Assembly (NCBI GenBank): GCA_003141555.1 | Contig: PLMN01000017.1 | Coordinates: forward strand, 33,609-67,664 | DNA: 34,056 bases | Direction of reading: 5' to 3' | Source of the DNA: Candidatus Aminicenantota bacterium | GTDB taxonomy: Bacteria > Acidobacteriota > Aminicenantia > Aminicenantales > UBA4085 | Shown: positions 1 to 34,056 of the stretch, one piece after another | Layout of the letters: every line of letters begins with the position of its first letter | How positions within the stretch are numbered: the first letter of the stretch is position 1 | Notes under the pieces: model-generated | Databases searched by the model: none | The model's input: the letters and a program-made list of their open reading frames with translations, nothing else | What the model was told of the DNA's origin: nothing | Position numbers and translations under genes: made by a program

Positions 1-896
1 ATGATCCCGATCCCGCCGACGAGCAGGGAGATCGAGGCGATGCTCCCCAGCAGAAGGGTCAGGATGTTGGTTGCGTCGGCCGCGCTCTCGGCGATGTCGG
101 CCATGTTCCGGACCTGGAAGTCGTCGTCCGAGCCGGGCATGATCTTGTGCCGGTTGCGGAGGAGGTCCGTGATCTCCTGCACCGCCCTGGCCGTCGTATC
201 GGCCGAAACGGCCGCGACGTCGATGGACGAGATGTAATCGGTCTTCTGAATGCGCATCATGAGGGTGGTGTAGGGGATGCAGATCTGGTCGTCGCGGCTG
301 CCGAAGCCGGCCGACTCACCCTTGGCCACGAGAACGCCGATGACGGTGAAAGGAACCTTCTTGATGCGGATGACCTTGCCGATCGGATCATCGGTGTCGA
401 AGAGGTTCTTACGGACTTCGCTCCCGAGGACGCAGACCTTGGCCCCGGCCTTGACCTGGGACTCGTCGAAATAGGACCCAAACTCGACGGGCCATTTCCG
501 GATTTCGGGATAGCCCGCCCCCGTGCCCTGGACGCTCGTGTTCCAGTTCTTGTTCCCCAGGATGACCTGGGATCGGGAACTCACGCTGGGGGAGACGTCC
601 ATGACGGAGGGGCACTCGTCCTTGATCGCCTTGGCATCGTCGGCCTTGAGGGTCTGGAAGCCGCCGAAGCCGGTCCGGACGCCCTGGGCGTTCTTGCTGC
701 CGGGGCTGACGAACAGGAGGTTCGTGCCCATGGAGCTGAACCGGTCCTCGACCGCCTGCTTGGCTCCGGCGCCGATGCTGACCATGGCGATGACCGCCCC
801 GACTCCGATGATGATGCCGAGCATCGTCAGGAAGGTGCGCATCTTGTTCCGGCCGAGGGCCCGGAACGACACCCTTAAGATTCGGAAAATGTTCAT
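1..896 (-). CDS. MacB-type ABC transporter permease (3' end cut by window edge)
   Basis: This is the membrane permease of a MacB/FtsX-type ABC exporter. 298 codons are visible and the C-terminal part lies beyond position 1. The protein opens with MNIFRILRVSFRALGRNKMR, then a first membrane helix (LGIIIGVGAVIAMVSIGAGA), followed by a large periplasmic domain, and it reaches LLVGGIGI of the second helix at the edge. Conserved MacB features include the SIGAGAKQAVE stretch after helix 1 and a periplasmic VSPSV segment. The ATG at 896 lies 11 bases after the stop of the adjacent ATPase gene, so the two are coupled. In MacB these modules are fused; here ATPase and permease are separate proteins. 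No frameshift was seen in the roughly 300 bases translated by hand from the start. Confidence 0.93.
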   Translation of the reverse strand, partial: MNIFRILRVSFRALGRNKMRTFLTMLGIIIGVGAVIAMVSIGAGAKQAVEDRFSSMGTNLLFVSPGSKNAQGVRTGFGGFQTLKADDAKAIKDECPSVMDVSPSVSSRSQVILGNKNWNTSVQGTGAGYPEIRKWPVEFGSYFDESQVKAGAKVCVLGSEVRKNLFDTDDPIGKVIRIKKVPFTVIGVLVAKGESAGFGSRDDQICIPYTTLMMRIQKTDYISSIDVAAVSADTTARAVQEITDLLRNRHKIMPGSDDDFQVRNMADIAESAADATNILTLLLGSIASISLLVGGIGI

Positions 897-906
897 TTCG
901 ATCTCC

Positions 907-1596
907 TCAGGTGTTTTCTTCCCGGACGATCAGGCCGTCGCGGATGAAGATCCGGCGCCGGGCCTGGGCCCCGACGTCGGGGTCATGGGTGATGATGACG
1001 AGCGTCTTCTTCTGCTCTTCGTTCAGCCGGCGGAAGATGTTCATGATCTCGTCGCCCGTCTTGCTGTCGAGGTTGCCGGTCGGCTCGTCGGCCAGGATGA
1101 GGGCGGGGTTGTTGAGCAGCGCCCGGGCGATGGCCACCCGCTGTTGCTCGCCGCCCGAGAGCTGGTTGGTCTTGTGATGTTCCCGGCCTTTCAAGCCGAC
1201 GTTCTCGAGCGAGGCCATGGCCCGCTTGACCCGCTCCCGACCGTGGACGTTCGAATAGAGGAGCGGGAGCTCGGTATTCTCGAGAGCGGTCGTCCGCGAC
1301 AGGAGGTTGAAGGTCTGGAAGACGAACCCGAGCTTCTTGTTCCGGGTTTCGGCCAAACGGTTCTTGTCGTACTTGGAAACGTCCTCGCCGTCGAGGAGGT
1401 AGCGGCCCGTCGTCGGCTTGTCCAGGCAGCCGATGATGTTCATCAGCGTGGACTTGCCCGAGCCGGACGGCCCCATGATGGCCACGAAATCGCCTTCCTT
1501 GATGGTGTAGGTGACGCCCCGGAGGGCGTGGACCTGCGTATCACCCATGAAATAGGTTTTCGTCAGGTTTTCAAGTTGGATGACATTTTTATCCAT
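907..1596 (-). CDS. MacB/LolD-type ABC transporter ATP-binding protein
   Basis: The cytoplasmic ATPase subunit that powers the neighbouring permease; 229 residues, normal for LolD/MacB nucleotide-binding proteins. Walker A is GPSGSGKST (residues 42-50), the Q-loop is FQTFNLLS (about 93-100), the signature is LSGGEQQRVAIARAL (146-160), Walker B is LILADEPTGNLDS (167-179), and the switch His lies in VIITHDP. The ATG at 1596 follows the membrane-fusion gene by 27 bases and the stop is 10 bases before the permease start. Gene order (fusion protein, ATPase, permease) is that of MacAB-like exporters of small molecules, peptides or lipoprotein-like substrates. The substrate cannot be told from sequence. 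Confidence 0.96.
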   Translation of the reverse strand: MDKNVIQLENLTKTYFMGDTQVHALRGVTYTIKEGDFVAIMGPSGSGKSTLMNIIGCLDKPTTGRYLLDGEDVSKYDKNRLAETRNKKLGFVFQTFNLLSRTTALENTELPLLYSNVHGRERVKRAMASLENVGLKGREHHKTNQLSGGEQQRVAIARALLNNPALILADEPTGNLDSKTGDEIMNIFRRLNEEQKKTLVIITHDPDVGAQARRRIFIRDGLIVREENT

Positions 1597-1623
1597 TTTC
1601 GTAATCTTCGAAGGAGCGGAAGC

Positions 1624-3000
1624 TTACCGGCCCGGTCCGCCGCCCATCCGCATGATGTTCGGCTGGCCGAAGCCCATCCCCTGCTGCGTCGCGGTGGTCT
1701 TGGCGCCCGGCGTCTCTTCACCCGTGATGATTTTCATCCCTTCCTTGAGCTCCCCGCCGCGGAGCTCGGAATAGGTGTTGTCGGTCAGGCCGGTCCGGGC
1801 CATGTACGGGGTCAGGTTGCCGAGATCGTCGATGATCCACACCGTGCCGCCGGTTCGCACCCGGTTCTTGGCCAGCGCCTGCATCCGGGCCAGCTGTTCG
1901 GGAGTGATGTCGGCCGCCGGCTGGCCGCCGCCCTGGCGCTGCCCGCCCTGGCGCTGTCCGCCCTGGCCCTGGGCCGCTCCGGGGCCGCCGCTCATCCGGG
2001 ACCGCATGTCCGCCTGGAACTTTTCCAGTTCTTTGGGATCGAGAGTCGTGGGCGTGAACCGCATGGCTGCGTTCGGGATCTTGAGGACGCCCTTGGCCTC
2101 GCCGTAAATGACCGAAACCGTGGCCGTCATGCCCGGCTTCAGCTTCAATTCGGGATTCTGGGCGCTTACCATGCAGCTGTAAGTGACGACGTTCGACACG
2201 ACCGTCGAAGCCAACCGAACCTGCGAAACCACGCCGCCGAACGTTTCCCCGGGGAAAGCGTCGACCGTGAACCGGACCTTCTGGCCTTCCTTCATCTTGC
2301 CGATGTCCGCCTCATCCACGGCGCAGGTGAGCTGCATCTTGGTCAGGTCGCTGGCGACTTTAAACAGCACTGGCGCGGTCATGGCCGCCGCCACTGTCTG
2401 ACCCAGGTTGACGTTCCGGGTGACGACCACGCCGTCGATCGGAGAGCGGATGATGGCGTAGGACAGATCGACCTTGCTCGAGTCGAGCTGGGATTTGCCC
2501 TGGTCGACGCTCGCCTTAGCGGTGATGAGACCGGCCTTGGCGCTCAGGTAGTTCTCCTCGGCCGTCTCCTTCTCTTCCACCGAAATCAGGTTGCGGTTGA
2601 AGAGATCGAGCGACCGGTCATTTTTTTTCTTGGTGGAGTCGAGCGTAACTTGGGCCTGGGCAAGCTTGGCCTTGGCGCTCTCGTAGTTCGACTGGTTCTG
2701 GTCGACCTTCGCCTGGAGGAGATCCAGGTCAAGCTCGGCCACGATCTGGCCGGCCTTGACCGGCGAGTTGAAATCGGCGTAGAGCTTGGCGATCTTGCCC
2801 GATACCTGGCTGCCCACATCGACGACGGTGACGGCGTCGAGGGTGCCCGAGGTCACGACCGTGGCCTCGATATCGCCCTTGGTGATGACGTCGGTCCGGT
2901 ATTTGACCTTGGTCTTGCCGCCTTTAAAAAGGCCAAGTCCCAGGCCAGCTCCCACGAGAACCGCCAGGACCACCACTCCGATGATCAGTTTCTTTTTCAC
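1624..3000 (-). CDS. MacA/HlyD-type periplasmic membrane fusion protein
   Basis: The periplasmic adaptor of a tripartite efflux pump, linking the inner-membrane ABC unit to an outer-membrane channel; 458 residues. An N-terminal membrane anchor (KKKLIIGVVVLAVLVG) is followed by a lipoyl/barrel-sandwich half (VDVGSQVSGKI), a long helical hairpin (about 95-185), the second lipoyl half (IRSPIDGVVVTRNVNLGQTV) and a beta-barrel domain. Unusual for the family is a Gly/Gln-rich linker with repeated GGQRQGG units near residues 343-370. The start is GTG at 3000, chosen because an AGGAG ribosome site precedes it by 7 bases. The first 77 bases overlap the end of the upstream LTXXQ gene in another frame. 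No TolC-like gene is in the window. Confidence 0.94.
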   Translation of the reverse strand: MKKKLIIGVVVLAVLVGAGLGLGLFKGGKTKVKYRTDVITKGDIEATVVTSGTLDAVTVVDVGSQVSGKIAKLYADFNSPVKAGQIVAELDLDLLQAKVDQNQSNYESAKAKLAQAQVTLDSTKKKNDRSLDLFNRNLISVEEKETAEENYLSAKAGLITAKASVDQGKSQLDSSKVDLSYAIIRSPIDGVVVTRNVNLGQTVAAAMTAPVLFKVASDLTKMQLTCAVDEADIGKMKEGQKVRFTVDAFPGETFGGVVSQVRLASTVVSNVVTYSCMVSAQNPELKLKPGMTATVSVIYGEAKGVLKIPNAAMRFTPTTLDPKELEKFQADMRSRMSGGPGAAQGQGGQRQGGQRQGGGQPAADITPEQLARMQALAKNRVRTGGTVWIIDDLGNLTPYMARTGLTDNTYSELRGGELKEGMKIITGEETPGAKTTATQQGMGFGQPNIMRMGGGPGR

Positions 3001-3436
3001 CTTGCTTCTCCTTTGTAGGATTTTCCTTGATCGGGGACTCGCCTCGCTTATCCCTCGGTGGAATCTCTTTCCGGCGCTGCTCCATCTTCTGGATCATCGC
3101 CGCCATTTTCTGCCTCTGCTCGGGGGTAAGGACGCCGTCGATGTCCTTGCGCAACACGTCGCGCATCTCCCCGAGATGCTTGTTCACATCCGTCCGCAGC
3201 TCCTTGAGCCGCTCGTCTTTTTCCGGATCATGCTTTTTGAAGATGTCCCGGATCTTGGCCTGCTGGTCGGCCGTCAGGCCCAGCTCCCTGGCCCAGCGCT
3301 CCTGCGAGGGCGCGTCCGACCGGCGGTCCGGCGGGCGGCGGGCCAGGAGCCAGCGTCCGCCGAAGACACCCAGCGTGACCCCGGCGGCGAAGACCAGGAT
3401 CAGGGCCAGGGCGATCCACCATTTCGATTTGTTCAC
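2924..3436 (-). CDS. LTXXQ-motif (Spy/CpxP-like) membrane-anchored periplasmic protein
   Basis: A 170-residue protein with one N-terminal membrane helix (WWIALALILVFAAGVTLGVF, 6-25) and a helical periplasmic part carrying two LTXXQ-type motifs, LTADQQ (54-59) and LTPEQR (103-108). These are hallmarks of Spy/CpxP and heavy-metal-sensor proteins, which act as periplasmic chaperones or stress sensors. The C-terminus is charged and Lys/Glu-rich. The start is GTG at 3436: it overlaps the anti-sigma stop codon in a GTGA 4-base junction and directly precedes the membrane helix. The last 77 bases run out of frame into the next gene. Between an anti-sigma factor and an efflux pump, a role in sensing envelope stress is likely, but this is inference. 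Confidence 0.85.
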   Translation of the reverse strand: MNKSKWWIALALILVFAAGVTLGVFGGRWLLARRPPDRRSDAPSQERWARELGLTADQQAKIRDIFKKHDPEKDERLKELRTDVNKHLGEMRDVLRKDIDGVLTPEQRQKMAAMIQKMEQRRKEIPPRDKRGESPIKENPTKEKQGEKETDHRSGGPGGSRGSWPGTWPF

Positions 3437-3906
3437 GGTCGGTATCTTCGCGAGGACGCGAGCTCGGCGCCGGCGAACATGATCATCATGCTCCTGGCCT
3501 CGATCTTGTCCTCGTTGAACAGGGCGTTCGTCTCGGTCAGGGGATTCGCGTTCTTGATGAGGAGCGCCGCGGGCTGGCTCATGTCGTCCTCGAGCGCGGG
3601 GCCGAAGAAGAAGATGGCTCCGACGAACACGGCGATCAGGGCGAGCGAAACCGGGATCGCCCGCCGGCTCCAGCGCAACCAGAGCGTCCAGGATTCGGCC
3701 CGTTCCCGCTCCGCGATCTTCGCCCAGAGGCGCTCCTGGAAATAGGGCAGGGGCTCGGGCTCGGCCCCGGCCTTCAACATCCCCAGGATCGGCGCGTAAT
3801 CGCGCTCGAACGAGCGGCAGTCGGGACACCCGGCCGCGTGGCGCTCCGCCTCGTCCCGCCGGTCGCCCGGCCCGAACATGTCCTTGCGAGCTTCCTTACA
3901 ATTCAT
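3433..3906 (-). CDS. Zinc-finger anti-sigma factor (membrane-anchored)
   Basis: A 157-residue anti-sigma factor for the ECF sigma factor encoded just upstream. The N-terminus has a ZAS-type zinc site: Cys3, then His23, Cys27 and Cys30 in an HxxxCxxC pattern (RHAAGCPDC). A membrane helix follows at about 83-102 (AIPVSLALIAVFVGAIFFFG) and a roughly 55-residue periplasmic tail that could receive the stress signal. The ATG at 3906 lies within the end of the sigma gene (11-base overlap), the usual tight coupling of sigma and anti-sigma. A longer in-frame reading upstream exists but it only shadows the sigma gene. The family role is to hold the sigma factor at the membrane until a signal triggers release. 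Confidence 0.9.
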   Translation of the reverse strand: MNCKEARKDMFGPGDRRDEAERHAAGCPDCRSFERDYAPILGMLKAGAEPEPLPYFQERLWAKIAERERAESWTLWLRWSRRAIPVSLALIAVFVGAIFFFGPALEDDMSQPAALLIKNANPLTETNALFNEDKIEARSMMIMFAGAELASSRRYRP

Positions 3907-4471
3907 GGGCTCCTCCTTGCGACCCCAGATAGGGCCCCATCTTTTTCCGGAGCAACTTGCGCGCGCGGTGCAGCCTTGAATCCACCGTGCCGCGGGAAAT
4001 CGCCAGGACGGCGGCGACCTCCTCGTATGAAAGCCCACGGACGTCCCGCAGGGTCAGGATCGTCCGGTATTTTTCGGGCAGGCCCTCCAGGACGCGGAAA
4101 ATGACCTTTTTCCTCTCGTCGTGGTCTTGTCGCTCTTCGCGTTCTCGGATCTCGTCCGGTCCGGCGAACGGCAGGTCGGCAATCTCCTCGAGCGAGACCT
4201 CCTTTTTCCGGGCGGTCTTCCTCAGGTGATCCTTGATGTGGTTGACCGCGATCCGGTAAAGCCAGGTCCCGAACTCGGATTTGAAATGGAACTTCGGCAG
4301 GGCGAAATAGGCCTTGATGAAGACCTCTTGGGCGAGGTCATCGGCCGCAGCGCGATCCTGGACGAAACCGTACGCGAGATGAAACACTTTTCGTTCATAC
4401 CTTTTGATGAGGGCTTCGAAGGCGTCGCGGCTCCCTTGTTGAGCCTGTTCGACGAGCGACGTATCTTCCAT
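3896..4471 (-). CDS. ECF (sigma-E-like) RNA polymerase sigma factor
   Basis: An alternative sigma factor of the extracytoplasmic-function class, 191 residues. Region 2 is clear (DDLAQEVFIKAYFALPKF, then TWLYRIAVNHIKDHLR) and region 4 carries a helix-turn-helix (TLRDVRGLSYEEVAAVLAIS, then GTVDSRLHRARKLLRK). It starts the operon with anti-sigma factor, LTXXQ protein and efflux pump, so it likely drives an envelope-stress regulon that includes its own operon. No strong ribosome site lies right before the ATG at 4471. The nearest good promoter is about 130 bases upstream, leaving a long leader. Confidence 0.96.
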   Translation of the reverse strand: MEDTSLVEQAQQGSRDAFEALIKRYERKVFHLAYGFVQDRAAADDLAQEVFIKAYFALPKFHFKSEFGTWLYRIAVNHIKDHLRKTARKKEVSLEEIADLPFAGPDEIREREERQDHDERKKVIFRVLEGLPEKYRTILTLRDVRGLSYEEVAAVLAISRGTVDSRLHRARKLLRKKMGPYLGSQGGAHEL

Positions 4472-4608
4472 ACGCTATCATGGCCTTCGGCCTCCGTCAT
4501 CAATTAGACGAAAGCCGCGGGGAATTCTTCCCGATTCGAGGCGTTCCAGGGCAAAAACCGGCGTCCCCGACGCTCCGTTGCGTGCGGCGACGGGATCGAA
4601 GCCCAAGG

Positions 4609-4617
4609 ATTATAGCA
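4609..4617 (-). promoter_or_regulatory. Extended -10 promoter for the sigma/efflux operon
   Basis: On the minus strand TGCTATAAT reads as a perfect TATAAT (4614-4609) with the extended TGn element. The hexamer 17 bases upstream is TTATCG, a weak -35. It lies just past the terminator of the preceding minus-strand gene and points at the sigma gene, giving a leader of about 130 bases. Confidence 0.65.
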
Positions 4618-4655
4618 GAAATAGGGGATTTCGATAAGGGACGGGGATTTTCCCC

Positions 4656-4705
4656 AAAAAGAGCAATCCCCCTCCGCCCCCGGAGGCCGGGGACGGAGGG
4701 GGATT
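4656..4705 (-). terminator. Rho-independent terminator after the small secreted-protein gene
   Basis: An 18-base-pair stem with one mismatch (4665-4682 with 4688-4705, AT-closed and very GC-rich) is followed on the minus strand by GCTC and five Ts (4660-4656). It lies about 38 bases past the stop of the 4743-5123 gene and separates it from the promoter of the sigma operon. Confidence 0.88.
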
Positions 4706-4742
4706 ACAACATCAGGAACAGATCAGAAAAGTCGCGGTCGCG

Positions 4743-5123
4743 TTACTTCTTGCGGGTGGCCTTCCAGTCGACCTCGTTCTGCATCATCGTGACCTTGCCC
4801 GTGATGGTGTTGTCGTCGACGATCGTGCCCTTGTAGGTCGTGGTCATCGGATTGCCGTCCCGGCCCGTGCGGGTGATCGAGAACTCGACATCGGCGCCCT
4901 TCACCGTGCCCGTGCCCTTGGTCTCGGTGATCTGGCCGTCCCGGCCGACTCTCTTCATGACGACGTCGAGCTTGTCGCCGGTCTGGGTGAAGACCATGTC
5001 GGATTTCTGCTCGCCCCGGGGAGTGGTCATGGAGTACTCCCAGTTGCCCGTCAGGCTGGCGGCGGCATAGATCGCGATCCCGGTGAGAAGAACGGCCAAG
5101 GAAAGAACAATCGCTTTTTTCAT
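4743..5123 (-). CDS. Small secreted protein with beta-rich lipocalin-like core, function unknown
   Basis: A 126-residue exported protein. An N-terminal signal peptide (KKAIVLSLAVLLTGIAIYAAA) precedes a compact domain of alternating polar and hydrophobic strands beginning GNWEYSMTTPRGEQ, with repeated strand-turn units (VGRDGQITETKGTG, TRTGRDGNPMTTTYKG). This pattern resembles small lipocalin-like proteins, but no catalytic motif is visible and I do not assign a function. The start is ATG at 5123 with AAGGAG 7-8 bases upstream; an in-frame GTG 21 bases earlier lacks this support. The gene is monocistronic: its own promoter (5245-5273) and terminator (4656-4705) are both clear. Confidence 0.85.
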   Translation of the reverse strand: MKKAIVLSLAVLLTGIAIYAAASLTGNWEYSMTTPRGEQKSDMVFTQTGDKLDVVMKRVGRDGQITETKGTGTVKGADVEFSITRTGRDGNPMTTTYKGTIVDDNTITGKVTMMQNEVDWKATRKK

Positions 5124-5244
5124 GATAATCTCCTTACACACCATTTAGACGACGTAGGGGGAAAAATCTTCCGGGTTTTTTCCGTCCTCCGCAACCTAAC
5201 GCGTCGTCCGCGGTCCGGAGGCGACTCGGCGGCTACTCCCGACT

Positions 5245-5273
5245 ATCATAATCACCGGGGGCATCGATGTCAA
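5245..5273 (-). promoter_or_regulatory. Sigma70 promoter, TTGACA-17-TATGAT
   Basis: On the minus strand a perfect -35 TTGACA (5273-5268) is followed after exactly 17 bases by -10 TATGAT (5250-5245). It drives the 4743-5123 gene with a leader of about 115 bases. It is one of the strongest promoter matches in the window. Confidence 0.88.
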
Positions 5274-5337
5274 TTGCCACGCCCGGGTCGGCGGCCTCGA
5301 TCCGGGCCGCGTTGTCCGGATGGCGGTCCGAGGCGCC

Positions 5338-6450
5338 TCAGGTCCGGCGGCCGCGCCTGACCGCCACGAGCTCGGCCGCGATGCTGACCGCGATCTCCTC
5401 CACCGTCCGGGAGCCGATCGGCAGGCCGATGGGGGTCCGGACCCGGCCCCACTCCGCCGGGGAGCACCATCCTTTTTGGAGAAACCGCTCGCGGAGGAGG
5501 CCGACTTTGCGCCCGCTGCCGATCATCCCGACGTAGGCCGCTTTTCGGCGGATGCATGCCCGCAGGGCGCCCTCGTCGCCGCGGTGGCCCCGGGTGACGA
5601 TCACCACGTAAGCGGCCGGGCCGAGCGGCAGCCGCCGCAGAGCCTGGGCCGCGTCCGCGACCACGATCCGCGAGCCCTCCGGGAAGCGGCCGGCATCGGC
5701 CAATTCCGGCCGGTCGTCGATGACGACGATCTCGAAATTCAAGAGGCGGCCGAGATGGGCCACGGCCCGGCCGATATGGCCCGCGCCGGCGATGACGAGA
5801 CGGGGAGACGGGGCGTGGGGCTCGACATAGAGCGCCCCGCCCACGCCTTTGAACAGGCCCGGCTCCGCGGCCCGCAGGGCGGAGCTGCAAGCGCCGAAGG
5901 CGCGACCATCGCTGCTCCGAGCCGCCGCTCGGATGATATCCCTGAATGCGGACAGGGGCGCTCCTCCCGGGAGAGCTCCTCCGGCGGCTGCCGGCAGCCA
6001 GAAGCGCCGGACGTCCGCACCCCGGGACGCCCGCCCCGCCCCGATCCAGGTGATGAGCGCGCCCGACCGCCGGCGGCGAACGTCTTCCATCATTTTAAGA
6101 AAGACGGGGACATGGCGTTCGGGGCACGCGTCGATCAGGACGCGAAGCCGGCCCCCGCAGATGGCCTCGCTCTCGGCGGAAGGGTCGTAGCCGAGGTCGA
6201 GGGTTTTCAACCGCGAAACACCCGCGGCGATCGCCCGGCGGGCCAGAGCTTCGACCCGGGCTTCGCCGATGCCGCCGCCCACCGTCCCGCCCGCCCGCCC
6301 CCCGGCCGTGAAGACGGCCGAGGCGCCGGGGACCTGGGGCGCCGAGCCGGCGGACGCCACCACGGTCGCCAGCGCGGCCCGGGTCCCCGACCGGGCCAGC
6401 GCGATCAGCGTCGCGTAGGGGCTCGCGTCGGGGACGTAAGCGCGTTCCAT
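5338..6450 (-). CDS. XdhC/CoxI-family protein (molybdenum-enzyme accessory factor)
   Basis: A 370-residue XdhC/CoxI-family protein. Relatives load sulfurated molybdenum cofactor into xanthine-dehydrogenase-type enzymes. The N-terminal domain shows TVVASAGSAPQVPGASAVF and GGTVGGGIGE. The C-terminal Rossmann domain shows VIAGAGHIGRAVAHLG followed by VVIDDRPELA, then VIVTRGHRGDEGALRAC and VGMIGSGRKV. The ATG at 6450 is 2 bases past the stop of the M14 peptidase gene, so the two are co-transcribed. No molybdenum hydroxylase subunits are nearby. A stretch at 5871-5906, in the linker between the two domains, resembles an intergenic repeat found at 24860 (see findings). Confidence 0.9.
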   Translation of the reverse strand: MERAYVPDASPYATLIALARSGTRAALATVVASAGSAPQVPGASAVFTAGGRAGGTVGGGIGEARVEALARRAIAAGVSRLKTLDLGYDPSAESEAICGGRLRVLIDACPERHVPVFLKMMEDVRRRRSGALITWIGAGRASRGADVRRFWLPAAAGGALPGGAPLSAFRDIIRAAARSSDGRAFGACSSALRAAEPGLFKGVGGALYVEPHAPSPRLVIAGAGHIGRAVAHLGRLLNFEIVVIDDRPELADAGRFPEGSRIVVADAAQALRRLPLGPAAYVVIVTRGHRGDEGALRACIRRKAAYVGMIGSGRKVGLLRERFLQKGWCSPAEWGRVRTPIGLPIGSRTVEEIAVSIAAELVAVRRGRRT

Positions 6451-6452
6451 GG

Positions 6453-8363
6453 CTACTTCGGAAGGGCGAGCTTGAATTTCGCCTTTTCGACGCCGCCGCG
6501 GGTCGAGGAAATCGTCACCTCGGCTTCGGCGTCGGACTTGATCGAACCCTTGACTTTCCAGCGGACCTCCTTGAGCTGCTTCGGCTGGAGATAGCCGATC
6601 TCCTGGCGGGCCCGGCTGCCGACGAATTCCAGTCCGGACGGCAAGGCGACCTGGACCGAATCCGGCCGCACGATCTTCACCCGGTCGGCCTGCTTCAGCG
6701 CGGTCGGCAGGAAGCCCTCGTTCGTGAAGACGCTCACGATCTCGAACGTCCCAGGCTCCTTCGCAACCGGCACGATCCCGGTCGAGGCGATCTTCACCTG
6801 GGGCAGGGACTTGAAAAGGAGCAGGTTGAACAGGCCCTCTTTCTTGATCCACTCCTCGAGAAGCTCGGCCGGGGGATTCTGGCTCCAGAACTTGGGATTG
6901 AACCCGCCGATCTCCACTTCCCCGAGCTGGGGATGGTTGAACTTGTGCCAGGGGGTGAAATATTTGCCGCCCAGCTCTTCGTCGATATAGCGGAGCTGTT
7001 CGAGCGGCGTGACGCGGCCGTCGCCGTCGTAGTCTTTCAGCTGGCCGCCGTTCCACAGCTCGTCGCCGTACCAGATCGAGCCGTAGGTGAAATAGCCGAA
7101 GTCGGGGGAGTGGCCGAAGATCGGGGAGCCGCGGAGCTCGGCGCCCGGCTCCGGAGCGGCCGGCGCCTGAGCCCCGCCCCGCGCGCCGCGGTTGCCGACG
7201 GAGTAGTCGTAATACGAATCTCCGGCCCGGGCGTAGCCCGTGATCTTCTTGCCCTCCGTGTCGAAATACTTGTAGATCTTCGCGTCCTCGGGGAACATGG
7301 ACTCGTCCATGCGGCTCGTCGAAGGGCCATGGAGGAGCATGGGGACGGACGTGTCCATCGTCTGGCCGACGGACACGTTCGGATGCTCGAGGAGGAACAT
7401 CACGACGGCCCGCGTCTCGGGTTCGGAGAGGGGATACTCGCCCGAGCCCCCCTGGGTATAGCCCCGGCCGGTAAAGTCCAGACCGGGCATGGGCCGCCAG
7501 TTCTCGGGATAGTTCCGGTGCAGGTCGAGGCCGCCGAGGCCGTCCTCGTTGAACCGACCGTCGCCGTCGTTGTCGATGCCTTCGGAATAGACGATGTAAT
7601 CTCCCTTGCCGTCCGTGGCCCGAATCATCAGCCGCCCGGACTTGTCGGCGGGGTCGGCGATCATCGTCCCCTTGCCCGGCTCGACCTTCTTCCTCATCTG
7701 GAGGATGTAACCGTCGCCGTCGAGGTCTTCGGGCGGGTCCTCGTCGAGCAGGCCGTCGCCGTCGTCGTCATAAGGCCGGACCGTGCTCCGGTTGGACTGG
7801 GCCGTCAGGAGATAGAGGTCGGAGCCGTCGGGGTTGTTCTTGGGCTTGAGGTAGAGGGTCTTCGTGTCGACGAGCTTTGTGATCTCCGGATCCTGGCCGT
7901 AGTGCGACAGGATATACCAGCCGATCCAGAGGGCGCATTCGCTGGCCGTCACCTCGCCCGAATGGCGGCCGCCCTCGACGAACATCGCCGGCTTGTCCGT
8001 GTCCTTGCCGGCGGCCTTGTTGGTGATCGTGATCTGCCAGATGTCGCGGCCCTCGAAGCTCTTGCCGACAGAATAGAGGTCGACGAGGTTCGGATAATCC
8101 TTGGCCCATGTATTGAGGATGGAGACCGATTCATCGTACGTATGATAATGCTGGAAATCGATCTGGCCCGGGACCTTGGGCTTGATCTGGGGATAGTTCG
8201 CGAGCGGGAAGAAGCTCACCCCGTGGCGCTGGCCGCCGACGAGGTAGGCCTTGGTCGGCTGCGAGGCGCGGCGTCCCTGCGGCTCGAACTCCTGGGCCGA
8301 GATCATCAGCAGGACGAACGTGAACAGGGCGAAAAACGCTGGGAAACCATGTTTTTTCGTCAT
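6453..8363 (-). CDS. Secreted M14-family zinc carboxypeptidase-like protein
   Basis: A 636-residue exported peptidase of the M14 (carboxypeptidase A) clan. A signal peptide occupies about 1-23. The first zinc motif is HSGE (His134, Glu137), the substrate-binding stretch is DLHRNYP (280-286) and the likely catalytic Glu484 is in GEVEIGGF. Three DxDGDG-type calcium loops occur (near 199-220, 264-275 and 444-451), probably stabilising the fold. At the position where the third zinc ligand His is normally found (GQT-x-H-TS), this protein has Asp337; His345 lies nearby. The C-terminal roughly 120 residues form a beta-rich domain. The ATG at 8363 has AAGGAGG upstream. It heads a two-gene operon with the XdhC gene. 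Confidence 0.92.
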   Translation of the reverse strand: MTKKHGFPAFFALFTFVLLMISAQEFEPQGRRASQPTKAYLVGGQRHGVSFFPLANYPQIKPKVPGQIDFQHYHTYDESVSILNTWAKDYPNLVDLYSVGKSFEGRDIWQITITNKAAGKDTDKPAMFVEGGRHSGEVTASECALWIGWYILSHYGQDPEITKLVDTKTLYLKPKNNPDGSDLYLLTAQSNRSTVRPYDDDGDGLLDEDPPEDLDGDGYILQMRKKVEPGKGTMIADPADKSGRLMIRATDGKGDYIVYSEGIDNDGDGRFNEDGLGGLDLHRNYPENWRPMPGLDFTGRGYTQGGSGEYPLSEPETRAVVMFLLEHPNVSVGQTMDTSVPMLLHGPSTSRMDESMFPEDAKIYKYFDTEGKKITGYARAGDSYYDYSVGNRGARGGAQAPAAPEPGAELRGSPIFGHSPDFGYFTYGSIWYGDELWNGGQLKDYDGDGRVTPLEQLRYIDEELGGKYFTPWHKFNHPQLGEVEIGGFNPKFWSQNPPAELLEEWIKKEGLFNLLLFKSLPQVKIASTGIVPVAKEPGTFEIVSVFTNEGFLPTALKQADRVKIVRPDSVQVALPSGLEFVGSRARQEIGYLQPKQLKEVRWKVKGSIKSDAEAEVTISSTRGGVEKAKFKLALPK

Positions 8364-8393
8364 CCCGGGAGCCTCCTTCGGTGAAGTGGCCTG

Positions 8394-8422
8394 AGCATAT
8401 ATCGGCGCCTATCCCAAGTCAA
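8394..8422 (-). promoter_or_regulatory. Promoter of the M14 peptidase / XdhC operon
   Basis: Minus-strand -35 TTGACT (8422-8417), a 17-base spacer and -10 TATGCT (8399-8394), about 31 bases before the start codon. The -35 matches 5 of 6 and the -10 matches 4 of 6 consensus bases. Confidence 0.65.
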
Positions 8423-8470
8423 CGGCGGCTCGGGGGACGGCTTGGGGGGAGCTACGCTTTCTACGCTCTT

Positions 8471-8630
8471 CGGGCGTCGGACGGCGGGATCGAAAACACG
8501 CGGCGGCTTCCCAGCGCGAGCCGCCGCTCCGGCTTCGGCCTCCGCTCTCGCCCTATGCCCTTCGGGCATAGGACGAACCATGCCCGCTCCGGCCTCAGAC
8601 GGGTTTTCGATTCCCGCCATCCGACGCCCG
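8471..8630. repeat. 160-base nested palindrome with internal hairpins
   Basis: The outer arms 8471-8497 and 8603-8630 are inverted copies differing by one base and one insertion; on the minus-strand transcript the difference becomes a G-U pair. Inside lie a perfect 9-bp hairpin with a 3-base loop (8552-8560 with 8564-8572) and an 8-bp hairpin (8501-8508 with 8519-8526). This suggests a cloverleaf-like RNA or cruciform. No second full copy is in the window. Confidence 0.8.
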
Positions 8631-8696
8631 GGAACGTTGATTCCCTCGTTTCGGCTGGCCTTCTTCCCCTTAGCCTCGACAAAATCGTTCCGCACG

Positions 8697-8842
8697 GGCG
8701 AGGGGGGAGAGGAGCCGGAGGCCGTGCCGAGTGGGGCGCGGGCATGGACCGACGCCCTCTTGGGCGGCGGCCGCGCCACGAGGCCCGAGCCGGTTTCCGC
8801 GCCGGGGAAACCGGCGTGCCGACGGCCCTCTCCCCCCTCGCC
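8697..8842. repeat. Palindromic repeat unit, copy 1 (related to 33925-34056)
   Basis: Perfect 15-base inverted arms (8697-8711 and 8828-8842) enclose a GGCATGGACC segment at 8741 and a 10-bp hairpin at 8789-8815 whose loop carries a conserved core. The same order of elements recurs at 33925-34056. Confidence 0.8.
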
Positions 8843-8989
8843 ATATTTCCGGGCAGCGCAGGGGCTGGCTGGCGACAGGACCCGCGTCCCCGAGCCGGCG
8901 TGCCGACGGCCCTCTCCCCCCGAGCCCCGTCCCCCGAGCCACCCTGTTGGCCGGCCCCGAGCGCCCCTGAACAAAAATTTGCAAAGGTT

Positions 8990-9018
8990 TTGCGGGCGGC
9001 GTCGTCTAATGGTATGGA
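8990..9018 (+). promoter_or_regulatory. Possible promoter of the 57-residue exported peptide gene
   Basis: TTGCGG (8990-8995), a 17-base spacer and TATGGA (9013-9018) lie 40 bases before the ATG at 9058. The -35 equals that of the rpmB promoter proposed here, but the -10 is poor (3 of 6). Confidence 0.35.
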
Positions 9019-9057
9019 AAGCGAAAAATGAAAAAGAACCAAGACGGGAGAACGAAC

Positions 9058-9231
9058 ATGAAGCTCAGAAATAAAATAATGATCCTGGCGGCATCGATCC
9101 TATTGTCGCTCGCGGCCTTCAGCCTGATCGCCGGGCCTTCGATCGACATGGTGAAGATGGGCAAGAAAGCCGGTTACGAAATGATCGTCAACTACCTGGC
9201 CAACGCCGAGCCGACGAGCCTGGCCCATTGA
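9058..9231 (+). CDS. Small exported or membrane peptide, function unknown
   Basis: A 57-residue peptide beginning MKLRNKIMILAASILLSLAAF, a textbook signal peptide or single membrane helix, followed by a short tail with MVKMGKKAGYEMIVNYL and a C-terminus TSLAH. I do not recognise a family. The start at 9058 is preferred over an in-frame ATG at 9028 because GGGAG lies 8-9 bases upstream and the signal peptide begins at once. A strong terminator (9292-9335) follows at a suitable distance, arguing that the gene is real. It is the only plus-strand gene among minus-strand genes in the first 23 kb, and it directly follows the repeat island. Confidence 0.7.
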   Translation: MKLRNKIMILAASILLSLAAFSLIAGPSIDMVKMGKKAGYEMIVNYLANAEPTSLAH

Positions 9232-9291
9232 GCCGGATGACGGCGCCGGAATGGGATCTATTGAAACGCCCTCATAACCCCCTCCTCTGAC

Positions 9292-9335
9292 GGCCGCCGG
9301 CCGCTCTCCCCGAGAGACCGGCGGCCCTTTTTTTT
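9292..9335 (+). terminator. Rho-independent terminator after the 57-residue peptide gene
   Basis: A perfect 9-bp GC stem (9292-9300 with 9318-9326) has a smaller inner stem (9304-9307 with 9313-9316) and is followed by eight Ts (9328-9335). It is the strongest intrinsic terminator in the window. Confidence 0.95.
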
Positions 9336-9389
9336 GCCTCGACGAGCGGCTCCCCGGATTTCGGCCAAGGGAGCAATGCGATTTCTGCT

Positions 9390-9869
9390 TCAGGATTTCG
9401 GCCCGACGAGGACCGTCGCCCAGCAGGCGATGGCCCGTCCGCGGCCGATGAGGCCCAGGCCTTCGTTCGTCTTGGCCTTGAGGCCCAACCCGTCTGGCGG
9501 CAAACCGAGAAGGGGGGCGAGCGCGGCCTTCATTGCCGGGAAGTAGGGGCCGAGCTTGGGCCGTTCGGCGACGACCACCGCGTCGGCGTGAAGGACGGCC
9601 AGCCGTTTTTTCTTCAGACGGGCGCAGACATCGCGGAGAAGCTCCGTGCTCCGGATGTCCTTGGTTCGGGGATCGCGGTCGGGAAAGAGCTGGCCGATGT
9701 CGCCCTCGCCCATCGCCCCCAGGAGGGCGTCGATCAGGGCGTGGATGAGGGCGTCGCCGTCCGAGTGGCCGAGCAGGCCGGCCGGGTGCGGGATTTCGAT
9801 CCCGCCCAGAAAAAGCGGCCGGCCCGGCGCCAGCCGGTGGAGGTCATAGCCGAGGCCGCATCTTATCAT
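9390..9869 (-). CDS. ispF: 2-C-methyl-D-erythritol 2,4-cyclodiphosphate synthase
   Basis: Catalyses cyclisation of the CDP-methylerythritol phosphate intermediate, with release of CMP, in the MEP (non-mevalonate) isoprenoid pathway. It has 159 residues, the family's usual size. The start motif GYDLHRL gives metal ligands Asp and His, followed by GGIEIP, LLGHSDGDALIHALIDALLGA (metal and CDP site), GDIGQLFPDRDP and the C-terminal KAKTNEGLGLIGRG. The start is ATG at 9869, which overlaps the ispD end by 26 bases and directly precedes the conserved N-terminus (MIRCGLGYD). It closes the long minus-strand gene run. No terminator is seen in the 54 bases that follow. Confidence 0.97.
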   Translation of the reverse strand: MIRCGLGYDLHRLAPGRPLFLGGIEIPHPAGLLGHSDGDALIHALIDALLGAMGEGDIGQLFPDRDPRTKDIRSTELLRDVCARLKKKRLAVLHADAVVVAERPKLGPYFPAMKAALAPLLGLPPDGLGLKAKTNEGLGLIGRGRAIACWATVLVGPKS

Positions 9870-10527
9870 CGAGGCTGAGCTCCGCCCAGGCGAGGTCCCC
9901 GGGCTCCGTGATCTTGATGTTACGCGCGTCCCCGGGGACGATCGTGACCCGCCCGCCCAGGCGCTCGACGAGGGCGGCTTCGTCCGTGCCCTCGAACCCG
10001 GCCGCGGCCGCTTCGTCCAGGGCCTTCCGGAGCAGGCCGAGCTCGAAGCCTTGGGGCGTCTGCACGCGGACGAGGCTCGACCGGTCGAGGGTCCGGACGA
10101 CGAGGCCGCCGGCGGTTTCTTTGACGGTATCGTCAACGGGCATCACGGGGATCGCCGCACCGCTGCGCTCGGCCTCCTCGATCACCCGCGAGATCAGGTC
10201 GGCGTCGACCAGCGGCCGGGCGCCGTCGTGGACGAGGACGATGTCCCCCGGCCCGCCGTCGATCATGCGCACTCCGTTGGCCACGGAATCCTGGCGCCGG
10301 GGCCCCCCTTGAACCGCGGCCCGGATCTCGGGGTAGGCCCGGAGGTAGGATGCCCCGCGCTCCTCGTCCGGCAGGACGAGGACGATGCCCGTGACCCGCG
10401 GATGGGAAGCGAAGGCCCGGAGGCTCCAGTCAAGGACAGCCCTCCCGCGGAGGGCGGCGAACTGCTTGGGGGCCCCGAACCGCCGGCCCTCGCCGGCCGC
10501 GACGACAACCGCCGTAACGCTGCTCAT
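9844..10527 (-). CDS. ispD: 2-C-methyl-D-erythritol 4-phosphate cytidylyltransferase
   Basis: Transfers CMP to methylerythritol phosphate in the MEP pathway; 227 residues. The nucleotide-binding start is VVVAAGEGRRFGAPKQFAAL. Further conserved stretches are GGPRRQDSVANGV, VLVHDGARPLV, VDDTVKE, RVQTPQGFE and GTDEAALVE. It overlaps the PIN-TRAM gene by 4 bases (ATGA) and ispF by 26 bases. The radA, PIN-TRAM, ispD, ispF order is the arrangement known from Bacillus-type clusters. ispE, a third MEP-pathway gene, is in the same long run at 20763. Confidence 0.97.
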   Translation of the reverse strand: MSSVTAVVVAAGEGRRFGAPKQFAALRGRAVLDWSLRAFASHPRVTGIVLVLPDEERGASYLRAYPEIRAAVQGGPRRQDSVANGVRMIDGGPGDIVLVHDGARPLVDADLISRVIEEAERSGAAIPVMPVDDTVKETAGGLVVRTLDRSSLVRVQTPQGFELGLLRKALDEAAAAGFEGTDEAALVERLGGRVTIVPGDARNIKITEPGDLAWAELSLDDKMRPRL

Positions 10528-11510
10528 CGGTCTTCGTTGTAGCGGCCGAAGATCATCTTGCCCACGGTGGTCTGGAGGACCGAGGTGACCGTGATGTCGA
10601 TGTTCTGGCCGATGAGGCGGCGCGAATTGTCGACCACGACCATGGTCCCGTCGTCGAGATAGGCCACGCCCTGGTCCTTTTCCTTGCCCTCCTTGATAAT
10701 GAAGACCTTCATGCCCTCGCCGGGCAGGACGACGGGCTTCAAGGCGTTGGCCAGCTCGTTGATATTGAGCACGGCGATGCCCTGGAGGCGGGCGATCTTG
10801 TTCAGGTTGACGTCGTTGGTCACGATCTTGGCGTCGAGGCGCTTGCCGAGCTCGATGAGCTTCGAGTCGACATCGTGGATGTCGGGAAAGTCCATCTCGG
10901 TGATGGTCACCGAGACCAGGGACGATTTCTGGAGATGGTTCAGGATGTCCAGCCCCCGCCGGCCGCGCTGGCGCTTCAGACCGTCGGCCGAGTCGGCCAC
11001 GAGCTGGAGCTCTTTCAGGACGAACTGGGGGATGACGAGCGTGCCCTCGATGAAGCCCGTGTCGCAGAGGTCGATGATCCGGCCGTCGATGATGACGCTC
11101 GTGTCCAGGATCTTGAACGTCCGCCCGACGCTCTTCTCCCGGAAGAAGCGAAAGAGGTAGGCCGGGTCGAGCCACTCCGACTTGCGCGTGCCGACGAGGA
11201 AGCCGATGTAGGGCATGACGATCAGGAAGAACGCCCGGATGAACAGCGTGGTCTTGGGATCTTCGGTGATTGTCCGGTAGACCGCGCCCAGGGCCCAGCC
11301 GAGGAAGACGCCGGCGAACGTGCCGACGGTCGAGCCCCAGATCACCTTGAACTGGGTCTTCCGGATCCGGGTTTCGAGGACCATGATGATCGCCGCCAAA
11401 ACCAGGCCGATCCCCGCGGATGTAAAACCGGGCAGGCCGAACAGCGGGAAAAAGTACCCGGCCGTCGCGACCGAGGCGATAATCAGGACGCGGAAAATAA
11501 GAATGCCCAT
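10524..11510 (-). CDS. PIN and TRAM domain membrane protein (YacL family)
   Basis: A 328-residue protein with about four N-terminal membrane helices (1-110, starting ILIFRVLIIASVATAGYFFP), a PIN ribonuclease-like domain with acidic motif KILDTSVIIDGRIIDLCDTG and later IVTNDVNLNKIA, and a C-terminal TRAM nucleic-acid-binding domain (GQNIDITVTSVLQTTVGKMI). The Bacillus counterpart YacL likewise sits between radA and ispD. The family is thought to be a membrane-tethered nuclease; the substrate is unknown. ATG at 11510 with AAGGA upstream. The 55-base AT-rich gap to radA could hold a weak promoter, but I see no clear hexamer pair. Confidence 0.93.
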   Translation of the reverse strand: MGILIFRVLIIASVATAGYFFPLFGLPGFTSAGIGLVLAAIIMVLETRIRKTQFKVIWGSTVGTFAGVFLGWALGAVYRTITEDPKTTLFIRAFFLIVMPYIGFLVGTRKSEWLDPAYLFRFFREKSVGRTFKILDTSVIIDGRIIDLCDTGFIEGTLVIPQFVLKELQLVADSADGLKRQRGRRGLDILNHLQKSSLVSVTITEMDFPDIHDVDSKLIELGKRLDAKIVTNDVNLNKIARLQGIAVLNINELANALKPVVLPGEGMKVFIIKEGKEKDQGVAYLDDGTMVVVDNSRRLIGQNIDITVTSVLQTTVGKMIFGRYNEDR

Positions 11511-11565
11511 CAGACCGTCCTTATGATCTTATCCTAAATGTAAATGGGACTTATCTTTACAACAT

Positions 11566-12933
11566 TCAGAAGACCAGGTCAATGGCCTGCTTGAGGCTCG
11601 CCGCGGCCAGGAGCGTCACCCCGGCCGGCGTATCGCGCTCGAGCCCGACCGCGTTGCTCCGGGGGAGAACGACCGTGGTGAAACCCAGCGCCGCCGCCTC
11701 CTTGACCCGGGCCAGGGCCAGCCCGACCGATCGGATTTCGCCCGACAGACCGACCTCCCCGAACGAGGCCAAGCTCTGCGGGAGCGGGACGTTCTTCAGG
11801 CAGGAGACCACCGCCAGGGCGGCGCCGAGGTCCGCCGCCGGCTCGTCGATCGCGAGGCCGCCGGCCACGTTGAGGTAGATGTCGTCGCCCGCGAACCCGT
11901 AGCCCAGCTTCTTCTCGATGACGGCCAGGAGCATGGCCGTCCGATAGTGGTCGAGCCCGACCGTCATTCGCCGCGGGTTGGACGAGAACAGCGTCGAGGA
12001 GACGAGCGCCTGGATCTCGACGAGCAGCGGCCGCGAGCCCTTGATCGTCACCGCGACCGAGCTCCCGGCCGCGTGGGCCGGCCGCTCCTTGAGGAAGAAG
12101 GCCGAGGGGTTGGCGATGGCTTGCAGGCCGGAAGCGGCCATCTCGAAGATGGCCAGCTCCGAGACCGGGCCGAACCGGTTCTTGAGCGCCCGCAGGACGC
12201 GGTGGCTGTGGTCGCGCTCGCCCTCGAAGAGAAGGACGACATCGACCATGTGCTCGAGCGATTTGGGACCGGCGAGCGAGCCCTCCTTGGTGATGTGCCC
12301 GATGAGGAAGGTCGAGACCTGGTTGCGCTTGGAAAAGCGGAACATCTGGTTGGCGACCTCGCGGACCTGACTGATCGTCCCCGGGCTGGAGGCGAGATTT
12401 CCCGAGAACACCGTCTGGACCGAATCCAGGACGAGGATGCGGGGCATGATCTTCTCGGCCTGGGCGAGGATGCGCTCGAGCGAGGTCTCGGCCAGGAGGT
12501 AGAGCTGGCCGTCGCGGACGCCGAGCCGGTCGCCCCGGAGCTTGATCTGCTCGAGCGACTCCTCGCCCGAGACGTAGAGCACCTTCTGGCCGTCGAGGGC
12601 GAAGTCTCGCGAGACCTGGAGGAGGAGAGTCGACTTGCCGATGCCCGGCTCCCCGCCGATGAGGGTCACCGAGCCGAGGACGACCCCGCCCCCGATCACC
12701 TTGTTGAACTCGTCGATCTTGACCTCGAGCCGCGGGTTCTTCGTCTCCTTGATGTCGCGGTAGAGGACGGGCTCGCTCGTGGGGAAGGAGTAATCGCTCC
12801 CCGCGGCGGCGCCGTCCGCGCCCTCGATCTCCTCGACGAGCGAGTTCCACTCGCCGCAGCCGGGGCAGCGGCCCAGCCACTTCGGGGACTGCGTCCCGCA
12901 GTTCTGGCAGATGAAGACGGTCTTGGTTTTCAT
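11566..12933 (-). CDS. radA: DNA repair protein RadA (branch-migration helicase)
   Basis: A RecA-like helicase that aids RecA-mediated recombination by branch migration; 455 residues, the usual length. The N-terminal C4 zinc finger has Cys9, Cys12, Cys23 and Cys26 (CQNCGTQSPKWLGRCPGC). Walker A is GEPGIGKST (94-102), and the RadA-specific KNRFG motif occurs in RALKNRFGPVSE. The C-terminus is a Lon-protease-like domain (VAGGLAIDEPAADLGAALAV). The ATG at 12933 overlaps the mlaD stop by 4 bases. Confidence 0.98.
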   Translation of the reverse strand: MKTKTVFICQNCGTQSPKWLGRCPGCGEWNSLVEEIEGADGAAAGSDYSFPTSEPVLYRDIKETKNPRLEVKIDEFNKVIGGGVVLGSVTLIGGEPGIGKSTLLLQVSRDFALDGQKVLYVSGEESLEQIKLRGDRLGVRDGQLYLLAETSLERILAQAEKIMPRILVLDSVQTVFSGNLASSPGTISQVREVANQMFRFSKRNQVSTFLIGHITKEGSLAGPKSLEHMVDVVLLFEGERDHSHRVLRALKNRFGPVSELAIFEMAASGLQAIANPSAFFLKERPAHAAGSSVAVTIKGSRPLLVEIQALVSSTLFSSNPRRMTVGLDHYRTAMLLAVIEKKLGYGFAGDDIYLNVAGGLAIDEPAADLGAALAVVSCLKNVPLPQSLASFGEVGLSGEIRSVGLALARVKEAAALGFTTVVLPRSNAVGLERDTPAGVTLLAAASLKQAIDLVF

Positions 12934-14237
12934 CGGATCGACACTCCCATTCCGAAGAAGACCTCGCGGCGGGCGGCGAGGGCGAGCTCGTCCGCCCCGA
13001 GGACGAAGTACAGCGATTTCCAGGGCGAGAAGCGGGTCGACAGCCGGAACCGGGGCCGCGCGGACCGGTTGAAGTCGAACCCCTCGGCCCGGACCATCCA
13101 GGCGTCCCCGAAGGCGTAGTAATCGAGGCCGACCCCGAACTGGGACTCGATGAACCCGAAGCGGGGGGCGAAGCTTCCGAGGCGGTAGCCGCCGAGGAGC
13201 GAGAAGGCGAACTCGTCCTTCCAGGGGTCGCGGACGAGGCCCGCCTCGAAGAAGGCCCGGGACGTGAAGGCCAGGCCGAGCGAGAACGAGGGCCGGACGA
13301 GGCCGCTTTTCGTCAGGTCCTCCGCCCGGGCGTCGAACAGGACGCGGAGCGAGGCGACCGAGCGCGAGACCTCGCCGACGCTCTCCACCGCCCGTTCCGC
13401 CTTGTCATAGAGGCCCGGGTCGCGGATGAGCTTTCCGATCGACCCGTCGCCCTTCGTCATCTTTTCGAGCGCGTCGTCGAGGACCTTGAGCGAGTCCTCA
13501 ATCTTCCGGACAAGCGTCCGGACCCCCTCGAGGTCGAGCTTGACGTTCTCCCGGTTCTCGGCGGCGATGTCCTTGAGGAGGCGGACGGTGTCGTTCAGCC
13601 CGGCCGCCGCGTCGTCGACCTTCTGGCTCAGGTTGCGGAACGCTCGGCCCGCCTCGTCGACGGCCCGGCGGACGCCGCCCTGGTTCTGGCCGACGACGTC
13701 CTTGAGCTCGTCCGACAGGGAGGCCAGGTTGGCGATCGTCCGGTCGAGGTTGGCCCGCGTCTCCGGGCCCAGGGCCTCCTTCACGGCCTGGCCGGCGTCG
13801 CTGATCTGGGTCCCGGCCGATTGGAGCAGGCCGCCGATCTGGTCGAAGCCGAACTCGGCCCGCCCGGCCAGAGAGTCGCCCGGCTTGCAGTTCTCCGTCG
13901 CGGCACCGGGGATGATGTTCAGGTATTTCTCGCCGAGCAGCCCCAGGGACGCGGCCGTCGCCGTGGAGTCCTTGGGAATCTCGACCCCGGCGAAGATCGC
14001 GAGCGTAACCCGGGCCTTGCGCCGGGAGAGCTTGATGTCCTCGATGTAACCGATCTTGACGCCCGACATCTTGACCACGGTCCGGTTCTCCAGGCCCGCA
14101 GCCGAGTCGAAGTCAACCGTGATTGCGTAGCCCGTCTTCTGGAACAGGACGGTCAGGTCGCCGACGATGAAGATGAACACGGCCATGACGAGCAGGGCCG
14201 CCCCGACGAAAATGCCGATCCTGAGTTCGCGTTTCAT
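12930..14237 (-). CDS. mlaD: MlaD-type MCE-domain protein with a predicted beta-barrel-like C-terminus
   Basis: The substrate-binding MCE protein of an Mla-type lipid transporter. It has 435 residues, much longer than E. coli MlaD (about 180). An inner-membrane helix (7-25) is followed by the MCE domain (about 38-111, with KMSGVKIGYIEDI and LGLLGEKYLNI), then a helical, coiled-coil-prone region (130-300). The last roughly 120 residues (315-435) are alternating aromatic and polar strands with turns (SFSLGLAF, FAFSLLGGYRLG, FGVGLDYYAFGD, GMGVSIR), resembling an outer-membrane beta-barrel. A transenvelope long MlaD of this kind is known from Veillonella-type diderm Firmicutes; here it is inference. 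mlaF and mlaE lie directly upstream. Confidence 0.88.
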   Translation of the reverse strand: MKRELRIGIFVGAALLVMAVFIFIVGDLTVLFQKTGYAITVDFDSAAGLENRTVVKMSGVKIGYIEDIKLSRRKARVTLAIFAGVEIPKDSTATAASLGLLGEKYLNIIPGAATENCKPGDSLAGRAEFGFDQIGGLLQSAGTQISDAGQAVKEALGPETRANLDRTIANLASLSDELKDVVGQNQGGVRRAVDEAGRAFRNLSQKVDDAAAGLNDTVRLLKDIAAENRENVKLDLEGVRTLVRKIEDSLKVLDDALEKMTKGDGSIGKLIRDPGLYDKAERAVESVGEVSRSVASLRVLFDARAEDLTKSGLVRPSFSLGLAFTSRAFFEAGLVRDPWKDEFAFSLLGGYRLGSFAPRFGFIESQFGVGLDYYAFGDAWMVRAEGFDFNRSARPRFRLSTRFSPWKSLYFVLGADELALAARREVFFGMGVSIR

Positions 14238-14256
14238 GCGTGCGTCCTTTCGAGCT

Positions 14257-15003
14257 TCACCAGTTCCGGATCGGGCCCTCGGCCCGGCCGTGGGTGAACT
14301 GCTGCACGACGGCGTTCGGGGAATGAGCGATCTCGTCCGGCGTCCCGCAGGCGACGATCCGCCCCTCGTAAAGCATCGCGATCCGGTCCGCGACCTTGGC
14401 CGCGCTCACCATGTCGTGAGTGATGACCACCGAGGTCACGCTCATCTCCCGCTGGAGGAGGAGGATGAGCTCGTTGATCGCGTCCGCCCGGATGGGGTCG
14501 ATGCCGGTCGACGGCTCGTCGTAGAGAATGATCTCCGGCCGGTAGGCGATCGCCCGGGCCAGCCCGACCCTTTTCTTCATCCCCCCGCTGAGCTCGTGGG
14601 GCATCAGCCCCTCGATCCCGGAGAGGCCGACCTTGGCCAGGCAGTCCTTCACCCGGGCCTCGATCTCGGCCGGCGTCCGATGCCCGTACCGCTCCAGGCC
14701 GAAGGCGACGTTCTGGGCCACGGTCATCGAGTCGAAGAGGGCGGCGCCCTGGAAGAGCATCCCGAACTTGCGGGTCACCGCCCGGCGGGCGTCGCCCCGG
14801 AGCGGGGCCACATCCGTCCCGTCGATCTCGACCGTCCCCGCGTCCGGAGCCATGATCCCGATGAGGATCTTGAGGAGGACGCTCTTGCCCGAGCCGCTCT
14901 GCCCGATGACGGCCATGGTCTCGCCCGTGCGAATCTCGAGGTCGAGGCCGTCGAGGACGCGTTTCGGGCCGAAAGACTTGCGGAGGCCGGAGAATCGGAT
15001 CAC
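14257..15003 (-). CDS. mlaF: Mla-type ABC transporter ATP-binding protein
   Basis: The ATPase of the MCE lipid transporter; 248 residues. Walker A is GQSGSGKSV, the signature is LSGGMKKRVGLARAIA, and Walker B is IILYDEPSTGIDPI. The LSGGMKKR signature and the STGIDPI tail are typical of MlaF/TtgA-type proteins rather than general importers. The switch His lies in VVITHDM. The start is GTG at 15003, giving MIRFSGLRKSFG; the stop of mlaE is 4 bases upstream. Lipid transport direction (retrograde or anterograde) cannot be read from sequence. Confidence 0.96.
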   Translation of the reverse strand: MIRFSGLRKSFGPKRVLDGLDLEIRTGETMAVIGQSGSGKSVLLKILIGIMAPDAGTVEIDGTDVAPLRGDARRAVTRKFGMLFQGAALFDSMTVAQNVAFGLERYGHRTPAEIEARVKDCLAKVGLSGIEGLMPHELSGGMKKRVGLARAIAYRPEIILYDEPSTGIDPIRADAINELILLLQREMSVTSVVITHDMVSAAKVADRIAMLYEGRIVACGTPDEIAHSPNAVVQQFTHGRAEGPIRNW

Positions 15004-15007
15004 GGCG

Positions 15008-15784
15008 TCACCCCGGCAGGAACTTGCTCAGGAAGAAGTTGGTGATCAGGATGCTGATGCTGGCGATGACGACGGTCCGGGTCGTGGCCCGGCCCACGCC
15101 CTCGGCCCCGCCCTCGGTCTTGAGTCCCTGCCAGCAACCGATGACGGCGATGATCACCCCGAAGAAGGCCGCCTTGACCAGGCCCGAAGCGACATCCCAG
15201 AACTGGAGATAGAGGAGGGTGTTGCGGACATAGACCGTCCCGTTGACGCCCATGATGCCGACATTGTAGATCGCCCCGAAGATGATGCCGATCAGGTCGC
15301 CGAACAGGGTCAGGCAGGGCAGCATCAGGAAGGCGGCCACCGCCCGGGGCACGACGAGGTAGCGATTGGGATCGGCGCCGAGGCTGAACAGGGCGTCCAC
15401 CTGCTCGGTGATGCGCATCGTCCCGATTTCCGCGGCCATGGACGACCCGACCCGCCCGGCGACCATGAGCCCGACCAGGATAGGGATGAGCTCCTTGCAC
15501 AGCCCCAGGGAGATGATCGGGCCGCCGTAGGCCTCGGAGCCCAGGCCGACGTAGCGGTGGAAGCCGCTGTACATCTGGAGGCCGAAGACGAGTCCGCCGA
15601 AGGCGGCCGTGAGCGAAACCACGGGCAGGGTCCGGACTCCGATCTCATCAAGCTGCTGGAGGAAGTTCTTCGACTCCCACGGCTTCCGGAAGATGTTCCG
15701 GAACGTGAGGGCGGCCAGGTCGGCGATCTCCCCGACTTGGATGAAAAAGCTCCGGAGAGGCGCCGACGACGAGGGCCGGGACAT
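15008..15784 (-). CDS. mlaE: Mla-type ABC transporter permease
   Basis: The inner-membrane permease of the MCE lipid transporter; 258 residues with an N-terminal amphipathic helix and about five membrane segments. MlaE-type sequences are clear: GLQMYSGFHRYVG, LVGLMVAGRVGSSMAAEIGTM, and QVDALFSLGADPNRYLVVPR. The ATG at 15784 follows the dnaB stop by 2 bases. The three genes mlaE, mlaF and mlaD form the core; mlaB, mlaC and mlaA homologues are not in the window. Confidence 0.95.
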   Translation of the reverse strand: MSRPSSSAPLRSFFIQVGEIADLAALTFRNIFRKPWESKNFLQQLDEIGVRTLPVVSLTAAFGGLVFGLQMYSGFHRYVGLGSEAYGGPIISLGLCKELIPILVGLMVAGRVGSSMAAEIGTMRITEQVDALFSLGADPNRYLVVPRAVAAFLMLPCLTLFGDLIGIIFGAIYNVGIMGVNGTVYVRNTLLYLQFWDVASGLVKAAFFGVIIAVIGCWQGLKTEGGAEGVGRATTRTVVIASISILITNFFLSKFLPG

Positions 15785-15786
15785 GC

Positions 15787-17169
15787 TCACTCTTCGGATT
15801 CGGCCTTGAGATACGAGAAGTCGGCGTCCTGGAACTTGGCGTACTTGTCGAGGAAGGCGAGGTGGACGGTGTCCGTCGGGCCGTTCCGCTGCTTGGCGAC
15901 GATGACTTCCGCGACGCCCTTCCACTTGGTGTCGGCCTGCCGCTCCTCCCGGGAGAGGTACATTTCCGGCCGGAAAATGAAGATGACGACGTCCGCGTCC
16001 TGCTCGATGGCTCCCGACTCGCGCAGGTCGGAGAGCATCGGCCGGGGCTTGCTCCGGCCCTTTTCCGGGGCGCGGCTGAGCTGGGAGATGCCCACCACCG
16101 GAATGTGGAGCTCCTTGGCCAGCTCCTTGAGCGAGCGGGAGATGAACGACATCTCCTGGTTCCGGTTCTCGTAGCGGCCGCCGACGCGCATGAGCTGGAT
16201 GTAGTCAACGAAGACGATGTCGAGGTGGCTCTCGAGCTTGAGCCGGCGGGCCTTGGCCTTCATCTCCATCAGGGTCAGGGCCGGCGTCTCGTCGATGTAG
16301 ATCTTGGCCGCGGCCAGGCGCTCCGCGCTCAGCCGGAGCCGCTCGATCTCGCGGTCGTTGACAAAGCCCTTGCGGGCGTCGCTGATGTTGACCTGGGCGT
16401 CGGCGCAGAGCAGGCGGGTGACGATCGATTCCTTGGACATTTCCATCGAGAAGAAGCCGACGGCCTTGTCGGTCTTTAGGCCAACATACTGGGATATGTT
16501 CAGGCAGATCGCGGTCTTGCCCATGGAGGGCCGGGCGGCCACGATCACGAGCTCGGAGCTTTGGAAGCCGGCCGTGAGCTGGTCGAGGAGCTTGAACCCG
16601 GAGGGTACGCCCGTGACCGCCTCGCGGCGCTCGGCCAGGCCCTCGAGATGCCGCATCGTGGCCGGGGCGAGGTGGGACATGGCCAGGAACCCTTGCCGTG
16701 TCCGCTGTTCGGCGACGTCGAGGATCGATTCCTGGGCGCTGCTCAGGAGGTCGTCCGCGTCCTCCTTCTGTTCGTAGCTCGCGTTGATGATCTTGGCCGA
16801 AGACAGGATCAGGCGGCGGAGAAGGGCCTTTTCCTTGATGATCTTGGCGTAGTATTCGACGTTCAGGCTCTTGGGGACGCCGTCGGTCAGCGAGGCGATG
16901 TAGGCCGCGCCGCCGACGTCCTCGAGCGAGCCGTCCCGCCTCAGCTCCTCGCTCAGGGAGAGGAGCTCGACCGGTACGCCCTTGTCCACGAGGTGGATGA
17001 TCCGGTCCAGGATCCGACGGTGCGCCTCCTGGTAGAAGTCATCGGGGGCGATGACGGACAGGACGACGTTCAGGCTCTTGTTGTTGACCAGGATCCCGCC
17101 CAGGACGTTCCGCTCGGCCTCGGGGCTGTGGGGCGGGGCCTTCTTGAGAAACATCAAGTCGAGTTCCAC
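15787..17169 (-). CDS. dnaB: Replicative DNA helicase DnaB
   Basis: The hexameric 5'-3' helicase that unwinds DNA at the replication fork; 460 residues. The N-terminal primase-interaction domain (HSPEAERNVLGGIL) is followed by the RecA-like domain with Walker A VAARPSMGKTAICLN, FFSMEMSKE, Walker B LDIVFVDYIQLM and QEMSFISRSLKELAKEL. The start is GTG at 17169: a good AAGGAGGGG lies 3-4 bases further upstream, whereas the internal ATG at 17154 has none, and the reading further out lacks similarity to DnaB. It sits in the conserved rpsF-rpsR-rplI-dnaB order. Confidence 0.96.
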   Translation of the reverse strand: MELDLMFLKKAPPHSPEAERNVLGGILVNNKSLNVVLSVIAPDDFYQEAHRRILDRIIHLVDKGVPVELLSLSEELRRDGSLEDVGGAAYIASLTDGVPKSLNVEYYAKIIKEKALLRRLILSSAKIINASYEQKEDADDLLSSAQESILDVAEQRTRQGFLAMSHLAPATMRHLEGLAERREAVTGVPSGFKLLDQLTAGFQSSELVIVAARPSMGKTAICLNISQYVGLKTDKAVGFFSMEMSKESIVTRLLCADAQVNISDARKGFVNDREIERLRLSAERLAAAKIYIDETPALTLMEMKAKARRLKLESHLDIVFVDYIQLMRVGGRYENRNQEMSFISRSLKELAKELHIPVVGISQLSRAPEKGRSKPRPMLSDLRESGAIEQDADVVIFIFRPEMYLSREERQADTKWKGVAEVIVAKQRNGPTDTVHLAFLDKYAKFQDADFSYLKAESEE

Positions 17170-17196
17170 GCGTCCCCTCCTTCCGGAGTCCACGAA

Positions 17197-17219
17197 CGGC
17201 GCCCCCGATGAGGGCGCCG
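17197..17219 (-). other. Hairpin in the rplI-dnaB gap
   Basis: A perfect 8-bp GC stem (17197-17204 with 17212-17219) with a 7-base loop lies 28 bases before the dnaB start. It lacks a T-run, so it is not an ordinary terminator. It may be a processing or attenuation site. The remaining about 100 bases of this gap show no gene or clear promoter. Confidence 0.4.
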
Positions 17220-17289
17220 CTCGCTATTGTACGATAGAACGAAACCCCGGGACCATGCCCCACCCGGCGCGGCCCGGCCCCGGACGCCG

Positions 17290-17781
17290 TCACTCGGCGG
17301 CGGGCTTCTTGTCCTCGGCGGGGGGCTCGACCGGCTCCTCTTCCTTGACGACGGCGACCTTGATCTCGGCCTTGTCGTCGTGGAAGACCTTGACGGCGAC
17401 CGTGTAGTTGCCTAGCCGCTTCAGCGGCTCGTCGAGGGCGATCTTTTTCTTGTCAATCTCGAATCCCAGCTTGTCCAGGGCGTCCTTGATGTCCCCGGCG
17501 CTCACCGAACCGAAGATGTGATCCTTTTCCCCGGCCTTGCGGGCGAAGCTCAGGCTCACTTGGCTTAGCCGCTCGATCAGGCCCTGGAAGGAGACGCGCT
17601 CCAGCTCGACCTTCTTCTTGAGGGTCTTCCTCTCGAGCTCGATCATCTTCATGTTCGAGGGCGTCACTTCCAAGGCGAGCTTGCGGGGGAGGAGGAAGTT
17701 GCGCCCGAAGCCCGTGGCGACATTGAGGGTGTCGCCCTTGCGGCCCACGTTTTCCACGTCTTGCTTGAGTATGACCTTCAT
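17290..17781 (-). CDS. rplI: 50S ribosomal protein L9
   Basis: A large-subunit ribosomal protein binding 23S rRNA; 163 residues. It opens with the L9 signature MKVILKQDVENVGRKGDTLNV, then GFGRNFLLPRKLALE. A long connecting helix follows, then the C-terminal domain (AGEKDHIFGSVSAGDIKDAL). The tail after about residue 148 is an acidic Pro/Glu/Lys extension beyond the usual roughly 150 residues. ATG at 17781, 25 bases after the rpsR stop. Confidence 0.98.
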   Translation of the reverse strand: MKVILKQDVENVGRKGDTLNVATGFGRNFLLPRKLALEVTPSNMKMIELERKTLKKKVELERVSFQGLIERLSQVSLSFARKAGEKDHIFGSVSAGDIKDALDKLGFEIDKKKIALDEPLKRLGNYTVAVKVFHDDKAEIKVAVVKEEEPVEPPAEDKKPAAE

Positions 17782-17806
17782 GGTATCTCCGTGTCCGACG
17801 CGTCTC

Positions 17807-18064
17807 TCAATCCATGACGTAGGGCAGCATGGCCAGGAGGCGCGCCCGCTTCACGGCCTCGGCCAGCTTCCGCTGGTGGAAGGCGCACGTCCCGGTGACG
17901 CGCCGGGGAGAGATCTTGCCCCGGTCGGGGATGTACCGCTTCAGGATATCGACGTTCTTGTAATCGATGTACTTCACGTTCCGCTGGCAGAACCGGCAGA
18001 ACTTCTTCTTCGGGGGGAAGAACTTTTTGTAGGACCCCTTCTCGGGCCGTTCGTCTCTCGGCAT
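17807..18064 (-). CDS. rpsR: 30S ribosomal protein S18 (zinc-type)
   Basis: A small-subunit ribosomal protein that pairs with S6; 85 residues. The core [16 protein letters not shown], then [21 protein letters not shown], is diagnostic. Two Cys in CRFC plus Cys and His in CAFH form the zinc-type (C+) version of S18. It starts 1 base past the rpsF stop. The single-strand-binding gene that often lies between rpsF and rpsR is absent. Confidence 0.98.
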
Positions 18065-18065
18065 C

Positions 18066-18485
18066 TTACGCCTCCTCGTGTTTCTTGGGCTCGGAGCCCG
18101 CCGCCTCGGCGGCGGCCGGGGTCGGCGCCGAGGCCTCGGCCGCGGTTTCCTTGGCCCGGTTGCGGCCGCCGGCCTTCTTCTTTTTGCGCACGTTCTGCCG
18201 CGTCTCCTTGACGAGGGTCAGGTGCCGGAGGATGGTGTCCATCTGGCGGAAGCGGCGGGCCAGCTCGAGCGGCGCGTCGGAGCCGCTCTCGTAGTGGAAG
18301 AAAACGTAGAAGGCCTCGTTGTGCTTCTTGATCGCGTAGGCCATCTTGCGCTTGCCCCATTTCTCGATCCGGGACATTTTCCCGGACTTCTGGGACACGA
18401 CGCCGGCCATCTGCTGGACGATAGCCTCTGTTTCCTCGTCGGTCAGGGCGGGGGAGACGAGGAACCCCGTTTCGTACTGTCTCAT
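18066..18485 (-). CDS. rpsF: 30S ribosomal protein S6
   Basis: A small-subunit ribosomal protein, partner of S18; 139 residues. The fold begins [17 protein letters not shown], then [23 protein letters not shown] and [16 protein letters not shown] basic then Ala/Glu-rich tail of about 40 residues extends beyond the typical roughly 97-residue core. The ATG at 18485 has AGGAGG 5 bases upstream; the preceding in-frame TTG is an unlikely start. Confidence 0.98.
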
Positions 18486-18508
18486 CAAAACCTCCTTATG
18501 GTTTGGCA

Positions 18509-18533
18509 GCTCCCCCTCTCTCGGAGAGGGAGC
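18509..18533 (-). promoter_or_regulatory. Leader hairpin before rpsF
   Basis: A 10-bp stem with a 2-base bulge (18509-18520 with 18524-18533) lies just upstream of the rpsF ribosome site in the 81-base gap after pth. In many bacteria an rpsF leader structure with a CCG element binds the S6:S18 pair; the minus strand has CCG at the loop here. Assignment as that element is tentative. Confidence 0.4.
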
Positions 18534-18566
18534 AAGGAGAACTCGTTCGATGTCCTCTGCGTCACT

Positions 18567-19124
18567 TCAATTGTAAGCGTTCATCGCCCGGTCGATGTCG
18601 CCGGCGACGATCATTTCCAAAGCCTCCCGGGCCTTGTCCAGGCTCTCCCCGAGGAGGGCCTTTTCCGATCTCCGGAACGGCGAAAGCACGTAGCGGACGA
18701 TGTCCTCGCCCGCACTCTCCGTCCCGATCCCCACCCGCAGGCGGGGAAACTGGCTCGTCCCGATCTCCTGGACGATCGAGATCATGCCCTTGTGCGTTCC
18801 GGGCCCGCCGTCCTTGCGGATCCGGATCTCGCCGAGCGGGATGTCCACGTCGTCGTAGACGACCAGCAGCCGGGCGGGGTCGAGCCGCAACCCGCGGACG
18901 AGCTCCCTCACGGCCTGGCCGCTGCCGTTCATGAAGGTCTGGGGCATGGCCAGCAACACCTTCTCCCCGGCCCGCCGCGCCTCGCCCGTCTTGCAGAGAT
19001 AGCGCGGCTTTTTGAGCCTGATGTCCCAGGCCCCGGCCGCGCGCTTCAAAACCATGAAGCCCGCGTTGTGCCGGCTGTCGGCGTATTCCTTGCCGGGATT
19101 GCCCAGGCCCACGACGGCCCACAC
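18567..19124 (-). CDS. pth: Peptidyl-tRNA hydrolase
   Basis: Frees tRNA from stalled peptidyl-tRNA; 185 residues. Motifs: VGLGNPGKEYADSRHNAGF (catalytic His in RHN), MPQTFMNGSGQAV, VVYDDVDIPLGEIRIRK and GGPGTHKGMISI. The start is GTG at 19124, 3 bases past the rplY stop, giving MWAVVGLGNPG. It forms the common prs-rplY-pth order. Confidence 0.97.
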   Translation of the reverse strand: MWAVVGLGNPGKEYADSRHNAGFMVLKRAAGAWDIRLKKPRYLCKTGEARRAGEKVLLAMPQTFMNGSGQAVRELVRGLRLDPARLLVVYDDVDIPLGEIRIRKDGGPGTHKGMISIVQEIGTSQFPRLRVGIGTESAGEDIVRYVLSPFRRSEKALLGESLDKAREALEMIVAGDIDRAMNAYN

Positions 19125-19127
19125 CGG

Positions 19128-19808
19128 TTACTTCTCCTCGGCCTCCTCTTTTTTCCGCTCCTTCTTGATGACCTCGGGTTCGGCGGCGGCGGCCGGCGCA
19201 CCCTCGACGGCGACGGCGGCACCCTCCTCCTCCACCTTGACCTCGACCTTTTCCTCGTGCGGCATCTGGACCAGGACGACGACGGCGTTCGGCTCGCCCA
19301 GCAGCTTCACGCCTTCGGGCGGGGTGAGATCCGCGATCTTGAGGGACTGGTGAAGGTGCAGGCCGGAGATGTCGATCTTGATCACATCGGGGATGGCGGC
19401 CGGGAGGCATTCGATCTCGACCGACCGGGTCATGAAGTCCACGAACCCGCCCTCGGTCTTGACCCCGATCGGCTCGCCGAGGAGCTCGAGGGGCACCGAA
19501 ACCCGGATGGCCTTGTCCATGGCGATCTTGATCAGATCGGCGTGAAGCAGCTCGTCCGACACCGGATCGATCTGGAGGGCCTTGATCATGACGTCGGCCT
19601 CGCCCCCCTCGAAGGCGATCTTGAAGATCGTGTTCTCGCCGCTCTCGGACTTCAGGATCTTGAAGATGTCCTTCTTATCCAGGGAGAGAGAGGCGCCCGC
19701 GGCCCCGGTGCCGTAGAGGATCGCCGGCACCCGTCCGGTTTTCCGGATGCGGCGCGAGGCGTTTTTCCCGTGTTCACTGCGCTTTTCGCCGTTGATGACC
19801 AGGCTCAT
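19128..19808 (-). CDS. rplY: 50S ribosomal protein L25 (CTC/general-stress type)
   Basis: Binds 5S rRNA; 226 residues, the long CTC form with a second C-terminal domain. Key stretches: SEHGKNASRRIRKTGRVPAI (binding loop), ADVMIKALQIDPVSDELLHAD, VPLELLGEPIGVKTEGGFVD, and EIECLPAAIPDVIKIDISGL. The last 40 residues are a low-complexity Ala/Glu/Lys tail. ATG at 19808 with AAGGAG 8 bases upstream. Confidence 0.97.
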   Translation of the reverse strand: MSLVINGEKRSEHGKNASRRIRKTGRVPAILYGTGAAGASLSLDKKDIFKILKSESGENTIFKIAFEGGEADVMIKALQIDPVSDELLHADLIKIAMDKAIRVSVPLELLGEPIGVKTEGGFVDFMTRSVEIECLPAAIPDVIKIDISGLHLHQSLKIADLTPPEGVKLLGEPNAVVVLVQMPHEEKVEVKVEEEGAAVAVEGAPAAAAEPEVIKKERKKEEAEEK

Positions 19809-19819
19809 GACGTTACTCC

Positions 19820-20749
19820 TTACACGAACAGGGAGCTGACGGAGCTCCCTTCGTTGATCCGCCGGATGGCTTCTCCGAAGATCTCGGCCACCGACAGGGT
19901 GACGATCTTGGGGCAGCCTCGGCTTTTGTCGTTCAAGGGAATAGTGTTCGAAACGAGGAGCTTCTCCAGGGGAGAGCGCTCGATCCGGTCGAGGGCCGGG
20001 CCGGACAGGACCGGGTGGGTGCAGGCGCCGAACACGGAGCTCGCTCCCTGGGCCATGACCGCATCGGCCGAGAGGACCAGGGTCCCGGCCGTGTCCACGA
20101 TGTCGTCGAACAAGACGCAGTGGCGGCCTTTGACGTCGCCGATGACGTTGAAGACCTGGGCGACGTTCGGCTCGGGCCGGCGTTTGTCGATGATCGCCAG
20201 GTCCGCATTCAGGCGCTTGGCGAAGAATTTGGCCCGGCCCACGCCCCCGGCGTCGGGCGAAACCACGGTCAGGGGATTGAGGCCGAGGGCCAGAACATGT
20301 TTCGAGAGGACGGGGACGCTGCTCAGGTTGTCCACCGGGATCGAGAAGAAGCCCTGGATCTGGGGCGAGTGAAGGTCCATGGCCAGCACCCGCCCGGCGC
20401 CCGCGGTTTCGAGGAGATCGGCCACCAGCCGGGCGGAAATGGGGACGCGCGGCCGGTCCTTCCAATCCTGCCGGGAATAGCAGTAGTAGGGCATGACGGC
20501 CGTGATCCGCTCAGCCGAGGCGCGCTTGAAGGCGTCGATCATGATCAGGAGCTCCATGAGATGGATGTTGGCCTCATGGGAACCGCTCTGGATGATGAAC
20601 ACGTCTTCGCCGCGGACGTTCTCGTCGATGTAGAAATGAATCTCCCCGTCGCTGAAGCGCTTCAGAACGCATTTGCCCAGATCGATCTTGAGATACGCCG
20701 CGATTTCGCGGGCGAGCCCAGGATTCGATGACCCGGCGAATACTTTCAT
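19820..20749 (-). CDS. prs: Ribose-phosphate pyrophosphokinase
   Basis: Makes PRPP from ribose-5-phosphate and ATP for nucleotide, His and Trp synthesis; 309 residues. Motifs: FSDGEIHFYIDENVRGEDVF, the ATP-loop YYCYSRQDWKDRPRVPISAR, AMDLHSPQIQGFF, and the PRPP-binding CVLFDDIVDTAGTL. The usual RQD-R-K is RQDWK here, a small deviation in the ATP-binding loop. ATG at 20749, 13 bases after the ispE stop and 47 bases after tRNA-Gln. Confidence 0.97.
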   Translation of the reverse strand: MKVFAGSSNPGLAREIAAYLKIDLGKCVLKRFSDGEIHFYIDENVRGEDVFIIQSGSHEANIHLMELLIMIDAFKRASAERITAVMPYYCYSRQDWKDRPRVPISARLVADLLETAGAGRVLAMDLHSPQIQGFFSIPVDNLSSVPVLSKHVLALGLNPLTVVSPDAGGVGRAKFFAKRLNADLAIIDKRRPEPNVAQVFNVIGDVKGRHCVLFDDIVDTAGTLVLSADAVMAQGASSVFGACTHPVLSGPALDRIERSPLEKLLVSNTIPLNDKSRGCPKIVTLSVAEIFGEAIRRINEGSSVSSLFV

Positions 20750-20762
20750 GGTCGATTCCTTT

Positions 20763-21728
20763 TCACTCGTCCTTCATCCGATCTCTATGCCAAAAACTGG
20801 GGCGGGAGGATTCGAACCCCCGAATAGCGGATCCAAAGTCCGCTGCCTTACCGCTTGGCGACGCCCCAGCATCGAGCGCGTTCCAGCCTCCCGCCCGGGA
20901 CATCGTGACGGCGCCGACGGCCGCGCCGCGCGTCCGCATCGCGGCGAGGCAGCGTCCGGCCGTCTCGCGATCCCGGAACAGGCCGTAGACGGCGGATCCC
21001 GATCCGGTCACAAGAGACAATTCCGCGCCGTGCTCTCGAAAAAGGCTCTTATACTCTTGTACCTGAGGATAGAGGCTAAATATCGTGTCTTCGAGCTGAT
21101 TTTCCAGAAATCCGAATTCTCGGGTCTCCAAAAACCCGTTAATTCTACTGTCTCCAGGCTCCGAAGTCAAGGACGAGATGGGGAGGCCGGCATAGATCCG
21201 GGCCGTCGGGACGGGGAAGCCGGGGAAGGCCAGGACGAGGGGCAGCTCGGGCAGGTCGGGGAGGAGCGTCAGGCGCTCGCCCCGTCCCTCGCCGAGGCAG
21301 AGGCCGCCCTCGAGAAAATAAGCCACATCCGAGCCCAGCGCGGCCCCGAGGCCCTTCAGTTCCTCCTGCGGGAGGCCGCAGCCCCAGAGGGCGTTGAGGG
21401 CGAACAGGGTCATGGCCGCGTCGCCGCTGCCGCCGGCCAGGCCGCTCCCGGCCGGGATGCGCTTTTCGACCCGGATGGCCGCTCCAAGGCGCGCCCCGGA
21501 GCGCTCCCGAAGGAGGCGCGCCGCGCGGTAGACCAGGTTCGTCTCGTCCCAGGGGATCTCCGGATCGTCCCCGGACAGCCGGATCTCCGGCGCCTCGAGG
21601 ACGTCGAAGCTCAGCGTGTCATGGAGGGAGATCCACTGGAAGAGCGTCCGGATGTCGTGGTAGCCGTCGGCCCGCTTCCCCAGGACCTCGAGGCCCAGGT
21701 TGATCTTGGCGAACGATCTAATCCTCAT
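20763..21728 (-). CDS. ispE: 4-diphosphocytidyl-2-C-methyl-D-erythritol kinase, reading through a tRNA gene
   Basis: A GHMP-family kinase of the MEP isoprenoid pathway; 321 residues. Motifs: FAKINLGLEVLGKRADGYHD (1-25), ATP-loop PAGSGLAGGSGDAA (92-105), and a third GHMP motif VTGSGSAVYGLF. E. coli IspE has 283 residues; here the reading frame continues in phase through the whole tRNA-Gln gene (residues about 288-311, with SGKAADFGSAIRGFESSRP) before stopping. The canonical length ends almost exactly at the tRNA 5' end. ATG at 21728, overlapping the lipoprotein gene by 11 bases. The extended C-terminus may be translated or lost to processing. Confidence 0.93.
   Translation of the reverse strand: MRIRSFAKINLGLEVLGKRADGYHDIRTLFQWISLHDTLSFDVLEAPEIRLSGDDPEIPWDETNLVYRAARLLRERSGARLGAAIRVEKRIPAGSGLAGGSGDAAMTLFALNALWGCGLPQEELKGLGAALGSDVAYFLEGGLCLGEGRGERLTLLPDLPELPLVLAFPGFPVPTARIYAGLPISSLTSEPGDSRINGFLETREFGFLENQLEDTIFSLYPQVQEYKSLFREHGAELSLVTGSGSAVYGLFRDRETAGRCLAAMRTRGAAVGAVTMSRAGGWNALDAGASPSGKAADFGSAIRGFESSRPSFWHRDRMKDE
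20797..20868 (-). tRNA. tRNA-Gln (anticodon UUG)
   Basis: A 72-base cloverleaf on the minus strand. Acceptor TGGGGCG pairs with CGCCCCA; the D arm is GCC/GGC; the anticodon stem GCGGA/TCCGC encloses loop CTTTGGA with anticodon TTG; the T arm has GGGGG-TTCGAAT-CCTCC with one G-U pair; the discriminator is G. The U1-A72 pair is typical of bacterial tRNA-Gln. CCA is not encoded; the next bases are TTTTTGG. The gene lies wholly inside the ispE reading frame, before prs. Confidence 0.96.
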
Positions 21729-22404
21729 GGTCAAGGATCCTGCGGATCTCCTCCCAGCTCTTCGCCGAGAAGGCGCGGAGGAAATCCAGGTCGAAGGCGC
21801 CGGAGGCGCCGGGTCCGTTGAATTCGATCGAGCGGACGGTCAGGCGGCCTTGGCTGCCGGGGTCCCGGTAGTCAAGGACCCTGGGGACCGGGCTCCCGGG
21901 AAAGAATTCGAGGACCGTGAATTCCAGGCGGCCCTTCCGCCCGGCCGTGATTCGACCCTCGCCGTCCCGGTCGAGCGTCCAGCCCGGGGGAGGTTCGTTG
22001 CCCGGCCCCGCCGGCCAGCGGCCGCAGATGAGGCCGCTCATCTCATCGAGCGAGAGAGGGAAGCCCAGGAATTTTTCGACGATCTCCTCCGGGGCCGCCT
22101 TCCAATAGGCTTTCTCCGACGGCAGGACGAAATAGCCGTCCGGCCCGGAGAGGACGATCTCGGCCGCCGCCGCGCCGAGGACCCCGGTGACGGTCACCCG
22201 GCCGCGCCGCGAGGGCTCGAGGACGAAGGCGAAGCGCGACCGCGACGTCCGGCCTTCGCGCATCACCCGGAGGGAGGCGTCGCCTTCGATCTCCCGGATG
22301 TCGGCGGGCACCGGTCCCACGAAGGCGCGGGGAGGGCGGCAGGCGGGAAGGAGGAGAGCGGCCAGCAACGCGGCCGCGAGGGAAACCGGAGTCGTTTTAG
22401 GCAC
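21718..22404 (-). CDS. Putative lipoprotein, LolB-like candidate
   Basis: A 228-residue lipoprotein. The N-terminus has a signal peptide with lipobox LLPAC (Cys22). The rest is a beta-rich domain beginning EIEGDASLRVMREGRTSRSRFAFVLE and ending with FLRAFSAKSWEEIRRIL. Size, lipobox, the beta-rich pattern and position just before ispE match LolB, the outer-membrane lipoprotein receptor found at the same place in gammaproteobacteria, but I see no diagnostic residue, so the call is a hypothesis. The start is GTG at 22404; it overlaps ispE by 11 bases. Part of the run led by the small gene at 22448-22726. Confidence 0.65.
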   Translation of the reverse strand: MPKTTPVSLAAALLAALLLPACRPPRAFVGPVPADIREIEGDASLRVMREGRTSRSRFAFVLEPSRRGRVTVTGVLGAAAAEIVLSGPDGYFVLPSEKAYWKAAPEEIVEKFLGFPLSLDEMSGLICGRWPAGPGNEPPPGWTLDRDGEGRITAGRKGRLEFTVLEFFPGSPVPRVLDYRDPGSQGRLTVRSIEFNGPGASGAFDLDFLRAFSAKSWEEIRRILDHED

Positions 22405-22447
22405 GGGCGTTCGTCTCGGGCGGACCGGGTCAAGCTCGCCGGCCGGG

Positions 22448-22726
22448 CTAATCGAGCTTGAAGCCGTAGTCCTCGGCCTTCTTGGCCGCGTCGGTCTTCG
22501 TCTTCGCCGGAGGGGCGCTCCCGTCCTCGTTCAGCTTGAACCCGTAGTCGTCCGTCTTGATCTTCCGGACCGGCCCGGCGGACGCGGGGGGATTCTTGCG
22601 CCGGCGCATGAGCGGGTAGAACGGCGATTTCAGCCGTCTCCCGAAGCAGGACATGCTCGGGCTGAAGACAAGCAGCACGATGAACGCCCCGAAGACGATG
22701 AGAAGTCCGGTCACACCCCAGTTCAT
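22448..22726 (-). CDS. Small membrane protein with a duplicated DYGFKL motif
   Basis: A 92-residue protein of unknown function. One N-terminal membrane helix (VTGLLIVFGAFIVLLVFS) is followed by a basic stretch (MRRRKNPP) and a cytoplasmic tail carrying the same short motif twice, DDYGFKLNEDG and EDYGFKLD, the second at the very C-terminus. The ATG at 22726 has GAGGA 7-8 bases upstream. It probably leads the long minus-strand operon: a TATAAT -10 lies 60-65 bases upstream. No known family is evident. Confidence 0.7.
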   Translation of the reverse strand: MNWGVTGLLIVFGAFIVLLVFSPSMSCFGRRLKSPFYPLMRRRKNPPASAGPVRKIKTDDYGFKLNEDGSAPPAKTKTDAAKKAEDYGFKLD

Positions 22727-22785
22727 GGTCGATCCTCGTTCAGGAGCTCGGCGGAAACGGCAAACGTCTCCCCCGATCCGTTTTC

Positions 22786-22791
22786 ATTATA
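22786..22791 (-). promoter_or_regulatory. -10 box upstream of the 92-residue membrane protein and ispE run
   Basis: A perfect TATAAT on the minus strand (22791-22786), with a poor -35 (TTTTCT at 17 bases). It would start transcription near 22779 and lead the run through ispE, prs and onward. Confidence 0.5.
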
Positions 22792-22837
22792 GGACCCGCC
22801 CCGGAAAAAGAAAAGGAGAAATCCACGGAAGTCTATG

Positions 22838-22858
22838 CCTCCCGGCACGGCCGGGAGG
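22838..22858 (-). terminator. Hairpin after the 39-residue peptide gene, possible terminator
   Basis: A perfect 9-bp stem (22838-22846 with 22850-22858) with a 3-base loop starts 6 bases past the stop at 22865. T-rich sequence follows only about 23 bases later on the minus strand, so termination is uncertain. Confidence 0.45.
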
Positions 22859-22864
22859 AAATCG

Positions 22865-22984
22865 TCAGTCCCGTTGAAATTTCGGGATCTTGGCCCGTTC
22901 CTTCTCTTTGCCGAGGCGGAACCCGAAGAAAAAAGCGGACGAAATCGTGATCACGATGAGCAGCGTCTTGAAAATATCCTTCAT
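22865..22984 (-). CDS. 39-residue single-helix membrane peptide
   Basis: A very small gene encoding a peptide with one membrane helix (TLLIVITISSAFFFGFRLG) and a basic tail (KEKERAKIPKFQRD). It is backed by a strong promoter (23004-23031, TTGACA-16-TAGAAT), a GGAAGG ribosome site 7 bases before the ATG at 22984, and a hairpin right after the stop. A longer in-frame reading to 23236 runs through the repeat and promoter and is rejected. No family is recognised. Confidence 0.72.
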   Translation of the reverse strand: MKDIFKTLLIVITISSAFFFGFRLGKEKERAKIPKFQRD

Positions 22985-23003
22985 GACCGACCTTCCCGTC
23001 CCT

Positions 23004-23031
23004 ATTCTAACCAGGCGCGCGGAAATGTCAA
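23004..23031 (-). promoter_or_regulatory. Sigma70 promoter of the 39-residue peptide gene
   Basis: On the minus strand a perfect -35 TTGACA (23031-23026), a 16-base spacer and TAGAAT (23009-23004). The start point would be near 22997, leaving a leader of about 13 bases with a ribosome site. Confidence 0.82.
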
Positions 23032-23047
23032 CCGACCGCATGCGGGG

Positions 23048-23167
23048 CGCCTGCCGGGCGGGTCCTGTCGCCGACCAGCCCCACCGGCCTCGCTCATCAC
23101 CCTGACGAGGGTCCCATTCGCTTCGGCCGTTGGGGCGCCCCGGTCGGCGCCACCCGCCCGGCAGGCG
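23048..23167. repeat. 120-base palindromic intergenic repeat, copy 1
   Basis: A perfect 16-base outer stem (23048-23063 with 23152-23167), an inner 7-bp stem (23070-23076 with 23142-23148), an 11-bp stem with one mismatch (23079-23089 with 23125-23135) and an apical 5-bp hairpin (23099-23112). The 100 bases at 23058-23157 match 33753-33852 at 94 of 100 positions. It sits between two divergent promoters. Confidence 0.9.
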
Positions 23168-23225
23168 AATTTTCTCCGAAAGTCGCCGAAGGAAAGAGTT
23201 TCTTCCGCGCGGTGGCTTCACCCGA

Positions 23226-23251
23226 CGCCGCATCAAAATGGCGATGCGGCG
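23226..23251. other. Hairpin upstream of the MEMO-AMMECR1 promoter
   Basis: A perfect 9-bp stem (23226-23234 with 23243-23251) with an 8-base loop lies 19 bases before the -35 box of the plus-strand promoter at 23270. It could be an operator or part of the repeat region; there is no T-run. Confidence 0.4.
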
Positions 23252-23269
23252 CGTGACTCACCATGACAA

Positions 23270-23298
23270 TTGAATTATCTCACCGATCGCATTATCAT
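23270..23298 (+). promoter_or_regulatory. Promoter of the MEMO-AMMECR1 fusion gene
   Basis: TTGAAT (23270-23275), a 17-base spacer and TATCAT (23293-23298), with a predicted start near 23305 and a leader of about 28 bases. Confidence 0.72.
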
Positions 23299-23332
23299 CT
23301 GTGTCAGATTCGCAGCATCGCCCGAGGTCGCC

Positions 23333-24799
23333 ATGAAACATCTGACCATCGCCCTCCTGATCGGCGCCCTGGCCTTCACGGCCGGCGCCCTGTCCGCCCA
23401 GGGACTGCGCAAAGCGGTCAAGGCGGGCCAGTTTTACGAAGCGGACGCCGCCGCCCTGTCGGCCGAAATCGACGGGTTCCTCGCGGCGGCATCGCCCGGA
23501 GCCGTGCCCGCGGAAAGGATCCGGGCCATCATCGTCCCCCACGCGGGATACGTCTACTCCGGAAAGACGGCCGCCCGGGCGTATCGCCAGGTTCAAGGCC
23601 GCGACATCGCGACCGTTATCATCATCGGCCCGTCTCATTACCTGGGATTCGAAGGGTGTTCGATCTACACGGGGGGCGGGTTCGAGACCCCTCTCGGCGT
23701 CGCCGAGGTCGACGCCGAGGCGGCCACGGCCCTGGCCAAGGCTTCGGGATTCTCCTACATCGCCGAGGCCCATGCCGAGGAGCACTCGCTCGAAGTGCAG
23801 GTGCCGTTCATCCAAAAGGTCCTGCCCAAGGCGAAGATCGTGCCCGTCGTCATGGGAATCCCCTCGGACCGGACGATCAGGACGCTGGCCGCGGCCCTGG
23901 CCAAGGTTTTCAAGGACCGGAGCGCCCTCGTCGTCGCCTCGACCGACATGTCCCATTACCTGACGAAGGCCGAGGCCAACGCCCTCGACAAGAGCACGAT
24001 CGAGCTCGTCAAGGCGCAGAGCGTCCCCACGATCATCCGCAAGATGGAGAGAAACGAGAACATCCTCTGCGGCGGAGCGGCCGTGGCGGCCGCGCTCCTC
24101 TACGCCCAGAACTTGGGCAATGCCGGCGTCGACGTCCTGGGCTACGCCGATTCCGCGGATGCGGGCGTGCCGGGCGTGACAGCGGACAAGGTCGTGGGCT
24201 ATTTCGCCGCGGCCGTGACGGCCGGACCGGCCGCCCCGGCGCAGGCCGAGTTCACGCTCTCGGCGGACGACAAGAAGGAGCTGCTGTCCCTGGCCCGCCG
24301 GGCGGTCGAGCTATATGTCCGCGAGTCCAAGGTCCTGGATTCCGCGACCCCGAACGCGAACCTCCGGGCGCCGCGCGGGGCGTTCGTCACCCTGACCGAA
24401 GGCGGGGACCTGCGCGGCTGCATCGGATTCACCGAGCCGCTCTTCCCTCTTGCGGAGACCGTGGTCCGGGCCGGCGTTTACGCCGCCACGGAAGATCCGC
24501 GGTTCCGCCCCGTCTCCCCGGCCGAGCTGAAGAGCCTCGCCTACGAGATCTCCGTCCTCACGCCCCTGAAAAAGGTCGAGAACCCCGGCCTCGTCCAGGT
24601 CGGAAGACACGGGCTCGTCGTGGCCAAGGACGGCCGCCGCGGCCTGCTCCTGCCCCAGGTCGCGACCGAAAACGGATGGGACCGCGAAGAGTTCCTGCGG
24701 CAGACCTGCATCAAGGCCGGGCTCGAGCCGGACGCCTGGCGGAAAGGCGCCGAAATCTCCTCGTTCGAAGCGATCGTCTTCCGCGAAGAGAAGAAGTAG
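23333..24799 (+). CDS. Exported AmmeMemoRadiSam-type MEMO-AMMECR1 fusion protein
   Basis: A 488-residue protein joining a MEMO domain and an AMMECR1 domain. A signal peptide (KHLTIALLIGALAFTAGALSA) leads into MEMO (about 25-285) with PHAGYVYSGKTAARAY, GPSHYLGFEG, EEHSLEVQVPFIQK, STDMSHY and ILCGGAA. The His, His and Cys positions that bind metal in MEMO proteins are all kept. AMMECR1 (about 305-488) has the invariant LRGCIGF. The usual partner, a radical SAM enzyme, is not nearby. The family is linked to redox or copper handling; the role here is unknown. The ATG at 23333 (GAGGT upstream) is preferred over one at 23270 that overlaps the promoter. Confidence 0.92.
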   Translation: MKHLTIALLIGALAFTAGALSAQGLRKAVKAGQFYEADAAALSAEIDGFLAAASPGAVPAERIRAIIVPHAGYVYSGKTAARAYRQVQGRDIATVIIIGPSHYLGFEGCSIYTGGGFETPLGVAEVDAEAATALAKASGFSYIAEAHAEEHSLEVQVPFIQKVLPKAKIVPVVMGIPSDRTIRTLAAALAKVFKDRSALVVASTDMSHYLTKAEANALDKSTIELVKAQSVPTIIRKMERNENILCGGAAVAAALLYAQNLGNAGVDVLGYADSADAGVPGVTADKVVGYFAAAVTAGPAAPAQAEFTLSADDKKELLSLARRAVELYVRESKVLDSATPNANLRAPRGAFVTLTEGGDLRGCIGFTEPLFPLAETVVRAGVYAATEDPRFRPVSPAELKSLAYEISVLTPLKKVENPGLVQVGRHGLVVAKDGRRGLLLPQVATENGWDREEFLRQTCIKAGLEPDAWRKGAEISSFEAIVFREEKK

Positions 24800-24803
24800 G
24801 GAG

Positions 24804-24988
24804 GCGAGGGGGGCGCCGCTTAAAAACCGGTCAATGTCCGGAGCGGGCACGGTTCGACGCCCGCAGGGCGGCGTCGCATGCGCCGGAGGCGCGACGATGG
24901 CGACCCCGAAGGGCGGAGAGAGCGACGGACATTGAAGAGCGAATTCCCTCGCCGGGGAAATTCGCGTGTTTTTGAGCGGCCTCCCCCG
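24804..24988. repeat. 185-base nested palindromic intergenic unit
   Basis: The gap after the fusion gene holds imperfect outer arms (24807-24826 with 24969-24988), a perfect 9-base inverted pair (24832-24840 with 24926-24934), small hairpins at 24857-24873 and 24880-24892, and a terminator-like hairpin at 24939-24965. No gene is seen here. Confidence 0.7.
24939..24973 (+). terminator. Probable intrinsic terminator of the MEMO-AMMECR1 gene
   Basis: A stem of about 10 bp (24939-24948 with 24954-24965, with small bulges) is followed by GTG and five Ts (24969-24973). Its loop core CGCCGGGGAAA is shared with hairpins at 8789 and 34018. Confidence 0.65.
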
Positions 24989-25064
24989 AACCCGGCCTAG
25001 GCAGATCTTGAGCCCGGCGGGAGCAAACCCCCACCCCCGAGCCGCCCCCCGCTCCCCTGATTTG

Positions 25065-25073
25065 TGCTATAAT
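25065..25073 (+). promoter_or_regulatory. Extended -10 promoter of the FmdB-waaF-gmhB-rsh run
   Basis: TGCTATAAT gives a perfect TATAAT (25068-25073) with the extended TGn element and no clear -35. The start point would be about 16 bases before the FmdB-type gene, which has AAGGA upstream of its ATG. Confidence 0.75.
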
Positions 25074-25095
25074 AAAGCGTCACAAGGATTTAAGC

Positions 25096-25416
25096 ATGCC
25101 GATCCACGAGTATCAATGCCAGGATTGCCATAAGCGATTCGAAAAGCTCCAGAAGCTCTCGGACAAGCCCTGTAAGAAATGCCCGACCTGCGGCGGCCCG
25201 CTCCGCAAACTCATCTCCTCGCCGGCCATCCAATTCAAGGGCAACGGCTTCTATATCACCGACTACCCAAAAAAGAACTCCCGGGAGACCGAGGGCAAGG
25301 CCAAGAATCCGCCCAAGGACGCCGCCAAAGACACGTCCCCGGACAACGCCGGGGAGAAGCCCGCGAAGGACAAAAAGGCCGAGACGATTCCCGCCGACAA
25401 GTCCTGCTCGGACTAA
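25096..25416 (+). CDS. FmdB-family zinc ribbon protein
   Basis: A 106-residue protein with a zinc ribbon: MPIHEYQCQDCHKRFEKLQ, then KKCPTCGGPLRKLISSP, giving two CxxC pairs, and a low-complexity Lys/Asp/Pro tail ending DKSCSD. This is the FmdB/CxxC-regulatory family, often next to unrelated genes, with an unclear role (possible regulator or RNA-binding). ATG at 25096 after AAGGATTTAAGC. It opens a plus-strand run; waaF begins 16 bases after its stop. Confidence 0.92.
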   Translation: MPIHEYQCQDCHKRFEKLQKLSDKPCKKCPTCGGPLRKLISSPAIQFKGNGFYITDYPKKNSRETEGKAKNPPKDAAKDTSPDNAGEKPAKDKKAETIPADKSCSD

Positions 25417-25432
25417 GACACCCGCCCCCGCG

Positions 25433-26440
25433 ATGAAGATCGTCGTCCGCGTGCCCAACTGGATCGGGGACGCGATCTTCGCCCTCCCCGCCCTCGACAG
25501 CCTCCGGGCGGCGTTCCCCGACGCCGAGGTCTGGCTGGCCGGCGCGCCCTGGGCGGGGGACATCATGTCCGGAGGGGCGTTCGACGGCCGCATCCTCTCC
25601 GTCGGGGACCGGCGCGGGATCGCAGGCGCCCGGGCCGGGGCACGAGCCCTTGCGGAACGGGACTTCGACCTCGGCTTGCTCCTGACCAATTCGTTCGGCT
25701 CGGCCCTCGTCTTCGCCCTGGCGAGGATCCCGCGGCGCTGGGGCTACGCGGGCGACGGCCGGAGCCCTCTCCTGACGAAAAGCGTGAGCCCCGCAACGTC
25801 CGGCGCCTCTCCCCACATGGTCCATTTCTATCTCCGCCTTCTCGAAGGCCTAGGCTTGCCGACGCTGCCCCCCGAGATCCGGATGACCGTCACCGAGGCC
25901 GAGCGCGAATCGGCCAGGGCCGCACTGGAGGCCGGCGGGGCGGACCGGGGCCGGCCTCTCGCCGTGCTCAATCCCGGAGCGGCCTACGGCCCGGCCAAGC
26001 AATGGCCGGCCGCCCGGTTCGCCGAGCTGGCCCGCCTCCTCCAGGACCGCAGGGGAGCGGACATCGCCGTGACGGGCACGGCCGGCGACGCCCCCCTGGC
26101 CGCTGAAATCGGCGCCGGCTTGGCCCGCAAGGCCGTCGATCTCACGGGCCGGACGTCGCTCCGCGGGCTCCTCGGCGTCTTCAGCCGGGCCGCGGTCGTC
26201 GTCACCAACGATACCGGCCCGATGCACATGGCCAACGCCCTCCGCGTTCCCGTCGTGGGCGTGTTCGGGCCGACCGACCCGGCGGCGACGGCCCCTTTCC
26301 ACCCGCCCTCGACCGTGGTCAAAAAGGACGGGATCGTCTGCTGGCCCTGCCTCTACCGTGTCTGCCCCTACGACCACCGGTGCATAACGGCCGTCGCCGC
26401 GGAAGCCGTGTTCGCCGCGGCCGGGGAGCTCCTCGGATGA
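25433..26440 (+). CDS. waaF: ADP-heptose:LPS heptosyltransferase (WaaF type)
   Basis: A family 9 glycosyltransferase that adds heptose from ADP-heptose to the LPS inner core; 335 residues. It begins IVVRVPNWIGDAIFALPALD, and the C-terminal half has VLNPGAAYGPAKQWPAARFA, the donor-site NDTGPMHMANAL, VVGVFGPTDP and CPYDHRC. These fit heptosyltransferase II. It overlaps gmhB by 4 bases (ATGA), which makes the heptose precursor, so the two act in one pathway. Confidence 0.95.
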   Translation: MKIVVRVPNWIGDAIFALPALDSLRAAFPDAEVWLAGAPWAGDIMSGGAFDGRILSVGDRRGIAGARAGARALAERDFDLGLLLTNSFGSALVFALARIPRRWGYAGDGRSPLLTKSVSPATSGASPHMVHFYLRLLEGLGLPTLPPEIRMTVTEAERESARAALEAGGADRGRPLAVLNPGAAYGPAKQWPAARFAELARLLQDRRGADIAVTGTAGDAPLAAEIGAGLARKAVDLTGRTSLRGLLGVFSRAAVVVTNDTGPMHMANALRVPVVGVFGPTDPAATAPFHPPSTVVKKDGIVCWPCLYRVCPYDHRCITAVAAEAVFAAAGELLG

Positions 26441-27015
26441 AGACGCCGGCGGTGTTCCTCGACCGCGACGGCACGATCAACGAGGACGTCGGCTATCCCT
26501 CACGGATCGAGGAGATCCGGATCTATCCCCACGCCTACGAAGCCGTGAGGAAGATCAAGGAGGCCGGCTTCCGGGCGGTGGTGGTGACGAACCAATCCGG
26601 GATCGGCCGGGGCTACCTGACCGAGGAGGACCTGGCCGCGATCCACGCCTATATCGCCGGCGCCTTCGAAGCCCGCGGGGCCCGGATCGACGCCTTCTAT
26701 TATTGCCCCCACTACGAGCTCTCGAGCCTCGCCGGCTACGGCGGCGCCTGCGAATGCCGCAAGCCCGAGCCGGGCCTGGGCCTGCGGGCGGCCGCGGACC
26801 TCGGCCTCGACCTTGCCCGCTCCTACATGGTCGGCGACAAGATCGAGGACATCGCGTTCGGGCGGGCCATCGGCGCCGTCCCGGTCCTCGTCCGGACGGG
26901 CTACGGCCCGGCGAGCGAGCTGCGCCTGCGCGGGACCGCGGACGCTCCCGCGGCCGTCGCGGACGATCTGCTCGCGGCCGTGGACTGGATCCTGGCCCGC
27001 GGCCCAAGGCCATGA
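26437..27015 (+). CDS. gmhB: D-glycero-beta-D-manno-heptose 1,7-bisphosphate 7-phosphatase
   Basis: A HAD-family phosphatase of the ADP-heptose pathway; 192 residues. Motif I is FLDRDGTIN, motif II TNQSGIGRGYL, then a zinc-binding cluster CPHY followed by CECRKPEPG, and motif IV MVGDKIEDIAFG. The zinc cluster and size match GmhB rather than histidinol phosphatase. The ATG at 26437 is within the waaF stop overlap, and the stop overlaps the rsh start by 4 bases. Confidence 0.95.
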   Translation: MKTPAVFLDRDGTINEDVGYPSRIEEIRIYPHAYEAVRKIKEAGFRAVVVTNQSGIGRGYLTEEDLAAIHAYIAGAFEARGARIDAFYYCPHYELSSLAGYGGACECRKPEPGLGLRAAADLGLDLARSYMVGDKIEDIAFGRAIGAVPVLVRTGYGPASELRLRGTADAPAAVADDLLAAVDWILARGPRP

Positions 27016-29141
27016 TCCGCTTCGACGACATCCTGGACAAGGTCGCGGCCCGCTTCGGCAAGAAGGACATCGCCGTCCTCCAGAAGGCCTACGTCTTTTC
27101 GGCCCGGGCCCACAAGGGACAGGTCCGACGGTCGGGCGAGCCCTACTTCAGCCACCCGCTCGAAGTCTGCAGCCTCCTCGCCGACCTGGGGCTCGACCGA
27201 ACGACCCTCGTCGCCGGACTTCTCCATGACGTCCTCGAGGACACCGACGTTTCCGCCGCCGACCTGAAGGAGGCGTTCGGGAAGGCGGTCGCCTCGCTCG
27301 TCGAGGGCGTGACCAAGATCAGCCGCGTCCAGGACGCGTCGCCCGAAATCCGCCGGGCCGAGACCATCCGCAAGATCATCCTGGCCATGACGGACGACAT
27401 CCGGGTCATTTTCATCAAGCTCGCCGACCGGCTCCACAACCTCCGGACGCTCCGGTTCCTGAGCGGGGAAGCCCAGAAGCGGATCGCCTCCGAGACGCTC
27501 GAGATCTACGCCCCGATCGCGAACCGCCTGGGCATGGGCCGGATCAAGGCCGAGCTCGAGGACCTCGCCTTCCGCTACGTCGAGCCCGAGGAATATCTCC
27601 GGATCGCGGCCCTCATCGAGCCCCGCCGGAAAAAGGCCGAGGCGGACCTGGCCGCCTTCCGGGCGAAGCTCGAGGGCATGATGAAGGCGAACGGCATCCC
27701 GGTCGAGATCCACGCCCGGATCAAGCGGCCGTACAGCATCTTCCGGAAGATGAAGACCCAGAAGATCGATTTTGCCCAGGTCTACGATTTCCTCGCCCTC
27801 CGGATCATCACCGACAGCGTCAAGGCTTGCTACGCCGCGCTGGGAATCATCCACCAGGAATGGCCGCCCATCCCCCAGCGCTTCCGCGATTTCATCGCCA
27901 TGCCCAAGCCCAACCTCTACCAGGCCCTCCACACGACGGTCATCACCGAGGGCAAGACGAGCTTCGAAATCCAGATCCGGACGCGCGACATGCACGCCCT
28001 GGCCGAAAACGGGATCGCGGCCCACTGGAAGTACAAGGACGAGGACCCCCAGGGCTTGGTCCGGGAGGACCGCCGGCTGCAGTGGCTGCGGGAGATGGTC
28101 GAGCTCTTCGAGGAGCAGAAGAACCCCAAGGAGTTTCTCAAGCATCTGAAGATCAACCTCATCCCCGAAGAGGTCTACGTCTTCACGCCCAAGGGCCAGG
28201 TCGTTTCGCTGCCCTCGGGCGCGTCGGCCCTTGATTTCGCCTTCCGGATCCATTCCGCGATCGGCCTGCACGCCGGCTCGGCCAGGATCAACGGCAAGGC
28301 GGCCCCGCTCAAGACCGTGTTGAAGACCGGCGACATCGTCGAGGTCGTGACCCAGCCGGACCGGGCGCCGAGCCGGAGCTGGCTCAATATCGCCTTTACC
28401 ACGGGCGCGCGCCAGCAGATCAAGCGGGCCCTGAATCAGCAGGAGAAGACGAGGAGCGTGGGATTGGGCCGGAAGCTCTGGGAGAAGGAAGCGCGGAAGT
28501 ACAGCATTCCGCCGGACCGGCTCGCGGGCCCGGACCTCGTCGGCCGCCTCCGCCAGGCGACCGGCCTCCGCCTCGCCGGCATCGAGGACTTCTTCGCCCA
28601 GGCCGGCCTCGGGCGGGTCGTGGTCAACCGGAAACTCATGGAGAAGGCGTTCCCCTCCGGGCTGAAAGCGCGCCGGGACGGCCGCGGGCGGGCCGGTGCG
28701 GAGCCAGCGATCCGGGTCAAGGACCGGGACGTCGCGCTCATCCATCTGGCCCGCTGCTGCCGGCCGATCAAGGGCGAGCCGATCGTCGGCTACCTGACGG
28801 CGGGGAAGGGCGTCACGGTCCACGCCCGCCGTTGCCGCCGGATCGCCAGGGAGGTCCTGCCCCCGGAGCGCTGGGTGGACGTGTCGTGGGAGGGAGTGGC
28901 CATCGAGAATTTCCGGGCGAAGCTCGTGGTCCGCTCGGCGGACAAGCCCGGCCTCCTGGCCGCGGTAGTGGCCGTAATTTCACGCCGGGGAGGGGATATC
29001 GCCAAGGCCGAGGTCGAGACCTACCCGGACGGGCGGGCGCAAATCAAGTTCAGCCTCGTCGTCCGGGACATCGGGCATTTGGACGACATCATCGCGGACA
29101 TCAAGGCCCTCGACGATATCGATTCGGTGGAAAGGATCTAG
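27012..29141 (+). CDS. RelA/SpoT bifunctional (p)ppGpp synthetase/hydrolase
   Basis: Controls the stringent-response alarmone; 709 residues. The HD hydrolase domain is intact (YFSHPLEV with His48, HDVLEDT with His72-Asp73, and IKLADRLHNLRTL). The synthetase domain has RIKRPYSIFRKMK, VYDFLALRIIT and MPKPNLYQALHTTV. A TGS domain (EEVYVFTPKGQVVSLPSGAS), a Cys-rich segment (RCCRPIKGE) and a C-terminal ACT domain follow. It is probably able to do both reactions. The start is ATG at 27012, overlapping the gmhB stop by 4 bases; the longer frame upstream is a shadow of gmhB. Its stop is 7 bases from the convergent rpmB stop. Confidence 0.97.
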   Translation: MIRFDDILDKVAARFGKKDIAVLQKAYVFSARAHKGQVRRSGEPYFSHPLEVCSLLADLGLDRTTLVAGLLHDVLEDTDVSAADLKEAFGKAVASLVEGVTKISRVQDASPEIRRAETIRKIILAMTDDIRVIFIKLADRLHNLRTLRFLSGEAQKRIASETLEIYAPIANRLGMGRIKAELEDLAFRYVEPEEYLRIAALIEPRRKKAEADLAAFRAKLEGMMKANGIPVEIHARIKRPYSIFRKMKTQKIDFAQVYDFLALRIITDSVKACYAALGIIHQEWPPIPQRFRDFIAMPKPNLYQALHTTVITEGKTSFEIQIRTRDMHALAENGIAAHWKYKDEDPQGLVREDRRLQWLREMVELFEEQKNPKEFLKHLKINLIPEEVYVFTPKGQVVSLPSGASALDFAFRIHSAIGLHAGSARINGKAAPLKTVLKTGDIVEVVTQPDRAPSRSWLNIAFTTGARQQIKRALNQQEKTRSVGLGRKLWEKEARKYSIPPDRLAGPDLVGRLRQATGLRLAGIEDFFAQAGLGRVVVNRKLMEKAFPSGLKARRDGRGRAGAEPAIRVKDRDVALIHLARCCRPIKGEPIVGYLTAGKGVTVHARRCRRIAREVLPPERWVDVSWEGVAIENFRAKLVVRSADKPGLLAAVVAVISRRGGDIAKAEVETYPDGRAQIKFSLVVRDIGHLDDIIADIKALDDIDSVERI

Positions 29142-29148
29142 GCGGAGG

Positions 29149-29340
29149 TCAGACGGCTTTCTGAACCTTCCCCGAGCGAAGGCATCGCGTGCAGACCCAA
29201 ATCTGCTTGACGCCTTTCGGCGTCTGCGCTTTGACGTGCTGCAGGTTGGGCTTCCACTTCTTGGCGGATGACTTGTGGGAATGGCTGACGTTGTGGCCGA
29301 AGACGGGGCCTTTTTCACAGATTTGGCATACTTTAGGCAT
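29149..29340 (-). CDS. rpmB: 50S ribosomal protein L28 (zinc-type)
   Basis: A 63-residue large-subunit ribosomal protein. PKVCQICEKGPVFGHNVSHSHK, then RKWKPNLQ-like KKWKPNLQHVK and IWVCTRCLRSGKV are diagnostic. Cys pairs CQIC and CTRC form the zinc-binding (C+) version. The ATG at 29340 is chosen over an in-frame start 24 bases earlier, which would add SLCKRAN-type residues lacking in L28. It has its own promoter and is convergent with the rsh gene. Confidence 0.97.
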   Translation of the reverse strand: MPKVCQICEKGPVFGHNVSHSHKSSAKKWKPNLQHVKAQTPKGVKQIWVCTRCLRSGKVQKAV

Positions 29341-29363
29341 GTTCGCTCTCTTACAGAGCGACA

Positions 29364-29392
29364 TTTATAACATAAAAGGATGCTTCCCGCAA
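29364..29392 (-). promoter_or_regulatory. Promoter of rpmB
   Basis: On the minus strand -35 TTGCGG (29392-29387), a 17-base spacer, then TATAAA (29369-29364) with an extended TG one base before it. The start would be near 29357, giving a very short leader (about 17 bases). A 7-bp inverted pair (29343-29349 with 29355-29361) overlaps the start point and the ribosome site. Confidence 0.65.
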
Positions 29393-29417
29393 TAGGTTTC
29401 TGGGCCGTCCGCCGGGC

Positions 29418-30332
29418 CTAGCCCCTCCGGTGCTGATAGGCCTCGAGCGTGCTTTTCATGAGGAAAGCGATGGTCAAGGGCCCGACGCCCCCGGGGGAGG
29501 GCGTCAGCCAGCCCGCCTTTTCGATGACCCGGGGATGGACGTCGCCCGCCCACGTATAGCCTTTGTCCCGGAGGTCTTGTTCCCGCTTGGGGTCGTCGCC
29601 GAAGAGCCGCCGGATCTCGGCCGGGTCGGAGACGGCGTTGCTCCCGACGTCGACCACGACCGCGCCTTCCTTGACGTGCTCGGGCCCGAAGAAGCCCGGC
29701 TTGCCCAGGGCCGCGATCAGGATGCCGGCCCGGGACGTGACCTGGGCCAGGTCCCTCGTCCGGCTGTGGCAGACCGTGACCGTCGCGTTCTCGTTCGTCA
29801 TCATGGCCGCGAGCGGCTTGCCGACGATCATGCTCCGGCCGACGATCGCGGCTTCGCTGCCTTCGATCGCGACGCCCGTCGACTTGATGAGCTCGACGAT
29901 CCCCGTCGGCGTGCAGGGCCGCAGGCCGGGACGGTTTTCCATCAGGAGCCCAAGGTTGTAGGGATGGAACCCGTCCACGTCTTTGTCGGGGCGGAGCCAG
30001 GAAATCGCCTCCTGGGAATCGAGGGGCGGGGGCAGGGGAAGCTGGACGAGAATGCCGTCCACGTGGTCGGCCGCGTTGAGCTCGTCGATCCGAGCCTTGA
30101 GGACGTCGCGCGTCGTGCCTGCGGGCAGCCGGAGGACCTCGGACCAGAGGCCCAAAGCCCGGCAGGCTTTTTCCTTCATCCGGACGTAGCTTTGGGAGGC
30201 GGGGTTGTCGCCGACAATGACGGCGACGATCCCGGGGACGGTGCCCTTGGCCTCCCTGGCCAGCGCCACTTCCCGGGCCACTTGGTCCCGGATCCTGTCG
30301 GCCAGCGGTTTTCCTTCGAGCCAGATCCCCAT
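29418..30332 (-). CDS. folD: Bifunctional methylenetetrahydrofolate dehydrogenase/cyclohydrolase FolD
   Basis: Interconverts methylene-, methenyl- and formyl-tetrahydrofolate for one-carbon metabolism; 304 residues. Motifs: SYVRMKEKAC (catalytic Lys), VQLPLPPPLDSQEAI, DVDGFHPYNLGLL, PCTPTGIVEL, the nucleotide-binding GRSMIVGKPLAAMM, VDVGSNAV, and TPSPGGVGPLTIAFLM. ATG at 30332 after AAGGAG. It is transcribed divergently from dnaA. Confidence 0.98.
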   Translation of the reverse strand: MGIWLEGKPLADRIRDQVAREVALAREAKGTVPGIVAVIVGDNPASQSYVRMKEKACRALGLWSEVLRLPAGTTRDVLKARIDELNAADHVDGILVQLPLPPPLDSQEAISWLRPDKDVDGFHPYNLGLLMENRPGLRPCTPTGIVELIKSTGVAIEGSEAAIVGRSMIVGKPLAAMMTNENATVTVCHSRTRDLAQVTSRAGILIAALGKPGFFGPEHVKEGAVVVDVGSNAVSDPAEIRRLFGDDPKREQDLRDKGYTWAGDVHPRVIEKAGWLTPSPGGVGPLTIAFLMKSTLEAYQHRRG

Positions 30333-30361
30333 GCGTCGCTCCTTGGGCTAGATGCACGACT

Positions 30362-30367
30362 ATTATA
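30362..30367 (-). promoter_or_regulatory. -10 box of the folD promoter
   Basis: A perfect TATAAT on the minus strand (30367-30362) 30 bases before the folD ATG, with AAGGAG in between. The -35 is poor (TTCCCG at 18 bases). Confidence 0.6.
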
Positions 30368-30488
30368 CAAGGGAGAGGGCGCGATCGGGAAGCGGCAACT
30401 CTCCGGCCTCAGAAGAGTCAACTTTTAGGTCGAAATAATGCCCCTGATTTTTCAAAGACAGCCGGCCGGAAAAATATCAAAAAACCTC

Positions 30489-30517
30489 TTGAAAAGGCCC
30501 CCCCGGGATGCTATGAT
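30489..30517 (+). promoter_or_regulatory. Promoter of dnaA
   Basis: TTGAAA (30489-30494), a 17-base spacer with a C-run, and TATGAT (30512-30517). The start would be near 30524, about 75 bases before the dnaA ATG, with DnaA boxes in the leader. Confidence 0.82.
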
Positions 30518-30546
30518 GGCGGCGCATTCTTGAGAGAAAAGCACTA

Positions 30547-30580
30547 TTTTTCCACAATTGTGGATATTTCTGTGGAAAAA
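30547..30580. promoter_or_regulatory. DnaA-box cluster in the dnaA leader
   Basis: Three near-consensus 9-mers (consensus TTATCCACA): TTTTCCACA at 30548-30556 (+), ATATCCACA at 30559-30567 (-) and TTTTCCACA at 30571-30579 (-). The outer two form a perfect 10-base inverted repeat (30547-30556 with 30571-30580). The location just downstream of the dnaA promoter suggests autoregulation and possibly origin function. Confidence 0.75.
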
Positions 30581-30598
30581 TAAATCGGGGCCGCGTAA

Positions 30599-31924
30599 AT
30601 GGAAGAAAAAACGAATCCTTGGCTCCAGGTCCTCCTCGAAATTCAGAAGAAAACCGACGGTGGAAGCTTCGAAACCTGGTTCGAGCCGACCTCGTATATC
30701 GGCAAGGAAAGCGACTGCTTATACATCAAGGTCCCGAACTCCTACTTCAAAGACTGGCTGTCGTTCCACTACTCGACGCTCATCAACGATGCGTCCCAGC
30801 ATCTCTTCGGCAAGGTCTACGATATCAAATACATCTTCGATGACGCGACTTTCACCTTCAAGCGGAGCTCGCCCGAAGACCGCCGATCGAAATACGGCCT
30901 GCTCCTGAATCCGAACCTCAATCCCAACTACACGTTCGAGAATTTCGTCGTCGGGTCCTGCAACCAGTTCTCGCACGCGGCGGCGCTCGCCGTGTCCAAG
31001 AACCCGGCCAAGTCCTACAATCCGCTCTACATTTACGGCGGCTCGGGCCTCGGCAAGACCCATCTCATGAACGCCATCGGCCATTTCGCCCTGCAGAACG
31101 ATCCGCGGTTGAAAATTCTGTACATCACCACGGAAAAGTTCATGAACGAGCTGATCAACCAGCTCCAGTACGGCAAGATTCTGGAGTTTCGGGAAAAATA
31201 CCGGAGCATCGACCTCCTCCTTATGGACGATATCCACAACCTCTCCGGCAAGGACCGGACGAAGGAGGAGTTCTTCCACACGTTCAATCACCTTTACGAT
31301 AACCAGAAGCAGATCGTCATCTCGAGCGACTGCCCTCCCAAGGAAATCCCCGGCCTCGAGGAGCGCTTCCGCTCCCGGTTCGAATGGGGGCTGATCGCCG
31401 ACCTCAAGCCGCCCGACATCGAAACCCGCATCGCCATTATCAAAAAGAAGGCTGATCTCGAAGGCGTTGACCTGCCCGACACCGTCGCCCTTTTCATCGC
31501 CGACAAGGTCCATTCCAACATCCGCGAGCTCGAGGGCTACCTGCGCCGGGTCGTGGCGTTCGCCTCCCTCAAGGGCGAAAAGATCGATCTCGACATCGCC
31601 AAGGAGGCGCTGAAGGACCTTCTGGACTCGACCGCCCGGATCATCAATGTGGAAAAGATCCAGAAGCTGGTCTGCCACAAATACAAAATCAAGCTTTCGC
31701 AGCTGAAGGCGAAAAATAATTCGCCGAAGGTCTCCTTCCCCCGCCAAGTGGCCATGTATTTATCGAAGGAATTGACCGACACGTCGTTGCCCGAAATCGG
31801 AAAGAAATTCGGTGGAAAACACCACACGACGGTCATCCACAGCATCCGCAAAATCGAGAAGATGCGCGAGGAGAATTCCGAATTCGACAAAGAAATCAAC
31901 AGTCTTTTAAGCTTCATCCAGTAG
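30599..31924 (+). CDS. dnaA: Chromosomal replication initiator protein DnaA
   Basis: Binds DnaA boxes and opens the origin; 441 residues. Domain I (1-85, SFETWFEPTSYIG) and a short linker are followed by the AAA+ domain with Walker A GGSGLGKT (147-154) and LLLMDDIHNL. The C-terminal DNA-binding helix-turn-helix ends with the DnaA signature KKFGGKHHTTVIHSIRKIE. Walker A has Ser where GGVGLGKT is usual. The ATG at 30599 is the only candidate before domain I; the ribosome site is weak (GGGG). dnaN follows after 116 bases. Confidence 0.98.
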   Translation: MEEKTNPWLQVLLEIQKKTDGGSFETWFEPTSYIGKESDCLYIKVPNSYFKDWLSFHYSTLINDASQHLFGKVYDIKYIFDDATFTFKRSSPEDRRSKYGLLLNPNLNPNYTFENFVVGSCNQFSHAAALAVSKNPAKSYNPLYIYGGSGLGKTHLMNAIGHFALQNDPRLKILYITTEKFMNELINQLQYGKILEFREKYRSIDLLLMDDIHNLSGKDRTKEEFFHTFNHLYDNQKQIVISSDCPPKEIPGLEERFRSRFEWGLIADLKPPDIETRIAIIKKKADLEGVDLPDTVALFIADKVHSNIRELEGYLRRVVAFASLKGEKIDLDIAKEALKDLLDSTARIINVEKIQKLVCHKYKIKLSQLKAKNNSPKVSFPRQVAMYLSKELTDTSLPEIGKKFGGKHHTTVIHSIRKIEKMREENSEFDKEINSLLSFIQ

Positions 31925-32040
31925 ATGAATCAGGAGGTTGGGCGAGTTATTCACATTTTCATTGCTTTTATTCTTCTTATTGATTAATCTTAATTCTTAA
32001 AGAAGAAAGAAAAAGAGAAGCGCGCGGGGAAGGTGATTCC
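31925..32040. other. dnaA-dnaN spacer, candidate replication origin element
   Basis: An AT-rich 116-base gap in otherwise GC-rich sequence. A full match to the relaxed DnaA box (TTATTCACA, 31947-31955) is followed by a run rich in A and T (about 31955-32015) that could be an unwinding element. Together with the boxes upstream of dnaA this is consistent with oriC around dnaA. It also carries the dnaN ribosome site (AAGGTG). Confidence 0.5.
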
Positions 32041-33141
32041 ATGAAATTTTTGATTCTCAAAGAGGACATTCTGGATGAGCTTCAGCTTCTCCAGGGCATT
32101 GTTGAGAAGCGGAACACCATGCCGATTCTGGCCAACATCCTGATGAAGGCCGAGGGGAACGAAGTCGAGCTGACTGGGACGGACCTCGAGGTGGGCCTCA
32201 AGACGCATTTTGCCGCCGAAATCGATGATCCGGGCGCGGTCACGGTTTCGGGCAAGAAGATCTTCGAGATCGTGAAGTCCCTTCCCGACGGGAAAAAGGT
32301 GACTTTTAAGGAAGTCGAAAATCTCACCATGGAAGTCACGGCCGGCGAGAGCGAGTTCAAAGTCCTCTGTCTTCCCAAAGATGACTATCCCTCGGTTCCC
32401 GAGCCAAAATTCGAGAAAAAAATCGCGTTTCCCGTGGACCGCTTCAAGGCGATGATCGACCACGTCTTCTACGCCATCGCCCAGGAACAGCGATACTACC
32501 TCAACGGGGCGCTGATGGTCTTGAAGCCCAAATCGGTGGAGCTCATCAGCACCGACGGCCACCGCTTGTCCTACACCGGCTGCACGCTCGACGATCTCGC
32601 CCCGGGCAAGGAAATCCGGGTGATCGTCGCCAAAAAGACCCTGAGCGAGCTCCGAAAATATGATGAGGGGACCGTCGAGTTCGACATGGACGAGAACAAT
32701 CTCTTCTTCCGGTGCGGGCACCGGACGCTCCTCTCAAGGGTTATCGAGAGCAAGTTCCCCAATTTCGAAGCGGTCATTCCCAAGGACAACCCGAACATCG
32801 TCGTCCTGCCGCGGGGGGAATTCTCGGATGCGATCCGGCGCGTATCCCTCCTTTCGGCCGAGCGGTCGCGCGGCATCAAGTTCACGTTCGACAAGAATCG
32901 GCTGCGCCTGTTCTCCTCGAATCCCGAGATCGGGGAGGCGCGCGACAAGCTCGACATCGAATACAAGGGCGCCCCGATCGAGATCGGGTTCAACTCGCAA
33001 TACATCCTCGATTTCCTGACAACGACGGAAGCGGAGAAGATTCGGTTCGAGCTCAAGGATGAGAACAGCGCCGCCCTGATGCGGCCCGAAATGGACGAAG
33101 AGGTGAAGAGCCTCTACGTCCTCATGCCGATGAAGATCTGA
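32041..33141 (+). CDS. dnaN: DNA polymerase III beta subunit (sliding clamp)
   Basis: The ring-shaped processivity clamp of replication; 366 residues, the usual length. Features: N-terminal KFLILKEDILDELQLLQGIVEKRNTMPILANIL, DLEVGLK, LPKDDYPSVPE, the central STDGHRLSYT stretch and the C-terminal VLMPMKI typical of clamps. The ATG at 32041 has AAGG upstream. The last 20 bases overlap the convergent protease-like gene, leaving no room for an intrinsic terminator between them. Confidence 0.98.
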   Translation: MKFLILKEDILDELQLLQGIVEKRNTMPILANILMKAEGNEVELTGTDLEVGLKTHFAAEIDDPGAVTVSGKKIFEIVKSLPDGKKVTFKEVENLTMEVTAGESEFKVLCLPKDDYPSVPEPKFEKKIAFPVDRFKAMIDHVFYAIAQEQRYYLNGALMVLKPKSVELISTDGHRLSYTGCTLDDLAPGKEIRVIVAKKTLSELRKYDEGTVEFDMDENNLFFRCGHRTLLSRVIESKFPNFEAVIPKDNPNIVVLPRGEFSDAIRRVSLLSAERSRGIKFTFDKNRLRLFSSNPEIGEARDKLDIEYKGAPIEIGFNSQYILDFLTTTEAEKIRFELKDENSAALMRPEMDEEVKSLYVLMPMKI

Positions 33142-33670
33142 ACATCGCGGCGAGCGACGCGGCCAGGCCTTGCGCCGCGCGCTCGACGGCCGCGGTGGCG
33201 GGCTTTCCGAGCTCCAGGTCCGACGCCTGGATTCCCAGAAAAACGGCTTTGCAGCCGACCGTTTCCTCAAGATAAGCGACGAGCATCCTCAGCGATATCT
33301 TGTGCGTGGAAACGCCCTCGTCGGGGATGTCCTCTCTCTTCACGACAAAGACCGTCCCCGGGGCGTGAGCCCCCAGGGCTGCGTCGATCATGATGACCAG
33401 GCGGGGGGCAAACGCCCGGATCTCCCCGGTCAAGTTCTCCGGCGTCTCATAGCCGAGCAGGACTTTGATTCGGGCCCGCCCCCCGAGCGCCTTTTTTAGG
33501 CCTTCCGCCGCGAGGATTCCGGCCGCATCGTCGGCCTTGTCGGGGTTGCCGATCCCCAGGACGAGGACCTTCCCGGCGGCGGCGATCTCGCGGCGAAGCG
33601 CCTCTTGCCAGGCGGGTCGGCCCGCATCGCGCTTCTTCGCCTTATGCGTCGCCATGTTTTCCGCCGCCAT
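33122..33670 (-). CDS. Hydrogenase maturation protease-like protein (HycI/HoxW family)
   Basis: A 182-residue protein of the family that cleaves the C-terminus of NiFe-hydrogenase large subunits. VLVLGIGNPDKADDAAGILAA matches the conserved GIGNP-x-x-x-DD start (metal-site Asp), then VIMIDAALG (second Asp), STHKISLRMLVAYLEE and VFLGIQASDLELGKP. The start is uncertain: ATG at 33670 (weak AGGT) or an internal ATG at 33655. No hydrogenase structural gene is in the window, so the partner is unknown. It converges on dnaN with a 20-base overlap. Confidence 0.85.
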   Translation of the reverse strand: MAAENMATHKAKKRDAGRPAWQEALRREIAAAGKVLVLGIGNPDKADDAAGILAAEGLKKALGGRARIKVLLGYETPENLTGEIRAFAPRLVIMIDAALGAHAPGTVFVVKREDIPDEGVSTHKISLRMLVAYLEETVGCKAVFLGIQASDLELGKPATAAVERAAQGLAASLAAMFRSSSA

Positions 33671-33752
33671 TGTACCTATTTTAGGATTTCGCCGCGAGGG
33701 GTTCGGGGGCGGCTCGGGGGGAGATGGCCGTCGGCACGCAGCGTCGAGGGGA

Positions 33753-33852
33753 GCGGGTCCTGTCGCCGGCCAGCCCCAGCGGCCTCGCTCATCACCCTGA
33801 CGAGGGTCCCATTCGCTTCGGCCGCCGGGGGGCCCCGGCCGGCGCCACCCGC
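33753..33852. repeat. Palindromic intergenic repeat, copy 2
   Basis: It matches 23058-23157 at 94 of 100 positions in the same orientation. The 7-bp inner stem is kept though both partners of one pair changed (A-T at 23074/23144 is G-C at 33769/33839). The left flank (33711-33752) matches the reverse of 8886-8926. Confidence 0.92.
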
Positions 33853-33924
33853 GCTACGGCCAAAGGCGAATAAGGTCGCTCACCCCACTCCCCTCGCCGG
33901 GCTGACATTATCATTCTTCACCGT

Positions 33925-34056
33925 GGCGAGGGGGAAGAGGGCAAGGCGGCCGGTGTGGAGGCGAGCCGGCATGGACCAGCGACGCGAAGCGGCGCTGGCG
34001 GCGAGCCGTAACCCCGAGCCGGTTTCCGCGCCGGGGAAACCGGCGTGCCGCCGGCC
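33925..34056. repeat. Palindromic repeat unit, copy 2 (cut by window edge)
   Basis: Same order of elements as 8697-8842: GGCGAGGGG-type start, GGCATGGACC at 33968, and the perfect 10-bp hairpin (34018-34027 with 34035-34044) with the same loop. Another arm, 33890-33898, is inverted to 33925-33933. It runs off the window; no gene is seen from 33671 to 34056. Confidence 0.8.

Follow-up and report, generated by a model that had tools for sequence, protein, structure and literature searches.

Integron attC sites are imperfect palindromes whose fold is conserved over their sequence and which are used as folded single strands. MITEs, ERIC, Correia and RUP sequences have ends that are conserved in sequence, often with short target duplications. 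The latter belong to a group of small mobile bacterial sequences that has been reviewed as a whole (PMC2229807). REPs and their RAYT partners are linked by the recognition, or presumed recognition, of the repeat as folded single-stranded DNA (PMC8266576). GTAG REPs have stems of 5-13 bp and a GTAG tag, and a second type, the CGTC-tagged REPs, features stems of 8-9 bp, loops of 4-5 bases, a CGTC tag and no known dedicated transposase (PMC3733652).

The repeats described here were found in an intergenic island of a Candidatus Aminicenantota genome (the host), within a window of 34,056 nucleotides, the whole stretch of DNA that was analysed. Like REP, BIME and REPIN sequences with their RAYTs, they are dispersed, intergenic, palindromic, nested and clustered, and long target duplications are absent; the likeness would extend to recognition as folded single-stranded DNA. 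Unlike these systems, the element measures 145-180 bases, folds around a three-way junction and features neither a tag nor a linkage to RAYT genes. A GTAG or CGTC tag with a short 5-13 bp stem is absent from the units, which in Aminicenantes end in GGCGAGG...CCGAGCC. CGTC-tagged REPs also have no dedicated transposase known, but they are unrelated to the element in sequence or structure. MITEs, ERIC, Correia and RUP are likewise non-autonomous, 100-250 bases long, intergenic and bounded by inverted terminal arms, whereas the element here has variable stems and a fixed unpaired core and occurs across phyla. As in attC, it is the fold rather than the sequence of an imperfect palindrome that is conserved, but cassette arrays were not noticed in the vicinity of the copies examined, and the conserved motifs would be different ones. 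The family is REP-like in its working, yet by the tests made it is not a REP.

Composition of the island

The island (8424-8943) is non-coding and lies between divergent genes. Its left neighbour is a minus-strand M14 carboxypeptidase gene that starts at 8363. On the right, a short conserved plus-strand gene at about 9028-9231 (MKLRNKIMILAASILLSLAAF...) adjoins ispF, and homologues stand in the same place in G003, G004, G005, G007 and G013. The preliminary description had reported inverted ends with a 14-base core, several distinct inner palindromes, an exact 27-base direct repeat and no gene inside, and all of these were found. The outer arms are exact 14-base reverse complements inside a 17-base pair (8424-8440/8927-8943) at 94%, and the inner inverted repeats include 8471-8489/8612-8630 (95%), 8697-8712/8827-8842 (100%), 8548-8560/8564-8576 and 8789-8801/8803-8815. 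The two copies of the direct repeat (8811-8837/8895-8921) are identical throughout their 27 bases, and the match can be extended to 32 bases at 94%. ORFs across the island gave no match in Pfam. Searches against Rfam, permissive thresholds included, found nothing relevant, either in the window or at six loci. The folding energy of the island is -324 kcal/mol as compared with -266 +/- 7 in dinucleotide shuffles (z -8.5), none of 100 shuffles being as good.

What did not hold is the view of a 514-base block as a single element with its own ends, since the block is composite, being assembled from fragments together with two or more family members. A nucleotide search of the host genome matched 54 places, several at contig ends, and on reading these matches split into three repeats, U1 and U3 of about 150 bases each and U2 of 100 bases. 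Nested in the island are a single U3, a single U1, 25 bases from an end of U2 and a truncated U1 3' end (Table 1). The same U1 terminus is present twice, which accounts for the exact direct repeat and makes the island a nest. The suggestion that fragments at 33.7-34.05 kb belong to a dispersed family also proved right, with further copies at 23058-23157 and 24817-24978.

Table 1. Repeats of the island and related copies elsewhere in the window.
Feature	Position	Strand	Remarks
Left outer arm of island	8427-8440		Exact 14-base inverted repeat with 8927-8940; adjoins the -35 box of the M14 peptidase gene
Family member U3	8471-8630	-	19-base P1 arms 8471-8489/8612-8630, 95% complementary; three-way-junction core
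Family member U1, divergent subfamily	8696-8842	+	16-base perfect arms 8697-8712/8827-8842
U2 terminal fragment, end ...GACAGGACCCGC as written on the plus strand	8861-8885	-	92% inverted match to 23058-23082
Truncated second copy of U1 3' end	8888-8926	+	Direct repeat with 8811-8842
Right outer arm of island	8927-8940		Pairs with 8427-8440
Complete 100-base U2	23058-23157	+	94% identity to 33753-33852
Further family member	24803-24993, outer ends by eye	+	R1 match 24817-24978, 70.6 bits
Inverted fragment, U1 3' end	33711-33749	-	
U2 copy	33753-33852	+	
U1 copy, cut by contig end	33926-34056	+	

A covariance-model search, which had been proposed as a check on the island, recovered copies both in the host and in relatives. 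Model R1 matches the island U3 at 8487-8613(-) with 79.8 bits, this copy being part of its training alignment, and the diverged island U1 at 8712-8828(+) with 24.0 bits (E 4e-5). The U1 subfamily numbers about 18 copies in the host genome, and sister U1 copies score 26-65 bits. No U1 was used in building R1, and U1 and U3 are therefore one family. U2 was considered as a further member and rejected, as it scores only 2.6 bits with R1, although its termini are identical to those of some Omnitrophota copies. The element at 24803-24993 starts directly after a stop codon and harbours a hairpin (24859-24909, nested repeat D5) in its arm P2. The same palindromic repeat of about 50 bases occurs at 5870-5920, apparently within coding sequence; the ORF there, on the minus strand downstream of the M14 gene, is probably XdhC-like, and the repeat was not seen in its G004 orthologue.

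The shared fold and its covariation

The family unit of about 145-180 bases consists of a stem, P1, that leads into a three-way junction with two arms, P2 and P3. In an alignment of 51 cores, in which the fixed blocks were partly demanded by the search pattern while the stems were not, P2 features a GGCC-type stem, an internal loop (GAGCGGGCANGG opposite GAGCG, also given as GAGCGGGCAYGG/GAGCG) and then a variable hairpin; P3 is a variable stem with the loop CGCYGGG. Copies of U3 from other families of the host order have the fixed blocks in common and differ in their stems. Conservation in the alignment of cores peaks in the middle of the element and not at its tips.

The covariation score is 0.606; shuffles give 0.145 (0/500), and sliding the pairing gives no more than 0.165. 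The double-changed cells number 261. In 74 further copies from the Aminicenantes side, mostly of the host order and class, nearly all outside the training set and aligned by fitting to R1, the score is 0.586 vs. 0.152 when shuffled. R1 excludes the outer stem, so that the support for P1 is separate: the median P1 arm score is 34 as compared with 16 for mispaired arms. Mismatches in P1 are 405 G.A vs. 91 T.C and 214 G.T vs. 126 A.C, counts that are non-independent as the copies are related. The excess of G.A and G.T identifies the strand carrying GAGCGGGCAYGG as the folding strand.

The termini differ between lineages. Of the 106 copies recovered with the pattern, 7 have both ends of GCGGGTGRC...RCAGGACCCGC, and the copies with these termini include several from Omnitrophota records. 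These termini are common to the host U2 and to Omnitrophota copies, which suggests, from the sequences, that exchange between phyla may have taken place.

Dispersal and insertion sites

R1 finds at least 24 copies in the host genome (E<0.01). Across 149 genomes of the host phylum, at least six have R1 matches, the richest being G005, G015 and G146 with at least 16-24 copies, and in the phylum to which an Omnitrophota record belongs at least 86 of 193 sampled genomes carry the element, with up to at least 18 copies. Six named genomes contain at least 2-25 copies each (CP070825.1, at least 25). A pattern scan with the U3 core across 84,980 genomes returned at least 119 records. Most of the listed matches belong to Candidatus Aminicenantes, Candidatus Omnitrophota and Patescibacteria, the last including Parcubacteria, Liptonbacteria, Portnoybacteria, Berkelbacteria and Sungbacteria; some listed matches in GC-rich genomes are chance occurrences without the fold. 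High-scoring members also stand under the names of other phyla (L066 and L073 in Actinobacteria FK_Sedi_B_Bin.138, L101 in Clostridiales A05DMB-I-28), and these are either misbinned contigs or the result of horizontal transfer. Carriage by viruses was rejected, as all eight pattern matches in viral contigs were foldless by eye and are due to chance.

Seven host contigs (C6, C7, C11, C19, C25, C26 and C28) have ends that fall inside family repeats. Contigs that start or stop in this manner indicate that the family breaks short-read assemblies, and the true copy number is probably above that counted. A search of the literature on structured RNAs of Omnitrophica and Aminicenantes, on REPs of the candidate phyla radiation and on three-way-junction or palindromic repeats found no description of the family, and a dispersed three-armed repeat family of this kind is apparently undescribed so far.

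The mobility of the family is well supported. Copies within one genome are up to 98.6% identical and have different flanks, and the orthologous site in G003, G005 and G013, which represent three related genera other than that of the host, has the same gene order but lacks the island. There, the M14 gene is separated from the homologous short gene by about 180-300 bases as compared with nearly 700 in the host. Near-identical copies, differing flanks and empty orthologous sites together mark these sequences as dispersed non-autonomous mobile repeats. In G004 and G007, dissimilar nests, one of about 770 bases and one of about 1 kb, come after the M14 promoter box, and R1 finds no family member in them; the G007 nest contains a relative of U2 and a REP-like hairpin. 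These loci (L248 and L253) appear as a hot spot of repeat-in-repeat insertion. The junction near the -35 box is similar in the host, G004 and G007 (GTCAA, then a CTCGG run), which suggests that a single old insertion at the M14 site likely went on to gather further repeats.

The target-site duplications for which the preliminary description had advised a search did not appear: none of 4-10 bases surrounds any of 30 copies, some of whose boundaries were misplaced by the script. In the same set, and with the same misplaced boundaries, 2-base flank matches number 7 vs. 2.8 expected. A pre-existing palindrome as the target was rejected, flank complementarity being not above expectation. Divergent gene pairs surround 34 of 132 copies as opposed to 90 of 635 (p 0.002), as judged from crude ORF calls. 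The GC skew of CP070825.1 and CP070655.1, computed with a view to replication-strand bias, lacked a two-arm pattern, and a stretch sampled there contained no G or C at all. Relative to neighbouring genes, the copies show no orientation bias (43 "--" vs. 38 "++"), which fits DNA landing in intergenic space and disfavours a cis-acting leader RNA. A trans-acting RNA is possible.

Mobilisation and alternative explanations

Probably, in our judgement, the island consists of small non-autonomous mobile elements nested in one another, which a putative enzyme would recognise in folded single-stranded form and mobilise in trans. That its repeats share a structure, are numerous and dispersed, are present or absent at orthologous sites and are nested is observed; movement as a folded single strand by a trans-acting enzyme would be the likeliest mechanism. 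The strand with GAGCGGGCAYGG folds into the long terminal stem P1, the three-way junction and the arms P2 and P3, the unpaired nucleotides of P2 and P3 staying fixed while the stems vary freely through paired substitutions. A putative trans enzyme would recognise this folded strand, which might form in a cruciform or on the lagging strand, for instance, and would copy or move it, much as TnpA-REP acts on REPs. The element would in this way spread as DNA across the intergenic regions of bacterial chromosomes, where insertion may prefer or tolerate sites just upstream of promoters and the interiors of earlier copies. Correction of the quasi-palindrome via template switching may keep the stems Watson-Crick, with very few G.T intermediates.

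An enzyme of the RAYT (TnpA-REP) kind would suit elements that are palindromic, intergenic, nested and abundant, and the search for such a gene advised in the preliminary description did find two RAYT-like genes in the host (L054 in C22 and L055 in C17). These are flanked by their own, different repeats, GGAGACACAATACC and GGTGACAGTAACC, and are unlinked to the element, as are the other inspected Y1 loci, which also bear different repeats of their own. Of 39 Y1 transposase loci from the host family, order and class, none has the element closer than about 1.5 kb (best E 0.02), and across 193 genomes Y1_Tnp occurs in 70 of 86 with the element and in 84 of 107 others (odds ratio 1.2, p 0.72). No Y1 gene was found in G238, G244 and G322, which carry 16, 18 and 11 copies. 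With the GTAG/CGTC tag missing as well, mobilisation by RAYT/Y1 was rejected on flanks and on co-occurrence, and we give it very little credence; of the readings first offered, that of dispersed, structured, mobile-looking non-autonomous repeats stands and the REP/RAYT link falls. Several U2 copies carry a third REP-like type (GGGGACACAGAAC) in their loop. Derivation from an ordinary DDE insertion sequence, with P1 as the terminal inverted repeat of a MITE-like remnant, would suit the small size, the dispersal and the lineage-specific tips of the terminal stem (GGCGAGG...CCGAGCC; GCGGGTGRC...RCAGGACCCGC). It is nevertheless quite improbable, given that no target-site duplication above 3 bases was seen in 30 copies, that conservation is strongest mid-element, and that no ORF-bearing version, or copy split by an internal ORF, was found in the loci examined. 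Around the 119 listed loci there is no recurrent neighbour gene of note.

Were RNA the functional form, the observed structure would be identical in appearance. Strong covariation around a three-way junction, with unpaired nucleotides that stay fixed, is typical of RNA, and the G.A and G.T mismatches lie on the strand that folds. A multi-copy family of structured transcripts, either a trans-acting sRNA or the RNA of a ribonucleoprotein and perhaps retro-mobile, deserves consideration. We regard it as unlikely, as the direction of neighbouring transcription shows no bias, Rfam has no match, and G.T makes up about 1% of P3 pairs, below the level expected of RNA. In the Omnitrophota-phylum sample, reverse transcriptases occur in 22 of 86 genomes with the element, none being found in the other 64, and in 25 of 107 genomes without it (p 0.74). 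A role as bidirectional terminators or insulators, selected for local gene expression, might be read from the intergenic position and from an outward TTGAC, a -35-like sequence seen within 60 bases of the core 3' end in 16 of 70 Aminicenantes copies, the 5' side having it in 3 of 70 (p 0.002). The promoter pattern is missing in other lineages and orthologous sites stand without the element, which makes such a role highly improbable.

The reading as mobile elements recognised as folded single strands could be taken further. It is conceivable, and we put it forward tentatively, that they form a new class of mobile element in several candidate phyla, with a single-stranded three-way-junction substrate, an enzyme outside the transposases known to be linked with palindromic repeats, and stems renewed by a templated process that leaves the fold and the unpaired core as the sole inherited parts. 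If the proposed explanation is true, a repeat family with a complex conserved fold, and with neither an Rfam entry nor a description in the literature searched, would be carried by Aminicenantes, by some Patescibacteria and, in the phylum that includes an Omnitrophota record, by nearly half of the genomes sampled. The family would help to explain why assemblies of these metagenome-derived genomes break, and its defined fold and motif would provide a handle for finding a new enzyme that handles single-stranded DNA. It would also constitute a natural data set on the upkeep of perfect stems.
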